A stretch of DNA of 64,000 nt from Arthrobacter sp. B6 (GTDB lineage: Bacteria; Actinomycetota; Actinomycetes; Actinomycetales; Micrococcaceae): positions 3,214,780-3,278,779 of the forward strand of contig NZ_KV467168.1 of the NCBI RefSeq assembly GCF_001663775.1, read 5' to 3'. Shown piece after piece: positions 1 through 64,000 of the stretch (position 1 is its first letter; each line of letters starts with the position of its first letter). The notes below the pieces were generated by a model. It was not told the DNA's origin, ran no database searches, and saw nothing but the letters and a program-made list of their open reading frames with translations. A program made the position numbers and the translations under genes.

Positions 1-343
1 TGGCGACGATTACTGTGCCCATCAGCAGCACGCCAACCACGCCCAGCGTCCACTTGCGGTAGGCCACCACGCCGAGCACGCACGCCAGCAGGAAAATGGT
101 CAGGCCCATCCCCACGAACAGGGCCGCCTTGTCGTTGGTGCCGAACGTCGCAATGGCGAAATCCTTCATCCACGATGGTGTGAAGTCGATGAAAGTGGAC
201 CCCAGGGCGATCGCCGGGGTGGCCCTCGCCGTAAAGAACGCACCAGTCAGTTCCGCGACGGCAAGCACGACGGCGGCCGCCACCACCCCGGCCAGTGCGG
301 CCATGGCGGTTGGACCCTTGAGCCACTTCAGAAGCTTCTTCAT
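1..343 (-). CDS. Molybdopterin-dependent oxidoreductase, N-terminal membrane part (partial)
   Basis: Only the first 114 residues lie in the window; the gene runs off the left edge. The protein starts with a basic stretch (MKKLLKWLKG), followed by a hydrophobic segment at about residues 13-36 and two more at about 74-114. The stretch GSTFIDFTPSWMKDFAI followed by FGTNDKAA resembles the N-terminus of actinobacterial sulfite-oxidase-like molybdopterin oxidoreductases, which carry a multi-helix membrane anchor before the catalytic domain. That domain would lie outside the window, so the call rests on the anchor alone. ATG at 343 is the first good start; no strong ribosome binding site is visible. 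It is divergent from purD with about 100 nt between. Confidence 0.65.
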   Translation of the reverse strand, partial: MKKLLKWLKGPTAMAALAGVVAAAVVLAVAELTGAFFTARATPAIALGSTFIDFTPSWMKDFAIATFGTNDKAALFVGMGLTIFLLACVLGVVAYRKWTLGVVGVLLMGTVIVA

Positions 344-446
344 GCCGTTGGTTCGTAGCGGACGCCCCAAGGGATTGTTCCTGCGGAATGCAGGGGGCTG
401 ACACGGCTTAGGAGCCTGCAGGGTCCACAAAGTACCCTTGGAGACT

Positions 447-1763
447 GTGAAGGTACTCGTCATCGGCCCTGGAGGCCGCGAACACGCCATTGTCCGCTCC
501 CTGCTCGCCGACCCCAACGTGTCCGAAGTCCACGCAGCTCCCGGCAATGCCGGCATCAGCAAGCTGGTCCCCACCCACAACATTGACGGCAATGATCCTG
601 ACGCCGTCGCGGCCCTGGCAACCAGGCTGGCCGTCGACCTGGTGGTGGTGGGCCCTGAGGCGCCCCTCGCCGCCGGCGTGTCCGACGCCGTCCGGGAAGC
701 CGGTATTCCAGTGTTTGGGCCCAGCAAGGCAGCGGCCCAGCTGGAGGCCTCCAAGGCGTTCGCCAAGGAGATCATGGCCGAGGCAGGCGTACCCACCGCC
801 ATGGCCATGGTGGCGGCCAATGCCGAGGAGGCAGCCTCGGCGCTGGACACCTTCGGCGCGCCCTACGTGGTGAAGGACGACGGCCTCGCGGCGGGCAAGG
901 GCGTGGTGGTCACCAAGAACCGCGAAGAAGCCCTCGCGCACGCCCAGACCTGCTTCGACGCCGGCGGCACCGTGGTGATCGAGGAATTCCTGGACGGCCC
1001 CGAGGTCTCACTCTTTGTCCTCTGCGATGGCCGCAACACCGTGGCTTTGTCCCCGGCGCAGGACTTCAAGCGCATCTTCGACAATGACGAGGGCCCCAAC
1101 ACCGGCGGCATGGGCGCGTACACCCCGCTGGAATGGGCGCCGGAAGGCCTGGTCCAGGAAGTCATCGACCGCGTGGCCCAGCCGACGGTCAACGAAATGG
1201 CGCACCGCGGCACACCGTTTGTTGGCGTGCTGTTTGTGGGCCTTGCCCTCACGTCCCGCGGGACCCGGGTCATCGAGTTCAATGTCCGCTTCGGCGATCC
1301 CGAAACGCAGGCCGTCCTGGCCCGCCTCAAGACCCCCCTCGGTGCGCTGCTGCTGGCAGCCGCGAAGGGCGAACTGGACAAGGCGGAAGAGCTGCGCTGG
1401 TCCAAGGAAACCGCCGTCGCCGTCGTCGTCGCCTCCGAGAACTACCCGGACACGCCCCGCACCGGTGACCGCATCCGTGGGCTCAAGAAGGTGGACGAGC
1501 TCGACGGCGTGCATGTGATCCACGCCGGCACCAAATTGGACGACGAAGGCAAGGTGGTTTCCGCGGGCGGCCGTGTGCTCGCCGTGGTTGCACTCGGCAG
1601 CGACCTCGTGGAGGCCCGCGAGCGGGCGTACGACGGCGTGGAGCTGGTTCAGCTCGAAGGCTCCCAGTTCCGGACGGACATCGGCCGCAAGGCCGCCCGG
1701 GGTGAGATCAAGGTGTCGTCCAGCGCCACCGGATCCCTGCCCGTGACGAAAGCGAGGGCATAG
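447..1763 (+). CDS. purD: Phosphoribosylamine-glycine ligase (GAR synthetase)
   Basis: PurD joins phosphoribosylamine and glycine with ATP hydrolysis in cytoplasmic purine synthesis. The N-terminus shows the nucleotide-binding loop GPGGREHA (about residues 7-14). An ATP-grasp region follows near residues 142-156 (VVKDDGLAAGKG), and the conserved NVRFGDPETQ lies near residue 285. The length of about 438 residues is usual. I chose GTG at 447, which gives the family-typical start MKVLVIGPGG; an in-frame TTG at 438 would add three residues. A TACCCT hexamer at 433-438 suggests a short or absent leader. The stop is followed after one base by purC, so the two are one operon. Confidence 0.97.
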   Translation: MKVLVIGPGGREHAIVRSLLADPNVSEVHAAPGNAGISKLVPTHNIDGNDPDAVAALATRLAVDLVVVGPEAPLAAGVSDAVREAGIPVFGPSKAAAQLEASKAFAKEIMAEAGVPTAMAMVAANAEEAASALDTFGAPYVVKDDGLAAGKGVVVTKNREEALAHAQTCFDAGGTVVIEEFLDGPEVSLFVLCDGRNTVALSPAQDFKRIFDNDEGPNTGGMGAYTPLEWAPEGLVQEVIDRVAQPTVNEMAHRGTPFVGVLFVGLALTSRGTRVIEFNVRFGDPETQAVLARLKTPLGALLLAAAKGELDKAEELRWSKETAVAVVVASENYPDTPRTGDRIRGLKKVDELDGVHVIHAGTKLDDEGKVVSAGGRVLAVVALGSDLVEARERAYDGVELVQLEGSQFRTDIGRKAARGEIKVSSSATGSLPVTKARA

Positions 1764-1764
1764 C

Positions 1765-2718
1765 ATGACCGAGAATTCCGCACAGGAATCAGACCAAAAG
1801 CGCGGTTTCAGCACCGCCACACTGGACTTCCCCGGCTGGAAGCACGTCTACTCGGGCAAGGTCCGGGACCTGTACGAGCCAACCGACGAATCCATCCGCG
1901 AACAGGTGGGCCAGGATTGCCTCCTGGTGGTGGCCAGCGACCGCATCAGCGCGTACGACCACGTCCTGACCAGCGAGATCCCGGACAAGGGCCGGATCCT
2001 CACACAGCTGAGCCTCTGGTGGTTCGACCAGCTGGGTGTGGAGCACCACGTCCTGGCGTCCACCGTGGAAGGCGGGGTTCCCGCTGCGGTGGAAGGCCGC
2101 GCCATGATCTGCAAGAAGCTGGATATGTTCCCCGTGGAATGCATTGCCCGCGGCTACCTCACCGGTTCCGGCCTCTTGGAGTACCAGGCGTCCGGCACGG
2201 TGTGCGCCATCCCACTGCCCCCGGGCCTGGTGGACGGATCCCGGCTGGAGCACGCCATCTTCACGCCCTCGGCCAAAGCCGAGGTAGGCGAACACGATGT
2301 GAACATCACCTACGACGCCGTCGTGGGCATGGTGGGCGACGACATCGCGGGGCGGCTGAGCGAACTGACCCTGCAGATCTATACCGCGGCGGAAAAGATC
2401 GCCCGCGAACGCGGCATCATCCTGGCGGACACGAAGGTGGAGTTCGGCTACGACGCGGTCTCCGGCACCATCACCCTGGGCGACGAGGTGCTCACCCCGG
2501 ACTCCTCCCGGTTCTGGGATGCAGCCACATACCAGCCCGGCCGTGCGCAGCCGTCCTATGACAAGCAGTATGTCCGGGACTGGCTCACGTCAGCCGAATC
2601 AGGCTGGGACCGGTCCTCCGACGTTCCCCCGCCCGCGCTGCCGGCCGACGTCGTGGCCCGCACGCGCAGCCGCTATGTTGAGGCTTTCGAGTTGCTCACG
2701 GGCAGGGCCTTCGCCTAG
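1765..2718 (+). CDS. purC: SAICAR synthetase (phosphoribosylaminoimidazole-succinocarboxamide synthase)
   Basis: PurC condenses CAIR with aspartate using ATP to form SAICAR in purine synthesis. The 317-residue protein is the long form found in actinobacteria and fungi. It shows the nucleotide-binding SGKVRDLYE near residue 31, the SDRISAYDHVL motif, the substrate motif ECIARGYLTGSG, and LADTKVEFG near residue 220. ATG 1765 lies one base after the purD stop, so translation is probably coupled. The gene ends just before a strong hairpin shared with the convergent XRE regulator gene. Confidence 0.97.
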   Translation: MTENSAQESDQKRGFSTATLDFPGWKHVYSGKVRDLYEPTDESIREQVGQDCLLVVASDRISAYDHVLTSEIPDKGRILTQLSLWWFDQLGVEHHVLASTVEGGVPAAVEGRAMICKKLDMFPVECIARGYLTGSGLLEYQASGTVCAIPLPPGLVDGSRLEHAIFTPSAKAEVGEHDVNITYDAVVGMVGDDIAGRLSELTLQIYTAAEKIARERGIILADTKVEFGYDAVSGTITLGDEVLTPDSSRFWDAATYQPGRAQPSYDKQYVRDWLTSAESGWDRSSDVPPPALPADVVARTRSRYVEAFELLTGRAFA

Positions 2719-2728
2719 CACGTTGATC

Positions 2729-2755
2729 GTGGGCCCGTCGTCCGGTCGGGCCCAC
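2729..2755. terminator. Hairpin between convergent purC and XRE regulator
   Basis: A perfect 9-bp stem (GTGGGCCCG at 2729-2737 pairs with CGGGCCCAC at 2747-2755) has a 9-nt loop. It fills the 48-nt gap between two convergent stop codons. There is no clear T-run, which is common for high-GC actinobacterial terminators, so it can serve both directions. Confidence 0.6.
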
Positions 2756-2766
2756 TGCCAGTAGGC

Positions 2767-4041
2767 CTAGCTTGCCTTGGTGGCCTTGGCCGCTTTCGCG
2801 GCACGCTGCTGCGCCAGCCTGATCTCGAGTACCGCATCCAGTGCCTGCTGGACACGGTCCGAGGCGCCGGCCGCGCTGAACGCTTTCTGCGCTTCCTCCA
2901 GGTAGACCAGGGCTTCTTCCGACTCGCCGGCGGCCTTCAGCGACTTGCCCAGCAGGAGTGAAACCTCGCCGGCAGTGTGCTTGGCCAGCGCGTCTGACTC
3001 GGCGTGGATTTCCTGGAGCTTGTTGATGGCGGCCACGATGTCGCCGGTGAGGTAGAGCCATCGGGCGCGGATGAAGGCAACTTCCAGCTGGTCAGTCTTG
3101 TTGCCGCCCACGATGGACAGCGCCAGTTCGGCACGCTCGATGGAGGACAGCGTTTCCGGCTCCACGATCCCGGAGGACAGGCGCACCGCGGCCGAGGCCT
3201 TGTTGAACCGCGCCCACAGCTCGATGTCGTTGGCGGGGGAGAGCATCCTGGCGGCGCGTTCGTGGTATTTGATGCCCTCGGCGTAGTCATGCCGCATGAA
3301 GGCCACGTTGCCGATCACCCAGGCCACCTCGCCTGCGAGCTGGGACATCGAGTGCTCGTCCACCTGGTCGTTCATGGCCTGGCAGTACTTCCAGGCCTCA
3401 TCCAGCCGGCCGCTTTCGGCCAGGGCTCCGATCAGGGCACGGTGGGCGCCGATGATCAGCGTGGATCCCTTGGGCAGCTTGGCGCAAAGTTTTACGGCCT
3501 CCAGGGCGTGATCCACGGCGGTGCTCAGCTGGCCCTGGCCCTGGCAGATGCCGGCGAGCATCTGGCGGGCCCGCACTCCCAGGCCCACTGACTCGGTGGC
3601 CATGGGGTGTTCCAGCAGGTGCTGCATGATCTTTTGGCATTCCTGCCAGTTGCCCTGCTTGATCAGGCACTCGGCCTGCATGTAGGTCATGTTCCACCAG
3701 GCGCTGGTGTTCTTGCCTTCCAGCGCAATCTGCGCCGCGGCGGCGGCATGTGTGGCGGCCAGGGGGTAATCCCTGAGGTCCCACGCCTGGCGTGCGTAGA
3801 GTCCCGCGAGGACGTATTCGGCGTCGCTGACCGAGATGGGTTGGCTCCAGGCCTCCAGCGCCTTCGGCGCCAGCTCCAGCCTGCGAGCGAGCTCCTCGAT
3901 GACTTCGGCCGTGGGTTCCCTCCGGCCGGTCTCGAGCAGGGAAATATAGCTGGGGGAATACAGGTCCTTGCCCAGTTCAGCCTGTGTCAGCCCACGTTCG
4001 AGACGCTCCGCCCGGAGCTTCTCCCCGAATCCGTTGCCCAC
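2767..4041 (-). CDS. XRE-family regulator with TPR-like C-terminal domain (candidate peptide-responsive regulator)
   Basis: A 424-residue putative DNA-binding regulator. Residues about 4-65 form an XRE helix-turn-helix (EKLRAERLERGLTQAELG, then SYISLLETGRREPT). The remaining about 350 residues are alpha-helical with repeated A/L/Y spacing and many W/Y residues, as in tetratricopeptide repeat arrays. This layout and length match the RRNPP regulators such as NprR and PlcR, which bind short secreted peptides in the TPR groove. GTG 4041 is chosen because AGGAGG lies 7 nt upstream on the minus strand; longer in-frame starts lack a ribosome site. It is divergent from a secreted peptide gene at 4174, with shared control sites between. 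The peptide-receptor role is inferred, not shown. Confidence 0.8.
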   Translation of the reverse strand: MGNGFGEKLRAERLERGLTQAELGKDLYSPSYISLLETGRREPTAEVIEELARRLELAPKALEAWSQPISVSDAEYVLAGLYARQAWDLRDYPLAATHAAAAAQIALEGKNTSAWWNMTYMQAECLIKQGNWQECQKIMQHLLEHPMATESVGLGVRARQMLAGICQGQGQLSTAVDHALEAVKLCAKLPKGSTLIIGAHRALIGALAESGRLDEAWKYCQAMNDQVDEHSMSQLAGEVAWVIGNVAFMRHDYAEGIKYHERAARMLSPANDIELWARFNKASAAVRLSSGIVEPETLSSIERAELALSIVGGNKTDQLEVAFIRARWLYLTGDIVAAINKLQEIHAESDALAKHTAGEVSLLLGKSLKAAGESEEALVYLEEAQKAFSAAGASDRVQQALDAVLEIRLAQQRAAKAAKATKAS

Positions 4042-4082
4042 GGGATTTCCTCCTAATTCCGGACAGTCGTTGTCTTCAATGC

Positions 4083-4132
4083 TTGACAGTCCCTGTGGAA
4101 AACATTTTACAATGTATGTCAACAAGGACAGT
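4083..4132 (+). promoter_or_regulatory. Peptide-gene promoter with overlapping operator and GACAGT repeats
   Basis: A -35 box TTGACA (4083-4088) and a -10 box TACAAT (4108-4113) are separated by 19 nt, with the start point expected near 4120. A perfect 5+5 bp inverted repeat (ACATT at 4102-4106, AATGT at 4111-4115) overlaps the -10 box, which is a good place for a repressor or activator to act. GACAGT occurs at 4062-4067, 4085-4090 and 4127-4132. On the minus strand TTGACA occurs at 4122-4117, but I find no well-spaced -10 box for the regulator gene. Confidence 0.6.
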
Positions 4133-4173
4133 GCTGACTTTGTAACGAATCCGACTCGTATTGAGGAACTTAT

Positions 4174-4401
4174 ATGTTGAAGAAGATTGCAGCCGCAGCC
4201 GTACTGGCCGGGGCCCTGGCGTTTTCTGCGGCGGCCCCGGCCGTCCTGTCGGCAGGTTCCATCGCTGACTCCACCGGTGTATCGGTCGCCGTAGGCAACT
4301 GGCCGGATCCCATGTCCAAGAAGGACAAGGGCAAGGACAAGACCACGGACAGCGATACCACCTACACCACGTACGTGGGCAACTGGCCAGACCCGATGTA
4401 G
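4174..4401 (+). CDS. Small secreted peptide precursor with duplicated VGNWPDPM
   Basis: The 75-residue product has a classical signal peptide: MLKK, then an alanine/leucine-rich core to about residue 27 ending LSA. The mature part carries the octapeptide VGNWPDPM at residues 40-47 and again at 68-75, where it is the exact C-terminus. A very hydrophilic linker (SKKDKGKDK, then Thr/Asp/Tyr) separates the copies. The two copies differ in DNA at four codons and every change is synonymous. The ribosome site GAGGA lies 6 nt before ATG 4174. Codon use and the signal peptide make it a real gene despite its size. It resembles signalling-peptide precursors and lies divergent to an XRE/TPR regulator. 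A structural or antimicrobial peptide is an alternative. Confidence 0.8.
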   Translation: MLKKIAAAAVLAGALAFSAAAPAVLSAGSIADSTGVSVAVGNWPDPMSKKDKGKDKTTDSDTTYTTYVGNWPDPM

Positions 4402-4424
4402 TCACTCCTCACCAAAGGAGGCGA

Positions 4425-4457
4425 GGCCCCGGACCATGCAAGCCATGGACCGGGGCC
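4425..4457 (+). terminator. Terminator hairpin of the peptide gene
   Basis: GGCCCCGG (4425-4432) pairs with CCGGGGCC (4450-4457). Inside it CCATG pairs with CATGG around one A/A mismatch. A short T-containing stretch (ATTCCTTTG) follows. It lies 24 nt after the stop of the peptide gene. Confidence 0.75.
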
Positions 4458-4546
4458 ATTCCTTTGCCCGGAACAGGGACGCGGATGACACCGCCAGCCG
4501 GGCTTTGTGACAGCCGATAACAAATCGGCATCATGCCGGACGCACA

Positions 4547-4578
4547 AAAGAGGGCCTCCCCTGGGGGAGACCCTCTTT
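4547..4578 (-). terminator. Terminator hairpin after tRNA-Pro
   Basis: AAAGAGGG (4547-4554) pairs with CCCTCTTT (4571-4578), with an inner CTCCCC/GGGGAG stem. On the minus strand it starts 5 nt after the CCA end of the tRNA and runs into T-rich sequence, a classic intrinsic terminator. The flanking A and T runs could let it work in both directions. Confidence 0.85.
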
Positions 4579-4582
4579 GTTC

Positions 4583-4659
<77 letters not shown>

Positions 4660-4759
4660 ATCCGCTGCAAAAGCAACTTTACAAGAATAGCCGATCCGGG
4701 GTCCGGATGCGAAATCCGGTTACCGGCCGTTCCTGCCTGAGCCCGCGGCGCCGCGGGGC

Positions 4760-6628
4760 TCAGACCAGGGAGTCCTTCCAGGCCCCGTGCAGTTCGGCGA
4801 ACCGGCCGCCGCCGCCGATCAGGTCCGCCGGGGTGCCGTCCTCCACCACGCGGCCGTCATGGACCACCAGCACACGGTCAGCGGTTTCAACGGTGGAAAG
4901 GCGGTGCGCGATGATCAGCGCTGTCCGGCCCCCGCCGGCAGCTGCCGAACCCGGCGCACCTGCGGCACTGCCGGCGTCGGCCGTTGCCTGCAGGAGCCGC
5001 GCCAGGCCGGTCTGAACGAGCCGCTCGGAGGGGATGTCCAGCGACGAGGTGGCCTCGTCCAGGATCAGCACCGCCGGCCGGGCCAGGAACGCCCGGGCGA
5101 AGCTGATGAGCTGGCGCTGGCCGGACGAGACGCGGCCGCCGCGCTTGTTGACGTCGGTGTCGTAGCCTTCGGGCAGTTCAGTGATGAAGTCGTGGGCTCC
5201 GACAGCCCGTGCGGCCTCTTCGATCTCCTCGCGGGAAGCCTCCGGCCGGCCCAGGGCGATGTTGTCCGCCACGGACCCGCTGAACAGGAACGCTTCCTGG
5301 GTGACCATCACGATGTTCCGGCGCAGGTCCGTGGTGCTGAGGCTGCGGAGATCCACTCCGTCCAGCGTGAGTGAGCCGGCGGAGACATCGTAGAAGCGGG
5401 CGATCAGCTTGGCCAGGGTGGACTTGCCTGCACCCGTCTGGCCCACAAGCGCAACCGTCTGGCCTGCGGGGATGTGCAGGTCCATGGTGGGGATGACCAC
5501 GGGGCCGTCGCCGTAGCGGAACTCCACGCCCTTGAAGTCCACCGTGCCCCTGGCATCCCGGAGTGCCACCGCATTCTTGGGCGGCCGGACTGTGGGAATC
5601 TCCTCAAGCAGGCCGGACACCTTTTCGAGGGCGGCCTGGGCACTCTGGAACGAGTTGTAGAACATGGCCATCTGGTCCACCGGCTGGAAGAAGCGCTTGG
5701 TGGACAGGATCAGGGCCAGCAGGACGCCCACTGCGAGGTCTCCGCCGAGGACCCGGAATCCGCCGAACAGGAGGACCGTCGCCACGCAGACGTTGCCGAT
5801 GAGCACCAGTCCGGGCTGGAAGATGCCGTTGAGGTTGATGGAGCGGACGGTCACACGCCGGTAGTCCTCGGAAAGCTGGCCGTACCGCTCGGCGTTTTCG
5901 CGTTCCTTGCGGAAGGCCTTCACGGCGCGGATGCCGGTCATGGTCTCCACGAAGTGCACGATCAGCCGGGCGGACACCACCCTGGATTCACGGAACGCGA
6001 TCTGGGAATGCTTCTGGTACCAGCGTGAGAGGAAGTACATGGGCACGCCGGCGGCCAGCACAATCAGCCCGCTCCGCCAGTCCAGCGCGAACACCGTGGC
6101 CGCGGTGAACACCATAAAGAGCATGCCTGAGGCCAGGGAACTCACGCCGGAATCGAGCAGTTCGCGCAGCGCCTCCAGGTCCGAGGTCTGCCGCGCGATG
6201 ATCCGGCCCGACGTGTACTTTTCGTGGAATTCCAGGCTCAGGCGCTGGGTGTGCCGGAAGACCCGGACCCGGAGGTCCAGGAGCATCGCCTGGCTCAGCC
6301 GGGCGGTGGAGGTGACGTACAGTGCCGTCAGTGCGGCGGTTGCCACGGCCGCGGTCAGGTAGCCGACGCCGGTGAGCACCAAGGGGAAGTTGTCACCGGC
6401 CTGCAGGGCCGGGAGGGCATGGTCGATACCGAAAGCGATCAGTGCAGGTCCGGCCACCCGGGCGGCCTGGGACAGGACCACAGTGGCGATGGTCAGCCAG
6501 AACCTGAGCCGCACCGGACGGATCAGGGACCGCAGCAAGGTGAGCGACCGCCGTCGTACGGCCTTGCTGTCACTTTTGCTGAGGTGGGCGTTGTCCTCGT
6601 TGGCTGTGCCGAACGTTGCGCTGCTCAT
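4760..6628 (-). CDS. ABC exporter subunit, fused membrane and ATPase domains (catalytic-site partner)
   Basis: A 622-residue ABC half-exporter. An N-terminal six-helix membrane domain (about residues 40-340) is followed by an ATPase domain. That domain has Walker [10 protein letters not shown], a signature written SSGQRQ instead of SGGQ, and Walker [11 protein letters not shown] with the catalytic glutamate present. It is the downstream gene of a pair: its ATG overlaps the end of the upstream ABC gene in an ATGA junction. Together they match heterodimeric multidrug or lipid exporters (BmrCD, TM287/288 type), in which one ATP site is degenerate. The substrate cannot be told from the sequence. 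The stop codon lies inside a GC-rich palindrome (4737-4763) that may end transcription. Confidence 0.9.
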
Positions 6629-8445
6629 CGGATGATTTCCCCTGCCTCGACATGTGCCTCTTCCTCAAGCTCCGAAAGTTCCGAATCCAGGTCACGGGGT
6701 TCCCGGTCCAGGCTGGCGATGACATAGCGGTAATGCGGGTTCTCCGCCAGGAGCCCGGTGTGCGTTCCGACCGCGGTGATGCGGCCGTCCTCCAGCAGGG
6801 CAACACGGTCAGCCAGCGCCACTGTGGAAGGCCGGTGGGCAACGATCAGAGTGGTGGTGTCCTTCAGCACCGAACGGAGCCGCGCCTCCACAAGCTCCTC
6901 CGTGTGCACGTCCAGGGCGGAGAGCGGATCATCGAGCACCAGGACGCGGGGCCGGGCGGCGATGGCGCGGGCCAGGGCAATCCGCTGGCGCTGCCCCCCG
7001 GACAGGCTGAGGCCCTCCTCGCCGATGAGCGTTTCCACGCCCTCGGGGAGGGAATAGGCGAAGTGGGCCTGGGCCACGTCGAGCGCCTCATCCAGTGCTT
7101 CCTCGCTCCGGTCTGGCGCACCGAGCAGCACGTTGTCCCGGACCGAATTGGAGAACAGCGTGGTGTCCTCGAACGCCACGCCCACCACGCGCCGGAGCTC
7201 TTCGACGTCGAACTCGCGCAGGTCTACCCCGTCGATGGTGATGGAGCCCTCCGTGACGTCATACAGCCGGGGGACCAGCTGGATCAGGGCGCTCTTGCCG
7301 CTGCCAGTGATGCCCACCAGGGCCATGGTTTCGCCCGGCAGGACCTCCAGGTTGATGTCCTTGAGGATGGGTTTGTCCGGGGCGTCCTCAAAGGCGAAGG
7401 TGGCGTTGTTGAACCGCAGCGCCCCGCGGAGCGGGGAGGGCCGGCGGGGTTCCGGTGGACTGGTGATGGTGTTGGCCGAATCCATCACTTCGAAGTGGCG
7501 GTCGACGGCGGTCTTGGCGGTGAGTGCCATGGCCAGCAGCATGCCGGAGAACTCGACAGGGGACGCGATGACGGCTGCCGTGGCGAAGAAGGCCACCAGG
7601 GCGCCGATGCTCAGCTGGCCGCTGGCGCACAGCATGACGCCCACCACCAGACCCGCGCCCAGCGCGAGTTCGGGCAGCAGGGTGACCACCATGGTGAAGG
7701 TGGCCTGGTGCCGTGCCTTGGAGATCTCGGTCTGGCGGAGTTCCTCGGCCTGCCCGTTGAAGTTCTCCAAGGCCTCGCGGCTCCGGCCGAACGCCTTCAG
7801 GACGCGGATGCCATGGACGGATTCCTCCACGGTGGTGGCGAGGTCGCCGGCCTGGTCCTGGCTGCGCCGCGCCACCTTGCTGAAACGGGTCCGGAAGCGG
7901 AAACCGTAGGCCATGATGGGCACCGCCGCGGCCAGGAAAATCAGGGCCAACTGCCAGCTCATCGAGAACATGACTGCAATGCCGATGACCACAGTGAGGG
8001 TGGTGACCACCAGCATGATGGCGCCGAAGGCCATCCAGCGGCGCAGGAAATTCAGGTCCGTCATGGCGCGGGAGAGGAGCTGGCCGGACCCCCATCGGTC
8101 GTGGAATGACACTGTCAGGTCCTGCAGGTGCCCGTAGAGGGAAACGCGCATTCGGGTTTCAACGGTGGTGGCAGGGTTGATGACAAACTGCCGGCGGAGG
8201 GCAACGAGAACCGCTTCTGCGATGCCGAGGACCAGGATGATGACGGCGGCTATCCAGACGGAGTCCGTGGCGCCGCCGGCCTGGAGGGAGTCATTGATCA
8301 GGACCCGGAGCACCTGGGGGATGGTCAGCGCGACGACGCTGGCCAGCAGGGCACACAGGAGCCCCATGATGAGCCGGGGGATGATCGGCCTGACGTGGGG
8401 ATAGAGACGGCTGATGGATCTGAAAAATGAAGTCTGCTTGGCCAT
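6625..8445 (-). CDS. ABC exporter subunit, fused membrane and ATPase domains (degenerate-site partner)
   Basis: A 606-residue ABC half-exporter with an N-terminal six-helix membrane domain and a C-terminal ATPase domain. Walker A reads GITGSGKSA and the signature is the canonical LSGGQRQR. Walker B reads [10 protein letters not shown], with aspartate where the catalytic glutamate normally sits. This substitution marks the non-catalytic site in heterodimeric exporters, and the partner encoded next (start at 6628) has the glutamate. It is the first gene of the two-gene operon. ATG 8445 follows a weak GAGAAG site. A possible operator lies 28-49 nt upstream. Confidence 0.9.
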
Positions 8446-8472
8446 GCCCGCTTCTCAAGCTCTAAAACGAAT

Positions 8473-8494
8473 GTAGTTTCCCGTAGCAACTACC
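8473..8494. promoter_or_regulatory. Inverted repeat upstream of ABC exporter operon
   Basis: GTAGTT (8473-8478) and AACTAC (8489-8494) form a 6+6 bp inverted repeat. It lies 28-49 nt before the ATG of the ABC operon and beside TAGGGT on the minus strand, a possible -10 box. Multidrug exporters are often controlled by a dedicated repressor; no regulator gene is adjacent, so this site is only a candidate operator. Confidence 0.35.
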
Positions 8495-8603
8495 CTATGC
8501 CATGGGGTGATTCGATTCACAGCACTTCGTGAGGGATGGAAACGCTTGTCCAGTTATCACGTTCCGCAATGGTGCGAGCCGCCGCCCTCCCGCCGATGCC
8601 CTC

Positions 8604-9548
8604 TTAGGGGGCGGTGAGGGTCAGCAGTACGGCCTCGGGCCTGCAGGCGATGCGGATGGGGGCGAAGCGGGAGGTGCCGATGCCGCCGGAGACGTTCACC
8701 GGCGTCGTGGATCCGTTGCTCTCCCAGTTGTTGAGGCCCTTGGCCCGCCATGTGGGGAGGTCGCAATTGGACACCAGCGCCCCGTAACCGGGAACGCACA
8801 GCTGTCCGCCGTGGGTGTGCCCGGCGAGGAGCAGGTCCGCACCGTCTTCCGTGAAATGGTCCAGGACCCGCTGGTAGGGGGCGTGGATGACAGCCACGCG
8901 GAGGTGCGCGTTCTCGTCCTGGCCCTTGGTTCCCCGTGGCCAGCCGGCGTACCGCTCCCGGTTCAGGTGCGGATCGTCCACGCCGGAGAAGTCGAACCGC
9001 ATGCCCCTCAGGACCAGTGACTGGTTCCGGTTGGTCAGGTCCACCCAGCCGCCCATGCCGAAGCCGGCGCGCAGCCGCGGCCAGTCCAGTTCCGTGTTTT
9101 CCCGTTTCACCTTGGACGGGCCCAGCAGGTACGCCGCAGGGTTTTTCAAACTGGGTGCGTAGTAGTCATTGGAGCCCGGGACAAAGACGCCCGGGAACTC
9201 CAGTAGCGGCCGAAGGGCCTTGAGCAGCGGGTCGACCGCCTTCACATGGCTGAGGTTGTCACCGGTGTTGACCACGAGGTCCGGCTTCAGGGACGCGAGG
9301 GACTGCAGCCAGGCCGCCTTGCTGTCCTGGCCCGGGACGAAGTGGATGTCACTCAGATGCAGGATCGTGAACGGCTGCTGGCCGGCAGGGAGGATGGGCA
9401 GGGTTTCCTCGCGCAGGACGAACTGGTTCTTTTCCCACAACCCGTATCCGACGGCGGCCAGCCCTGCGGCGGCCCCGGCAGCAGTGGTGACGGCAAAGCC
9501 GCGCCCGATGGTCCGGACGCGGCTGGCCAACGCAGGACTGACTGCCAT
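8604..9548 (-). CDS. Membrane-anchored calcineurin-like metallophosphoesterase
   Basis: A 314-residue metallophosphoesterase of the YaeI/YkuE type. An N-terminal hydrophobic stretch (about residues 17-36) should anchor it in the membrane with the enzyme outside. Metal-binding motifs are in order: LSDIHF near residue 66, NTGDN near 95, GSNDYY near 125 (the family usually has GNHD here) and GHTHGGQ near 247. It starts 6 nt after the stop of the penicillin-binding protein gene, so the two form one unit, a pairing I recall from other actinobacteria. The substrate is unknown; some relatives act on lipid phosphates, but that cannot be read here. Confidence 0.88.
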   Translation of the reverse strand: MAVSPALASRVRTIGRGFAVTTAAGAAAGLAAVGYGLWEKNQFVLREETLPILPAGQQPFTILHLSDIHFVPGQDSKAAWLQSLASLKPDLVVNTGDNLSHVKAVDPLLKALRPLLEFPGVFVPGSNDYYAPSLKNPAAYLLGPSKVKRENTELDWPRLRAGFGMGGWVDLTNRNQSLVLRGMRFDFSGVDDPHLNRERYAGWPRGTKGQDENAHLRVAVIHAPYQRVLDHFTEDGADLLLAGHTHGGQLCVPGYGALVSNCDLPTWRAKGLNNWESNGSTTPVNVSGGIGTSRFAPIRIACRPEAVLLTLTAP

Positions 9549-9554
9549 GAGCAG

Positions 9555-11837
9555 TTAGTCCTTCTCTTCGTTGTTGCCGTTACCGTTGCCGTTGCCGCTC
9601 GGCGCGGGAGACGGCTGGCTCGGCGGCTGCGGCGCGGCCGACTTCGCCGGTGAACTCGGCGTTGTGCGGGCCGGCGGGCCACCCAGCAAGTTGCTGGGCG
9701 GAGCCGGGAACGGATTGGTGCCGTAGGCGGGGGCTATCTGGAGCATGTACTTGGAGAACATAGGACCGGCGATCATGTAACCGTCGACCGCCTTGTAGAA
9801 CTTGCCGTTCACGGTCAGGTTCCGGCCCAGCCGTTTCTGGTCGCCCAGGGGGTCGCCGAACCAGGCAGCAGTTGCCACGCCGGTGGTGTAGCCCACTACC
9901 CACGTCGAACCGTTGGTGTCGTTGGTACCGGTCTTGGCCGCCACCGGGAAGTTGGTTTTGGTGGACAACCGCGGCTGGATCAGCGAGCCGGAGCCGCCGT
10001 TCAGCACTTCACCCATGGCGTAAGCAACGCCGCGGGCCACCTCGGGTTTGACGGCGTCCTTGCAGTTGGAGGACTGGGCCGGAAGCTGGGCGCCGGTCTG
10101 GTCCGTGACGGACGTGATGGCGATGGGCTCGCAGTACTTGCCGTCATTGGCGAACGTGGCAAACGCGGCGGCCATGGTCAGCGGAGCCGTCTGGGTGGAA
10201 CCGATGAGGTTCGCCAGGGTGGTCATCTTGACCTGCGGGTTGGGATCTTCAGCCGTGGGCAGGCCGCCGTGAATGCCAACGGCGTCGACGATCTTCTGAA
10301 TGCCGCAAAGATCAACCTGGGCCGCGGAAGCAAACGTGGCCGTGTTGATGGAGTTCATCAGGCCGTACAGGACCGTCATGTTGCGGTAGTAGCCCTCGTC
10401 CGAGTTCTGCAGGTCAAAGCTGCCTGGAACCCGGGCATCATACCAGCCGACCGTAGGGTCGGGGCAAGTGTTCCGCCACGGGAAGTTTTGCGGATACTTA
10501 CGAACCGACGCGTTGATGTTCGTATTCATGGACTTGCCCTCGTCAAGCCACTGGGCAAACGTAAAGGGCTTCATGGTGGAACCGGGCTGGAAACCGCCCA
10601 GGCCGTTGAGGTCGTTGCCTTCCTTGTCCAGCTTGTCCACATTGAAGTTCTGGGTCTGGTTGAACTTGCCCTCGGCAGGCAGGAATGACGTGTTCTGTGC
10701 CATGTTCAGGATCTTGCCGGTGTTGGGCTGCACCGAGACGATGGAGGCGCCCCACTTATCCGGGTTTGCACCGGCCGCGGCGTCCGACTCTGCCTGGGCA
10801 ACGTTCTGGGCGTTGACATCCAGCGTCGTGGTGATGGTCAGCCCGCCGCGGAAAACGGCATTCGTACGCTCTTCGAGATCTGCGCCGTAGGCCGGGTTGT
10901 TCAGCAGCAGGTGAAGGACGTAGTCGCAAAAGTAGGGCGCGGTGGTGGCGTACGCGCAGCCCTGTCGGGCGGGAGTGACCTTCGGCTCCACGGGCGTGGC
11001 TACGGCGGCGTCGTGGTCTGCCTGCGTGATCTTGCCCTGGTCCAGCATCAGGCTCAGGACAAGGTCGCGTCGCTGCTTGGCGTTGTCCGGGTTGGTGATC
11101 GGGTCAAACGCAGAGGGGCTGTTGACCAGGCCGGCCAGGAGGGCGGCCTGTGGCAGGGTCAGGTCCTTCGCGGTGGTGCTGAAGAAGAACCTGGAGGCGG
11201 CTTCGATGCCGTAGGCGTCCCGGTTGAAGAAGACGATGTTGAGGTAGCCCTCAAGGATCTGCTCCTTGGTGAACTCCTTCTCCAGCGCGATGGCCAGCTT
11301 CATTTCGCGGAGCTTGTCGCCTACGCCCTTGTTGACGCCGTTGAGCTTGATCTGCTCCTCGTTGCCCTCTGCGGCGAGGTTGGCGTTGAGGACGTTGTTG
11401 ACGTACTGCTGGGTGATGGTGGAGGCACCCTGCTTGTTGCCGCGGGCCGTGCTGACTACGGCCCGGAGGATGCCTGTGGTGTCAACGCCGCCGTGCTCGT
11501 AGAACCGGCTGTCCTCGACGGCGATGACAGCTTCCTTCATGAAGGGAGAGATCTGGTCCAGGGAGACCTTGGTCCGGTTCTCCTCATACAGGTTGGCGAT
11601 GAGGCTGCCGTCCGAGGCCAAGATTTTGGTGGACTGGCTGGGCGGGTCCACCTTCAGCTCCGCCGGGAGGGTGTCGAAGAACTCGATCGAACCGCTTGCT
11701 GCGCTGCCCGAGACGGCGGCAGCGGGAACCAGCAGGCCAGCCACCAGGACACCACAAATAGCGCTCACGCCAAGGAAACCTAAAATCTTTCCGAGGGTAG
11801 TGGCTGTGTCGAAAATGGGGTTCTTACGAGTCACCAT
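9555..11837 (-). CDS. Bifunctional class A penicillin-binding protein
   Basis: This enzyme polymerises and cross-links peptidoglycan at the outer face of the membrane. The 760-residue product has one membrane helix near residues 15-40. A GT51 transglycosylase domain follows, with EDSRFYEHGG (catalytic Glu) and the GASTITQQ motif. The transpeptidase domain has the motifs STMK (active serine), SIN and KTGTND in order. The C-terminal tail is rich in Pro, Ser and Gly-Asn and ends with acidic residues. I chose ATG 11837 (MVTRKNPIFD) because longer starts overlap the promoter of the divergent DUF4177 gene. It is the first gene of a unit with the metallophosphoesterase. It corresponds to the PonA group of actinobacteria. 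Confidence 0.93.
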   Translation of the reverse strand: MVTRKNPIFDTATTLGKILGFLGVSAICGVLVAGLLVPAAAVSGSAASGSIEFFDTLPAELKVDPPSQSTKILASDGSLIANLYEENRTKVSLDQISPFMKEAVIAVEDSRFYEHGGVDTTGILRAVVSTARGNKQGASTITQQYVNNVLNANLAAEGNEEQIKLNGVNKGVGDKLREMKLAIALEKEFTKEQILEGYLNIVFFNRDAYGIEAASRFFFSTTAKDLTLPQAALLAGLVNSPSAFDPITNPDNAKQRRDLVLSLMLDQGKITQADHDAAVATPVEPKVTPARQGCAYATTAPYFCDYVLHLLLNNPAYGADLEERTNAVFRGGLTITTTLDVNAQNVAQAESDAAAGANPDKWGASIVSVQPNTGKILNMAQNTSFLPAEGKFNQTQNFNVDKLDKEGNDLNGLGGFQPGSTMKPFTFAQWLDEGKSMNTNINASVRKYPQNFPWRNTCPDPTVGWYDARVPGSFDLQNSDEGYYRNMTVLYGLMNSINTATFASAAQVDLCGIQKIVDAVGIHGGLPTAEDPNPQVKMTTLANLIGSTQTAPLTMAAAFATFANDGKYCEPIAITSVTDQTGAQLPAQSSNCKDAVKPEVARGVAYAMGEVLNGGSGSLIQPRLSTKTNFPVAAKTGTNDTNGSTWVVGYTTGVATAAWFGDPLGDQKRLGRNLTVNGKFYKAVDGYMIAGPMFSKYMLQIAPAYGTNPFPAPPSNLLGGPPARTTPSSPAKSAAPQPPSQPSPAPSGNGNGNGNNEEKD

Positions 11838-11874
11838 GTTTTCCACTTTACCGGCAAGGACTAGTCTTTCTCTC

Positions 11875-12030
11875 ATGACCAAATGGGAGTACGCGACAAT
11901 TCCGCTCATTATTCACGCCACCAAGCAGATCCTGGACCAGTGGGGAGAGGACGGCTGGGAGCTCGTGCAGGTGGTCACCGGACCGGACGGCAACGGGCTT
12001 GTTGCCTACCTCAAGAGGGAGAAGCAGTAA
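11875..12030 (+). CDS. Small DUF4177-family protein
   Basis: A 51-residue cytoplasmic protein beginning MTKWEYATIPL and containing DGWELVQVV, the signature of DUF4177 proteins. Function is unknown. The start is fixed by the TAGTCT hexamer at 11862-11867, which ends 7 nt before ATG 11875 and implies a leaderless transcript. The next gene (RidA family) begins 2 nt after its stop, so they are co-transcribed. It is divergent from the penicillin-binding protein gene with only 37 nt between starts. Confidence 0.85.
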   Translation: MTKWEYATIPLIIHATKQILDQWGEDGWELVQVVTGPDGNGLVAYLKREKQ

Positions 12031-12032
12031 CC

Positions 12033-12566
12033 GTGAGCACCCCTGCAGACACCACGTCCGGCGCGGAAACCGCGCCAACTTCAGCCGTTGAGCAGCGCCT
12101 TGCCGAGCTCGGACTGACGCTTCCGGAGGTGGCCGCCCCCGTGGCCAGCTACGTGCCGGCAGTGATCTCCGGCAACCACGTCTACACCTCCGGGCAGCTG
12201 CCGTTTATTAACGGCAAACTCGAAGCTACGGGCAAGGTGTCCACCGGCACCGAAGGCCACGCCGACGAGCCCACAGTGTCCCCCGAGGACGCCCAGCGCT
12301 TTGCCGCCGTCTGCGCCGTCAACGCCCTTGCCGCCGTCAAGAGCGTCATTGGCGACCTTGACCGCATCACCCGGATCGTGAAGGTCGTGGGCTTCGTTTC
12401 CTCCGAGCCCTCCTTCACCGGCCAGCCGGGTGTCATTAACGGCGCGTCCGACCTGTTGGGACGCGTCCTGGGCGACGCGGGCCAGCACGCCCGCTCCGCC
12501 GTCGGCGTTTCAGTCCTGCCGCTCGACTCTCCCGTAGAAGTCGAACTGATCGCTGAATTCAGCTAA
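12033..12566 (+). CDS. RidA/YjgF-family protein
   Basis: A 177-residue protein. RidA proteins hydrolyse reactive enamine/imine intermediates made by PLP enzymes; subgroups differ in activity. Here the family core begins near residue 30: PVASYVPAVISGNHVYTSGQ, and it ends with a V-E-V-E-L strand (VEVELIAEFS). An N-terminal extension of about 25 residues (STPADTTSG) is low in structure. GTG 12033 follows the DUF4177 stop by 2 nt, with GAGGGAG in the end of that gene as ribosome site. This form resembles the longer YjgH-like subgroup, not classical RidA, so deaminase activity is unproven. The Nudix gene follows 16 nt later. Confidence 0.85.
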   Translation: MSTPADTTSGAETAPTSAVEQRLAELGLTLPEVAAPVASYVPAVISGNHVYTSGQLPFINGKLEATGKVSTGTEGHADEPTVSPEDAQRFAAVCAVNALAAVKSVIGDLDRITRIVKVVGFVSSEPSFTGQPGVINGASDLLGRVLGDAGQHARSAVGVSVLPLDSPVEVELIAEFS

Positions 12567-12582
12567 GGACCGGTCACTTCCT

Positions 12583-13494
12583 TTGCCTCAACTCGCACGA
12601 CGCCTGTTCGCCCTTCCCCCCGATCTTGAAGGGGCGGCACAAAGCTGGCTCGACCACGGCGAGCGGACGCCCCGCGCTGCCCGCTTCGCCTCGTCCGTAG
12701 TCCTGCTGCGGGATTCCCCCACCGGCCTGGAGACCTGGCTCGGCTACCGTCCTGGTTCCTCGCCGCTGGGGGTCCTCGCCTTCCCCGGCGGTTCCCTGGA
12801 CGCGTCCGACGACGACCCGCTGGGTTGGCTGGGCCCGTCACCACAGCATTGGGCCGAGCAGATGGGAACGGACGACGTCGGGCTGGCGCGGCGCCATGTG
12901 GTGGGAGCCATCCGGGAGCTGTTTGAGGAGACCGGCGTGCTTCTGGCGGGACCGGACCTTGCCAGTACCGTGGAGGCCACGTCCACCCCGGAGTGGATGA
13001 AGGCACGGGAGTTGGTGGCCACCCAGGAGAAGTCGTTCACCGAGGTCCTGGCCAAGCGGGGACTATCGGTGCGGACCGACCTCCTCAAACCCCTGGTGAA
13101 CTGGCGCAGCCCGGACTTCGCGCACCACCGGTTCGACACGCGCTACTTTGCAGCGACCGTGCCCATGAACCAGCAGCCCACCCTCCTTGAAAGCAAGGGT
13201 GTGTGGGGCCGCTGGGTGAATGCCGCCCAGGTGATTGCTGATCGTGACACCACCGCATTGGGCGACGAAGTGGGGGTGGAGAACACCGTGGGCCGCACTC
13301 TCGGCCAGCTCCTCGTTCCCGGTTCGGAAATCATGCTCGAAAAGATGGCCGCGGCCAACGGCTGCATCGCCTACCTGAGCTACAAGCGCAAGGCCCACGT
13401 ATACCAGCCGCGGCTCGTGGAAGAGGACGGCAAGCTCATGCTCGAAGTCGAAGCCGCCAAGACCGTTGCCGGCGACCCGCAGCGCGAGCGCTAA
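12583..13494 (+). CDS. Nudix hydrolase with expanded Nudix box (NUDT19-like)
   Basis: A 303-residue Nudix protein. The conserved FPGGSLD near residue 67 is separated from the RELFEETGVLL helix near residue 108 by about 35 residues. This expanded Nudix box is seen in the NUDT7/8/19 group, some of which cleave CoA esters. The best start I can find is TTG 12583, which gives MPQLARRLFALP; AAGGA lies upstream but 13 nt away, so the start is uncertain. The gene is the third of a DUF4177-RidA-Nudix unit. Its last four bases overlap the convergent gene for a small membrane protein. The substrate cannot be told from the sequence. Confidence 0.85.
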   Translation: MPQLARRLFALPPDLEGAAQSWLDHGERTPRAARFASSVVLLRDSPTGLETWLGYRPGSSPLGVLAFPGGSLDASDDDPLGWLGPSPQHWAEQMGTDDVGLARRHVVGAIRELFEETGVLLAGPDLASTVEATSTPEWMKARELVATQEKSFTEVLAKRGLSVRTDLLKPLVNWRSPDFAHHRFDTRYFAATVPMNQQPTLLESKGVWGRWVNAAQVIADRDTTALGDEVGVENTVGRTLGQLLVPGSEIMLEKMAAANGCIAYLSYKRKAHVYQPRLVEEDGKLMLEVEAAKTVAGDPQRER

Positions 13495-13673
13495 ATACGG
13501 CGGAGCGTGGAGTAGGGACGGCTGGGAAGGGTCCCCGCAGTCCAGGGCTGAACGGACGGCTCCAGCGGAATTTGGCCCCGGCCGTCGCGGATCACCAGGA
13601 CCACCGTGCCCACCATGGCGGCAAGTAACGCCAAGGCCAGCAGGATCAATGCAACAGCCATAGCCACGGACAT
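13491..13673 (-). CDS. Small single-pass membrane protein, unknown function
   Basis: A 60-residue protein with one long hydrophobic helix (about residues 4-27) followed by DGRGQIPLEPS and a C-terminal WTAGTLPSRPYSTLRR. GAGGTG lies 8 nt before ATG 13673. The compact signal-anchor-like layout and good ribosome site support a real gene. I believe similar short proteins with a DGRG and LPS-x-PY pattern occur in related genomes, from memory only. The 3' end overlaps the convergent Nudix gene by 4 nt. Confidence 0.6.
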   Translation of the reverse strand: MSVAMAVALILLALALLAAMVGTVVLVIRDGRGQIPLEPSVQPWTAGTLPSRPYSTLRRI

Positions 13674-13780
13674 TGTGATGCACCTCGTGCCTCAATTTTA
13701 CCGCCGCTTCGGTGGCCGAGCAGTCGAAACGCTGTTGGTTGAGTTCGCTGTGTGGCCGCCGTTTGCCGTCGCTTAGCTCA

Positions 13781-13857
13781 AACGCTCTCTCACTTTTGAC
13801 CGGTTTTGGGCGGACGCTCTCTCACCTTTTGCAGGTTTCTTGGGAACGCTGTTGCAC
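13781..13857 (-). repeat. Left arm of 32-bp periodic repeats
   Basis: ACGCTCTCTCAC occurs at 13782 and 13814, and a weaker form ACGCTGTTGCAC at 13846. The spacing is exactly 32 bp each time. These are the reverse complement of the units in the right arm (13937-14023). Confidence 0.75.
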
Positions 13858-13936
13858 TTACTGCCGTCCCGGCCCGCAGCACGGGGCCCCGTTCTACGCT
13901 GGGTGCCGGCTGTTGAAAGGCAACTGACGGCAAAAG

Positions 13937-14023
13937 GCTGCTGGATGTGAGAGAGGGTTCACGGAAAAGCTGCAGGATGTGAGAGAGGGTTCACGGAAAG
14001 GCTGCAGGATGTGAGAGAGGGTT
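13937..14023 (+). repeat. Right arm of 32-bp periodic repeats
   Basis: Three units start at 13937, 13969 and 14001. Each contains GGATGTGAGAGAGGGTT, and the first two are followed by CACGGAAA. The period is exactly 32 bp. With the left arm this makes a structure of three units facing three units around about 80 bp. Confidence 0.85.
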
Positions 14024-14075
14024 GGTAGGTGGGTTTTGTTGAGCCGGGTAGCGCCCACCTGTTTCGACGCAAAGG

Positions 14076-14148
14076 CCCTGAGGCGGCATCCGGAAGCGTG
14101 CGCGTCAAAGCGACGAAGGAGCAGCACGCAGGGCCCACACCGTCAGGG
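14076..14148 (-). repeat. Dispersed hairpin element, copy A (3' of crp)
   Basis: The core runs from CGGAAGCGTGCG (14091) to GCACGC (14124-14129), with GCGTGC at 14096-14101 pairing with GCACGC. An outer stem, CCCTGA (14076-14081) plus CGG pairing with CCG plus TCAGGG (14140-14148), encloses it. It lies 72 nt after the crp stop. The same core occurs after acs and topA. Confidence 0.65.
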
Positions 14149-14154
14149 GTCCCC

Positions 14155-14171
14155 GGCCGAGCTTGCGAGGC
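14155..14171 (+). repeat. 17-nt dispersed segment, first copy
   Basis: GGCCGAGCTTGCGAGGC here is identical to the reverse complement of 18031-18047, and similarity extends on both sides (CAGGGG-TCCCC before, GGTGGGG after). Confidence 0.6.
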
Positions 14172-14220
14172 TGGGTGACGGTGGGGCGGATGTCAGCCTG
14201 AGGGCCTTAACCGTTAGATG

Positions 14221-14898
14221 CTAGCGGGAGCGCTGGCGGAGGCGTTGCATGTCCAGGATCACGACGGCGCGGGCCTCCAGGCGCAGCCATCCCCGCTGGA
14301 CGAACTCGGCCAGTGCCTTGTTGACAGTCTCGCGGGAGGCACCCACCAGCTGGGCCAGTTCCTCCTGCGTGAGTTCGTGCGCCACCAGGACGCCGTCCGT
14401 GGCCGGGCGGCCGAAGCGGTCTGCCAGGTCCAGGAGCGCCTTGGCCACGCGGCCGGGCACATCGGAGAACACCAGGTCCGAGAGGGAGTCGTTGGTGCGG
14501 CGCAGGCGGCGGGCCAGGGCCTGCAGCAGCTGGGCCGAAACTTCCGGACGGGTGCGCAGCAGGGAGTTGAGGCTCTCGTTCTTTAGCCCGGCGAGGCGGG
14601 TTTCCGACACGGCAGTGGCGGTTGCGGGACGCGGGCTCGGGTCAAAGAGCGCCATTTCGCCGAAGAGTTCGCCCGGACCAAGGATGGCCAGCAGGGATTC
14701 CCTGCCGTCCGGCGACGTGCGGCCCAGCTTCACCTTGCCGGAGACGATGAAGTAGAGCTGGTCACCCTGGTCGCCTTCGCGGAAAACCGAAGCTCCGCGG
14801 GAAAGGTCCACCTCGGTCAGCTCGTCCGTCAGCAGACGGAATGCTTCGTCGTCGAGCGTGGCGAAAAGGGGTGCTCGGCGCAGTACCTCGATGTCCAT
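14221..14898 (-). CDS. crp: Crp/Fnr-family global regulator (Crp/GlxR type)
   Basis: A 225-residue cyclic-nucleotide-responsive transcription factor. Residues about 10-115 form the cAMP-binding beta-roll (FREGDQGDQLYFIVSGKVKLG; then GELFGEMALFD with PRPATATA, the phosphate-binding part). The C-terminal winged helix contains TQEELAQLVGASRETVNKAL (recognition helix). It closely resembles GlxR of Corynebacterium and Crp (Rv3676) of Mycobacterium, which control carbon metabolism through TGTGA-N6-TCACA sites. ATG 14898 has AGGAGA 5 nt upstream; longer starts lack one. It is divergent from marP, as in other actinobacteria. A site matching its expected motif lies upstream of acs (29377). Confidence 0.95.
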   Translation of the reverse strand: MDIEVLRRAPLFATLDDEAFRLLTDELTEVDLSRGASVFREGDQGDQLYFIVSGKVKLGRTSPDGRESLLAILGPGELFGEMALFDPSPRPATATAVSETRLAGLKNESLNSLLRTRPEVSAQLLQALARRLRRTNDSLSDLVFSDVPGRVAKALLDLADRFGRPATDGVLVAHELTQEELAQLVGASRETVNKALAEFVQRGWLRLEARAVVILDMQRLRQRSR

Positions 14899-15172
14899 AA
14901 AATCTCCTGAATAAAAGTGTCGGCTGTGGCGCTTGTGCCATTGTTCCAGAATTTTCAAGGTTCTGTGACGTACTTGGCAGCTGAAACGCCCGGAAGCGCC
15001 GGTGCGGAAGCCCCCTTGGGGCCTCACGGACAACGCGGGAAGTATTCCTCCCGGCATTGCCTGGATCGCATTCGAAGAATTGCGGGTCCGGTATCCGGGG
15101 CTGCGGAGATCCACAGAATATTGTCAGCCGGCGACACTAGAATTGGGTTTCAACTGTTTATAAGGAGCCTTG

Positions 15173-16357
15173 GTGTTTGGCCTGACTGTTCTGGACCTGG
15201 TCTTGATCCTGGCCCTGCTGTCGTATCTGGGCTACGGTCTGCGCAACGGGTTCCTGGTGACATTGGGCGGAATCGCCGGGTTCGCAGCCGGCGCTGTGGC
15301 CGCCTTTTTCGCGGTACCCCTCGTCAGCGGCTTTGTTGATGATTCAGGGTGGCGGCTGACCGCCATTGTGGCTGCCGCCGTCGTCCTGATGGTCATGGGG
15401 CACGGAACGGGCACTATGATCGGCCGGAAAATCCGCGGCGCGGTGCGGATCAGGCCCCTGCGCGCCGCAGACCGGCTGGTGGGCGGAGCCGTGAACGTGG
15501 CGGTCTCAGCGCTGGTTATGTCCATGCTCGCGTTCAGTGTCAGTTCCCTCGGTGTCCCCCTGGTGTCCCAGCAGTTGGCCGAATCCAAGGTGATCCGGTT
15601 CATCGACGGCCTCACGCCCAACCCCGTGAAAGCCACCATGGCCCAGTTGCGTTCCGCGGTGATCGGCAACGGCATACCCACGCTCCTGGAAGGCCTCGAA
15701 CAGGGGCAGCCGGTGGTGGTCCCCGATGCCAGCACGGACACGCCTGCCCTGAACCGGGCGGCGGAATCGGTCCTGAAAATTGCGGGCACCGCCTTTGAAT
15801 GCGGCCAGAACCAGACCGGAAGCGGGTTTGTTGTGTCACCGGGACGGGTCGTGACGAATGCCCACGTCGTGGCGGGCGTGTCGCAGCCGGTTGTGGAGGT
15901 TCCGGGGGGCGGCGCGATGCCGGGCCGCGTTGTTTACTTCGACACCCGGCATGACCTCGCAGTCCTGGCTGTCGACGGGCTGCCGTCCGAACCGCTGGCC
16001 CTAAGCCCTGACCTGCCCAATGGCAGCCCTGCCGCCTTCGCCGGGTATCCGCATGGCGGTCCGTTCCAGTCGAAACCTGCCACCGTGCAGGACATCACCA
16101 CCGTGCTGGTGCCGGACATTTACGGCAACAGCCCCGCACCAGAGGAGATTTACCGGCTGGCCGGTGACGTCCAGTCCGGCAACTCGGGAGGCCCGCTGCT
16201 GACCACCGAGGGCCTCGTGGCCGGCGTGATCTTTGCCAAAGCGACTTCGGATGCTGAAATGGGCTTCGCCATTACCATGGACGATCTCACACCGGTCGTA
16301 TCCCAGGCGCCCGGGCTGAGTGCTCCCGTGTCCTCCGGACAGTGCATTCAGAAGTAG
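15173..16357 (+). CDS. marP: MarP-like membrane serine protease (CvpA + trypsin domains)
   Basis: A 394-residue membrane protease. The first about 165 residues contain four hydrophobic helices of the CvpA/colicin V production type. The C-terminal chymotrypsin-like domain would lie outside the membrane, with the triad visible as TNAHVV (His), RHDLAVL (Asp) and GNSGGPL (Ser). Two cysteines flank the protease domain (FECGQ and SGQCIQK), matching the disulfide of mycobacterial MarP (Rv3671c), which supports acid and oxidative stress survival. GTG 15173 is chosen over the neighbouring TTG because AAGGAG sits 5 nt upstream. Its place next to crp is conserved in actinobacteria. Confidence 0.92.
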   Translation: MFGLTVLDLVLILALLSYLGYGLRNGFLVTLGGIAGFAAGAVAAFFAVPLVSGFVDDSGWRLTAIVAAAVVLMVMGHGTGTMIGRKIRGAVRIRPLRAADRLVGGAVNVAVSALVMSMLAFSVSSLGVPLVSQQLAESKVIRFIDGLTPNPVKATMAQLRSAVIGNGIPTLLEGLEQGQPVVVPDASTDTPALNRAAESVLKIAGTAFECGQNQTGSGFVVSPGRVVTNAHVVAGVSQPVVEVPGGGAMPGRVVYFDTRHDLAVLAVDGLPSEPLALSPDLPNGSPAAFAGYPHGGPFQSKPATVQDITTVLVPDIYGNSPAPEEIYRLAGDVQSGNSGGPLLTTEGLVAGVIFAKATSDAEMGFAITMDDLTPVVSQAPGLSAPVSSGQCIQK

Positions 16358-16381
16358 CAGTTCTTCCAGGGACCAGCGGGG

Positions 16382-17458
16382 TCACAGCCACTCGAGGCTC
16401 TGGCCATGCGGCCCGGTGATGGCCACAGGATTGCCGTTGTGGGTGAGGAGGAACCTGCCCATGATCCGTTGTGGGTCCACCTCCGGGACCACGTTGGAGC
16501 CGTCCTCCTGGGCAATGACCATGTGCCCCTCGTTGCTGAGCCAATGGCAGCCGCGGCCGGCTGCGAGCCGCTGCATGGTCCGCCGGAATTCGGAACGGCC
16601 GGCGGCGCTCAGGTAGCCCATCACAGCGCTGTGGAACACCACCAGGGCAGCATCGTCGGGCGCCTGTTCGGCCAAACCCGGAAGCTGGTCATTCAAGTCG
16701 CCGGCGACCAGTAGAGGCGGATCCTGCCGGGCGATGGCCACGGCCTGCCTCAGCCGCGATCGCCTGAACTCCTGTTCGGGCCACACCAGCGCCTCGAGCC
16801 ACGCGACGTCCTCGGGATCGCCAACGTCCAGCGGGTTCAGGTCGATCCCTGCCCGCCACACCACGGACGGGAGCGAAGCCGGCAAGGGAACCGCGCCGCT
16901 GGTGACGCACTTCATCACGGGAGCCGCGGCGGACCCCTCCGGGACAGGCGCCGGAGACAGCCTGGTGACTGTTGTGCCGTCGTCGTACTCATAGGCGTAC
17001 CTGTCCGGATATAGTCCCAGCCCCGCCGAGGCACCTACCTCCAGCAGCGCCAGCGGCTTCCCCTCGGCTACGGAAATGGCAGCAAGCGACGGCAGCAGGG
17101 TGGCGCAGCGGCCAGCCTCGTTGGTCTGCGTGGAGCGGGAGAGGACAATGGCGCTGACGTCGTCCCAACGGGTTTCAAGGAAGTCGCGGAAGTGCGCAAA
17201 AGGTCCCGGTTCGGCCCCGAGGTACCGGGCGGCGGCGAGGAGCAGATTGGGCTGGCGCTTGTCGTGCGGCCAACGCTCAATGCGGGCGATCAGCTCCGGG
17301 TCGTCGGCGATCCCCAGCGTCCATTCGGCGTAGCAGGGCGAGGAGCCGGGCGCTTCCACGCTGCCAAAGTGCCGGTACCACCCGGCCGTGTGCCCGCCGG
17401 GGTCCGCCGGCATACGGACCTGGCCGGCCGAAGGCTGCGGATCCGGCCCGGCGCCCAT
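16382..17458 (-). CDS. DUF2332-family protein
   Basis: A 358-residue cytoplasmic protein of the DUF2332 family. Features include GWYRHFGSVEAPGSSPCYAE near the start, LLEVGASAGLGLYPDRY near residue 150 (this resembles a methyltransferase-like nucleotide loop), DLNPLDV, and a C-terminal LTHNGNPVA. The function of the family is not known. I chose ATG 17458 because it lies 2 nt after the aroQ stop, making the two an operon; a longer frame runs into aroQ. It converges with marP. Confidence 0.85.
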   Translation of the reverse strand: MGAGPDPQPSAGQVRMPADPGGHTAGWYRHFGSVEAPGSSPCYAEWTLGIADDPELIARIERWPHDKRQPNLLLAAARYLGAEPGPFAHFRDFLETRWDDVSAIVLSRSTQTNEAGRCATLLPSLAAISVAEGKPLALLEVGASAGLGLYPDRYAYEYDDGTTVTRLSPAPVPEGSAAAPVMKCVTSGAVPLPASLPSVVWRAGIDLNPLDVGDPEDVAWLEALVWPEQEFRRSRLRQAVAIARQDPPLLVAGDLNDQLPGLAEQAPDDAALVVFHSAVMGYLSAAGRSEFRRTMQRLAAGRGCHWLSNEGHMVIAQEDGSNVVPEVDPQRIMGRFLLTHNGNPVAITGPHGQSLEWL

Positions 17459-17460
17459 GG

Positions 17461-17943
17461 CTACAGCGCTTCGGCCAGGTAGTCGATGGCGAGCTTGTAG
17501 CCGAATACCCCGGCGCCGACGATCACGGCGGCGCAAACAGGGGACAGGAAAGAGTGGTGGCGGAACTCTTCGCGCTGGTGCACATTGGTGATGTGGACCT
17601 CGACGGCCGGCAGCTGCACCGCCGCCAGGGCGTCGCGCAGGGCAACAGAGGTGTGGGTAAACGCGCCTGCGTTCAGGACAATGCCGACGGCGGCACCCCG
17701 GGCGGCGTGGATGGCGTCCAGGAGCACACCCTCATGGTTGGACTGGACGCACTCCGCTGCGAACCCGTGCGCCTTTGCCGCCTCGGCGGCCAGCCGCTCG
17801 ACGTCGGCGAGCGTGGAGGTGCCGTACTTTTCCGGCTCGCGGGTCCCCAGCAGGTTGAGGTTGGGTCCGTTGATCACAAGGATGGTGCCGCGGCCGGCAG
17901 CCGCTTGCGTACCTGCCGGGGCGCTCTGATCGGATTCGTTCAT
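17461..17943 (-). CDS. aroQ: Type II 3-dehydroquinate dehydratase
   Basis: AroQ removes water from 3-dehydroquinate in the shikimate pathway. The 160-residue product has an N-terminal extension of about 19 residues, then the full set of motifs: [18 protein letters not shown] (catalytic Tyr and Arg loop), [21 protein letters not shown] and FRHHSF (catalytic His region). The start is fixed by a minus-strand TAAAGT hexamer that ends 7 nt before ATG 17943, so the mRNA is probably leaderless. The DUF2332 gene follows at once. Other shikimate genes are not in the window. Confidence 0.96.
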
Positions 17944-18004
17944 GCTGCCAACTTTAGGTGATGGCAGCCCTTAGTCCGCCGTCCCTGTGCCAGCTCAATT
18001 CACC

Positions 18005-18116
18005 ATCGATTGCTCCCCACCGGCCCCCTCGCCTCGCAAGCTCGGCCAGGGAACCCTGCCGGCGTGGGCCCACTGCCGTTTTGAGCCTTCAAACGGGCCG
18101 CTACGGAGCAACCGAT
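18005..18116. repeat. Palindromic intergenic element between GH36 gene and aroQ
   Basis: ATCGATTGCTCC (18005-18016) faces GGAGCAACCGAT (18105-18116), 11 of 12 positions complementary. Inside are a 17-nt segment (18031-18047) identical in reverse complement to 14155-14171, and a small hairpin CCGTTTT...AAACGG at about 18077-18096. It would form a large imperfect hairpin after the GH36 gene and may end its transcript. Confidence 0.55.
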
Positions 18117-18133
18117 GCCAGGAGGTCCAGTGC

Positions 18134-20338
18134 CTACTGCGCTGTGAACCTCAGCACGAGGGCGTGTTCCGGGTTGAGGTTGGGCATCGGCAGGCCCACT
18201 TCGGCCAGGAAGCGGCCGCCGGCAACAGCGCCGTCCGCAAGCCAGGCCGGCGGCTGGACCTGGGTGAAGGTGTGCGCGTAGTCGGCATCGACCGGTGCCG
18301 GGAAGATGGCTTCCACCCGGTAGGCGCGGTCAGGTTCCAGCCCGGGGATGGTGATCCGGCCCGCCTGCTCGGCAAAGGATGTGCGGGTGCTGACCAAGGC
18401 GAACAGCGCCGCCGTCGTACCCGGGGCAGGTCCTGCTGAGCCAGCCACGGGCGCCACCACGCCATGCAGCATCAGGGAGCCGTCGGCGACGTCCGCGCGG
18501 ACCATGCGCCCGGAGTGAATGAGGTCCCGGTGTTCCTTGTAGAGCCCAATGAAGCGTTTGAGTTCCTCCCGTTCGCCGCCGGTAACCTGCCGGACATCCC
18601 ACTCCATGCCGAAGTGTCCGAACAGCGCAGTGATGGCGCGGAATGAGAGATCATGCGTGCGGCCCGTGGTGTGCGAGGTGGTGGGGCCAACGTGCCCGCC
18701 CACCAGTTCCGGCGGGACCACCAGCCCGGTCCATCGCTGGATGGTCTGCCGTTCCAGTGCATCGTTGCAGTCCGAGGCCCAGATCCGGTCCGTGCGTTCC
18801 AGGATCCCCAGGTCCACGCGTGCACCTCCGGAGGAGCAGCTTTCAATCTCGACGCCGGGATGGGCCTTCTTGAGTTCGTCAAACAGGCGATAGGCGGCGA
18901 GGGTCTGTTCGTGGACCGAGGAGCGTCCGGCATGGCCGTGTTCCAGCAAATCCCGGTTCTGGTCCCACTTGAGGTAGCTGATGTTGTTCTCACGCAGCAG
19001 CGCATCCACACGGTCGAAGATGTACTGCCACGCCTCAGGGTTCACGAGGTCGATCACATGCTGATTCCGCCACTCAAGAGGCAGCCGGCCGCCGTCCTTG
19101 TGCGAGAGCGAAGCAGGGCCCACAATCCACTCGGGGTGGGCGCGGGCGATGTCGGAATCGAGGTTGACCATCTCCGGTTCCACCCAGAGTCCGAATTCCA
19201 TCCCCCGGGAAGTGACGGCGTCGATCAGCGGCGTGAGGCCGTGCGGCCAGAGTGACTCGTCCACGTACCAGTCGCCCAGCCCGGCGTGGTCGTCGCGGCG
19301 GCCGCGGAACCAGCCGTCGTCGAGCACGAAACGCTCCACTCCCAGTTCGGCGGCGGAATCAGCCAGCTCGATCAGGGTGGGCAGGTTGTGGTCGAAGTAG
19401 ACCGCCTCCCAGGTGTTGAGCACCACGGGGCGGGGCTTGCCCGGGTTGGTGGCGGTGGCCGCGGCGGGCAGGACGTGGTGCGGGCGGGACCGGAACCAGC
19501 TGTAGAACGCCTCGCTGATGCCGTCCAGGCCGCGGCCCGAATATGCGGCGAACAGCGCCGGCGTGGTGTGGCTGGCGCCTGGCTCAAGGATGACTTCGGC
19601 CGGGCCGAGAAGCTCCGAACCGCCGATCATGGTGCGGCCGTCTGCGATGCTGTCCGCGAATTGCTCGTGGTTGCCGCTCCAGGCCAGGTGCGTGGCCCAG
19701 ACCTTGCCGTGGCGGTTGCCGAATCCTGCGGTGCCGGCGGCGAAAAGCAGCGAGGAGTCGTGCCCGGTGCGGCCGTGCCGGCCGGTGCGGACCCAGGTGC
19801 CCTGCTGGATGGGGCGGCGCTGCGGGTGGCGTTCCCGGCACCAGCGCCCGGTCAGGTCAAGGAGTTCGACGGCGTCCGGCGCCACCGGGAGGACAGTGGC
19901 CAGTTCATCGAGCTGGTAAGGGGTGATCCCGTCGTTGGTGACGGTGTGCCGAAGCTCCAGCAGGCCGCCGTCGTGCAGCATCAGGGAGGACGAGACGGTC
20001 AGGCCGGCGTCGGGATCGGACTGGACGATGGCAGCGGAGTTGCCCTCGGCGGCTCCTGTGACGACGCGGAGGCGGGCCGAGAAGTCAAGGCCGGCGACGC
20101 CGTCGGCGAACCGGTGGCCGCGGAGGGCGGGACGGCCACGCCAGGAGGAGGAAGCCTGCGGCAGGAGTCCTGCCGGCACGGTGGCGTCGATGGCGGAATG
20201 CGGGATCGGAGCGCCAAGGACGGCGAGGTCCGGAAGGGTGCTGCCAAGATCCGCGCCCCAGTGGATGACCTCGGCCTCTCCGCTGTCGAAGCTCATCAGC
20301 AGGCTGGTGCCGGCGGAACGGAGGTGGAGGGGGTCCAT
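18134..20338 (-). CDS. Alpha-galactosidase, GH36
   Basis: A 734-residue retaining alpha-galactosidase that would release galactose from melibiose, raffinose and related sugars. The GH36 layout is complete: an N-terminal beta-supersandwich, a TIM barrel (FVLDDGWFRGRRDDHAGLGDW near residue 340) and a C-terminal beta domain. The nucleophile is the Asp of YLKWDQNRD near residue 458, and the acid/base is the Asp of WASDCNDALERQ near 522. No signal peptide is present, so it is cytoplasmic and hydrolyses imported sugar. AAGGA lies about 10 nt before ATG 20338. It is the last gene of the transporter operon upstream. Confidence 0.93.
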   Translation of the reverse strand: MDPLHLRSAGTSLLMSFDSGEAEVIHWGADLGSTLPDLAVLGAPIPHSAIDATVPAGLLPQASSSWRGRPALRGHRFADGVAGLDFSARLRVVTGAAEGNSAAIVQSDPDAGLTVSSSLMLHDGGLLELRHTVTNDGITPYQLDELATVLPVAPDAVELLDLTGRWCRERHPQRRPIQQGTWVRTGRHGRTGHDSSLLFAAGTAGFGNRHGKVWATHLAWSGNHEQFADSIADGRTMIGGSELLGPAEVILEPGASHTTPALFAAYSGRGLDGISEAFYSWFRSRPHHVLPAAATATNPGKPRPVVLNTWEAVYFDHNLPTLIELADSAAELGVERFVLDDGWFRGRRDDHAGLGDWYVDESLWPHGLTPLIDAVTSRGMEFGLWVEPEMVNLDSDIARAHPEWIVGPASLSHKDGGRLPLEWRNQHVIDLVNPEAWQYIFDRVDALLRENNISYLKWDQNRDLLEHGHAGRSSVHEQTLAAYRLFDELKKAHPGVEIESCSSGGARVDLGILERTDRIWASDCNDALERQTIQRWTGLVVPPELVGGHVGPTTSHTTGRTHDLSFRAITALFGHFGMEWDVRQVTGGEREELKRFIGLYKEHRDLIHSGRMVRADVADGSLMLHGVVAPVAGSAGPAPGTTAALFALVSTRTSFAEQAGRITIPGLEPDRAYRVEAIFPAPVDADYAHTFTQVQPPAWLADGAVAGGRFLAEVGLPMPNLNPEHALVLRFTAQ

Positions 20339-20434
20339 AAAATGCTGTCCTTTGGAGGGTGTGAAAGTAAGTGGAAAAGGCTGCGCGCCGCGGGAGAACG
20401 ACGCCCGCGGCGCGCAGCCGGTCTAGCTGGTGGC

Positions 20435-21775
20435 CTACTTGAAGAGGGCGTTGACCTGTTCGTTGGCCTGGGTCAGGGAGCTGGCCGGCGCCTTGCCGGA
20501 CACCACTGCGTCCATGGCGGGCTCCATGATCCCCTTGACCTTGGCGGTGTTGTCCGTGATCGGGTACAGGAACGTGGTCTTGTTCTTGACGTGCTCGGTG
20601 AATGCGGTAACGTCCACACCCTTCGCCTTGAAGGCTTCGGCAGCCTTGTCGGAGGAGGACTTGAGGGCAGGGAAGACAACGGCCTTGGAGGCTACGACGT
20701 CCTGGCAGTCAGCCGAGGCGAGGTACTCGACCCACTTGATGGAGGCGTCCTTCTTCTTGGTTCCGGCCCAGATCGAGTCGGCCAGGCCGTTGAACATCGA
20801 TGCACGCTCGCCCTCCGGGCCAACCGGGGTGGGGGCGATGCCTACCTCGATGCCCTGGTAACCGGTGTACTGGCCTGTCATCCACGAACCGTGGGCGTTG
20901 ATGGCCGACTTGCCGGCAGCGAAGGTGTCCGCCATGCTCGCACCGACCGTGGTCTCCAGTTTGGGCATGTAGCCCTTGTTGGCCAGTCCGGCGAACCATT
21001 CCATGCTTTCCTGGAACTTGGGGTCGTCGTAGTTGTACTGCGTGCCCCACGGGTTCTTGTCCGTGTGGGACCAGCCCGTGGTGTTGGTGAGGTAGCTCCA
21101 CTCCGTCTGGCCGGAGGAGTCGCCGCCGCCGTTAAGGCCCAGGCCATAGACAGCGACGTTGTTCTTGTCGAAGCCGGCTTCGTCGCCGCGCTTGCCGTTC
21201 TTGTCCACAGTGAGGTGGGCGATGACCTTTTCGTAGCTTCCGCCGTCTTCGGGGTTCCAGGTGAGGTCCTTCATCTGGTCCTCGGTGACACCGGCGCTGG
21301 CGAGCATGGCCTTGTTGTAGAACAGTCCGATGGTGTCCCAGTCCTTCGGCAGGCCGTAGCGCTTGCCGTCCTGGCCCACCCAGAGCTCGGCGAGGCCTTC
21401 GTTGTAGGCCGACAGGTCCACGTTGTCTTTCTCGACGGCGTCGTCGATGGCCAGGAGCTGGTTGTTTTCGGCGAGTTCGCCGTAGCGTCCAAGGTGGTTG
21501 GTGAAGACGTCCGGGGCGGTGCCGCCCACAAAGCCGTTGGTCAGCGTGCTCCAGTAGTCATCCCACCCGCGCTGGGTGATCTTGACTGTGATGTCCGGAT
21601 TGGCCTTGGTGAAATCGTCAGCACACTGTTGGTAGGCCGGGAGCTGGTTGGCGTCCCAGAGCCAGTAGCTGATCTCCCCCTTGGCTGATTCGGCCGAGGA
21701 GGATGAGCCTCCACAGGCGGACAGGGAGAGTGCCACAGCTGTGGCGACGGCGACGGCGCCTAGGGTTTTCTTCAT
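20435..21775 (-). CDS. ABC sugar-binding lipoprotein
   Basis: A 446-residue extracytoplasmic binding protein (SBP family 1). A lipoprotein signal ends in LSAC, so Cys21 is the lipidated residue. The mature part starts with SYWLWDANQLPAYQQCADDFTKAN..., typical of sugar-binding proteins, and includes GLPKDWDTIGLFYNK. Given the GH36 enzyme next to it, the ligand is probably an alpha-galactoside such as raffinose or melibiose; this is inferred from context. It follows the two permease genes and precedes the GH36 gene. Confidence 0.93.
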   Translation of the reverse strand: MKKTLGAVAVATAVALSLSACGGSSSSAESAKGEISYWLWDANQLPAYQQCADDFTKANPDITVKITQRGWDDYWSTLTNGFVGGTAPDVFTNHLGRYGELAENNQLLAIDDAVEKDNVDLSAYNEGLAELWVGQDGKRYGLPKDWDTIGLFYNKAMLASAGVTEDQMKDLTWNPEDGGSYEKVIAHLTVDKNGKRGDEAGFDKNNVAVYGLGLNGGGDSSGQTEWSYLTNTTGWSHTDKNPWGTQYNYDDPKFQESMEWFAGLANKGYMPKLETTVGASMADTFAAGKSAINAHGSWMTGQYTGYQGIEVGIAPTPVGPEGERASMFNGLADSIWAGTKKKDASIKWVEYLASADCQDVVASKAVVFPALKSSSDKAAEAFKAKGVDVTAFTEHVKNKTTFLYPITDNTAKVKGIMEPAMDAVVSGKAPASSLTQANEQVNALFK

Positions 21776-21819
21776 GGTTCTACTTTCCGTTCGGGGATGC
21801 GGATGGTTTTGGCGGGGGA

Positions 21820-22746
21820 CTACTTGATACCGGAGAAGCCGATGGAGTTGACGATCTTCTTGCCGAAAGCGGCGAAGAGGATGAGGACGGGCAGGGCAGA
21901 AACCAGTGTTGCGGCCATGAGGCCGGACCAGTCCGGCGCCCCCTGCGGAGACTGTGATTTGAAGACGCCCAGGCCCACCTGCAGGACGCGGACGTCATCC
22001 TGGGAACCGACCAGCAACGGCCAGAAGTACTCGTTCCACTGGCCGATGAAGGTGAGCAGCGCCAGTGTGGCGATGGGGGCTGCGGCGTTGGGGAGCACGA
22101 TCTGGAAGAAGATGCGCAGGTGCTTGGCGCCGTCGAGCATTGCCGCCTCTTCGACCTCGCGGGACATGTTCAGGAAGAACTGGCGCAGGAAGAAGATCGC
22201 AAACGGCGTCATGAAGACGTAAGGCAGGACCATGCCGAGCATTGTGTTGAGCAGGTCCAGGTTCTTGATCAGCAGGAAGTTCGGCAGGGCCGTAAATATC
22301 GGCGGAACCAGCATGGTGCCCAGGAACAGGCTGAAGACGGCGTTCCGGCCCCTCCAGCGCAGCCGGGCAAAGGCGTAGGCGGCCATTGAACTGAAAAACA
22401 CCGCTCCGGCTGTGGTGATGGAGGAGAAGACGATGGAGTTCCGCAGGTACAGCCAGAAGTCGATGGCGGCACCGGAGCCGCCTTCTGCGACGGCATCGGC
22501 GGGGCTCTGCAGCCCAAAAACCCGCATAAAGGCGCCAAAGGTGAATTCCGCGGGAAGCAGGCTGGCCGAATTGGAAGCCAGTGCCGCGTTCGTGGACAGC
22601 GCCGTGCGCAGCACCCAGAGGAACGGCAGGACGGAGACCGCGATGGCCAGGACAAGGAGGGCCCACGCGCCCGCGCGTCGGGGGTTGAAAGGACGACGGC
22701 GGCGGGTTGGGGCCGGCAACGGTGCGCGGCTGGTGGTGGTGGTCAT
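21820..22746 (-). CDS. ABC sugar permease, MalG type
   Basis: A 308-residue inner-membrane permease with six hydrophobic segments. The EAA loop that contacts the ATPase is visible as EEAAMLDGAKHLRIFFQIVL near residues 197-216. The N-terminus (about 25 residues) is rich in Thr, Pro and Arg. AAGGAG lies 6 nt before ATG 22746. The upstream permease gene ends 9 nt before. No ATPase gene is present in the locus; actinobacterial systems of this type usually share one ATPase (MsiK type) encoded elsewhere. Confidence 0.93.
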   Translation of the reverse strand: MTTTTSRAPLPAPTRRRRPFNPRRAGAWALLVLAIAVSVLPFLWVLRTALSTNAALASNSASLLPAEFTFGAFMRVFGLQSPADAVAEGGSGAAIDFWLYLRNSIVFSSITTAGAVFFSSMAAYAFARLRWRGRNAVFSLFLGTMLVPPIFTALPNFLLIKNLDLLNTMLGMVLPYVFMTPFAIFFLRQFFLNMSREVEEAAMLDGAKHLRIFFQIVLPNAAAPIATLALLTFIGQWNEYFWPLLVGSQDDVRVLQVGLGVFKSQSPQGAPDWSGLMAATLVSALPVLILFAAFGKKIVNSIGFSGIK

Positions 22747-22755
22747 GAGGGCTCC

Positions 22756-23697
22756 TTAGTCCAGGTCCGACTCGTTGCCCTTAAGGAACTTCATCTGGAT
22801 GAAGGCCACCAGGGCGAGGATGAGGAAGAGAATGACGGCGATGGCGGAGCCGTAGCCGAAGTCCGACTCGGTGAAGGCCCGTTGGTAGATGTAGTACTGG
22901 ATGACGCGGGTGGCGTTGACGGGGCCGCCCTGGGTGGTCACGGCCACGGTGTCGAAGACCTGGAAGGAGCCGATCACCGTGACGACGAGGACCAGGACCA
23001 GCACCGGCCGCAGCAGCGGAATGGTGATTTTGCGGAAGGTCTGGAAGGGTGAAGCGCCGTCCAGTTTGGCCACTTCATAGACGTGGCCCGGGATGGCCTG
23101 CAGCCCGGCGAAGATCAGCAGCGCGGTGTAGCCCATATGGCGCCAGGTGTTGATCACGGCCTGGGTGGGAATGGCCCACTCCTCGCTTCCGAAAAACGCG
23201 ACGCGGGACAGTCCGGCCCATTCGATGAACTGGTTCACTACGCCGATCTGGTAGTCCAGCATCCAGAACCAGAGCAGCGCGGCGATGACGTTTGACATCA
23301 GGTAGGGCAGGAGCAGGGCGCCGCGGATCAGGGTGGACTTGGCGACCTGGTGCATCAGGAGGGCCAGCCCCAAGGCCAGGGCGGTCTGGAGGACGATGTT
23401 GAGGAAGACGTACTGCCCTGTGACGGCCAGGGAATTCCAGAAGAGCGGGTCCTTGGCGATCGCCGTGTAGTTGTCCATCCCGATCCATTCCGGGTCTCCC
23501 AGGATGTTGTACTCCGTAAAGCTCAGGTACACGCCGCGGATGGTGGGGACGACGTAGAAAAAGACGAACCCGATCATGGCGGGGGCGATGAAGAGGAGCG
23601 CGATCTTGAGGTCGCCGAGCCGGCGGTGACCGCCTCGCGGCGCGGGTGCTTCGGACTGTGGCGGGGCGGATCTCGTGTGCTTGGCAAGGGTGGTCAT
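22756..23697 (-). CDS. ABC sugar permease, MalF type
   Basis: A 313-residue inner-membrane permease with six hydrophobic segments. The EAA-like loop reads YEVAKLDGASPFQTFRKITI near residues 216-235. It is the first gene of the four-gene operon (permease, permease, binding protein, GH36). A ribosome site AAAGGG lies 6 nt before ATG 23697. A LacI-type operator (23744-23757) lies 47 nt upstream of the start, so the operon should be induced by its sugar. Confidence 0.93.
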   Translation of the reverse strand: MTTLAKHTRSAPPQSEAPAPRGGHRRLGDLKIALLFIAPAMIGFVFFYVVPTIRGVYLSFTEYNILGDPEWIGMDNYTAIAKDPLFWNSLAVTGQYVFLNIVLQTALALGLALLMHQVAKSTLIRGALLLPYLMSNVIAALLWFWMLDYQIGVVNQFIEWAGLSRVAFFGSEEWAIPTQAVINTWRHMGYTALLIFAGLQAIPGHVYEVAKLDGASPFQTFRKITIPLLRPVLVLVLVVTVIGSFQVFDTVAVTTQGGPVNATRVIQYYIYQRAFTESDFGYGSAIAVILFLILALVAFIQMKFLKGNESDLD

Positions 23698-23743
23698 CGT
23701 CGACCCTTTCCTGACTGTGATGTGGATAACAACTGCCGAGAAA

Positions 23744-23833
23744 TCTACACGAGTAGATAGGAGGTGGCAAGTGTTATTTTCTGCCTGAGCATGTAAGGAT
23801 TTATCCAGTTGCTAGGCTATTGACTCGAGTAGA
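23744..23833. promoter_or_regulatory. Two LacI-type operators in the divergent promoter region
   Basis: Operator 1, TCTACACGAGTAGA (23744-23757), is a 14-bp palindrome with central CG except for two middle bases. Operator 2, TTGACTCGAGTAGA (23820-23833), shares its right half. They are 76 bp apart, about seven helical turns, which would suit looping. They lie between the permease operon (minus) and the Gfo/Idh gene (plus). The LacI gene at 25127 is the likely partner. Confidence 0.7.
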
Positions 23834-23909
23834 TCCCGGTGTAACACTGGGAATCCTGATGGACAGCGCTTGCCAGGCGCCGTTTCCCAGCACCCTTGAA
23901 AGAGAGACC

Positions 23910-25112
23910 ATGACCTTTTCAGTCGGCGTAGTAGGCGTTGGCCAGTTTGGTGGCCAATTTGCCCACCTGTTCAATCTCCACCCGGGGGTCAGTGCCGTGC
24001 GGGTGGTGGACGAGCTTCCGGAGCGTGCGGCCGAAGCAGTGGACCGCTACCACTTGGCCGGTTCGGAGCCGAGCTTTGACGCCCTCCTCGCCTCCGACGT
24101 CGACGCCGTGGCCATCTTCACCCAACGCTGGACGCACGGTCCGCTGGTGGAGCAGGCGCTCCGCGCCGGCAAGCACGTCTACTCAGCCGTCCCCATGGCC
24201 ATATCCGAGGAAGAAATTGCCCGGATCATCGACGCGGTCCAGGAGACCGGCCTGACCTACATGATGGGGGAGACCAGCTATTACAACCCTGCCACCGTTT
24301 ATGCGCGCAAGCAGCTTGCGGCCGGCAGCTTCGGGCGGATCTTCTACACCGAAGGCGACTACGTCCACGACATGGACCTGGGTTTCTACGATGCTTACCA
24401 GTACAGCGGCGGTGACCGCTGGAAGGAAACCGCCAGCTACCCGCCCATGCTGTACCCCACGCACGCGGTCGGGGGAGTGCTGGGTGCCGTCCCGGCCCAC
24501 GCGGTCAGCGTCAGCTGCGTTGGCGTCAAGGATGACCGCAACGACGGTGTCTTTGACAAGGAGGTCAGCATGTTCGGCAACGACTTCTCCAACGCCACGG
24601 CCCTCTTTGAACTCAACGACGGCGGCGTCATGCGCACCAATGAGATGCGCCGCGTGGGCTACCCCTCGCACATCAGGGAGTCCAGGTTCCGGTTCTTCGG
24701 GACGGAGGCCAGTTTCGAGCAGCTCGCAAAGGTTACGGTCTGGCAGGACAAGGAAAACGTCCATGACATTTCAGAGCAGCTGGAAACACGCCCCAGTATG
24801 TCCCTGGACGACCCGTCGCTGGCGAACGTCGCCCCGGAGCTGAGGGACGCGTTCGTCTCCGGGCTATCGCCCGTCCACGACGCCGAACGGCTTCCGGAGG
24901 AGTTCCGCGGCGCACCCAACGGCCACGAGGGAAGCCACCACTTCCTGGTGGACGACTTCGTGACAGCGGTCAACAGCGGCACGCTGCCGCCGGTCAACGC
25001 CTGGGTTGCTGCCCGGTTCACGCTGCCCGGCATCGTGGCGCACCAGTCGGCCCTCCGCGGCGGGGAGCGGCTGCCCATCCGCGACTTCGGCGACGCCCCG
25101 GCAATCCGATAG
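23910..25112 (+). CDS. Gfo/Idh/MocA-family protein lacking the EKP motif
   Basis: A 400-residue protein with an N-terminal Rossmann fold (VGVVGVGQFGGQ at about residues 4-15) and the C-terminal alpha/beta domain of the Gfo/Idh/MocA oxidoreductases. The family normally has GKHVxxEKPxA, whose Lys is catalytic; here the stretch reads GKHVYSAVPMA near residues 87-97, so that Lys is absent. It may be a divergent dehydrogenase or a non-catalytic relative. ATG 23910 gives the canonical N-terminus; an upstream in-frame start would overlap operator 2. It is divergent from the permease operon and followed by the LacI gene, 14 nt away, so it belongs to the sugar locus. Confidence 0.88.
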   Translation: MTFSVGVVGVGQFGGQFAHLFNLHPGVSAVRVVDELPERAAEAVDRYHLAGSEPSFDALLASDVDAVAIFTQRWTHGPLVEQALRAGKHVYSAVPMAISEEEIARIIDAVQETGLTYMMGETSYYNPATVYARKQLAAGSFGRIFYTEGDYVHDMDLGFYDAYQYSGGDRWKETASYPPMLYPTHAVGGVLGAVPAHAVSVSCVGVKDDRNDGVFDKEVSMFGNDFSNATALFELNDGGVMRTNEMRRVGYPSHIRESRFRFFGTEASFEQLAKVTVWQDKENVHDISEQLETRPSMSLDDPSLANVAPELRDAFVSGLSPVHDAERLPEEFRGAPNGHEGSHHFLVDDFVTAVNSGTLPPVNAWVAARFTLPGIVAHQSALRGGERLPIRDFGDAPAIR

Positions 25113-25126
25113 CTAGCATGGACCCC

Positions 25127-26146
25127 ATGACGACTCCAGCAGCGCATGCGCCGCGTGCCCCGGTCACCCGCAAGGACGTCGCCAGGTATGCCGGCGTCAG
25201 CACCGCCGTCGTCAGTTACGTGGTCAACAGGGGGCCGAAGAAAGTGGCGCCCGCAACCGAAGCGAAGGTCCAGGATGCCATCCGCGTCCTGGGCTACCGC
25301 CCGAATGCAGCCGCCCGTGCGCTCAAGCTTGGCTCCAGCGAGACGTTGGGGCTCGTGGTCCCGGACATTTCCAACCCCTTTTTCGCCCTCTTCTCCCACG
25401 CGGTGGAGGACGCAGCCGCCGATCTGGGTTATGCGCTGGTGCTCAGCAACTCGGACGGAAACCTGGCCAAGGAGCGGCGCAATATCCGCAACCTCGCTGC
25501 CCGGCAGGTGGACGGCGTGCTGTTGGCCAGCGTGCTCTTTGAACCCGACCTTGAGGTGCTGGAAACGGCAGACATCCCTTCGGTGCTGCTGAACCAGGAA
25601 CGGGACGCCCCCGGCTTCAACAGCATCGGAGTGGATCTCGCTGCCGGCGCCCGGATTGCCGTGCAGCACCTGATTGGCCACGGCCACACCAACATTGGCC
25701 TGGCGATGGGCACCAACGTTTCCGACAGCACAGACGGCCGTGAGGTGGGCTGGAGGGAGGCTTTGCAGGAGGCGGGCCTGCCCGAGGGGCCCATCGTGTA
25801 CAGCGCATTCACCCGGCCCGGCGGATACCTGGCCGGGCAGCGCCTCCTGGCCTCGGTCAACCGGCCGACAGCGATCTTTGCCACCTCTGACATGCAGGGG
25901 ATTGGTCTTTTGCGGGCGATCCATGAGGCCGGCCTGGCCGTGCCCGGCGATATGGCGGTGGCGTCCTTTGACGGTTCCGCTGAGTCTGAATACTCCTGGC
26001 CCCCGCTGACCACCGTCGAGCAACCCGTGGCCGTCATGGCGGAGGCCGCGGTGGCAGCACTGGTGGGAGCCAGCCGTGGCGAGAAGCCCCGGCACCGGAT
26101 CTTCCCCACCCAACTGCACGTCCGCCAGTCCTGCGGCTGTCCCTAA
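25127..26146 (+). CDS. LacI-family transcriptional regulator of the sugar locus
   Basis: A 339-residue LacI-type repressor. The N-terminal helix-turn-helix (TRKDVARYAGVSTAVVSYVV) and hinge (YRPNAAARALKLG) precede a periplasmic-binding-like sugar sensor (LVVPDISNPFFALF; ending TTVEQPV). I chose ATG 25127 because TAGCAT (25114-25119) ends 7 nt upstream, which suggests a leaderless transcript; ATG 25118 would add three residues. It should bind the palindromes at 23744 and 23820 and release them when an alpha-galactoside or its product is present. This is inferred from the adjacent genes. It converges with the DeoR gene after 13 nt. Confidence 0.92.
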   Translation: MTTPAAHAPRAPVTRKDVARYAGVSTAVVSYVVNRGPKKVAPATEAKVQDAIRVLGYRPNAAARALKLGSSETLGLVVPDISNPFFALFSHAVEDAAADLGYALVLSNSDGNLAKERRNIRNLAARQVDGVLLASVLFEPDLEVLETADIPSVLLNQERDAPGFNSIGVDLAAGARIAVQHLIGHGHTNIGLAMGTNVSDSTDGREVGWREALQEAGLPEGPIVYSAFTRPGGYLAGQRLLASVNRPTAIFATSDMQGIGLLRAIHEAGLAVPGDMAVASFDGSAESEYSWPPLTTVEQPVAVMAEAAVAALVGASRGEKPRHRIFPTQLHVRQSCGCP

Positions 26147-26159
26147 CCGAGGGCGCTTT

Positions 26160-26945
26160 CTAGCCCGCGATCCGCAGCTTTCCGGTCCTCTCGGCCAGGA
26201 TCCGCCGGGCTTCCGGGCTCAAGCCGGAATCGCTGATGACCTCGTCCGCTTCGTCGAGGGCCGCGATGGTGCTGATCCCGAGCATGCCCCACTTGGTATG
26301 GTCGGCCAGCACGACGACGGTACGCGCCGCGGCCACAAAGGCCCGGTCCGTCTCGGCCTCCAGGAGGTTGGGCGTGGTGAACCCGGCATCGGCGTCCATG
26401 CCGTGCACGCCCAGGAACAGCACGTCCAGGTGCAGCTGCTTCAGCGCCGCGGTCGCGATGGGTCCCACCAAAGCGTCCGACGGCGTGCGCTCGCCGCCGA
26501 TGAGGATCACCGTGGAACCGTACCGGGCTGACCCGGCCGGGGGGCCGTGGTGGAAAAGATCCGCGATGCGCACCGAGTTGGTGACCACGGTGATGCGCGG
26601 CCCGTTGACCAGTTCCCTGGCCAGGGCCCAGGTGGTGGTTCCGGCGCTGAGGCCCACGGCCATGCCTTCGTGCACCAGTCCGGCCGCCTCCTGGGCGATG
26701 GCCCGCTTCTCGGCGGTCAACTGCGTGGACTTCAGGTCGAATCCAGGCTCGTGGGTGCTGGTGTCGCCCGGAATTTTCGCCCCGCCATGGATGCGCTCCA
26801 GCAGGCCGCCTTCCTCCAGCAGTTCAATGTCCCGGCGCACGGTCATCAGCGAAACGCCCAACTGCTGGGCCAAATCGGACACGCGAACAACCCGCTCCCG
26901 CTGGACAGCGTCCACAATCGCCTGATGTCGAGCGGCAGGGAGCAT
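26160..26945 (-). CDS. DeoR-family transcriptional regulator
   Basis: A 261-residue DeoR-type regulator. The N-terminal winged helix reads RVSDLAQQLGVSLMTVRRDI followed by LLERIHGGA. The C-terminal sugar-phosphate sensor has SAGTTTWALA, TNSV and the LGVHGMDADAGFTTP segment. DeoR proteins usually sense phosphorylated sugars and repress catabolic genes. It converges with the LacI gene and no target gene is adjacent on its 5' side, so its regulon cannot be told. AAGGA lies 9-10 nt before ATG 26945. Confidence 0.92.
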   Translation of the reverse strand: MLPAARHQAIVDAVQRERVVRVSDLAQQLGVSLMTVRRDIELLEEGGLLERIHGGAKIPGDTSTHEPGFDLKSTQLTAEKRAIAQEAAGLVHEGMAVGLSAGTTTWALARELVNGPRITVVTNSVRIADLFHHGPPAGSARYGSTVILIGGERTPSDALVGPIATAALKQLHLDVLFLGVHGMDADAGFTTPNLLEAETDRAFVAAARTVVVLADHTKWGMLGISTIAALDEADEVISDSGLSPEARRILAERTGKLRIAG

Positions 26946-27084
26946 CGGGGCGGTTCCTTTAGGCAGGCGACAGGGCTGGGTCCAGTCTAGGCGTCACCAC
27001 CGCTGAGCAGTGGCAGTCATCCTCCGCGCGCTGCTTCAGGCAAACGGCGACGGCGCCGCCCACAGTGGTGAGAAGCGCCGCCGA

Positions 27085-27163
27085 CGAGGAGTGGGAGTTA
27101 TGCGGAAGCGTGCGTCAGAAGCGAGGAACGAGCTAGCACGCGGAGCATGAGTCCCTCTCCTCG
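27085..27163 (-). repeat. Dispersed hairpin element, copy B (3' of acs)
   Basis: The core contains GCGTGC (27108-27113) and GCACGC (27136-27141). An outer stem pairs CGAGGAG (27085-27091), GGGA and ATGC with GCAT, TCCC and CTCCTCG (27157-27163). It lies 14 nt after the acs stop. The core matches copies A and C, while the outer stem sequence is different yet still paired. Confidence 0.7.
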
Positions 27164-27177
27164 CCCCAGCCACGCAC

Positions 27178-29223
27178 TCACTTCCGGAGCGAGGCCGCGA
27201 TCTGCTGCATGACGGTGTTGTCTGCCAGGGTGGTGGCGTCGCCGGGGTCGCGGCCTTCTGCGACGTCCTTGAGGAGGCGGCGCATGATCTTGCCGGAGCG
27301 GGTTTTGGGGAGTTCCGGGACCACGAGGATGGTTTTGGGTTTGGCGATGGGGCCGATTTCCTTGCCGACGTGGTTGCGGAGGTCCTGGATAGTGGCGTCG
27401 CCGGAGTCCACGGCGTCGCCGCGGAGGATGACGAACGCGACGACTGCCTGGCCGGTGGTTTCGTCCGCGGCGCCCACGACCGCGGCTTCGGCCACGGAGG
27501 GGTGGGAGACCAGGGCGGATTCGATCTCGGTGGTGGAGAGCCGGTGGCCGGAGACGTTCATGACGTCATCCACGCGGCCCAGGAGCCAAATGTCGCCGTC
27601 CTCGTCCTTTTTGGCGCCGTCGCCGGCGAAGTACATGGTCTCGAACCGGGACCAGTAGGTGTCCTTGAACCGTTCGGGGTCGCCCCAGATGCCGCGGAGC
27701 ATGGCGGGCCAGGGCTCGCGGATGACCAGGAACCCGCCGTGGCCGTTGGGCACGGACTCGCCCATTTCGTCCACGACGTCCACCGCGATGCCGGGCAGCG
27801 GCACCTGCGCGGAGCCCGGCTTGGTGGCCGTGACCCCGGGCAGCGGAGCGATCATCTGCGCGCCGGTTTCGGTCTGCCACCAGGTGTCAACGATGGGTGC
27901 AGGGTTCTCCTTCTTCTCGCCGTTCTTGCCGGCGTTGCCGCCGATGACGTCCCGGTACCACATCCAGGCCTCGGGATTGATGGATTCGCCAACTGAACCG
28001 AGGACGCGGATCGAGGAGAGGTCGTACTTGTCCGGGATGTCCCGGCCCCATTTCATGAACGTCCGGATCGCGGTGGGAGCGGTGTAGAGGATGGAGACCT
28101 TGTACTTCTCCACGATTTCCCACCAGCGGCCCTGGTGCGGGGAGTCCGGGGTGCCTTCGTACATGACCTGGGTGGCGCCGTTGATGAGCGGGGCGTAGGC
28201 GACGTAGGAGTGGCCGGTGACCCAGCCGACGTCGGCCGTGCACCAGTAGACGTCCGTCCCGGGGTGCAGGTCGAAGACGGCCTTGTGCGTGTACGCGGTC
28301 TGGGTGAGGTACCCGCCGGTGGTGTGCAGGATGCCCTTGGGCTTACCCGTGGTACCCGAGGTGTAGAGGATGAACAGCGGGTGCTCGGAGTCGTGCCCGA
28401 CGGCGGTGTGCTCCGGGGAGGCGGCGTCGACGGTGTCGGCCCACCAGTGGTCCCGGCCTTCGTGCCAGTCCACGTCCTGGCCGTTGCGCTTGACCACTAT
28501 GACGTTCCGGACGGTGTGTCCGTCGCCTTGGCGGGAGAGGGCGTCGTCCACGGCGGTTTTGAGGGCGCTGGGCTTGCCGCGGCGGTAGGTGCCGTCGGCC
28601 GTGACCACGAGCTTGGCTTCGGCGTCGTCGATGCGGGAGCGCAAGGCATCGGCGGAGAACCCGCCGAACACCACGGAGTGCACGGCGCCGATGCGGGCGC
28701 AGGCCAGCAGGGTGATGACCGCTTCGGGGATCATGGGCAGGTAGACGGCCACCCGGTCGCCCTTGGCCACGCCGAGGGACTCGAAGGCGTTGGCGGCCTT
28801 CTTCACTTCCTCGGTGAGTTCGGCGTAGGTGTAGGTGCGGGTGTCGCCGGGTTCACCTTCGAAATGGATGGCCACCCGGTCCCCGAGCCCATTCTCCACG
28901 TGGCGGTCCAGGGCGTTGTACGCGGCGTTGACCTCCCCGCCCACGAACCATTTGGCGAAGGGCGGGTTGGACCAGTCAAGCGCCTCGTCGAAGTCCTTGG
29001 ACCAGGTGAGCAGTTCACGGGCCTGCCTGGCCCAGAACGCCGGACGGTCAGCGTCCGCGTCCTCGTAGTCGGCTGCGGTGACAACGGCGTCGGCAGCGAA
29101 TTCGGGGGTCGGCGCAAACTTGCGGTTCTCGTGCAGCAGGTTTTCGAAGGCGTCGCCCTGCTGGTCGCCCTGCACGGAAGATTCGGGAGCGGTGGCGGTG
29201 GAGCCGGGAGTGTCCTGGGACAT
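27178..29223 (-). CDS. acs: Acetyl-CoA synthetase
   Basis: Acs activates acetate to acetyl-CoA through acetyl-AMP. The 681-residue product has all family motifs: [16 protein letters not shown], the P-loop [41 protein letters not shown], and the C-terminal [12 protein letters not shown], whose Lys is the usual site of regulatory acetylation. ATG 29223 is chosen (MSQDTPG), with GAGG 7 nt upstream; longer starts are possible but less fitting. A Crp/GlxR-like site lies 154-169 nt upstream, in line with carbon control of acs in relatives. A hairpin element follows the stop. Confidence 0.97.
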
Positions 29224-29640
29224 GGTGAACCTCATCATTCATAGATCTTTGCTGCGCGGCCTGCACCGTGGCCGGGCCGTGCTCCGCCGCTTCGCGCGGC
29301 ATTGGGCAGCGGCCGATCACGGACTTGCCGCAAAGAGCTGTTCCGAAAACAAGACTAGTGCTTGAGCACGTGGCTGTGTGTGCCCTGTCACAGAGGTGAC
29401 CGTGAACGGCGTTTATTAAGCGGTGAATGGTTTCGCGGACCCGGCGCCGACGTCAGGCGGCCAGCCCTTCGGCTAGTGATAGCGAAAGCTGTTGACTAGG
29501 CTGAGATTGAATTGTGACTTTCGACGGAGCCGTCCGGCAGGTAACAGCGTTGCATGTGACCCGGCCGGCAGCACCGTTTCAGACGGCACGGTTTTTGGGA
29601 CTGAAAGGTTCCGGTGCCGCCACGCTAAGGAGAAACAGAA
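29224..29640. other. Divergent intergenic region acs / membrane protein
   Basis: This 417-nt gap lies between two divergent starts and holds no supported gene. It contains the Crp/GlxR-like site at 29377-29392, and AAGGAG just before the plus-strand gene at 29641. I see no further clear structure. Confidence 0.6.
29377..29392. promoter_or_regulatory. Crp/GlxR-type binding site upstream of acs
   Basis: TGTGTGCCCTGTCACA matches the 16-bp consensus TGTGA-N6-TCACA at nine of ten fixed positions. It is centred about 160 nt before the acs start. The Crp gene of the window (14221) is the expected binder. Confidence 0.55.
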
Positions 29641-31023
29641 ATGAACCAGCAGAGCTTCGGCCAGATGTCCGGCCGTGCAACAGCGGCCGGACCTGATGGC
29701 TCGTCCGGGAGCAGTGCGGGAACACGGCAGCCGAAGCCGGCCACGGGGAAACCCGGCTCCCGGCACCAGGCGGTTTTGGGGCACTTCACGGTCCGGGACC
29801 TCGCTGTCTTCGCGGCCACCCTCATTCTCTTCGTCACCTCCCTGCTGCCGGTCTTCCTCACCCGGTTCAATCTCTGGAACGTGGGCAACCTGTTTTTCCT
29901 CGGCCTGGGAATCGTCCTGCCGCTCATCGTCAGCGCACTGTTTGCCGCACGCAGGCTCGCTCCGGCCACGAAGGTCCGGATCGGATCGCTGTCCATCGAC
30001 CAGTTTGCGTCGGTCGTGGCGTCCTTCTCGGTGGCCTTCTTCTTCCTGTCCATGGCCGGTGAATACCACCCCGCCCTCCTGGCCGGGCTCCTTGGCTCCA
30101 TCGTGCTGTTTGCCGCCACCGTGCTGGGCCGGTTCATTCCATATTTCGCCAGCGACTTCGAGGGACGCGAGGAGACCCCGGCCCACGTAGTGGCCCGCGA
30201 GTCTGCGGTGCCGCTGCCAAAGCCGCACACGCCCAAGGCGCCGAAGGAACCTAAGGCCCAGAACGAGCCGAAGTCCGCGGCGGGCACCTCACCAGCCAGC
30301 GGGCATGCTGCTGCCGTGCCCGCCGCTGCCGCCGGTGTTGCAGCGGGCTCGGCTGCCGCTGCGGGGTCCGCCGCCGGTTCGTCCGTTGTCTCCGGTTCCG
30401 CCGGGCACGAGGGCTCCGATACGGTCTCGACGCCGGGAACGTCGCCTTTTGTGCCTTCCCCGCAGCCCGGCCAGGACGCACAGCCTGCGCAGCCCACCCA
30501 CGGAGGCCAGCCCGCGCAGTCCGCCAAGGAAGCACAGCCGGTGCAGTCCGCCAAGGAAACGGCCACCGTCTCGTCCGCCCCTGAAGTGTCCGAGTGGCCC
30601 GCAGAGGGTGACTTTGGGCCCCCAACCCAGGCAGCCGACGTCGTGCATCCCGCCCCTGTTTCGGCAGCCAACGAGGGCGACGCCGGAGATGCGCCGACGG
30701 CTGCGCAGGCCCGCCAGGTCCACGATCCCATGCCGGCCACGGCCGTCCACCCGCAGGTGAGGCAGGAAGAGCCCATCGGCGCCACCGTTGACCCCGCAAG
30801 CCGGCCGGAGGAATCGGATGAGCAGCCGGTCCACGAGGCTTTCTGGTTCGCCGTCGCCCAGCACCGGACCGCCGTTGATCCCCGGACCGGGGCCCCGGCC
30901 TTCGTCATCGAACCTGGTGGCTGGGTATTGGCGCTCGAGGACCGCGGCCACGAGTTCCTGGTCCAGCACACGGACGGCCGCGTCGGCGTGCTGCGCGACC
31001 TGAGCAACATCGAGCGCGGCTAG
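29641..31023 (+). CDS. Four-helix membrane protein with long Ala/Pro linker
   Basis: I do not recognise this 460-residue protein. After a basic, low-complexity N-terminus of about 45 residues come four hydrophobic segments at about 55-75, 80-102, 120-140 and 143-160. Residues about 180-395 are low complexity, rich in Ala, Pro, Ser and Gln with short repeats such as AQPAQ and QSAKE. A folded-looking C-terminal domain of about 60 residues starts at [21 protein letters not shown] and ends [11 protein letters not shown]. The layout suggests a membrane anchor, a flexible cytoplasmic tether and a binding domain. AAGGAG lies about 8 nt before ATG 29641. nth follows 8 nt later. Confidence 0.75.
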
Positions 31024-31031
31024 CCGGGCCG

Positions 31032-31898
31032 GTGGCCACTTCACGTCCTTCCAGGAACGGGGCGGCCCGCGGTGCCGCACCAGCGGCAGCCGCGGCCGTG
31101 ACCGGTCCCAAGGTTTCGTCCGAGTCGCTGTTGGCCCTAAAGCGCCGTGCGCGGCGCATCAACAGGGCCCTCGCGGAAAAGTACCCCTACGCGCACGCCG
31201 AGCTCGACTTCCGGAGCCCGTTTGAGCTGCTGGTGGCCACCGTCCTGTCCGCGCAGACCACGGATGTCACAGTCAACCAGATCACTCCGGTGCTGTTCGC
31301 CCGTTACCCTGACGCCCGCGCGATGGCCGAGGCCGACCCGGCCGAAATGGAAGAAATTATCAAACCCACTGGGTTCTTCCGGGCAAAAACCCGGAGCCTG
31401 ATTGCGCTGGGCACGCGTCTGGTGGACGAATACAACGGTGTAGTGCCACGCCGGCTTGAGGACCTTGTGACCCTTCCGGGCGTGGGCCGCAAAACAGCGA
31501 ACGTGGTGCTGGGCAACGCCTTCGGCGTCCCCGGGATCACGGTGGATACGCATTTTGGGCGCCTGGCACGCCGCTTCGGCTGGACTCTGTCCGAAGATCC
31601 CGTCCAGATCGAGTTCGACGTCGCGGAGCTGTTCGAGCCCAGGGACTGGACCATGCTCTCGCACCGGGTGGTGTTCCATGGGCGGCGGGTCTGCCATTCG
31701 CGGAAGCCTGCCTGCGGCGCCTGCCCGGTGGCCAACTGGTGCCCCAGCTACGGCCTGGGCGAGACCGATCCCGGCAAGGCGGCCAAACTGCTGAAGTACG
31801 AGCTCGCTCCCGGCAGCGAACCGCTGCTGGGGCAGCTGCTGGCCGAGGCGCACCGCGCAGCGGAAATCCGGATGGAATCACAGAAACGCGTTCCGTGA
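31032..31898 (+). CDS. nth: Endonuclease III (DNA glycosylase/AP lyase)
   Basis: Nth removes oxidised pyrimidines and nicks abasic DNA. The 288-residue protein shows the helix-hairpin-helix [14 protein letters not shown] with its catalytic Lys, then [11 protein letters not shown] with the catalytic Asp. The iron-sulfur cluster motif C-x6-C-x2-C-x5-C is complete near residues 220-236. The first 30 residues are an Ala-rich extension typical of actinobacterial homologues. GTG 31032 is the start. It ends in a GTGA overlap with the Nudix gene, an order I recall from Mycobacterium (nth with a CoA-type Nudix gene near marP and crp). Confidence 0.96.
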
Positions 31899-32572
31899 GC
31901 GCACGTCAGGACCTGATCGACCTGGTGCAGCGGACGGAAGCCGGTACAGCGCCCCAGCCCGATGCCCTGTGGGCGACGCTGACCGTGGACGAACGTATCG
32001 CCCGCCGCGCGGCCGTACTGATGCTGTTCGGTGTCCTGGACACCATCCCCGCTTCATCAGGCAAGCCGCTGGCGCCGGCTGACCTTGACGTCCTGCTGCT
32101 GGAGCGCGCGCACACCCTGGAGTCGCACCCGGGCCAGGTGGCGTTTCCGGGCGGCAGCATCGATCCCGGAGAAACGCCGGTGGAGGCTGCGCTGCGTGAA
32201 GCAGAAGAAGAAACCGGGCTGGACTCCGGCGGCGTGGAAGTCCTTGGCATGCTGCAGGAACTTGGGCTGGCACGGAGCAACTTCCTGGTGACGCCCGTGC
32301 TGGGCTGGTGGGCCTCGCCGTCGCCGGTACGCGTGGTGGATTACGGGGAATCCGCGCAGGTCTTCCGGATCCCGGTCCGGGACCTGCTGGACCCGGACAA
32401 CCGGGTGATGTCCACCGTCAGCCGCGGCGGCCGGACATTCAACAGCCCGGCCTTCACGGTCAACGGGGTGGTGGTCTGGGGCTTCACCGGCATTGTGCTC
32501 ACCGGGCTCTTTGAGCAGCTGGGCTGGGCCGTCCCCTGGGACCGGTCCCGCCTGCATAACATCATGATCTGA
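31895..32572 (+). CDS. CoA-pyrophosphatase-like Nudix hydrolase
   Basis: A 225-residue Nudix protein. [13 protein letters not shown] runs directly into the complete Nudix box ([17 protein letters not shown]). The [10 protein letters not shown] prefix is typical of the CoA diphosphatase group (NudL/YeaB), so CoA or a CoA derivative is the likely substrate. GTG 31895 overlaps the nth stop by 4 nt (GTGA), so translation is coupled. The C-terminus includes [17 protein letters not shown]. It converges with a DUF1508 gene. Confidence 0.9.
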
Positions 32573-32604
32573 CCGGCCGCAAACATCGCAGCCGGTTGCA
32601 GTTT

Positions 32605-32799
32605 CTAGGATTGTGGCTGTTGCCGGAGATCCACCACGATGCCGGTGGCCGCATTCTCGCGTACGGCCTTGATGCCCTCCAGCAGGGCACCTACGTGCTT
32701 GAAATTTGGCGAAACCGCCACGATGTTGCCGTCAGCGTCGGTGAGACGGAGCCTGTATGCCTCGTCGCCCACGCGGTGTATTTCGAACCTGCCCGCCAT
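32605..32799 (-). CDS. Small DUF1508 (YegP-like) protein
   Basis: A 64-residue protein with a single DUF1508/UPF0339 unit: GRFEIHRVGDEAYRLRLTDA, then a Val-Ser-Pro turn and GIKAVRENA. The family is small, cytoplasmic and of unknown function. GGAGG lies 8 nt before ATG 32799, which supports expression. Two short inverted repeats lie in the gap upstream (ATGCA...TGCAT near 32820; AGTCA...TGACT near 32857). Confidence 0.85.
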   Translation of the reverse strand: MAGRFEIHRVGDEAYRLRLTDADGNIVAVSPNFKHVGALLEGIKAVRENAATGIVVDLRQQPQS

Positions 32800-33005
32800 A
32801 TGCCGGACCTCCCCTGGGTATGCATCTTTGCATGTAGTGCTCGACCCGCCTGCTTGAGTCAGTTAGTTGACTGTAACGCGGCTCACAGGGGCTCGGCCAG
32901 CTACTCCCGGGTAGGTTACTTCAGGGGGCGTACCGTGACCATTCCAGCGTGTGACTGGAGGAACCGCCAGCGGACCGCTATGGTGCCGGAATCCTCCCGA
33001 CGCCG

Positions 33006-34724
33006 CTATTTGGCGTTGTCGTACGAGTCCACCACAGCGACGCTGACCGGAAACTCCACCGGGATGCGTCCGAACAGCAGCTCCTTGGCTGCGCTGGCCG
33101 CGTCTTCAATCGCCGCGATGCACGCGTCAACCTGCTCCTCCGGGGCGTGGACCATCACTTCGTCGTGCAGGAAGAACACCAGCTCCGCGCGGCCGGAACC
33201 TTCCGCGCGCATCCCGCGCAGCCGCCGTCGTAGTTCCGCGAGCCAGCACGCCGCCCAGTCCGCCGCCGAGCCCTGCACCACAAAGTTCCGCGTGAACCGG
33301 CCCCGGGAGCGGGCAATGGATTCGGCACGGCGCTGCTCCTCGGCGGTGGTGGATTGCTGGCTCTGGAACCACTGCCGTGAGGGCGGCGGGCTGCTCCGGC
33401 CCAGCCGGGTGGTGACCGTGCCGCCGGCCTCACCGTCGCGCGCCGCCTGTTCCACGAAGCCCACCGCGCGCGGGTAGGTCTTGGCCAGCTGCGGCATCAG
33501 GCGTCCGGACTCGCCGGTGGTGGCACCGTAGATGGCGCCCAGCAGGGCCACTTTGGCTTTCGCACGGTCGCCGCCGAAACCCTGGGCGGCGATGCCGGCG
33601 TAGAGGTCCTTGTCGCGTGCAGCCTCTGCCATCTTCGTGTCCTGTGCCAGCGCCACCAGGACACGGGGCTCCAGCTGGGAGGCATCTGCCACGATGAGCC
33701 TGTAGCCCGGATCGGCGTGCACGGCGCCGCGGATCTGGCGCGGAATCTGCAGGGCCCCGCCGCCGCGCGATGCCCACCGGCCCGAGACGACGCCGCCCAC
33801 CACATATTCGGGCCGGAACCGTCCGCCATCAACCCAGGCGTCCAGCCATGCCCAGCCGTTGGCCGTGTGCAGGCGGGAAAGTTTTTTGTAGGCGAGCAGC
33901 GGTTCGATGGCGGGATGGCTGGATTCCTTCAGCTCCCACTGCCGTGTGCTTTTTACCTCGATGCCGTTCCGGTGCAGGGCGCGCATCAGTTCCTGCGGTG
34001 AGTCCGGGTTCAGTCCGGGGGAGCTGAGGAGCGCCCGCAGCTCGGTGTTCAGCGCTTCCAGCTTCGCCGGCCGGTGGCCGGAAGGTGGGCGTGGCCCCAG
34101 GTAGTTGGTGAGGATCTTCTCGTGCAGGTCCTCCCGCCACGGCACACCGGCGTGCTGCATTTCGGCGGCGATCATGGCTGCGGCGGATTCGGCGGCGAGG
34201 AGCAACTGGAGCCGTCTGGGCCGGTTCTCCCCGGGGCTCGCGGCTGCCAGAGCCGTCTGTTGTGCAGCGTATTCGACCCTGAGTTCCTCGGGCGTGCAGC
34301 GATGCGTTGCGCCGCGGCCCGGGTCCTCGAACAGTTCGCCCTGCTCCGCGGGCGGTGCGGGCGGCTGGAGGGCACGCGGCGGCTGGAGCTCCTCATCCAG
34401 CGTGAACTTTTCGGCGTTCCGCGCGTAGTCGGTATGGGCCGTGAATTCGGAGCAGGCAAGGATGTTGCCGCACAGGCTGAGGTCATAACACCGGTCCAGC
34501 TCGACGCCGGACGCCAGCAGCAGGGGGTACCAGTCCTGGGTGCGGTGCCATATCCAGCGCGGCGGGGGGCCGCCGTTCGGCCGGCTTTCCAGGTGACGCA
34601 CGACGGCGGCGAGCTCGCCCATGGTGACCACCCGCGGTTCGGGGGTGTTCGGGTGGGGGTCTCCGGCCTGGGTGAGTTCCTGGAAGGCTGCGCCGTGGGG
34701 ATGGGCGGCGAGCAGCAGGTACAT
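33006..34724 (-). CDS. DNA polymerase I-like protein (actinobacterial 3'-5' exonuclease/polymerase type)
   Basis: A 572-residue family A polymerase relative, much shorter than true PolA (about 900). The first about 170 residues should form a reduced 3'-5' exonuclease-like domain; no 5' nuclease is present. Polymerase motifs are visible: motif A as VADASQLEPRVL near residue 340, motif B around AKAKVALLGAIYGAT, and motif C as LHDEVMVH near residue 515. Actinobacteria carry this extra polymerase besides PolA; its role is probably in repair but is not established. ATG 34724 (MYLLLAAHP) is the family-like start; no strong ribosome site is seen. The last residues give VVDSYDNAK. Confidence 0.88.
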   Translation of the reverse strand: MYLLLAAHPHGAAFQELTQAGDPHPNTPEPRVVTMGELAAVVRHLESRPNGGPPPRWIWHRTQDWYPLLLASGVELDRCYDLSLCGNILACSEFTAHTDYARNAEKFTLDEELQPPRALQPPAPPAEQGELFEDPGRGATHRCTPEELRVEYAAQQTALAAASPGENRPRRLQLLLAAESAAAMIAAEMQHAGVPWREDLHEKILTNYLGPRPPSGHRPAKLEALNTELRALLSSPGLNPDSPQELMRALHRNGIEVKSTRQWELKESSHPAIEPLLAYKKLSRLHTANGWAWLDAWVDGGRFRPEYVVGGVVSGRWASRGGGALQIPRQIRGAVHADPGYRLIVADASQLEPRVLVALAQDTKMAEAARDKDLYAGIAAQGFGGDRAKAKVALLGAIYGATTGESGRLMPQLAKTYPRAVGFVEQAARDGEAGGTVTTRLGRSSPPPSRQWFQSQQSTTAEEQRRAESIARSRGRFTRNFVVQGSAADWAACWLAELRRRLRGMRAEGSGRAELVFFLHDEVMVHAPEEQVDACIAAIEDAASAAKELLFGRIPVEFPVSVAVVDSYDNAK

Positions 34725-34903
34725 AAGACAATTCTGCCCTGTCGCGGCGGTCGGCTTGTGCGGGCCTCCTGGGGCGGGCACGCGGCGTTGCCCGCCGCCC
34801 GGTTGTCCTCCACAGGCTCTGGGGGTCCCGTTTGTTGCGCACTTTGTCCACATAGGACGGTTCACGGCTTACCGTTTCGCAACCTGGCGGTGAGAGTTGC
34901 CCT

Positions 34904-36106
34904 ATGAGCAGGCACCAGCAAGCCCCGTCACCGTCAGGCCCGGCCAGCGCATTCACGCCGGCTCGCCGCCCGGCACCGGAGGAGCCAGCCGCCATGGCCG
35001 GCGAACTGACCCATGCCCGGGGCCCGGATCCCGGGGCATGGCTGCCGGAGGAAGCGGCGGAGGTGTTGCTGGTTACCGGATTCGACTTTCTGCGGGGCGA
35101 AGTGGAGCGCATCGTCGCGGCCGCAGGCGGCCAGCTGCGGGTAGTGGCCGACCCCCTGGAGGCGGCAAGGTACTGGGACTCATCGTCAGCTGTGCTCGTG
35201 GGCAGCGATGTCCGTGAACTGCCGCCGCGGCGGCGCGCTCCCGCCGTGCTCGTGGGCCTCAACGGGGAAGGCGACAGCCTGTGGCACCTGGCGGCCGCCC
35301 TCGGAGCCGAACGCGTAGCCGTCCTGCCGGATGCGGCTGCCTGGCTGGCCGAATACCTCAGCCGGTCGCGCTCGCCCCAGGCCGGCGGCCTGGTGCTGGG
35401 CGTCACCGGCGGATGCGGCGGGGCGGGCGCCACCACCGCCGCCATCTGGATCGCCCAGGCGGCCGCCGGTATGGGCGTCCGGGTGCTGCTGGTGGACGGC
35501 GACCCCTGGGGCGGTGGCCTGGAGCTGGCGCTGGCCGCCGAAGAACTGCCCGGACTCCGTTGGCCGGACCTGTCGGAGGCGAGTGGGAGCATCGATCCGG
35601 GCCAGCTCTCTGACTCCCTTCCCATCACGGGTGGCTTTTCCTTCCTGTCCTGGCCCGGGAGCCGGGAACGTGCCGCGCCAGTGGATGCCGTGGCCGCCGG
35701 CGGGGTCCTCGATGCCGCACGGCGGGGCTACGAGCTGGTTGTGGTGGACATCGGCCGCGGCTCCGAGCCGCTGCACACCTTCGCGTGGGACTGCGACCGG
35801 ATCCTGGTGGTGCTTCCTGCCCAGCTGAAGGCAGCGGTGGCTTCGGCCCGGCTGCTCCAGGAACTTCCGCCCGTGGAGGCCGCCCTGCTGGTCCGGGGAA
35901 AGGCCGGCGCCGCCCTGGACAGTGCACTGATTGCCGACGCCGTGGGGCTCCCTGTCCACGGCCGGGTTCCTGACCTCCGCGGCGTGACAGGTGCTTCGGA
36001 GAGCGGGCGCCTTCTTGAGCTGGGGAAACGCCGCAGCGTGCGGCACTTTGCGGCTTCTGTCCTGGACCTGCTCGACGGCGAACCCGCCGCAGGCGGGCTG
36101 CCGTGA
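34904..36106 (+). CDS. Ssd/CpaE-like atypical MinD-family protein of the Tad locus
   Basis: A 400-residue protein of the 'helicase/secretion neighborhood CpaE-like' group (Ssd, Rv3660c-like). The N-terminal part resembles a receiver-like fold. The C-terminal MinD/ParA-like domain has an altered Walker A, GCGGAGATT near residue 170, lacking both lysines of true MinD (KGGVGKT); DGDPWGGGLE and VVDIGRG follow. TadZ/CpaE proteins place pilus machinery at the cell pole; the mycobacterial homologue affects septum formation. It is the first gene of an operon of seven genes. Its stop overlaps the start of tadA by 4 nt. Confidence 0.9.
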   Translation: MSRHQQAPSPSGPASAFTPARRPAPEEPAAMAGELTHARGPDPGAWLPEEAAEVLLVTGFDFLRGEVERIVAAAGGQLRVVADPLEAARYWDSSSAVLVGSDVRELPPRRRAPAVLVGLNGEGDSLWHLAAALGAERVAVLPDAAAWLAEYLSRSRSPQAGGLVLGVTGGCGGAGATTAAIWIAQAAAGMGVRVLLVDGDPWGGGLELALAAEELPGLRWPDLSEASGSIDPGQLSDSLPITGGFSFLSWPGSRERAAPVDAVAAGGVLDAARRGYELVVVDIGRGSEPLHTFAWDCDRILVVLPAQLKAAVASARLLQELPPVEAALLVRGKAGAALDSALIADAVGLPVHGRVPDLRGVTGASESGRLLELGKRRSVRHFAASVLDLLDGEPAAGGLP

Positions 36107-37356
36107 GCGGGCGGCCTCCTTTTCCACCGGGCTCCGTGCCGCCACCAGCTGTGGCACGCCGCCGCCAGGCGCGGATCCTTGATCCCCGGGGCCTGGACTC
36201 AGGGCTGTTGGAGTCAGTCCGGGAATCAGTGATGGCCGAGGCAGGGCCGGTGACTGCATCCCGGGTGGCCGCAGCTGTCCAGGCCACGGGAAAGATGCTC
36301 GGAACGGCTGGTTCCCTCGCCGCGGTGGAACGGATCAGCGCTGAGCTCAACGGGCTGGGACCGCTTCAGGAGCTCACGCGGGATCCGGCTGTTACGGACA
36401 TTTTTGTCAATGCACCCGACTGCGTGTGGCTGGACCGGGGAAACGGACTGGAACGCTCGGCTGTGTCCTTCGCCGGCGAAACCCAGGTGCGGGCGCTCGC
36501 ATCCAGGCTGGTCGCGGCCGGCGGCAGGCGCCTGGACGACGGTTCGCCCTGTGTCGATGTCAGGCTCGACGGCGGCTACCGCATCCACGCGGTGCTCCCG
36601 CCGATCTCCACCGCCGGCACCCTGCTGAGTGTCCGCATCCGTCGGGAGCAGGTTTTTACCATGGATGAGCTGCGGGGCGGTGGCATGTTCGGCGGGACCG
36701 TTCAGAACGTCCTGGAACGTGTTGTCGAGCGTCGGCTGAGCTTCCTCATCAGCGGGGCCACCGGCTCAGGCAAGACCACCCTGCTGTCCACGATGCTCAG
36801 CCTGTGCTCCCCGCGTGAGCGCATGGTCCTGATCGAAGATGCGTCCGAACTGAACCCCGTCCACCCGCACGTTGTGTCCTTGGAGTCCCGCCATGGCAAC
36901 CTCGAAGGCGGCGGCGAAGTGGACCTGGGCGAACTTGTCCGCCAGGCGCTGCGGATGCGGCCCGACAGGCTGGTGGTCGGCGAATGCCGCGGCGCCGAGG
37001 TCCGGGAGCTGCTGACCGCGATGAACACCGGCCACACCGGCGGCGGCGGAACCATCCACGCGAACACGGCCACGGCTGTCCCAGCACGCCTGACGGCACT
37101 GGGTGCCCTGGCCGGGCTGGGGCAGGATGCCGTACGGCTCCAGGCGTCCAGCGCGCTCGACGTGGTCATCCACGTGGACAGGCCACCCCGGGGACGCCGG
37201 GTGGCGTGCATCGGTGTGATGGAGGAGGGCCCAGGCAGCCTGAACGTTGTTCCCGCACTCGAGATACGTGGGGACGAAGCCACTCCCGGCCCGGCATGGG
37301 TCCTCCTGGCCGGCCGGCTGGGGCTGGATGAGCGCCTCACCGGAACAGCGGCGTGA
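36103..37356 (+). CDS. tadA: TadA/CpaF secretion ATPase
   Basis: A 417-residue cytoplasmic ATPase of the type II/IV secretion group that powers assembly of Flp-type pili. Walker A is SGATGSGKTTLL near residue 225. An Asp-box region follows (LIEDASELNPVHPHVVSLE), then Walker B in LRMRPDRLVVGECRG and the His box GHTGGGGTIHAN. GTG 36103 overlaps the ssd stop (GTGA). It should partner with the two integral membrane proteins encoded next. Confidence 0.95.
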   Translation: MSGRPPFPPGSVPPPAVARRRQARILDPRGLDSGLLESVRESVMAEAGPVTASRVAAAVQATGKMLGTAGSLAAVERISAELNGLGPLQELTRDPAVTDIFVNAPDCVWLDRGNGLERSAVSFAGETQVRALASRLVAAGGRRLDDGSPCVDVRLDGGYRIHAVLPPISTAGTLLSVRIRREQVFTMDELRGGGMFGGTVQNVLERVVERRLSFLISGATGSGKTTLLSTMLSLCSPRERMVLIEDASELNPVHPHVVSLESRHGNLEGGGEVDLGELVRQALRMRPDRLVVGECRGAEVRELLTAMNTGHTGGGGTIHANTATAVPARLTALGALAGLGQDAVRLQASSALDVVIHVDRPPRGRRVACIGVMEEGPGSLNVVPALEIRGDEATPGPAWVLLAGRLGLDERLTGTAA

Positions 37357-38213
37357 CTGCCCTTCTCGCAGGCTGCCTGGTCCTGGCCGCCTGGCTGTTC
37401 GTGCGCCCGGCCCGGACTGCGGCCAACCGGTTCAGGCGTGCCGTGGGCCGCGCGGGCGGCGTCGGGGCTGCGACAGGACCAGCTGTCTTCAACCTCCCGG
37501 GCCGGGGAATGTCCGCCAGCCGAAATTCCGCCCGGCACGGTACGCGGGCAGGCCTCCTCCGACGGAACCGCAGAGATTCCGGCAGCATCTCCATGTCACT
37601 CGTGGTTCAGCAGCTGGCGGCGCTGCTGAAGGGTGGCAGGGCCCCGGCGCGGCTTTGGGACGAGCTGTGGTCCCTTTACTCTGCGCAGCCCGGGGAGGCT
37701 GGCCACAGCGACAGGACGGCCGGGCTGCGAGCGGGTTCGCGCCTCAGTCCAGGCTCTGTTGCAGTGCTCGGAGCAGCACGCGCTGCCGCGTTCCGCGGCG
37801 CGCCGGCGTCGGATGCCATCAGGAGTGCTGTCCCTGCCGCCTTTGGGCGCGCGGGCGGAAGGGAGCCGCGGATCTGGGACCAGCTTGCCGCATGCTTTGA
37901 CATTGCCGAGGCCAGTGGATGCCCGCTCGCTGACGTGCTGACGCGGTTTGCCGCGCAGCTGGAGGTGGAGGACGATGCCGAAGCGGCCCGGCAGACTGCC
38001 CTGGCCGGTCCCCGGGCCACAGTCGGCCTGTTGACTTGGCTTCCGCTGATGGGACTTGGGCTGGGCATCGCCCTGGGCGTGGACCCGGTGGCCATTCTGG
38101 TCGGGACACCTCTTGGTCTGGCCTCCCTGGCCTCCGGCCTGGTTCTCACCGTCGCCGGCCGGATCTGGTCCGCCCGGCTGGTCCGGGCGGCAGCCGGAGC
38201 GGGGGTGCCATGA
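37353..38213 (+). CDS. TadB-like membrane component
   Basis: A 286-residue type II secretion F-domain protein. It has an N-terminal hydrophobic segment (residues about 2-18), a cytoplasmic GspF-like region starting SLVVQQLAALLKGGRAPARLW near residue 80, and two C-terminal membrane segments around 225-280. It should form the platform of the Tad machinery with the next gene product. GTG 37353 overlaps the tadA stop, and its own stop overlaps the tadC start (ATGA). Confidence 0.88.
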   Translation: MTALLAGCLVLAAWLFVRPARTAANRFRRAVGRAGGVGAATGPAVFNLPGRGMSASRNSARHGTRAGLLRRNRRDSGSISMSLVVQQLAALLKGGRAPARLWDELWSLYSAQPGEAGHSDRTAGLRAGSRLSPGSVAVLGAARAAAFRGAPASDAIRSAVPAAFGRAGGREPRIWDQLAACFDIAEASGCPLADVLTRFAAQLEVEDDAEAARQTALAGPRATVGLLTWLPLMGLGLGIALGVDPVAILVGTPLGLASLASGLVLTVAGRIWSARLVRAAAGAGVP

Positions 38214-38887
38214 CCGCGTCATTGCTGGCTGCCGCCGTCATGTTGGCCAGCCTGGCCGCTGCCGCGGTCGTGGCTTTCGCGGATCCCGGGCGAGTGGTGA
38301 CGCGGCTGAAGGGTCTCGGCCCCGGCATTGCCACGAAGGTGCACCCGGCTCAGGGGAACCAGGCGGGTGAATGGCCAGGTCAGCAGGGCCGGTTGGGCGG
38401 CAGGGCCGGACCCGCCCGGAGGGGGACACAGTCCCTGGGCTCCGGCGGCAACCTCGACGGCCTGCGGGACACCGCCATGATGCTGGAACTGGTGGCCGCC
38501 ATGCTGGACGCGGGCTCCGGAATCGGCCGTTCACTGGAACTCGTCGCAGCTGCTGCTTCCCCGGAGTGCCGCCAGTCACTCCGGCCTGTTGTGTCGGCGC
38601 TGGCCATCGGGGCGGACTGGGAGACTGCCTGGCGCAGCTCGGAAGTCCGCCTGTCCGAAATTCTGGAAATGCGGGACTCGCTGGGCTTCGCGGCAGTGAC
38701 CGGCGCTCCGTCGTCGGCGATTCTCTATGCACAGGCCGCCAGGATCCGACGTGAGCGGTTCCGGGCGGCCGAAAAGCGCGCAGCGTCCCTCGGAGTGAAG
38801 CTGGTGATTCCGTTGGGGCTGTGCTCGCTGCCGGCGTTCATCTGCCTCGGCGTCGTTCCCGTGCTCCTTGCCCTGGTGCCTGCCTAA
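38210..38887 (+). CDS. TadC-like membrane component
   Basis: A 225-residue GspF-domain protein, shorter than typical TadC (about 300). It starts with a hydrophobic segment (LLAAAVMLASLAAAAVVAF) and shows MMLELVAAMLDAGSGIGRSLELV near residues 88-110. It ends with a membrane segment (IPLGLCSLPAFICLGVVPVL). ATG 38210 lies in an ATGA overlap with the TadB-like gene. After it comes a gap of 313 nt before the pilin gene, so the pilin may have its own promoter. Confidence 0.87.
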   Translation: MTASLLAAAVMLASLAAAAVVAFADPGRVVTRLKGLGPGIATKVHPAQGNQAGEWPGQQGRLGGRAGPARRGTQSLGSGGNLDGLRDTAMMLELVAAMLDAGSGIGRSLELVAAAASPECRQSLRPVVSALAIGADWETAWRSSEVRLSEILEMRDSLGFAAVTGAPSSAILYAQAARIRRERFRAAEKRAASLGVKLVIPLGLCSLPAFICLGVVPVLLALVPA

Positions 38888-39200
38888 TGATTGGCCGCTG
38901 TATGCCTTCCACCGTGGGTCGATCCTGAGCCTGGTCCTTGCACGTTTTCCCTCCAGAGCCCGCTCCCCGTTTGACCGCGTGGCCCCAGTACACCTTCCCA
39001 CCATGGGGCGATCCTGAGCCGGCTTGCCTCCTGAGTCTTGCGCCCTTCCTGGCCGTTGGCCGGAGGTGGATCCTTTCCTCCACAGCCGTGACCTGCTCCT
39101 GCTTATCCACTTAGGGCGGCCGGTCCCTTACCGCCGCCGGCCCGGCCGGGAAGAGTCGGACGTACCGGCAACCGGGCCGGACCTCTGAAAGGAAAACACC
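38888..39200. other. Intergenic region before the pilin-like gene
   Basis: This 313-nt gap holds no supported gene. A direct repeat is present: CGATCCTGAGCC occurs in similar contexts at about 38920 and 39010, each preceded by CCTTCC-CACC-TGGG, about 90 bp apart. A promoter for the pilin-like gene is expected here but I cannot name boxes with confidence. Confidence 0.5.
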
Positions 39201-39545
39201 ATGCTGATGAACCAAAGCACAGCCGCCAGCGCCACGGAACACAGGGCCTCACGCGCCGAAACCACCGTCGAAGTCGAAGGGGGCGCCGGAGCACAAGAGT
39301 CGGATGCCGCCGCCGAGATGAACAACAACGTCGTGGAGCTCTACCCGGGCGCCAGCAGGAGACGCGGACACAGCCGCGGCCGAATGCGCCGCCTCGGGTC
39401 GGAAGCGGGAATGGCCACCGCCGAATACGCCATTGCCACCCTCGCTGCCGTGGGCTTCGCCGGACTGCTGGTGTTCATTCTTCGCAGTGATGAGGTGCGC
39501 GGTTTCCTCCTGAACCTCATCCGTACGGCACTGGCCTTGCCGTGA
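39201..39545 (+). CDS. Flp/pilin-like protein (DUF4244 family)
   Basis: A 114-residue small prepilin-like protein. A hydrophilic leader of about 70 residues ends in GSEAG. A hydrophobic helix then starts MATAEYAIATLAAVGFAGLL. Gly70-Met71 with Glu at +5 fits the cleavage rule of type IV prepilin peptidases. The leader is much longer than that of classical Flp pilins (about 15-25 residues); inner starts were checked, but AAGG lies close to ATG 39201. No prepilin peptidase gene is in this window. It is followed by two TadE-like genes in overlap. Confidence 0.85.
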   Translation: MLMNQSTAASATEHRASRAETTVEVEGGAGAQESDAAAEMNNNVVELYPGASRRRGHSRGRMRRLGSEAGMATAEYAIATLAAVGFAGLLVFILRSDEVRGFLLNLIRTALALP

Positions 39546-40054
39546 CCGGGCTCCTGCCCTGGCGCCTCGGCAGATGCGGAAACAGCTGCAGCTGCGGCCA
39601 GCGTGGCTGCCCCGGGCCGGGGAAGGCCCGGGGAGCCGTGACTGCGGAGTTCGCCGTGGCGCTTCCGGCCGTACTGCTGCTCTTGGCGCTGCTGCTGGCC
39701 GGTGCCGCAGCGGGAGCCACCCAGCTGCGGCTTGAAGAGGCAGCGCTCGCAGGCGCGAGGGCGTTGGCACGGGGCGAGAGCCCGGCAGCGGCGGAAGCGA
39801 TAGTGAGCAGGCTCGCCGGAGCCTCGGCCACGGCGGCCATCGCGGCAGAGGGCGAATGGGTTAACGTCACCGTGGCCGACAAAGTGGCCGGGACGTTGGG
39901 GTCGGCGGTGCCGTGGACTCTGACTGCAAGGGCTTCCACCCGGATCGAAACGGCGGGCGCCCGTGGGTCTGCCATACCGGGCCCGCCGACCCACGATCAA
40001 ATCCCAGCGGGGCCACCCTGGCAACGGAACCGTTCGTCAGGCACTGTGGCATGA
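39542..40054 (+). CDS. TadE-like minor pilin
   Basis: A 170-residue TadE-like protein. After a leader of about 30 residues, GAVTAEFAVALPAVLLLLAL matches the TadE pilin helix, with Glu at +5 of the possible cleavage site. The rest is an Ala-rich extracytoplasmic domain. The leader is unusually Cys-rich: four Cys within RCGNSCSCGQRGC. GTG 39542 overlaps the pilin stop (GTGA), and its stop overlaps the next gene (ATGA). Confidence 0.88.
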   Translation: MTGLLPWRLGRCGNSCSCGQRGCPGPGKARGAVTAEFAVALPAVLLLLALLLAGAAAGATQLRLEEAALAGARALARGESPAAAEAIVSRLAGASATAAIAAEGEWVNVTVADKVAGTLGSAVPWTLTARASTRIETAGARGSAIPGPPTHDQIPAGPPWQRNRSSGTVA

Positions 40055-40410
40055 GCCGGAGTTTGCCGGACCACCCAGAGCGCGGATCCGGAACCGTCCT
40101 TGCTGCCGGACTGGCGCTGGTGGTGATCATGGCCATGACACTCGTTCTGTTGCTGGCCCAGTCGGCCGTGATGGCCACAAGGGCTGCGGCGGCCGCGGAT
40201 CTTGCCGCGCTCGCCGCGGCGGATGCCCTCCGCGGCCTCACAGAGGGGGATCCGTGCGCAGTCGCGGCGGAAGTAGCTGGCCGGCATGCCGCCAAGGTGG
40301 TCAGCTGCAGCGCAGGGGCAGGCCAGACCATCGAGGTCAGGACCGAACTCCTGGCAAGGACCACGCTGGGAACAGCCGCCGGCCGCGCCAGGGCGGGACC
40401 GCCGCCCTAG
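40051..40410 (+). CDS. Helicase/secretion-neighborhood TadE-like protein
   Basis: A 119-residue protein with leader MSRSLPDHPERGSGT and the hydrophobic helix VLAAGLALVVIMAMTLVLLL, then a short Ala-rich domain with two Cys (GDPCAVAAE and VVSCSAG), possibly a disulfide outside the cell. It matches the small TadE-like group found with the Tad ATPase and DEAH helicase in actinobacteria (Rv3654c-like). ATG 40051 overlaps the preceding stop. Its last 4 nt overlap the convergent helicase gene. Confidence 0.87.
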   Translation: MSRSLPDHPERGSGTVLAAGLALVVIMAMTLVLLLAQSAVMATRAAAAADLAALAAADALRGLTEGDPCAVAAEVAGRHAAKVVSCSAGAGQTIEVRTELLARTTLGTAAGRARAGPPP

Positions 40411-42860
40411 CCCTCAAGGTTGGCGGGCCCCGGGTTGGCGGGCTCACGGTTGGCGGGCTCACGGTCCTGAGGGGTTCCGGCTGGGGCCTGCACGGCGGGG
40501 GGAAGTGCCTCGCTGGCATCCTTGAGCAGGACATCAATGAGGGTGATGGCAGCCGCTTTGTCCAGCGGATTATTTTTGTTCCCGCATTTGGGGGACTGCA
40601 CGCAGGACGGGCAGCCGGCTTCGCATTCGCAGGCCTCAATGGCGTCCCGGGTGGCGGAGAGCCACACTTTGGCCTTATCAAAGCCGCGTTCGGCGAAGCC
40701 CGCGCCGCCGGGGTGCCCGTCATACACAAAGATGGTGGGCACCCCGGTGTCGGCGTGGATGGCCGTCGAAACGCCGCCGATGTCCCACCGGTCGCTGGAG
40801 GCCACCAGGGGCAGGAGTCCGATCGCGGCATGTTCGGCAGCGTGGAGGGCGCCGGGGAACTGGGCCTCGATGAGCCCCGCCCCGGTCAGGGAGCGGTTGT
40901 CCACAACGAACCAGACGGCCTTGGTGAACAGGTCCCTGGCGCCCAGCTCCAGCGGCTCCTCACCCAGGATTTCATTTGAGATCAGGGCCTTGCGCTGAAA
41001 GGAGACCACCTGCGTTGTCACCTTCACATCACCGAAGTGCACAGCGACGTCACCCCACTGAGCCGTGCGCAGCGTCTCCAGCACTTCGATCTGGGTCACG
41101 TCGCGGGCAGTTGTGTAATAGTCCGGATTGGCACGCCGGACAACCACGCAGTGCTCGTCCTCGTTCAGGTCCTCCACCACATAGCTGTCGCCCTGGTGGA
41201 CGTAGACGGCTCCGGTGTGCGCCTGGTAATGCGTCTGCGGCGAGTCCATGGTTCCCAGCAGCGAGCCGGTGTCGGCATCAACAATGCTTACGGGGCCGCC
41301 CCCGTCGGCACGGAGGTTCACCATGGCGGCGGCGCTTTGCGAGTGTGTCCAGAACCATCCAGCGGGCCGGCGCCGCAGGTATCCCTGGGACACCAGCTGT
41401 CCCAGCAGTTTCTCGGCCGAACTGCCGAAGAGGCCCAGCTCGGTCACGCCCAATGGCAGCTCCGCGGCGGCAGCGCACAGGTGTGGCCCCAACACGTACG
41501 GATTGGAAGGATCGAAAACCGTGGCCTCAACGGAGACGTCAAAGATCGCCTCGGGATGGTTCACCAGGTAGGTATCCAGCGGGTCGTCGCTCGCCACAAA
41601 CGCGGCAATGGCGTCCTGGCCTGCCCGGCCCGCCCGGCCGATCTGCTGGAAGAGGGATGCCCTGGTGCCAGGCCAGCCGGCCACCAGCACCGCGTCGAGG
41701 CCGGATATGTCGATCCCGAGTTCCAGGGCGGAGGTGCTGGAGACACCCAGGAGTTGGCCGGAGCGCAGTGCCTTTTCCAACGCGCGGCGTTCTTCCGGCA
41801 GGTACCCGGAGCGGTAGGCAGCCACGCGCTGTGGCAGGCTGGGGTCCACCTCGTCCAGGAGGCGTTTTGTGATCGAGGAAATGGTCTCGGCACCGCGCCG
41901 GGACTTGATGAAGGCGATGGTGCGGATCTGTGCGGAAACGAGGTTTGCCAGCAGGTCGGCCGTTTCCGCCACAGCAGTCCGCCGCTCCCTGGCCCCGTTT
42001 TCGCCCTTGAGTTCGGTCAGTGCCGGCTCCCAGAATGCCACGGTGGTGGCGCCATGGGGGGAGCAGTCCTGGGCGACGGCACGGACCGGGGCGCCGATCA
42101 GCCGCCCGAAGGACGTGCCGGGCTCAGAAGCGGTAGCGGAAGCTGCGATAAACACCGGCTCCGGCCGGGACGTTCCCGCGCCGTAGTAGGCGCAGATGCG
42201 GCGCAGCCTCCGCATCAGGTTGGCCACATGGGAGCCGAACACTCCCCGGTAGCTGTGGGCCTCGTCCACGATGACGTACCGCAGCCGCCGGAAGAAGCCT
42301 GCCCACCAGGCGTGGTTGGGCAGGATCCCGAAGTGGAGCATGTCCGGGTTGGCGAGGATGACATTCGCGTGGTCGCGGATCCAGCGCCGGGAGGCGGGGT
42401 CGGTGTCGCCGTCGTAGGTTTCAGCCCTGACCGTTGGCAGCTTCAAGGCGCGGATGGCGGCCAGCTGGTCGGCCGCCAGGGCCTTGGTGGGGGAGAGATA
42501 GAGCGTCACGGCGCCGTCGTCATGGATTTTTCCGGGTTCGGACAGGACCCGGAGTTCTGAACGATGGATGGCGTCCAAGGCAGGCAACTGGTACGCCAAC
42601 GATTTTCCGGAGGCGGTGCCGGTGGCGATGACAACGTGCTCGCCGCCGTGGGCCAGGTCGGCGGCTTCAATTTGGTGCCGGTATGGCTCGTGAATGCCCA
42701 GCGAGCCATAGGCTGCCACCAGATCGGGGTGCGCCCAGCCCGGCCACGCCGCGTGGACAGCCTTCCGCGCGGGAATCGTGCGGACATGACGGAGCTGTTC
42801 CGGGTCCGGGCCGCGGCCTAGCAGGGGAATCAGCGAGTCATGGGGGATCACCGACAACAT
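40407..42860 (-). CDS. DEAH-box helicase with C-terminal DUF1998 cysteine motif
   Basis: An 817-residue superfamily 2 helicase. Walker A is VIATGTASGKSLAYQLPA near residue 80, and the DEAH box is VIVDEAHSYRG near residue 195. The second RecA domain has SSTSALELGIDISGLDAVL and QQIGRAGRAGQ. The C-terminal DUF1998 part has four Cys (CECEAGCPSC then PKCG) that should bind metal. This domain layout is like B. subtilis MrfA (YprA), a repair helicase. The C-terminus has a small direct repeat (REPANREPANPGPAN). It converges with the Tad operon by a 4-nt overlap, the arrangement that named the 'helicase/secretion neighborhood'. Confidence 0.94.
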   Translation of the reverse strand: MLSVIPHDSLIPLLGRGPDPEQLRHVRTIPARKAVHAAWPGWAHPDLVAAYGSLGIHEPYRHQIEAADLAHGGEHVVIATGTASGKSLAYQLPALDAIHRSELRVLSEPGKIHDDGAVTLYLSPTKALAADQLAAIRALKLPTVRAETYDGDTDPASRRWIRDHANVILANPDMLHFGILPNHAWWAGFFRRLRYVIVDEAHSYRGVFGSHVANLMRRLRRICAYYGAGTSRPEPVFIAASATASEPGTSFGRLIGAPVRAVAQDCSPHGATTVAFWEPALTELKGENGARERRTAVAETADLLANLVSAQIRTIAFIKSRRGAETISSITKRLLDEVDPSLPQRVAAYRSGYLPEERRALEKALRSGQLLGVSSTSALELGIDISGLDAVLVAGWPGTRASLFQQIGRAGRAGQDAIAAFVASDDPLDTYLVNHPEAIFDVSVEATVFDPSNPYVLGPHLCAAAAELPLGVTELGLFGSSAEKLLGQLVSQGYLRRRPAGWFWTHSQSAAAMVNLRADGGGPVSIVDADTGSLLGTMDSPQTHYQAHTGAVYVHQGDSYVVEDLNEDEHCVVVRRANPDYYTTARDVTQIEVLETLRTAQWGDVAVHFGDVKVTTQVVSFQRKALISNEILGEEPLELGARDLFTKAVWFVVDNRSLTGAGLIEAQFPGALHAAEHAAIGLLPLVASSDRWDIGGVSTAIHADTGVPTIFVYDGHPGGAGFAERGFDKAKVWLSATRDAIEACECEAGCPSCVQSPKCGNKNNPLDKAAAITLIDVLLKDASEALPPAVQAPAGTPQDREPANREPANPGPANLEG

Positions 42861-42879
42861 TCTGTCATTCGGAGAAAAA

Positions 42880-43572
42880 TTACCCGACGGAGAGGTCAGC
42901 GCCTTCGTCGGATGCGGATAACATCAGGACCCGGCACACGTTGGACCAGCCAAGGTGTGAGTACAGCTTCTGCCCGTCACGGGAGGCGAGGAGCAGGCCG
43001 TTCTCCACGTCGTGCTCGAAGGCCTGCGCGGCCAGGGCCTTCATAATGAAGCTGCCCAGCCCGCGGCGCTGGAATGCCGGCTCCGTCACGATCTTGTCGA
43101 AGACCGCGGTATCGCCCACAACAAACACCCTGCCGCTGGCCGCCACAGTGTCCCCGGACCGGACCACGGCGTGGTGCACGCCATCCAGTTCAGACGTGGA
43201 CAGGGCGAGATCGTCATCCGAGAGCCACGGGTCCTCGGAATCCTGGGTTTCCATGTCCACGATCATCATCGTCTGGGAGTCGGACGTGACGTTGAGGCCG
43301 TGATTTTGGGCCAGGGTTGTGTAGCGTGCGACGTCGTTGGTCAGGACGGTCAGGATCCTCGCCCGAGCCTCGGCGGTCTTAGCCACCAAGGAAGCAAACT
43401 CGTCATCTGACGGATCGTGGGCGAAGTATTCCCAATCCCCGGTTGTGTCGCTCCGAAGGGCCGCAGGAAACCGCCCCTCGGTGGCAGTCTGGTAGCCGCG
43501 GCAGCCGGCCCAGCCGGCAACCCAGACTTCAAGAAGGTGTGTGATGTCTCCAACCATGGCGTCCGGACTCAT
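42880..43572 (-). CDS. GNAT-family N-acetyltransferase
   Basis: A 230-residue protein with a C-terminal GNAT domain. The acetyl-CoA loop is visible as VTEPAFQRRGLGSFIMKALA near residues 172-191, followed by GLLLASRDGQKLYSHLGW. The N-terminal about 100 residues contain many aromatic residues. The acceptor substrate is unknown. ATG 43572 is fixed by a minus-strand TACTCT hexamer that ends 6 nt before it, so the mRNA is probably leaderless; a longer reading frame upstream is therefore not used. It follows the helicase gene's start region on the same strand but is a separate unit. Confidence 0.87.
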   Translation of the reverse strand: MSPDAMVGDITHLLEVWVAGWAGCRGYQTATEGRFPAALRSDTTGDWEYFAHDPSDDEFASLVAKTAEARARILTVLTNDVARYTTLAQNHGLNVTSDSQTMMIVDMETQDSEDPWLSDDDLALSTSELDGVHHAVVRSGDTVAASGRVFVVGDTAVFDKIVTEPAFQRRGLGSFIMKALAAQAFEHDVENGLLLASRDGQKLYSHLGWSNVCRVLMLSASDEGADLSVG

Positions 43573-43799
43573 GTGATGAGAGTATTCCAGCCCTGTCACA
43601 AGCAACAGGGGTTCGCTGCGCCGAGATGACTTGCTTATGCAATTGTGATGAGGCCATGCTGCCTTTCGCCGTTGTCGTCCACGGGTACAGAACGCCCTAA
43701 ACCGCGCTGAACAGGCACGACGTTGCGGTGGCCGTGCGGGAAGGCGCCCGCTGAGCGCCGGAACGCGCCCGGCGCGGTGAAGCCAGTACCCTTAAATAC

Positions 43800-44693
43800 G
43801 TGGCTTTGAACCGAATTGTCCTCTTTTACGGCTTTACCCCGCTCGCAGATCCGGACGCGGTGCGGCTCTGGCAGCGTGCCCTCTGCGAGAAGCTGGGGCT
43901 GACCGGACGCATCCTCATCTCCAAGGACGGCATCAACGCAACCGTGGGTGGCGAGATCGGCGCGGTCAAGCAGTATGTGAAGACCACCCGGGAATACAAG
44001 GGCTTCCACGACATCGACGTGAAGTGGTCCGACGGCGGTGCGGACGATTTCCCCCGCCTCAGCGTCAAGGTCCGGGACGAGATCGTCTCCTTTGGTGCTC
44101 CTGGCGAGCTCAAGGTGGATGAGAACGGCGTGGTGGGCGGCGGCACCCACCTCAAGCCGGAGGAACTGCACCAACTCGTGGACGCCAGGAAACAGGCCGG
44201 GGAAGACGTGGTGTTCTTCGACGGCCGCAACGCCTTTGAGGCCCAGATCGGCCGGTTCAAGGACGCGGTGGTCCCGGATGTGGCCACTACCCACGACTTC
44301 ATCAAGGAACTCGACTCCGGCAAGTACGACGCCCTCAAGGACAAGCCCGTAGTCACCTACTGCACCGGCGGAATCCGGTGTGAGGTGCTCTCCAGCCTGA
44401 TGGTGAACCGCGGCTTCAAGGAGGTCTACCAGCTCGACGGCGGCATCGTCCGCTACGGCGAGACTTTCAAGGACCAGGGCCTCTGGGAAGGCTCGCTCTA
44501 CGTCTTCGACAAGCGCATGCACCTGGAGTTCAGCGAGGACGCCAAGACCATCGGTGAATGCGTCCGCTGCGCTGCCCCCACCAGCAAGTTCGAGAACTGC
44601 TCCAACCCGAGCTGCCGCACGCTGACCCTGTACTGCGCCGGATGTGCCGCCAGCCCGGAGACGCTCCGCTGCCCCCAAGGCTGCACGGTCTGA
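43800..44693 (+). CDS. trhO: tRNA uridine(34) hydroxylase (rhodanese-like)
   Basis: TrhO (YceA, UPF0176) adds a hydroxyl at the wobble uridine of some tRNAs. The 297-residue protein has an N-terminal acylphosphatase-like part ([16 protein letters not shown] near residue 40). The rhodanese domain carries the active-site loop [16 protein letters not shown] with catalytic Cys near residue 187. The C-terminal tail is rich in Cys ([26 protein letters not shown]), a possible metal site. GTG 43800 has TACCCT ending 7 nt upstream, so the transcript is likely leaderless. Confidence 0.94.
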
Positions 44694-44722
44694 AATCTGC
44701 GCAGTCTGAAGCTGAGGATTGG

Positions 44723-45322
44723 TCAGCCAGACGGTCCAATCGGGGTCAGCCGGTACGCGTAATTCGCAAGTGACCTGGGCTCAACACGGAAAGTAAGCGC
44801 AGACTCCTTGGACAGGTAGATCACGTTCGACCTGATGGAACCGCAGCGCAGGGTGAGGTCCACCAGCGTGAACTGGTCGCTGCGGACGGTGAATGTGACC
44901 CGCCGCTGGCTCCGGCACACCAGGGCCAGGGCGTACGTTCCGGCGGGCAGTCCTGCCGCGGTCTCGGACTTGATCTCGCCTCCGGTGAGGATGCCATAGT
45001 CCATTACCAGCTGCCGCTCGATGTTGGGCAGCTCCTCCTCCACCCAGTCCTCCAGTTCGGCTTCGGTGACGGGCTCATTGCGCAGCTGATCGCGGAATGC
45101 CGGTTCGGTGAAGGCCGGCCCGGGGACAGACTCGGGTGCCCGCCAGCCTTCGTCATACGTGTATTCGCAGCCGGCAAGCGAGGCGGTTGCCACCAGAACG
45201 GCTGTTGCCCACAGTACGACGGCGGCCCTCGCCCGGATGCGCAGGGATGCCTTCCGGGACGGGCTGGGGTCCGGAATAGATACCGCATTTTGACGAGGCG
45301 GCGCCCCCTGCATCGCGGGCAT
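44723..45322 (-). CDS. Lipoprotein of a local three-member family (member 1)
   Basis: A 199-residue predicted lipoprotein of unknown function. A 27-residue basic leader precedes a hydrophobic helix ending SLAGC, the lipobox. The mature part has GLPAGTYALALVCRSQRR, then a strand-rich region with DLTLRCGSIRSNVIYLS and a C-terminus YAYRLTPIGPSG. The AG-x-Y...C...R...L...CG...V pattern recurs in the two genes upstream, so they are diverged duplicates. ATG 45322 has TAGAGT ending 6 nt upstream on the minus strand, so it is probably transcribed alone and leaderless. It converges with trhO. Confidence 0.75.
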   Translation of the reverse strand: MPAMQGAPPRQNAVSIPDPSPSRKASLRIRARAAVVLWATAVLVATASLAGCEYTYDEGWRAPESVPGPAFTEPAFRDQLRNEPVTEAELEDWVEEELPNIERQLVMDYGILTGGEIKSETAAGLPAGTYALALVCRSQRRVTFTVRSDQFTLVDLTLRCGSIRSNVIYLSKESALTFRVEPRSLANYAYRLTPIGPSG

Positions 45323-45425
45323 ACTCCGACTCTAAGCCCGCCCCAGCCCGTAAGCCAGTGGCTCTGGTAACGGGGAAAGCGGCGTACGCCCCGCGCCTCG
45401 TCGCCGCGAAAGCCGACTCCCGGCG

Positions 45426-46025
45426 TCAGTTGGGAGGCAGGCCCGGAAAAGCTGTAGCACCCAGAGGGGCGGCGAAGAGGACAGCGCCGCCAACGAGGCC
45501 ATGGTCGGTCGGTTCAAGGGCCGCCGAAACCTCGCCGGCCCCGAGCTGAACCACGGCGTTGTAGGGCGTTCCGCAGCTGATTTCCTGCGTGAGGAGCACT
45601 GCCCCGTGCTGGCGGATTGTCAGGACAGCGCTCTGCCCGGCTGTGCAGGCCGCACGCACCGGGTAGTCGCCCGCGTCCGGCACCAGGCCCGTGCTGCTGA
45701 TGCCGGATCCTCCCCGCATTCCACCCGCAACGCCAAAGAAATGCATGTCTGGTTGGGGACCCATGAGGGCATCAACTTCCGCCATCACCTCCGACTGGCG
45801 TACGGCTTCCTCCTCGCTGATGCCCGTCAGCGGAGGAATGGAGGGCGCCGCAGATGTGCTGGCATCCGGCACAGGGTCGGTATCGGCGTACTCGCACCCG
45901 CCGAGCATGGCCACGGCCAACAGCGCTCCCATGGCCACCTTGACGCCCCGCACGGCGGGCCCTTGCGCCCTACTTCGCTGCGACGCGGATCTGTAACCAA
46001 CGGACGTTCCCCCAAGAAGTGCCAT
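45426..46025 (-). CDS. Lipoprotein of a local three-member family (member 2)
   Basis: A 199-residue predicted lipoprotein with a basic leader (GYRSASQRSRAQG) and a helix ending AMLGGC (lipobox), followed by EYADTD. A spacer rich in Pro and Ser leads to the shared domain: VPDAGDYPVRAACTAGQ, then EISCGTPYNAVVQLGAGE and FAAPLGATAFPGL. It shares the two-cysteine pattern with members 1 and 3 at low identity. TAGGCT ends 6 nt before ATG 46025 on the minus strand, indicating its own leaderless promoter. Function unknown. Confidence 0.75.
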   Translation of the reverse strand: MALLGGTSVGYRSASQRSRAQGPAVRGVKVAMGALLAVAMLGGCEYADTDPVPDASTSAAPSIPPLTGISEEEAVRQSEVMAEVDALMGPQPDMHFFGVAGGMRGGSGISSTGLVPDAGDYPVRAACTAGQSAVLTIRQHGAVLLTQEISCGTPYNAVVQLGAGEVSAALEPTDHGLVGGAVLFAAPLGATAFPGLPPN

Positions 46026-46084
46026 GGCCCGAGCCTACAGATGCACGGGACCGCCGCAAGTCACGCTGAGACCAGCTCCCGAAA

Positions 46085-46522
46085 CTAACCGGCGGACACC
46101 AGTTGGTAGGCGTAGATCAAGGGTGCATCCACGCTGGAAGCGCTGAGGTCCAGCCGGCCCGCTTCGGCGAGGGCGATCTTCACGGACTCCCGCGTGCCGT
46201 AGCAGGCTGCTCCGAGGTCAGCCAGCTCCTTGCCCCCGGAACGCACCGCGAGGAAGGCCTTGCCGCCGCCCTCACAGACCAGCGTCAGCCTGTAAGTGCC
46301 TGCCGGGACATTCTCCGTGTGGTCCACCGGCTGGGCATTCAGGATCTTGCCGGCGTCCTCGGCCACGAGACCGCTGGCCGAAGGCAGCGCGGTGGCCTTC
46401 CAGGCCGGCACATCCGCGTTCTCCACCGAAAGCTGCTGGGCGCAGCCGGACAGACCCAGCAGTACAGCGGCGGCGGCCGCCACGGAAAGGGCACGTGAAA
46501 GGGATGGAGGAAGGACAGCCAT
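46085..46522 (-). CDS. Lipoprotein of a local three-member family (member 3)
   Basis: A 145-residue predicted lipoprotein: short leader, hydrophobic helix (ALSVAAAAAVLLGLSGC) with lipobox at LSGC, then the shared domain: VPAGTYRLTLVCEGGGKA, VRSGGKELADLGAACYGTRE and a C-terminal YAYQLVSAG. It is the shortest of the three and clearest match to member 1 (AGTY-x-L-x-LVC and YAY-x-L). TAAGTT ends 6 nt before ATG 46522 on the minus strand, so it also seems leaderless. It lies 32 nt after the end of the frameshifted PheS-like gene. Function unknown. Confidence 0.75.
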   Translation of the reverse strand: MAVLPPSLSRALSVAAAAAVLLGLSGCAQQLSVENADVPAWKATALPSASGLVAEDAGKILNAQPVDHTENVPAGTYRLTLVCEGGGKAFLAVRSGGKELADLGAACYGTRESVKIALAEAGRLDLSASSVDAPLIYAYQLVSAG

Positions 46523-46554
46523 ACCTCCAACTTACCCGGGCCGCCTGGCTATCC

Positions 46555-47702
46555 TTACCCGGCGATCAGCTCCACCACCTCGCCCCGGTGCAGCGCCAGG
46601 TACACCCTGTCGCGCAGCGCGTTGGCTTCCCTGTCGGTCAGCGTCCTGTCCAGCGGCTGCAGGACGAGCCTCAGCAACACGTTGACCTGCCCGGGACGCA
46701 TCCGGAGGCGGCCGGCGGCAGCTCCGGCGTCGTGGTCACGGCCAACACCTCCAATGCCGCCAGGACGTCGGCATCCGCCCCCAGGGCGGTGCGTGCAGAG
46801 TCGCCCAGGAGTTCGACGTCGGCATCGTCGCCGGAGTCCAGCACGAGCGACAGGTCGCGCCGGATGTCCGGCATGGCAGAGACGGGCCGGTACGGCGCCA
46901 GGTTGAGCATCTGGGCCTGGACATCGGGCTGCCCCGAGCGCAGCAGGCGGATGTCCGTGATTCCCTTCCGCAGCATCAGCGCGCGGTCCAGCCCCATCCC
47001 GAGGGCCAGGCCGGCCCAGCGCCGCGGGTCCAGGCCGGAGCAGCGCAGTACCGGAGCCGCTGCCAGCCCGCACTCAGCGAGCTCCAGCCACTCGCGGCGC
47101 CCGTCCGGCTGCGTCACGAGCACATCCAGCTGCCGGCCGGCCGCGGTGTAACCGTGCAGTGCCGGGGTGGAGCGCCACTGCACGTCCGGGTTCTCCGCAG
47201 CGGGCAGCACCGCCTCCACCACCGCGGCCATCATGGCCTGCAGGTCTGAGGGCCCCAGCAGCCCGCGCGCCTTGAGCCGCCAGAGGTCCACCTGGTGCGG
47301 CGCGCCCACGTGCGTGCGGTCGATCGCATCGCGGCGGTACACCAGGCCCGGGAGCACGTGCAGTTCGTCGTAGTGGCCCAGCTCGCCGCGGAGCGAATCC
47401 AGCAGCGCCGGGATGCCTGCGGACGTGTGGCTACGGAGCATCACCGTGGGGCTCACATGGCGGGAATAGCGCGAATCCCGGGTGACGTCGTCGGGCGAGT
47501 ATCCCAGCCGGTCATAGTTGTCTGCCGTGGCCACGAGCGGGTTCAGCCTGTGGGTCCGGGACGGCACGCCCCAGAGGCGCTCCAGGGCCACAACGACGTC
47601 GGCGAGGAGCTGCTGCATGGCGTGCGGCCCTGCCCCGGGGTCGGACAGGTCACGCAGGGAAAGGGCGGAGTTGAGCTGGGAAAGGGAAAGGTAAGTCTTC
47701 AT
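46555..47702 (-). pseudogene. PheS-like class II aminoacyl-tRNA-synthetase paralogue, frameshifted
   Basis: The first about 330 codons give a PheS-like class II catalytic domain: motif 2 as PGLVYRRDAIDRTHVGAPHQ, and motif 3 as GLALGMGLDRALMLRKGI. The frame then meets a stop at 46671 after a nonsense tail (GCVPGRSTCC). A second frame continues without gap from about 46715: RLRMRPGQVNVLLRL, then LTDREANALRDRVYLALHRG, the end of an FDX-ACB anticodon-binding domain as in PheT. One base is missing (or two added) in the GC-rich stretch 46705-46720. Intact relatives are about 380 residues. ATG 47702 has AAAGGA 8 nt upstream. It could be a true mutation, a sequencing error, or a truncated but active protein. 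True pheST are elsewhere. Confidence 0.8.
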
Positions 47703-47886
47703 GTCGGGGTCCTTTGGTGCAACAGGTACGGGCGGGAGGTCACCCTCAACCGCTGCGCCGGACGGACCCCGGCAGCTCCAGTCAGGCGCGCGATGGGAAG
47801 CCCGTGCGGCCGGTAAGCGGCCGAGGGCTGATAAATCGCTGCTGTGTGCGCATGCGCCAATGATACGCCGCACCTTCAAAGGCCCC

Positions 47887-47917
47887 TTGACCTTGACGCT
47901 ACGTCAACCCCTATCGT
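47887..47917 (+). promoter_or_regulatory. MerR-type promoter with palindrome in long spacer
   Basis: The -35 box TTGACC (47887-47892) and -10 box TATCGT (47912-47917) are 19 nt apart. The spacer contains TTGAC (47893-47897) and GTCAA (47903-47907), a 5+5 bp inverted repeat. A long spacer holding the operator is the hallmark of promoters activated by MerR proteins; the MerR gene begins 41 nt further on. Confidence 0.7.
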
Positions 47918-47957
47918 CGAAGTACCAGCACGGAGAGGCCCACGAAAGGAGGACGCC

Positions 47958-48737
47958 ATGGACTGGTCCATCCAGGACATCGCCCGGATAGCTGGCACCA
48001 CCAGCAGGACGCTCCGGCACTACGACGACATCGGACTGCTCAAGCCCAGCCGCACCGGGCACAACGGCTACCGGTACTACAACCAGGCCGCGCTTGTGCA
48101 GCTCCAGCGCATCCTGCTCCTGCGGGGGCTGGGGCTGGGCCTGCCGGTGATCGGCCAGGTGCTCGACGACGAAGCGGACGCAGCCAGGGCTCTCACCGGG
48201 CATCTCACGTGGCTGAAGCAGGAACAGGACAGGCTGGCGCGGCAGATCGCGTCGGTCACGCAAACCATCGAAGCAGTGAAAGGAGGCGGCGAAATCATGG
48301 CAGAAGATATGTTCAACGGTTTCGACCACACGCAGTACAAGGACGAGGTGGAGGAACGCTGGGGCAAGGACGCCTACGCCAAGGGGGACTCGTGGTGGCG
48401 CGGCATGAGCGCGGACGAGAAGGCCACGTGGAAGCAGCGCTCGCAGAAGCTGGGGGAGGACTGGATCGCCGCCGCAACGTCTGGCATGGCAGCGGACAGC
48501 GCGGAAGCGCAGGCGCTCGCGAAGCGGCACGTGGAGTGGCTGACCAGCATTCCGGGAACACCGGCGGCGGACGCCCGCGGCAGTGGCGGGAAGGGAACGG
48601 GCGGCGTCAAGGGGTACGTCACCGGCCTCGGCGAAATGTACGTGGCGGACCCCCGGTTCGCCAAGAACTACGGCGGGGCTGATGGCGCCTCGTTCGTCCG
48701 GGATGCGCTGAGGATCTACGCGGACCAGAACCTGTAG
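47958..48737 (+). CDS. TipA-like MerR-family regulator
   Basis: A 259-residue transcription factor. Residues 1-70 are a MerR winged helix (WSIQDIARIAGTTSRTLRHYDD; GYRYYNQ), followed by a dimer coiled coil to about residue 110. Residues about 115-259 match the TipAS drug-sensing domain (FDHTQYKDEVEERWG; DPRFAKNYGG). Streptomyces TipA binds thiopeptides and activates its own gene; this one lacks the Cys that TipAS uses for covalent capture, since I see no Cys in the protein. AAGGAGG lies about 6 nt before ATG 47958. The self-regulated promoter at 47887 supports autoregulation. Confidence 0.92.
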   Translation: MDWSIQDIARIAGTTSRTLRHYDDIGLLKPSRTGHNGYRYYNQAALVQLQRILLLRGLGLGLPVIGQVLDDEADAARALTGHLTWLKQEQDRLARQIASVTQTIEAVKGGGEIMAEDMFNGFDHTQYKDEVEERWGKDAYAKGDSWWRGMSADEKATWKQRSQKLGEDWIAAATSGMAADSAEAQALAKRHVEWLTSIPGTPAADARGSGGKGTGGVKGYVTGLGEMYVADPRFAKNYGGADGASFVRDALRIYADQNL

Positions 48738-48775
48738 CCGTCAGGCCGGTGGTACCGCGCCAGTAGACTTGACCG

Positions 48776-50449
48776 GTGAATGATTCCACCCTCTTTCTGG
48801 CCGGCAACACCCCCGACGCCCCGCGGAGCGACCTCCCCGGACTGCTGACGGCGCTCGCCGCCGATCTCCGCCGGGTGGACTACACACTCGACGGCGTGGC
48901 CGGGCTCCTGGGCGAGTCCGCCTACCGCGCGCTGAACCGGGACCAGCTCATCCCGGCGCTGCTCGCCACCGAGGGCGCCACCCACGGCGAGCGTACGACG
49001 GCGGCGCTCGCCGCCGTCGTACGCCTCTGGCTGCTGGCTGTACCGCAGACGCGCGAAACGCTCGACGCCGCCCTGCCGGGCATCCGGGCCGACGGCCTGG
49101 TGGAGCTCGGGCTGGCTGAGCCCGAGTCCGGCCCTGGCGGGCCCGGTACGGACCTGCTGCAGGCCAAGGCGGATCTGCGGCCGTACGGCTGGGAAGGCAC
49201 CGAAGGGGAGGGCGCTGACGGCAGCGGCGGCGCCGAGCTTTGGGTTGCCAGCGACCTCGCCGCGCACCAGCAGGCCGGGGTCCTGCGGCACGACCACGTG
49301 CTGGGGATCGGGCAGGCCTCCACCACGCTGGTGCAGACCACCATCCGGCGCCATGTCGCCAAGGCGCTGGACCTGGGGACGGGCTGCGGAGTCCAGTCCT
49401 TCCACCTCCTGCACCATGCCGAGCACGTCACGGCCACGGACATCTCGGAGCGGGCGCTGGCCTTCACCCGGTTCAACCTGCTCCTGAACGCTGAGGCGCT
49501 GCACCTGGACCCGGAACGGCTCGAGGACAGGGTCAGCCTGCGGCTGGGATCGCTCCTGGAGCCGGTGGCCGGGGAAGAGTTTGAGCTGGTGGTGTCCAAC
49601 CCGCCATTCGTCATCACGCCGCGGACTCCCGGCGGGGACGACTCCGGACAGTTCACCTACCGCGACGGCGGGCTGCCAGGCGACGACATTGTGGCGTCGC
49701 TCGTGTCGGCACTGCCTGATGTCCTGGTCCCCGGCGGCACAGCGCAGCTGCTGGGGAACTGGGAAATCACCGCCGGCACGGGATGGCAGGAGCGGCCGCA
49801 GGGATGGATCACGCCGGACACGGACGCCTGGTTCATCCAGCGCGAGCAGGTGGGACCGGAACAGTACGCCGAAACCTGGCTGCAGGACGCGTCCGAATCC
49901 CGCGACCGGAAGCACTACCAGGATGCCTACGCCGCCTACCTCGCGGATTTCGCGTCCCGGAACGTGGACGGAATCGGGTTCGGCATGATCTGGCTGCGCC
50001 GGCCGCACCACACCGCGCCGGGTACCGCCGTCATCAGCCGGTTCGAGGAAATCCGGTACCCCATCGAGCAGCCCGTCGGGCCCCACCTGGGTACCGCCGT
50101 CGAACGTTCTGACTGGCTGGCTGCCAACAGCCTGGAAGACGCACACCTGCTGGTGGCTGACGATGTCACCGAGGAACGGCACCAGCGCCCCGGAGCCGAG
50201 CACCCGGGGGTGATCCTGCTGCGCCAGGGCGCCGGCCTGCGCCGGACCAACCTGCTCAGCACCGAACTGGCCGGCTTCGTCTCGGCGTGCGACGGCGACC
50301 TGACGGTCGGGCAGATCGCCGGCGCCCTGGAAGCATTGCTGGGCGGCAGCCTGGCAGGGGAGGACGGGTTCGACGGCGGCACGTTCCGAACCGGGCTGCT
50401 CGCCGACGTGGCGAACCTCGTTCGGGACGGGTTCCTGCTGCCTGCCTGA
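48776..50449 (+). CDS. SAM-dependent N-methyltransferase-like protein
   Basis: A 557-residue protein. The N-terminal about 170 residues are a helical domain (DUF7059-like). The central class I methyltransferase has motif I ALDLGTGCGVQSFHL near residue 200 and the catalytic NPPF motif in VVSNPPFVITPR near residue 280, as in PrmC and RlmG enzymes that methylate glutamine or guanine nitrogen. The C-terminal about 200 residues form an added domain. The substrate is unknown. GTG 48776 follows TAGACT by 6 nt, so the mRNA is probably leaderless. It is next to the MerR gene but has its own promoter. Confidence 0.88.
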   Translation: MNDSTLFLAGNTPDAPRSDLPGLLTALAADLRRVDYTLDGVAGLLGESAYRALNRDQLIPALLATEGATHGERTTAALAAVVRLWLLAVPQTRETLDAALPGIRADGLVELGLAEPESGPGGPGTDLLQAKADLRPYGWEGTEGEGADGSGGAELWVASDLAAHQQAGVLRHDHVLGIGQASTTLVQTTIRRHVAKALDLGTGCGVQSFHLLHHAEHVTATDISERALAFTRFNLLLNAEALHLDPERLEDRVSLRLGSLLEPVAGEEFELVVSNPPFVITPRTPGGDDSGQFTYRDGGLPGDDIVASLVSALPDVLVPGGTAQLLGNWEITAGTGWQERPQGWITPDTDAWFIQREQVGPEQYAETWLQDASESRDRKHYQDAYAAYLADFASRNVDGIGFGMIWLRRPHHTAPGTAVISRFEEIRYPIEQPVGPHLGTAVERSDWLAANSLEDAHLLVADDVTEERHQRPGAEHPGVILLRQGAGLRRTNLLSTELAGFVSACDGDLTVGQIAGALEALLGGSLAGEDGFDGGTFRTGLLADVANLVRDGFLLPA

Positions 50450-50500
50450 CTTCCGTCCAGGACCGGTGGCTTCCCGCGGGTGCTGATATCAAACGGTTCC

Positions 50501-50528
50501 TTCACAGCTGCCGGACGCTGGATACACT
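50501..50528 (+). promoter_or_regulatory. Leaderless promoter of HTH regulator
   Basis: TTCACA (50501-50506), a 16-nt spacer, and TACACT (50523-50528) form a good promoter. The expected start point falls on the GTG at 50535, six bases later. Confidence 0.65.
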
Positions 50529-50534
50529 GGAGCC

Positions 50535-51176
50535 GTGAATACGGAATCCGCAGGCCGGCGTGCCCGCCCGGAGGAGAAGGTGGAGATCACCGATCCGAAG
50601 GCGATCCGGGCGCTGGCCCATGCCGCCCGGCTTGAGGTCATTTCCGAACTGTATTCCAGCCAGGTCAGCCGGACCGCCACCGAACTTGCCGCGCAGACCG
50701 GCCTGACGCCCAGCGCCATGAGCTACCACCTTCGTGCCCTGCGGAAATGGGGCATCGTGGTCCCGGCGCCTACCGCGGGGGATGCGCGGGAGCGTCGCTG
50801 GAAGGCTGCAGGCACGGATTTCGCCATAAATTCCGGCGGGGGAGCGGCCAGCCCGGTCATTGACCTTGAACTCGATGCTTTCCGCCGCCGTGCTGCCGCC
50901 TACGCGAGGACGCGGGATGAGCGCCGTCGATCCGGCGCACCCGGTGAGGCCCCCACCGCCGTCGTGCTTGCCAGCGAACTGCTGTACCTCACCCGGGAGC
51001 AGCAGGCGGACCTGACCCGCCGCATGTTCGCCCTGCTGAGCGAATACGAACTCGGCGATCCGCACCGGATACCCGAAGGAGCCGAGCGGATGGCGGCCAT
51101 GTGGTCGCTGATTCCGGACGACCGGACCGTTCCCGCAACTCCCCCGGAAGATCCGGCCGGACCTGCGGAAACGTAG
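50535..51176 (+). CDS. ArsR-like winged-helix regulator
   Basis: A 213-residue predicted DNA-binding protein. The winged helix lies at about residues 20-95: PKAIRALAHAARLEVISELY, then ATELAAQTGLTPSAMSYHLR (recognition helix) and ALRKWGIVVPAP. The C-terminal half is helical with no metal-binding Cys, so it is not a classic metal sensor; it resembles the HTH_20/YceH-like ArsR group. The target is unknown. GTG 50535 is set by a leaderless promoter. It stands alone before topA. Confidence 0.88.
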   Translation: MNTESAGRRARPEEKVEITDPKAIRALAHAARLEVISELYSSQVSRTATELAAQTGLTPSAMSYHLRALRKWGIVVPAPTAGDARERRWKAAGTDFAINSGGGAASPVIDLELDAFRRRAAAYARTRDERRRSGAPGEAPTAVVLASELLYLTREQQADLTRRMFALLSEYELGDPHRIPEGAERMAAMWSLIPDDRTVPATPPEDPAGPAET

Positions 51177-51308
51177 GAACGGCGGGGCGCAGGGCCGCCG
51201 CCGGACGACGTACGTTTTTCACGCCGAATGCGCATGATTGTCCAAAATATGGTGAACTAGGCCAATATGGGCTCATCTGCCCGAGCAACCTTTTTCTGTA
51301 GGAGCACC

Positions 51309-54038
51309 GTGCCAAGCAAGGCCAAAACCGGCAAGAAACTCGTGATTGTGGAGTCTCCGGCCAAGAGCAAGACCATCGCCAAGTACCTCGGCGAGGGCTT
51401 CATCGTAGAGGCCTCCATCGGTCACATCCGCGACCTGCCGCAGCCGTCTGAGCTCCCCGCAGAACTGAAGAAGACCTCCGTGGGCAAGTTCGCCGTCGAC
51501 ATCGAAAACGACTTCAAGCCGTACTACGTGGTCTCCGCTGACAAAAAGAAAAAGGTGACCGAGCTCAAGGCGGCGCTCAAGGACGCCGACGAACTCTATC
51601 TCGCAACCGATGGGGACCGCGAAGGCGAGGCCATTGCGTGGCACCTGCTCGAAGTGCTCAAGCCCAAGGTGCCCGTGTACCGGATGACCTTCGGCGAAAT
51701 CACCAAGGAAGCCATCCAGCGCGCCATGGGCAACCTGCGCGACGTTGACTCCGCGCTGGTGGACGCCCAGGAAACCCGCCGGGTGCTCGACCGCCTCTAT
51801 GGCTACGAGATTTCCCCGGTCCTCTGGCGCAAGGTTGCCCGCGGCCTGTCCGCCGGCCGGGTGCAGTCCGTGGTCACCCGCATGGTGGTGGACCGCGAAC
51901 GCGAACGCATGGCGTTCAAAGCTGCGTCCTACTGGGACCTGACCGGCCAGTTCGGCGCCGGGTCCGCCTCGTTCAAGGCCAAGCTTGCCTCCGTTGACGG
52001 CGCCAAGGTGGCCAGCGGCCGGGACTTCAACGACGACGGCGTCCTCACCGCCCGGAACGCCGTCCACCTCAACGAGGAACTCGCCACGTCGCTGGCAGCG
52101 GGCCTGCAGGACGCGGACTTCCTGGTGCGGTCCGTGGACACCAAGCCGTACACCCGCCGTCCGGCTGCCCCCTTCACCACATCCACGCTGCAGCAGGAAG
52201 CCGGCCGCAAGCTGCGTTTCTCATCCAAGAGCACCATGCAGATCGCCCAGCGCCTGTATGAAAACGGGTACATCACCTATATGCGTACCGACTCTTCGGC
52301 CCTGAGCGACGAGGCCGTCACGGCCGCCCGCCGCCAGGCCTCCGAGCTGTACGGCCCGGAATACATCCCTGCCTCACCTCGCGTGTACTCCAGCAAGGCC
52401 GCGAACGCCCAGGAAGCCCACGAGGCCATTCGTCCCGCCGGCGACTCCTTCCGCACGCCGGCGCAGGTGGCCAAGCAGCTTTCCGGCGACGAGTTCCGCC
52501 TGTACGAACTGATCTGGAAGCGCACCGTCGCATCCCAGATGGGCGACGCCAAGGGCTCCACCGCCACCATCCGGTTGGGTGCCGTCGCCGTGGATGGGCG
52601 GGACGCGGAATTCTCCGCCTCCGGCACCGTCATCACCTTCCCCGGCTTCCTGGCCGCCTATGAGGAAGGCAAGGACGAAACCCGCGGCGACGACGACTCC
52701 GAAGAAGCCCGCCGCCTCCCCAATGTTGCCAAGGGCGATGCCCTCGCAGCCTCGGACATCATCGCCGTGGGCCACGAAACCTCGCCGCCGCCGCGTTATA
52801 CCGAAGCGTCGCTGACAGCCGAGCTGGAAAAGAAGGGCATCGGACGCCCGTCCACCTACGCCTCCACGATCTCCACCATCCAGGACCGCGGCTACGTCCG
52901 GAAGCAGGGCTCGGCCCTGGTGCCCAGCTGGATCGCGTTCTCCGTGATCCGACTCCTGGAGCAGCACTTCACGGACTACGTGGACTACGAGTTCACGGCG
53001 GACATGGAAGGCGACCTGGACAAGATCGCCAACGGCCAGGCCGTTGGCGCGGCCTGGCTGCGCCACTTCTACTTCGGCGAGGATGCCGAGCCGGGCCTGC
53101 TGAGCATCGTCAACAACCTCGGCGAGATCGATGCCCGTGAGATCAACTCCATTCCCATCACGGACGAGATTACGCTGCGGGTGGGCAAGTTCGGACCGTA
53201 CCTGGAGAGTTCCGCTGCCACGGTTGATCCTAAGACCGGCGAAATTGTGGAGAACTCCCGGGCCAACGTGCCTGAGGACCTGGCTCCGGACGAGCTCACC
53301 GCGGCCAAGGCCATCGAGCTTATGGAAACGGCCGCGCCGGAAGAACGCGTGCTGGGTACCGATCCGCACACCGGCCACACGGTTGTGGCTAAGAACGGGC
53401 GCTACGGCGCGTACGTCACTGAAATCATCCCGGAAATGACCGACGAACAGCTGGCCAACCAGCCCGTGGAGTACTACAAGAACGGCAAGCCAAAGCCGCC
53501 GAAGAAGCCTGTCAAGGCCAAACCGCGCACCGGTTCGCTGTTCGCGTCGATGACCGTGGACTCCGTCACCCTGGACGAGGCCCTCCAGCTGATGAGCCTG
53601 CCCCGGGCGCTGGGCGAGGACGCCGAAGGAAACCTCATCACGGTGCAGAACGGCCGCTTTGGCCCGTACCTGAAGAAGGGCACCGACTCGCGCTCCATCG
53701 GGTCCGAAGAGGAAATCTTCACCATCACGCTGGAGCAGGCGCTGGAGATCTACTCCCAGCCCAAGCAGCGGGGGGCGCGTGCCGCCGTGCCGCCGCTGGC
53801 CGAGTTCGGTCCGGACCCTGTGTCGGAGAAGAATATCGTGGTGAAGGAAGGCCGCTTCGGGCCGTACATCACCGACGGCATCACCAATATCACCGTCCCG
53901 CGGGCCACGTCCCTGGAGGAGCTCACCCGGGAGCAGGCAGTTGAACTGCTCGCCGAGAAGCGTGCCAAGGGCCCGGTCAAGCGCACGGCAACGGCCCGCA
54001 AGGCCCCGGCGAAAAAGAAGGCTGCCGCCAAGAAATAA
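51309..54038 (+). CDS. topA: DNA topoisomerase I
   Basis: TopA relaxes negative supercoils by cutting one strand. The 909-residue protein has the TOPRIM start VIVESPAKSKTIAKYL, YLATDGDREGEAIAWHL, and the active-site Tyr in YITYMRTDSSAL near residue 320. The C-terminus lacks zinc fingers and instead has four TOPRIM_C repeats (VGKFGPYLE, KNGRYGAYV, NGRFGPYLKKG, EGRFGPYITDG) and a Lys/Ala tail, as in other actinobacteria. GTG 51309 gives the family-like start MPSKAKTGKKLVIV; AGGAG lies 4 nt upstream. A longer frame from 51267 is unlikely. Hairpin copy C follows the stop. Confidence 0.97.
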   Translation: MPSKAKTGKKLVIVESPAKSKTIAKYLGEGFIVEASIGHIRDLPQPSELPAELKKTSVGKFAVDIENDFKPYYVVSADKKKKVTELKAALKDADELYLATDGDREGEAIAWHLLEVLKPKVPVYRMTFGEITKEAIQRAMGNLRDVDSALVDAQETRRVLDRLYGYEISPVLWRKVARGLSAGRVQSVVTRMVVDRERERMAFKAASYWDLTGQFGAGSASFKAKLASVDGAKVASGRDFNDDGVLTARNAVHLNEELATSLAAGLQDADFLVRSVDTKPYTRRPAAPFTTSTLQQEAGRKLRFSSKSTMQIAQRLYENGYITYMRTDSSALSDEAVTAARRQASELYGPEYIPASPRVYSSKAANAQEAHEAIRPAGDSFRTPAQVAKQLSGDEFRLYELIWKRTVASQMGDAKGSTATIRLGAVAVDGRDAEFSASGTVITFPGFLAAYEEGKDETRGDDDSEEARRLPNVAKGDALAASDIIAVGHETSPPPRYTEASLTAELEKKGIGRPSTYASTISTIQDRGYVRKQGSALVPSWIAFSVIRLLEQHFTDYVDYEFTADMEGDLDKIANGQAVGAAWLRHFYFGEDAEPGLLSIVNNLGEIDAREINSIPITDEITLRVGKFGPYLESSAATVDPKTGEIVENSRANVPEDLAPDELTAAKAIELMETAAPEERVLGTDPHTGHTVVAKNGRYGAYVTEIIPEMTDEQLANQPVEYYKNGKPKPPKKPVKAKPRTGSLFASMTVDSVTLDEALQLMSLPRALGEDAEGNLITVQNGRFGPYLKKGTDSRSIGSEEEIFTITLEQALEIYSQPKQRGARAAVPPLAEFGPDPVSEKNIVVKEGRFGPYITDGITNITVPRATSLEELTREQAVELLAEKRAKGPVKRTATARKAPAKKKAAAKK

Positions 54039-54047
54039 TCCCTGGCG

Positions 54048-54122
54048 CCGGGATGGCAGAAATCCTCGGCGTGCTCGCTCGTTCCCGCTTAGACGCACGC
54101 TGCCGGATCCCTCCCATCCCGG
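54048..54122 (+). repeat. Dispersed hairpin element, copy C (3' of topA)
   Basis: An outer stem CCGGGATGG (54048-54056) pairs with CCATCCCGG (54114-54122). Inner pairs ATCC/GGAT and GCGTGC (54069-54074) with GCACGC (54095-54100) enclose a loop rich in CGCTCGTTCC. It starts 9 nt after the topA stop. In transcript sense the core matches those after crp and acs. Confidence 0.8.
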
Positions 54123-54177
54123 TCCGTGTGTCATCCTCGGAATTGCGCCGTAGTCCACAACATGGTCGAGTAGATAC

Positions 54178-54630
54178 ATGACTGAACAGCCCGGCATCGC
54201 CGACACTACGCCGCTCAACGACCTCGAGGAGAAGCTCGCCCAGGGGGGACAGCCCGACGCCAGCCCGGTGGATGTCATCCTGTCGTTCCTCAACAGCGAG
54301 GTCTACGTCGTCAGCACCGAGGGCATCGAAGGCGAGGACTCCCAGGTTGAGCCGCTGGTGCTGGCCAACGCCGACGGCGACCCCGTCCTGGCTGTCTTCT
54401 CCCACCCCAGCCGCGTCGACGAGCAGTACCTGGCCGCTGCCCCGAACATCCTGGGAACCCAGGGTGCGGCCATCATCGCCAACATCGGCGAGGAACTGGG
54501 CATGGTCATCAACCCTGGCGCCGCCTTTGGTTTCGAGATCAATCCCGAAGGCGTGGCCAACATCCGGCGCGACTTCAAACGCGCCGACGAGCTTCCCGAC
54601 GGCGCCCCCACGGACCCCAGCGCAAACTGA
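54178..54630 (+). CDS. SseB-family protein
   Basis: A 150-residue cytoplasmic protein with an SseB N-terminal domain: DVILSFLNSEVYVVST near residue 32, PLVLANADGDPVLAVFSHPSR, and GMVINPGAAFGFEINPEGV near the end. SseB-domain proteins are small, widespread in actinobacteria and of unknown function; the name comes from a sulfur-mutant suppressor claim that does not apply here. ATG 54178 gives MTEQPGIAD. It stands between topA and ppx with no overlap. Confidence 0.88.
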   Translation: MTEQPGIADTTPLNDLEEKLAQGGQPDASPVDVILSFLNSEVYVVSTEGIEGEDSQVEPLVLANADGDPVLAVFSHPSRVDEQYLAAAPNILGTQGAAIIANIGEELGMVINPGAAFGFEINPEGVANIRRDFKRADELPDGAPTDPSAN

Positions 54631-54683
54631 CATGTTCCCGCGCCGTTTGCAGCCGACGAGCGGCGCGGGTGAATAATGGCAGG

Positions 54684-55670
54684 ATGCGGCTAGGCGTCCT
54701 CGATATCGGGTCCAATACTGTCCACCTCCTTCTGGTTGACGCGCATCCCGGCGCGCGCCCCGTGCCCTTTGCCTCGCACAAGCGGCCGCTTTCCCTGGTC
54801 CAATACCTGGACGCCGAGGGCAACATCACCGACGCCGGGCAGCACGAGCTGACCGAGTTCGTGCTGGAAGCCTGGGAGTTTGCGGCCAAGCACAAGGCCG
54901 AGGACCTGCTGGCCTTCTGTACATCGGCCATCCGCGAAGCCACCAACGGCCCGGAAGTACTGGCCCGGGTCAAGCACGAAACCACCGTGACCCTCCAGGA
55001 ACTGACGGGCAGCGAGGAGGCGTCCATGACGTTCTTCGCCGTCCGCCGCTGGTACGGCTGGGGTGCCGGACCCATCCTGAACCTGGACATCGGCGGCGGC
55101 TCCTTCGAAATGGCGTTCGGCCAGGACGAACTTCCGGAAATGGCCACATCCGTGCCCCTCGGGGCCAGCAGGCTCACGCGGGACTGGCTGGCTGATGATC
55201 CGCCGTCGGCCAAAAGCGTGAAGGAGCTGCGCCGTTACATCCGCTCCACCCTCAAGCCTGCGGTCCGGCAGTTCGACGGGCTGGGGCGCGCCAACCTCGT
55301 CGCAGGGACATCCAAAACGTTCCGTTCACTGGCCAGGATCGCCGGTGCCGCGCCCAGCATTGCTGGCCCCTACGTCAAACGTGAACTCAACGGGACGGAT
55401 TTGGGCGTCTGGGCGCAACGCATCTCCGCCATGAAAACCGAGGACAGGCTCCATCTGCCGGGCGTCTCCGAGGCCCGGGCCAACCAGGTGCTGGCCGGCG
55501 CCCTCGTGGCGGAGGCCGCACTGGAAATGTTCAAATTCAAGAAGGTCAGGATCTGCCCCTGGGCCCTGCGCGAAGGCCTGATCCTGCGGCGGCTGGACCA
55601 GCTCATCTTTGCCGGACCGCTGGATCCGGCACCGCACGTCGGGGCACCGCAGCCAGCGGCATCACACTAG
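54684..55670 (+). CDS. Ppx/GppA-family phosphatase
   Basis: A 328-residue exopolyphosphatase/guanosine pentaphosphatase relative. The actin-like ATPase fold shows the phosphate-1 loop LGVLDIGSNTVHLLLVD at the N-terminus and NLDIGGGSFEMAFG near residue 137; VAGTSKTFRSLARI lies near residue 210. The C-terminal extra domain of the long E. coli enzymes is missing, as is usual in actinobacteria. ATG 54684 (MRLGVLDIG) is preferred; GTG 54669 would add five residues. AATAAT ends 6 nt upstream, perhaps a leaderless promoter. Which substrate it prefers (polyphosphate or pppGpp) is not visible. Confidence 0.92.
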   Translation: MRLGVLDIGSNTVHLLLVDAHPGARPVPFASHKRPLSLVQYLDAEGNITDAGQHELTEFVLEAWEFAAKHKAEDLLAFCTSAIREATNGPEVLARVKHETTVTLQELTGSEEASMTFFAVRRWYGWGAGPILNLDIGGGSFEMAFGQDELPEMATSVPLGASRLTRDWLADDPPSAKSVKELRRYIRSTLKPAVRQFDGLGRANLVAGTSKTFRSLARIAGAAPSIAGPYVKRELNGTDLGVWAQRISAMKTEDRLHLPGVSEARANQVLAGALVAEAALEMFKFKKVRICPWALREGLILRRLDQLIFAGPLDPAPHVGAPQPAASH

Positions 55671-55973
55671 CCTTCTGTTGGCGCCCAGCGGGAACGTTTC
55701 ATTGGGTGAACCTGCTTAACGCGAAAGCACCGGCGCCCGCAGCAGGAAAATGGGGGAAAACCTGCTGCAGACTACCGGCGCCTCGGGCAAACATCCCCAT
55801 GCTTGCCGCATCACTCGCACCCTCAATGAGGTAGTAACTACGTTAACGGCCCAACTTGTGTACGACCTGCGGCGAACATGGGAGTCCGCTGTGAATCGCA
55901 ACGGGCGAGTTCCGCCACCTGCAGTTCATTTTCAGTTTCGGCACCGCAGCGCCCGAACTGCAATGATGGACCC
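55671..55973. other. Intergenic region ppx-proC with hairpin
   Basis: This 303-nt gap has no supported gene. A hairpin starts at 55732: GCAGCAGG (55739-55746) pairs with CCTGCTGC (55761-55768), and GGCGCC occurs outside both arms (55732-55737 and 55776-55781). It lies 61 nt after the ppx stop and may be its terminator. The proC promoter should lie between it and 55973. Confidence 0.6.
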
Positions 55974-56807
55974 ATGAGCAACCGAATCGCATTCCTTGGC
56001 TGTGGATCCATGAACGAAGCCATCCTGGGTGGCCTGATTGACGGCGGCATGGACCCCGCCGACATCGTGGCAACCGTCCGGCGGGCAGAGCGCGCCGCTG
56101 AACTGGCGGCCCGACACCATGGAATCACGGCCATCGCCGGCGAGGAGGAACCGGAGAACAACAGGCAGGCGGCGAAGAGGGCCGACGTCGTCATCCTGGG
56201 CACCAAGCCGGTAGGCATCGCCGACCTTGCCCGGGAGATCAGCGGCTCCCTGTCGCCGCAGACCATCGTCGTCAGCGTGGCAGCAGGGGTGTCCCTGGCG
56301 CAGCTGGAGGCCGCACTGCCGGCCGGGCAGCCTGTCATCCGCACCATGCCCAACGTCCCCGCCAAGCTGGGCCGCGGCGTTGTGTCCGTGTCGCCGGGCG
56401 CTAACTGCTCCCCGGAACAGCTTCAGCTGGCCAAGGACGTCCTCAAACCGGCCGGCACGGTTGTAGAGGTACCCGAGGAGCAGGTGGATGCCCTATCAGC
56501 CATCAGCGGCTCGGGGCCGGCGTACGCGTTCTACCTCGCGGAGGCCATGGCCGCAGCAGGCGTGGAGCTGGGCCTGGACCCTGATCTGTCCCTGCTCTTG
56601 GCTCGCGAAACGGTTGCGGGGGCAGGATTCATGCTGGCCGAGCCCGGCGCCGATCCTTCGGCCCTGCGCAAGTCCGTCACCAGCCCCAACGGCACCACAG
56701 AGCGCGCCATCGCCACCTTCAATGAGCGCGGCATCCCGGAAATCATCGCCGCCGGCGCCCGCGCCGCCGCGGACAGGGCCGCAGAGATCACCAAGCAGCT
56801 CGGCTGA
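55974..56807 (+). CDS. proC: Pyrroline-5-carboxylate reductase
   Basis: ProC reduces pyrroline-5-carboxylate to proline with NAD(P)H. The 277-residue protein has the Rossmann motif IAFLGCGSMNEAIL near the N-terminus, VSVAAGVSL, the family block IRTMPNVPAKLGRGV near residue 120, and SAISGSGPAYAFYLAEA and TSPNGTTERAI near residues 175 and 240. ATG 55974 (MSNRIAFLG) is chosen as the family-typical start. Between the stop and the convergent trkA lies a perfect two-way hairpin. Confidence 0.97.
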   Translation: MSNRIAFLGCGSMNEAILGGLIDGGMDPADIVATVRRAERAAELAARHHGITAIAGEEEPENNRQAAKRADVVILGTKPVGIADLAREISGSLSPQTIVVSVAAGVSLAQLEAALPAGQPVIRTMPNVPAKLGRGVVSVSPGANCSPEQLQLAKDVLKPAGTVVEVPEEQVDALSAISGSGPAYAFYLAEAMAAAGVELGLDPDLSLLLARETVAGAGFMLAEPGADPSALRKSVTSPNGTTERAIATFNERGIPEIIAAGARAAADRAAEITKQLG

Positions 56808-56826
56808 CCCCCTCCCTTCACCCTTG

Positions 56827-56889
56827 GAGTTTTTGTCCAGATAAAGCGCCATAAAGGGCGTTTTCGAGGCATTATCTGGACAAAAACTC
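56827..56889. terminator. 18-bp inverted repeat between convergent proC and trkA
   Basis: GAGTTTTTGTCCAGATAA (56827-56844) and TTATCTGGACAAAAACTC (56872-56889) are perfect reverse complements. An inner CGCC/GGCG stem fills part of the loop. The T and A tracts suit termination in both directions. The same outer arms recur at 63821-63885. Confidence 0.8.
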
Positions 56890-56899
56890 GGGGTTCCGA

Positions 56900-57586
56900 T
56901 TATGGGCGCGCCGCGAACCGTTCCAGCAGGTCCACGTGGCCGGAAACGATCAGCATGTCGCGGGCGGAAACCTTGGTCTCCGGCCGCGCATAGGTGAAGT
57001 CTTCGCCGGGTGACTTCACCCCCACGATCGTGACGCCATACTTCGACCGGACCTTGGACTCGTCCAGCGTGAAGCCTACGGTTTCGCGTGGCGGGTACAT
57101 CTTGACTATGGCAAAGTCGTCGTCGAACTCGATGAAGTCCAGCATGCGACCAGAGACCAGATGCGCGGCGCGGACGCCGGCATCCGCTTCCGGGTAGATC
57201 ACGTGGTTGGCGCCGATCCGGGTGAGGATCTTGCCGTGCGAGGGCGTGATGGCCTTAACCCACAGGTGCTCGATACCAAGGTCCACCAGGTTCACCGTGA
57301 TCAGGACCGAGGACTCGATGGACGTGCCCACGCCCACCACGGCCGAGCTGAACTCCTGCGCACCCAGCTGGCGCAGTGCGTCAATATTGGTGGCGTCGGC
57401 TTCCACCACGTGGGTCAGGAGGGGCGCCCATTTCTGGACGAGGCTGGTGTCCCGTTCGATCGCGAGAACTTCGCGGCCCTGCTTGACCAGCTGCTCTGCG
57501 GTCGAGGAGCCGAACCTGCCCAGCCCGATCACCAGGACCGGAGCGTTGTGCGCGGGCCGGTTGGGTGCGCCTGGGGTATTAGCCAA
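56900..57586 (-). CDS. Potassium channel RCK subunit (KtrA/TrkA family)
   Basis: A 228-residue cytoplasmic gating protein. The N-terminal RCK Rossmann fold has VLVIGLGRFGSSTAEQL near residue 15, and Glu of LAIERD at the end of beta-2 suggests NAD(H) or nucleotide binding. A C-terminal TrkA_C domain follows (TLDESKVRSKYGVTIVG; SARDMLIVSG). TTG 57586 lies within the last codons of the transporter gene (8-nt overlap) with GAGAGG 7 nt upstream, so translation is coupled. It works with the transporter encoded just upstream to control K+ uptake. Confidence 0.92.
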   Translation of the reverse strand: MANTPGAPNRPAHNAPVLVIGLGRFGSSTAEQLVKQGREVLAIERDTSLVQKWAPLLTHVVEADATNIDALRQLGAQEFSSAVVGVGTSIESSVLITVNLVDLGIEHLWVKAITPSHGKILTRIGANHVIYPEADAGVRAAHLVSGRMLDFIEFDDDFAIVKMYPPRETVGFTLDESKVRSKYGVTIVGVKSPGEDFTYARPETKVSARDMLIVSGHVDLLERFAARP

Positions 57587-59012
57587 TGATGGGCCTCTCT
57601 TCCGGGTAGTGGTACAGCTGGCTGCGCTGGCGCAGGGCAAGTCCAGCTGCAAGGGTAACGGTGCCCACGCGCCCCATGAACATCAGTGCCGTCAGCACGT
57701 AGGCTCCGGCAGGAGGGGCCTCGGCACTGAGGTTCGTGCTCAGGCCACAGGTGGCGAATGCCGAAATTGCCTCAAACAGCACTCGGTCCAAGGATTCACC
57801 GGTGATGGACAGCAACAAAAACGATCCAACCGAAACCAATGTGGCACCCGCAACGATAACGGAAATGGCAACGCGCATAGCACCCTGCGGAATGGTACGT
57901 CCGTGGGCCTGCACGTCTGCGTCACCGCGGGCCTCGGCCGCTATGGCCAGAAACATAATGGCGATGGTGGTCACCTTGATACCGCCAGCCGTGGATGCTG
58001 AACCTCCTCCGGCGAACATGAGGGCGTCCGTCAGCAGCATGGTGGTGGACTCCAGTTGGTTCTGGTCCACCAGGTTGAACCCGCCGGAGCGTATCTGGAC
58101 TGACGCAAAGACCGAGTTGAGGACCTTGTCACTGAAACTGAGTGGCCCGATGGTCCGGGCGTTGTCCCACTCCATAACTGCCCAGAGAATGCTCCCCGCG
58201 GCGAAGAGGATGAGGGACACCTCGATGGTCAGTTTTGTGTGAAGGTTCCATTTCTTCCAGTTAAACCCGTTCTGAAGCAGGACCATCACCACAGGAAACC
58301 CTAGGCTGCCCAGGAAAACGCCGACCATGATCGGAACAAGAATCCATAGGTCATTCGCGTATGGAACGATTCCTTCTGCGTGGGCCGTGAATCCTGCATT
58401 GTTGAAGGAAGAGATGGCATAGAACAAGCCGTGCCAGACTGCATTCCAGAAGCTCTCACCGATAATGAGGAAGCGGGGGATGAGCACGAGGGCAAGTACC
58501 GCCTCGATGACCACCGAAGTGGTAATCACGATCCGAAGTAGTGCACCAACCTCACCGAGGCGTCCGGCGTTGTTCATCGATTGGGCGGCGATGACCTTGC
58601 CGCGCACACCAAGGCGCTTACTGACCATAAGTGCCAGCAGCGACGCCAGGGTCAGCGTGCCCAAGCCCCCTATAAAGATGCCGACCAAAATGACCAGTTG
58701 CCCGAAGAAAGACCAGTGAGTGGCCGTAGTCACCACGGTCAGCCCGGTGACGCAGACAGCAGAAACTGCCGTGAACATGGCTTGGTGGAGTGGAGTGGAT
58801 TCACCGTCCGCTGATGCTGCCGGCAGGGAGAGCAGGAAAGTGAACACCAGGCAGACGGAAGCGAATACGGTCAAGGCAAGCCGGGCGGGCGACGTATTGG
58901 CAATATCGTCAATGAAGTCCCGCAGCCGGGTGAAGACCCACAGCCCTTCGCGCTCCGGTGCGGCGGGGTGCCAGGTGGCCGGGTTCCGGGGCCTCGACTG
59001 GCGTTGCGTCAT
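57579..59012 (-). CDS. TrkH/KtrB-family potassium transporter
   Basis: A 477-residue membrane protein with the four-fold M1-P-M2 repeat of K+ transporters. The selectivity-filter glycines are visible as CVTGLT, NNAGFT, RSGGFN and TCGLST, in order along the chain. The length fits KtrB more than TrkH. A 40-residue hydrophilic N-terminus (MTQRQSRPRN...) precedes the first helix. GAGGA lies upstream of ATG 59012 at a long distance (11 nt). The RCK partner gene overlaps its 3' end. Together they form a Ktr-type K+ uptake system. Confidence 0.93.
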   Translation of the reverse strand: MTQRQSRPRNPATWHPAAPEREGLWVFTRLRDFIDDIANTSPARLALTVFASVCLVFTFLLSLPAASADGESTPLHQAMFTAVSAVCVTGLTVVTTATHWSFFGQLVILVGIFIGGLGTLTLASLLALMVSKRLGVRGKVIAAQSMNNAGRLGEVGALLRIVITTSVVIEAVLALVLIPRFLIIGESFWNAVWHGLFYAISSFNNAGFTAHAEGIVPYANDLWILVPIMVGVFLGSLGFPVVMVLLQNGFNWKKWNLHTKLTIEVSLILFAAGSILWAVMEWDNARTIGPLSFSDKVLNSVFASVQIRSGGFNLVDQNQLESTTMLLTDALMFAGGGSASTAGGIKVTTIAIMFLAIAAEARGDADVQAHGRTIPQGAMRVAISVIVAGATLVSVGSFLLLSITGESLDRVLFEAISAFATCGLSTNLSAEAPPAGAYVLTALMFMGRVGTVTLAAGLALRQRSQLYHYPEERPIIG

Positions 59013-59117
59013 GGGGTGGCTTTTCCTCGGTTGAAACTGTTTCCTTCAGTAGTAAACCACTAATGCACGCGTAATGGCCGGGCTGGGTGGGCGGCGGGCT
59101 CGGGTAGCCTGTGATTG

Positions 59118-60329
59118 ATGACATACCTGCCCGGTCTCAGCCAGCCCGCGCCGCCAACGACGGTGGTGTGGAATTCCGCCATGACCGCCTACAACTTTGG
59201 CCCCGGGCACCCGATGGCACCTCAACGGATGGACCTTACGGTGCGCCTGGCCCGCAGCCTGGGCCTGTTGGACCTCTCACATGTGTCGGTGGAGGCTCCG
59301 GAGGTGGCATCCGACGCCGAGCTTGAGACCGTGCACTCCCCGGACTTCGTGGCGGCGGTACACAGGATCAGCGAGGATCCCTCCTCGCCCGATGAATCCA
59401 GGGGACTGGGCACCGAGGACGATCCCGCCTTTGCGGGCATGCATGAGGCAGCAGCGCGCCTGGCGGGAGGCTCGCTGCTCGCGGCTGCCGCTGTCCTGGA
59501 CGGGTCCGCCCTCCACGCGGTGAACTTCGGTGGCGGCCTGCACCACGCCGCCCGTGACCGGGCCAGCGGCTTCTGCATCTACAACGACTCGGCCCTTGCC
59601 GTTCAAAGGCTGCTCGACGGCGGCGTCCGGCGGGTGGCGTATATCGACGTCGACGCGCACCACGGCGACGGGACGGAAAGCATCTTCTGGAACGACCCCC
59701 GTGTGCTCACCATCTCGCTGCACGAAAGCGGACTGACGCTGTTCCCTGGCACCGGATTCGCGAACGAGGTCGGTGGCCCGCAGGCGCAGGGGAGCGCCGT
59801 CAACGTTGCGCTGCCCTCCGGCACCGGGGACGCCGGCTGGCTGCGGGCGTTCCATGCGGTGGTCCCGCAGCTGGTTGGGGCTTTCGAGCCCGAAGTGATC
59901 GTGAGCCAGCACGGCTGCGATTCGCACCGGAGGGATCCGCTGACCCATCTCAACCTGAGCGTGGACGGCCAGCGCGAGGCGGCCACCGCCGTCGGAAATC
60001 TTGCCGTGCGTTACTGCGGCAACCGCTGGATTGCCACCGGCGGCGGCGGGTACAACGTCACGGATGTGGTGCCGCGGTCCTGGAGCCACCTCATCGCCAT
60101 CGCCGCAGGCCGCCCGGTACCTCTGCGGACCCCGGTGCCTGCGGACTGGCGCGCGTACGTTGACGAGAAGTTCGGCGCAGCAACGCCGGGGCTTATGGGG
60201 GATGACGTGGAGCTGTGGTGGCGGTCCTGGGAAGTCGGCTTCGACCCCAACGACGCCGTCGACCGCACTGTCATGGCCACCCGTAAGGCCGTGTTTCCGC
60301 TGCACGGGCTGGACCCCTGGTTCGATTGA
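59118..60329 (+). CDS. AcuC-like histone-deacetylase-family enzyme
   Basis: A 403-residue zinc deacetylase of the class I HDAC/AcuC type. The catalytic and metal motifs are complete: GFCIYNDSALA, IDVDAHHGDG near residue 178, VSQHGCDSHRRDPL near residue 265, and ATGGGGYN near residue 300. AcuC in Bacillus deacetylates and so activates acetyl-CoA synthetase; an acs gene lies in this window at 27178 but not next to it. ATG 59118 is set by TAGCCT ending 7 nt upstream (leaderless); TTG 59115 would add one residue. Confidence 0.92.
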   Translation: MTYLPGLSQPAPPTTVVWNSAMTAYNFGPGHPMAPQRMDLTVRLARSLGLLDLSHVSVEAPEVASDAELETVHSPDFVAAVHRISEDPSSPDESRGLGTEDDPAFAGMHEAAARLAGGSLLAAAAVLDGSALHAVNFGGGLHHAARDRASGFCIYNDSALAVQRLLDGGVRRVAYIDVDAHHGDGTESIFWNDPRVLTISLHESGLTLFPGTGFANEVGGPQAQGSAVNVALPSGTGDAGWLRAFHAVVPQLVGAFEPEVIVSQHGCDSHRRDPLTHLNLSVDGQREAATAVGNLAVRYCGNRWIATGGGGYNVTDVVPRSWSHLIAIAAGRPVPLRTPVPADWRAYVDEKFGAATPGLMGDDVELWWRSWEVGFDPNDAVDRTVMATRKAVFPLHGLDPWFD

Positions 60330-60358
60330 CAGTCCTGTTCGACCAGCCCGTGGACCGG

Positions 60359-60862
60359 TCAGCTGGTGGGCTTCTCGGTCTGGAACACCACCCCGGCCGC
60401 GCCGATCAGCCAGCCGAGCAAGGACAAGGCGAAGGCGCCGATCAGGTCCGTGGACGCCGTTCCCTTGGCGAGCCAAAGCAGCAGGACCAGCAGCCCCATT
60501 GCGAGGTAGACCACTACCGCTGCGACGATCCGGCCTGACAACCTCGCGGTGACCTCGGAAGGATTGAAGGCCACCGCTTTGCCTGGAGCGCCCGGTCCTG
60601 CACCCGGCCGGGCTTCCTGGTCGCGCTCGTCCCGGCGGACTTCGGCGATGGTGAAACCCAGGGCAGATGCTGTCAGGGAACTCAAAGCGGTGCCCAGCAC
60701 GCCTGCTGCCGTCACCAGTGCTCCGTTGAGCGCCGGCGCCGCTGTCCGCCCGTCCGGCACCCAAAACCCGACGCGCAGCATCACCGTGCCCCACACCGCC
60801 ACAAAAAGGCCCAGAAACACAAATGCGATGATGTTGAAAAGTTGCTGGCGCAGGAAATCCAT
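60359..60862 (-). CDS. Multi-helix membrane protein, unknown function
   Basis: A 167-residue membrane protein with four hydrophobic segments: about residues 9-30 (FNIIAFVFLGLFVAVWGTVM), 43-70, 107-127 and 135-158. A hydrophilic loop with ERDQEARPGAGPG joins the pairs. I do not recognise a family. ATG 60862 (MDFLRQQLF) is the most likely start; the longer frame would add a basic, helix-free stretch. It converges with the AcuC-like gene and is divergent from the ArsR regulator. Confidence 0.7.
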   Translation of the reverse strand: MDFLRQQLFNIIAFVFLGLFVAVWGTVMLRVGFWVPDGRTAAPALNGALVTAAGVLGTALSSLTASALGFTIAEVRRDERDQEARPGAGPGAPGKAVAFNPSEVTARLSGRIVAAVVVYLAMGLLVLLLWLAKGTASTDLIGAFALSLLGWLIGAAGVVFQTEKPTS

Positions 60863-61016
60863 AGCCGCCCACCCCTCATGTTTATGCGGCCACGGCCGGA
60901 CAATCCGGGGCAACCGTGCATCCGTTCTAGCACCACGGGAGAACAGGGGCAATGGCCCGCGGGCCCCCGCCGAAATAGTTGATGCCTTTCGGCGTATATG
61001 TCGCTAGGGTGGGAGC

Positions 61017-61562
61017 ATGGTGACAGACGACGTATTTGCCGTCATTGCGGAAGCAACCCGGCGCGACATCCTCGTTTCCTTGCGTGCCGGGGACAAGGCC
61101 GTAGGGGAGCTGGTGGAGGAACTTGACGCAAGCCAGCCCACCATTTCCAAACACCTCAAGGTCCTCCGCGAGGCTCAGCTCGTCAGCATGCGCGCGCAGG
61201 GCCAGAAGCGCTACTACGCCCTGAACCCCAAGCCGCTTGAAGGGATTGTCAGCTGGCTGGAAACGTTCGACGTCGGCCCGGCGGCTGCCGCCGCAAGATC
61301 GCCTGAGGTTCCCGCGGCGGAAGCGGGCAGCGAGCGTGCCGTGGCTGCCCCCTTGCGGGAGGGCGAAGCCGTGGCCGCCGTCCTGGCGCGCGATGACGCG
61401 GAGCTGAGCCCCGCCGTCGTCATTCCGGGCGGAACTGTTGCCCCGCTCAGTGATGACACCGTGCCCCAGCAGATCGGCCGGACCGTGGGCCGCGCCGCCA
61501 CCAAGGCCGCCGACCTGCTTGCCAACCTGCCGAACCTCCCGAAGTTTGGCCGCAAAAAGTAG
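61017..61562 (+). CDS. ArsR-family transcriptional regulator
   Basis: A 181-residue regulator with a canonical ArsR winged helix in the first 85 residues: AEATRRDILVSLRAGDKAVGEL, then ASQPTISKHLKVLREAQLVS. The other about 95 residues are Ala-rich and probably flexible, ending LLANLPNLPKFGRKK. No Cys are present, so it does not sense metal through thiols. ATG 61017 is set by TAGGGT ending 6 nt upstream (leaderless). Targets are unknown; the membrane protein gene on the other side of the 154-nt gap is a possible one. Confidence 0.88.
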   Translation: MVTDDVFAVIAEATRRDILVSLRAGDKAVGELVEELDASQPTISKHLKVLREAQLVSMRAQGQKRYYALNPKPLEGIVSWLETFDVGPAAAAARSPEVPAAEAGSERAVAAPLREGEAVAAVLARDDAELSPAVVIPGGTVAPLSDDTVPQQIGRTVGRAATKAADLLANLPNLPKFGRKK

Positions 61563-61569
61563 CCCTTAA

Positions 61570-61635
61570 CCCAAGTAAGTAGCAGCAAATGTCGTTTTGA
61601 GGGCTCAAACCGACACTTACTGCTACCTAGTTGGG
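61570..61635. terminator. Long imperfect palindrome between convergent ArsR gene and lldD
   Basis: The arms run from CCCAA (61570) through GTAGCAG (61579-61585) to TTGAG, and back from CTCAA through CTGCTAC (61620-61626) to TTGGG (61631-61635), with a 2-nt centre. Mismatches are scattered. It starts 7 nt after the ArsR stop and ends 11 nt before the lldD stop, so it can terminate both. Confidence 0.75.
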
Positions 61636-61646
61636 CTGGGTGGGCT

Positions 61647-62987
61647 CTACTTGTTGAGCAGGCGCACATGTTCGGGGGTCAGCTCCGAGATCCTGCTGAC
61701 GCCCAGCAGTGCCATGGTGCGGGCCATGTCCTTCTCCAGGATCTGGATGGCACGGTCCACGCCGGCCCGGCCTCCGGCCATCAGGCCGTACAGGTACGCG
61801 CGCCCGATCAGCGTGAAGTCAGCGCCCAGGGCCAGGGCGGCGATGATGTCCGCGCCGCTCATGATGCCGGTGTCCAGCATGATGGCTGCGTCGGAGTTGT
61901 CCTTCGTGAAGGCTTCCTTGACGCCGGGCAGCAGGTGGAACGGGATGGGCGCGCGGTCCAGCTGGCGGCCGCCGTGGTTGGACAGCACCACGCCGTCGGC
62001 GCCGTGGTCCACCACCTTGCGGGCGTCCTCAACGGTCTGGATTCCCTTGACCACGAGCTTGCCCTTCCAAGTCTCGCGGAGCCAGTCCAGGTCCTCGAAG
62101 GTGAGGGTGGGGTCGAACATCGAGTTGATGAGGTCGGCCACGGTGCCCGTGTAGCGAGACAGCGAGGCAAAGGTCAGCGGCTCGTGCGTGAGGAAGTTGA
62201 ACCACCAGGCCGGACGGTAGGACGCGTCCAGCACAGTCTTGATGGTCAGGGCAGGCGGAATGGTCATGCCGTTGCGGACGTCGCGAAGGCGGGCGCCGGC
62301 GACTGCGGTGTCCACGGTGACCATGAGGGTGTCGTTGCCGGCGTTGGCGGCGCGCTCGATCAGTTCCAGTGAGCGGTCGCGGTCTGTCCACAGGTAGAGC
62401 TGGAACCAGTTGCGGCCGTTCGGGGCGGCGGCGGCCACGTCCTCGATGGAGGCGGTGCCCATGGTGGAGAGGGTGTACGGGATACCGGCCGCTTCGGCCG
62501 CCTGGGAGCCGGCGTATTCGCCTTCGGACTGCATCATGCGGGTGAAGCCGGTGGGGGCAATGCCCACGGGCAGCCGGGAGGACTTGCCCAGGATGTCGGT
62601 GCTCAGGTCAATCTTGGAGACATTCCGCAGGATGCCCGGCCGGAACTCGATATCCAGGAAGGCCTCACGGGCGCGGCGCAGGGTGATCTCGGCTTCGGCG
62701 GCGCCGTCCGTGTAGTCAAAGGGCGCCTGTGGTGTGCGGCGCTTGGCAATGTCCCGCAGTTCCCAAATGGTGCTGGCCCGCTTGAGCCGGGCTTCCTTGC
62801 TGAACTCGGGCTTCTTGAACTGCATCAGCGGCGCGAGGTCCGAGTACTTCGGGATGCGACGCTTCAGGGCGGCCGGGACTGCTGTCGAGGCGGCGGGGCG
62901 CGCCGCGGCCGCGGCGGAAGCCGGGACATCCGTAGCGTCCGGAGCCGGGGTGGTCTCGGGATTGTTCGGCTGGATCGTGTGGGTCAT
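61647..62987 (-). CDS. lldD: L-lactate dehydrogenase (FMN-dependent, LldD type)
   Basis: An FMN alpha-hydroxy-acid dehydrogenase that oxidises L-lactate to pyruvate at the membrane. The 446-residue protein has an Ala/Pro-rich N-terminal extension of about 55 residues, then [33 protein letters not shown], and [15 protein letters not shown]. The catalytic block [19 protein letters not shown] lies near residue 330, with its active His, and a phosphate-binding [19 protein letters not shown] follows. ATG 62987 has GGAGGA 5 nt upstream. The lactate regulator gene is divergent, with two operators between. Confidence 0.93.
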
Positions 62988-63038
62988 GGCTTCCTCCGTT
63001 GGTGGGCCGGACAGCTTGCGGGAGTCATCGTGCCGTGC

Positions 63039-63080
63039 GTGTGGTCTAACCACACTGTAGGGCATGTGGTCCGACCACAT
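63039..63080. promoter_or_regulatory. Two GntR/FadR-type operators between lldD and its regulator
   Basis: GTGTGGTCTAACCACAC (63039-63055) and ATGTGGTCCGACCACAT (63064-63080) are 7+3+7 bp perfect palindromes, 25 bp apart centre to centre. Both fit the FadR-group rule TNGT-N3-ACNA. The second ends 4 nt before the TAGGAT -10 box of the regulator gene, so the regulator probably represses itself and lldD. Confidence 0.85.
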
Positions 63081-63096
63081 CAAGTAGGATGGCCGT

Positions 63097-63789
63097 ATGC
63101 GTACCCATCAGCTTGTCCTCCAGTGGATCGAGGGCCAGCTCTCCGAAGGCAAACTGGCCGTGGGTGGGCGGTTGCCCGCCGAACGCACCCTCGCTGAGCA
63201 GCTGCAGGTCTCCCGCACTTCAGTGCGCGAGGCGATCCGCATCCTGGAGGCAATGGGCGTTGTCCGTGCCGGCGTCGGCTCCGGTCCCGAGGCGGGAACT
63301 GTGGTCATTTCGGACCCGACGGCGGCGCTCGGCTCGGCGCTGCGGCTCCACGTTGCCACGCAGCACCTGCCCGTGTCCGACATTGTCCAGACCCGGGTCC
63401 TCCTGGAATCCTGGGCGGCGTCCCACGCCCGACCTGATTCGCCGGAGCTCTCCGGGGCTGCCCGGCTCCTGGAAGAAATGGATGCCGACGGGGTGGCCGT
63501 GGACGACTTCCTGGCCCTCGACGTCCGCTTCCATCTGGCCCTGGCGGACGCCGCAGGCAATACCGTGGTCAGCGCCATGATGGGTTCCCTGCGCGAATCC
63601 ATTACGGGCTATGCCTCACGCCTCACGGGCAACCTTCCGGATTGGGATGCCACCGCATCGCGGCTACGGGCGGAGCACCATGACATCCTGGACGCCATCC
63701 GGAATGACGACGGCGAAAGGGCAGCAAAGCTGGTGGCCGCCCACATCGAGGGCTACTACCGGGAGGCCGGGGTCAGGCACTCCTCGTAA
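63097..63789 (+). CDS. lldR: FadR-subfamily GntR regulator (LldR-like)
   Basis: A 230-residue repressor. The N-terminal GntR winged helix reads [22 protein letters not shown]. The C-terminal FCD ligand domain has helices with metal-site candidates: [14 protein letters not shown], and HHDILDAI with [11 protein letters not shown] near the end. Homologues sense L-lactate. ATG 63097 has TAGGAT ending 6 nt upstream, so the transcript is leaderless. Its palindromic operators and the divergent lldD make the lactate link strong. Confidence 0.9.
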
Positions 63790-63820
63790 CTTCGGGCGCC
63801 CGGGTTCGGCGGCTCACGGT

Positions 63821-63885
63821 GGAGTTTTTGTCCACATATGGCGAGCTGGAGGGCATCCAAGTCGCCGTAACTGGACAAAAACTCC
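63821..63885. terminator. 14-bp inverted repeat between convergent lldR and LacI-type gene
   Basis: GGAGTTTTTGTCCA (63821-63834) pairs perfectly with TGGACAAAAACTCC (63872-63885), and GGCGA/TCGCC forms an inner stem. It has the same outer arms as the element at 56827-56889 but a different centre. It lies between two convergent stops. Confidence 0.8.
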
Positions 63886-63901
63886 ATAGGGGGAGGGGTT
63901 G

Positions 63902-64000
63902 TCAGCCGTGCGTCGCTGTGCGTGGCGCCTTCGCCGGTCCGCTGCTCGCCCGGATCTCAAGCCGCGGCTGGTAGCGGCTGCCCGGTGCATCATTCTCTTC
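63902..64000 (-). CDS. C-terminus of a LacI-family regulator (partial)
   Basis: The last 32 codons of a gene that continues past the right edge. The tail reads GSRYQPRLEIRASSGPA, as in the C-terminal end of LacI-type repressors (usually PRLVVRASTAP), followed by a short basic tail ending RTATHG. Too little is visible to say more. It converges with lldR across an inverted repeat. Confidence 0.6.
   Translation of the reverse strand, partial: EENDAPGSRYQPRLEIRASSGPAKAPRTATHG

Follow-up and report, generated by a model that had tools for sequence, protein, structure and literature searches.

The window analysed, 64,000 nucleotides of the Arthrobacter sp. B6 genome, carries a pair of divergent genes between positions 2,767 and 4,401. 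On the minus strand, a gene with a GTG start and a good Shine-Dalgarno sequence (2,767–4,041) encodes a 424-aa XRE-HTH/TPR regulator, the candidate receptor, which matches Pfam HTH_31 (E = 1.5e-11), HTH_3 (5.8e-11) and TPR_12 (6.6e-9). The longest ORF here (452 aa), which has a TTG start and extends as far as the promoter region, probably does not represent the gene. The plus-strand gene (4,174–4,401; ATG start, Shine-Dalgarno sequence GAGGAA at 4,163–4,168) encodes a 75-aa precursor with a leader, MLKKIAAAAVLAGALAFSAAAPA, in which a simple hydrophobicity rule recognises a Sec-type signal-peptide-like segment (residues 1–23; 4,174–4,242), and two copies of VGNWPDPM (residues 40–47, 4,291–4,314; residues 68–75, 4,375–4,398), the second forming the exact C-terminus. 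The divergent pair, the leader and both copies had been reported in the first-pass annotation and are confirmed from the sequence, as is the start of the interval given there, the end of which is that of the precursor gene. The precursor belongs to no Pfam family, and a match to NCBIfam TIGR04219 was discounted (E = 0.082; bit score 12.1, cut-off 105). Just 3′ of the precursor gene a strong hairpin (4,425–4,457, plus strand; −36.4 kcal/mol and z = −4.4 for the RNA folded from 4,399–4,475) suggests a single-gene transcript; it has no T run and is not listed by the terminator scan. The next annotated-like genes occupy the opposite strand and encode a tRNA-Pro (cgg; 4,583–4,659, minus strand), directly downstream of the precursor gene, and an ABC exporter.

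A contig scan identified at least 34 precursor loci, 33 in Arthrobacter or Pseudarthrobacter and one on a Saccharimonadia MAG contig (L032). A divergent regulator adjoins the precursor in 33 of the 34 loci listed, all but L032 (L014 is clipped by the contig end), and the 33 listed Arthrobacter/Pseudarthrobacter precursors combine a leader with 2–4 copies of GNWPDPM or GNWPDPA, save for two (L016, GNWPNPM; L031, a single GNWPDPV). A family search with the regulator found the precursor at all 30 of the nearest regulator loci, a set overlapping partly with the 34 above, and regulator homologues (E ≤ 1e-10) in 144 of 295 genomes of the family, representing 17 of 32 genera. Altogether 104 regulator loci were examined: 90 (L037–L126) plus 14 from an order-level search. 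A fixed rule (short ORF ≤700 nt upstream with at least two [GDS]xWP, or a single one close to the C-terminus) was satisfied at 70/104 loci, and in five control regions at 1/104, 2/103, 1/103, 2/104 and 1/104; a looser motif combined with a required Shine-Dalgarno sequence gave 75/104 (seven controls: 1/104, 0/103, 0/103, 1/104, 2/104, 1/104 and 0/104). The search for small WPDP-type ORFs beside XRE/TPR genes that the first-pass annotation had proposed yields, after reading by eye, a divergent small [GNDS]xWP-type (WP) peptide gene at 78 of the 104 loci, against 0–2 of ~104 in controls; by-eye additions were L039 (one copy, altered tail), L079, L113 (weak), L139, L140, L147, L150 and L152. The 78 loci span 14 genera of the family by genus code, or 13 without L113. 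The peptide-receptor pair is real, diversifying and present in every sampled genome of the genus.

Precursors carrying several copies (2–8) of the peptide make up 57 of the 78. Among 63 distinct GNWPDP precursors, 25 have two copies, 19 three, 14 four, three five and two a single copy, and 55 stop directly after GNWPDPx. Between copies within one of these precursors, 375 of 1,176 codon comparisons differ synonymously and seven degenerate copies were seen, a contrast favoured by locating copies through the exact GNWPDP string. Several codons differ between the two B6 copies, in every case synonymously, so a fresh duplication of DNA does not account for them. The peptide is thus conserved against synonymous change between copies. 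In L101 the copies are in tandem (KIGDWPN-KIGDWPN-IGDWPN-stop), and the hexapeptide repeat unit of tandem precursors makes hydrophobic-G-x-W-P-x the probable mature core, with P-M an extension in the genus of B6. The motif varies by receptor clade (GNWPDPM/A, GNWPDA, GIWPN, GEWPH, GDWPH, GWWPN, GNWPDR, GGSWPT and others), which, together with the frequency of pairing, supports the earlier proposal that GNWPDPM is the signal for the divergent TPR regulator; linked inheritance by itself would also make peptide and receptor change together. The leader and repeats alone would equally permit a small secreted protein with structural, cell-wall or antimicrobial (RiPP-like) WP repeats, merely controlled by the regulator, and the lack of a Pfam or convincing NCBIfam family fits such a protein. 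This reading is very improbable: the spacers of the precursors vary while the WP core persists, and an unsystematic look at the neighbourhoods read recognised no modification enzyme. Still less probable is ribosome arrest or attenuation by a WP near the C-terminus; 50/78 precursors end one or three residues after the last WP, which is in its favour, but up to eight internal copies would stall translation early, and in B6 the hairpin directly after the precursor gene and the opposite orientation of the downstream genes both speak against it.

The simple signal-peptide-like rule is satisfied by 72/78 precursors, and would be by L105 from an inner start. Leaderless precursors of 19–32 aa occur at L099, L107–109 and L136, and would be expected if the peptide regulated or timed its own receptor within the cell that makes it, with secretion incidental or absent. 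We consider this unlikely given the prevalence of leaders, and precursors with many copies better suit processing outside the cell. Four of the leaderless precursors (L107, L108, L109 and L136) are 19–21 aa long and end in VGDWPD.

The intergenic region contains an inverted repeat, TTGACA-N28-TGTCAA (4,083–4,122), a candidate operator whose left half resembles the −35 box of the precursor gene. It covers the apparent −35 to approximately the transcript start of that gene, which suggests repression, and the sigma-70 consensus scan lists no promoter at this repeat. The exact repeat is found upstream of the regulator in 41 of 85 HTH loci, all 41 peptide-paired, and extends to receptors with as little as 51% identity (L079). 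Five further HTH loci keep the 28-base spacing with altered arms (L085, L086, L096 and L097, paired; L098, unpaired); neither form is present at 14 paired and 25 unpaired HTH loci, nor was the repeat found at any of 19 loci with receptors that have no HTH. Within the genus the exact repeat occurs in 101/101 genomes, compared with 4/101 for a reversed control, and at 29 of 31 repeat loci a GNWP precursor lies within a distance of ~560 nt, while the remaining two are second sites. The repeat is therefore conserved and tied to the peptide gene. Additional sites are present in 11 of the 101 genomes, and in the seven of these that were listed the extra sites lack the shared middle, though three share one middle. 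At G1066:C1:1467199, G1124:C16:47718 and G1134:C13:18994, a second, near-identical TTGACA-N28-TGTCAA lies ~18–20 kb from the main site. The B6 genome has one exact site (two at one mismatch, versus three in the control), so that no second target is known by this pattern.

Regular absence of a peptide gene beside homologous regulators had been named in the first-pass annotation as evidence against the pairing. A recognisable neighbouring peptide is indeed missing for 26/104 receptors, but 18 of these are either second receptors in genus g7 (nine) or belong to one lineage of genus g24 (nine). In a midpoint-rooted tree of the TPR part of 72 receptors, which has several long branches that leave deep placements unsure, most positions are taken by peptide-paired receptors. 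The nine unpaired g24 receptors nest within a GIWPDS/WIWPDS clade, and eight of the nine unpaired g7 receptors are included and group with GNWPDPM receptors. The eight unpaired g24 receptors checked adjoin purC, as the B6 pair does, and the nine from g7 do not; since the g24 receptors are still beside purC, either they have lost their peptide or it is no longer recognisable.

In the same tree the 16 HTH-less receptors included form a single clade (99/97), whose neighbours (97/89) are HTH receptors paired with VGDWPD, and on this topology the HTH-less receptors appear to have arisen by one transition. All 19 HTH-less loci are paired with a WP peptide, and retention of the core beside receptors of this kind also argues against a merely structural or antimicrobial product. 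GGDEF and/or EAL motifs lie near 16/19 HTH-less loci, versus 0/47 HTH loci scanned, and were not seen at L101, L102 and L105 within 1.5–2 kb of flank. By Pfam, the neighbour at L114 contains GGDEF and EAL, and the gene on the opposite side HisKA, HATPase and GAF. These receptors would recognise peptides of the same class, with the adjoining GGDEF/EAL proteins as their probable targets. L114 and L118 are among the HTH-less loci close to GGDEF-EAL genes, with a histidine kinase containing GAF on the other side at L114. Two tandem receptor matches adjoin a single WP-peptide gene at L103, L104 and L105.

In the B6 regulator, the Pfam HTH_31 match delimits the helix-turn-helix DNA-binding domain (residues 5–64; 3,850–4,029, minus strand), the presence of which implies a cytoplasmic location. 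An AlphaFold2 model, built with 31 close sequences, is poor for this part (pLDDT <50) and predicts a TPR superhelix with a candidate peptide groove over approximately residues 70–420 (2,782–3,834, minus strand), mostly with pLDDT >80. Among the 50 structure matches listed, LGN/Pins is best (Z ~26) and Rap and NprR score 20.8–22.5; with LGN/Pins leading, the fold is not diagnostic of RRNPP receptors. The modelled receptor is of the peptide-binding type of TPR superhelix and has no specific RRNPP signature, and no RRNPP chain was recognised among 35 sequence matches to solved structures. All 47 representatives of peptide-paired receptors share G170, A216, G237, W241, N245, A247, P269, W276, A284 and R287. 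The 25 unpaired receptors retain W241 (24), N245 (20), W276 (25) and R287 (23), nearly the same degree of conservation, which therefore points to no peptide site in particular.

The RRNPP/RRNPPA receptors of Bacillota include those of the PlcR-PapR, NprR-NprX, PrgX, Rgg-SHP and AimR-AimP systems. The WP pair resembles these in having an XRE-HTH and TPR receptor (with an HTH-less branch) and an adjacent small, leadered precursor with a short peptide at or near its C-terminus. It differs in that the B6 pair belongs to another phylum, lacks an RRNPP sequence match among solved structures, has a conserved Trp-Pro core, is multi-copy as a rule and shows a divergent layout with a fixed inverted repeat. 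An RRNPP-type mechanism is most likely, whether or not common descent underlies the likeness. RopB systems reportedly use short leaderless communication peptides sensed inside the cell; leaderless forms are, by contrast, a minority in the mostly leadered WP family. The yeast alpha-factor precursor is secreted and, like the WP precursor, carries several copies of one pheromone, although that system is eukaryotic and relies on a membrane receptor. HTH-less receptors of the Rap type act on a phosphorelay response regulator. Rap-Phr likewise combines TPR receptors that have no HTH and secreted peptides, with the pheromone repeated in some precursors, and repeated Phr is described for phages phi3T and phi105 (PMC11343458); the WP family departs from this in the GGDEF/EAL genes near its HTH-less receptors and in having up to eight copies.

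Two further sources describe Bacillota as signalling with oligopeptides and Actinobacteria with small molecules (PMC10075063), and list gamma-butyrolactones and cyclic or modified peptides as signals of Actinobacteria, with no TPR receptor there (no match for 'tetratrico-'; PMC4748050). Actino-, Arthrobacter, Streptomyces and Micrococc- are not mentioned in PMC12700828. Searches of PMC (CC0/CC BY/CC BY-SA) with the exact peptide strings returned only an unrelated paper on influenza neuraminidase, and nothing among the literature matches listed from the same collection was recognised as a WP peptide-receptor system.

The gene pair, the multi-copy structure and the change of motif with receptor clade were observed directly, and we consider it highly probable that the 75-aa precursor and the divergent TPR regulator form a two-gene peptide signalling module, for which we infer the steps from export to output. 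The precursor would be exported by Sec and cut into short peptide copies ([VI]GNWPDPM in the genus of B6) with a putative core of hydrophobic-G-x-W-P-D. The peptide would re-enter the cell, probably via an Opp/Dpp permease (the B6 genome encodes 14 Opp/Dpp-type SBP_bac_5 binding proteins), and bind the divergent regulator, the only receptor in that genome at E ≤ 1e-10, on the concave side of its TPR domain. Probably as a dimer bound to TTGACA-N28-TGTCAA across the peptide promoter, the regulator would repress the precursor gene when free of ligand, and ligand binding would alter repression to give a self-reinforcing density signal. The pair has the look of a hormone-like peptide signal with an intracellular receptor, and versions of it recur across the family, each with its own Trp-Pro peptide. 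The multi-copy rule, HTH-less receptors near GGDEF/EAL, leaderless precursors and the viral micro-ORFs described below were not foreseen in the first-pass annotation.

Outside the family, the order-level search with the B6 regulator matched 18/297 genomes, three of them beyond the family, and a class-level search 7/394; the single match beyond the order showed no peptide. In a second family of the same order (f17; 7/149 genomes matched in its own search), two receptors (L141 and L142) are 26% and 29% identical to the B6 regulator, and WP precursors in three genera carry VGGSWPT two or three times (L161–L163) or end in LARGDWP-stop (L164, L165) or SDTWPA-stop (L142/L166). At L143/L167, L154 and L168 in this family no WP precursor was recognised. 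Plasmid homologues of the regulator (11 records from Streptomyces and Embleya, 25.7–27.2% identity) were set aside, with no WP peptide in the 4/11 read, and plasmids gave no match to the precursor. Phage records gave two matches to the regulator, in the HTH part only, and viral contigs contained no regulator relative by the pattern method and no whole-precursor relative.

The GNWPDPM pattern was found in 10 viral contigs, followed directly by a stop codon in 8/10, or in 5/7 distinct contigs once duplicates (L201 = L202, L203 = L209, L204 = L208) are removed. Four distinct contigs have a leaderless 10–12-aa ORF that ends in IGNWPDPM-stop, with a Shine-Dalgarno sequence and ATG directly upstream: MRIGNWPDPM at L201 (5,129–5,161), L204 (1,970–2,002) and L207 (2,202–2,234), all on the plus strand, and MMSTIGNWPDPM (MMST-IGNWPDPM) at L203 (2,415–2,453, minus strand). 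The three MRIGNWPDPM ORFs differ synonymously only, and some of these contigs are related, so the four are not independent events. L210 has a 53-aa form ending in VGNWPDPM, and the motif is not at the ORF end in L205 (possibly GTG-IGNWPDPM plus five residues) or L206. Such micro-ORFs are too short for whole-precursor or regulator searches and surfaced only with a short pattern; a stricter viral pattern recovers L201 and L202 only. GNWPDP followed by a residue that is not M occurs in seven further viral contigs, three at a true stop, of which L215 (MMNDGNWPDPS-stop) resembles the micro-ORFs and the others do not. Other peptide alleles gave five matches in viral contigs, none with a Shine-Dalgarno sequence and ATG directly upstream.

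Terminase genes are present on L207 and L204, that of L207 being ~60% identical to Arthrobacter phages (40 of 141 records, and the top 19 of the 30 matches listed). The 2.2 kb around the L203 site matches six records, all Arthrobacter phages (66% over 20% of the query), and the nearest 301 bases match 106, of which 102 are Mycobacterium and two Arthrobacter phages, via a PnuC-like gene; the neighbourhoods of L207 (301 bases) and L210 gave no match among phages. The host of the micro-ORF viruses is likely Arthrobacter-like. In four isolate Arthrobacter phage records (85–100% of each read) no such micro-ORF was found, one startless chance string apart, and the reversed control gave two matches in 240,713 bases. 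ATG-NNN-IGNWPDPM-stop in 26/206 genus genomes was rejected as a sign of prophage: 20/20 loci examined adjoin the inverted repeat and are the C-terminal ends of host precursors.

Some related phages seem to encode the bare signal themselves, which lends independent support to the signalling module. ORFs of 10–12 aa that retain the peptide alone speak against a structural or antimicrobial role for the repeats, and their lack of a leader is the second point in favour of action within the producing cell. If binding is confirmed, a trait in every sampled genome of a common soil genus would amount to a language of peptides whose code is short and readable, which has natural variants, may lead to c-di-GMP and is spoken by phages. 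The wider proposal, of a Trp-Pro pheromone family that is independent of RRNPP, has direct DNA binding and, through GGDEF/EAL partners, c-di-GMP as outputs and is exploited by relatives of Arthrobacter phages through leaderless copies of the host signal that would be read in the infected cell with no need for export, with two copies on a Saccharimonadia MAG contig, is in our judgement evenly poised between holding and failing. Those two copies of VGNWPDPM, one at the exact C-terminus, lie in a leaderless 56-aa ORF (L032, 2,755–2,925) with no regulator in 7.9 kb; the ORF has 63% GC, against 48% for the contig. Either an episymbiont's mimicry or chimerism of the contig could account for it.
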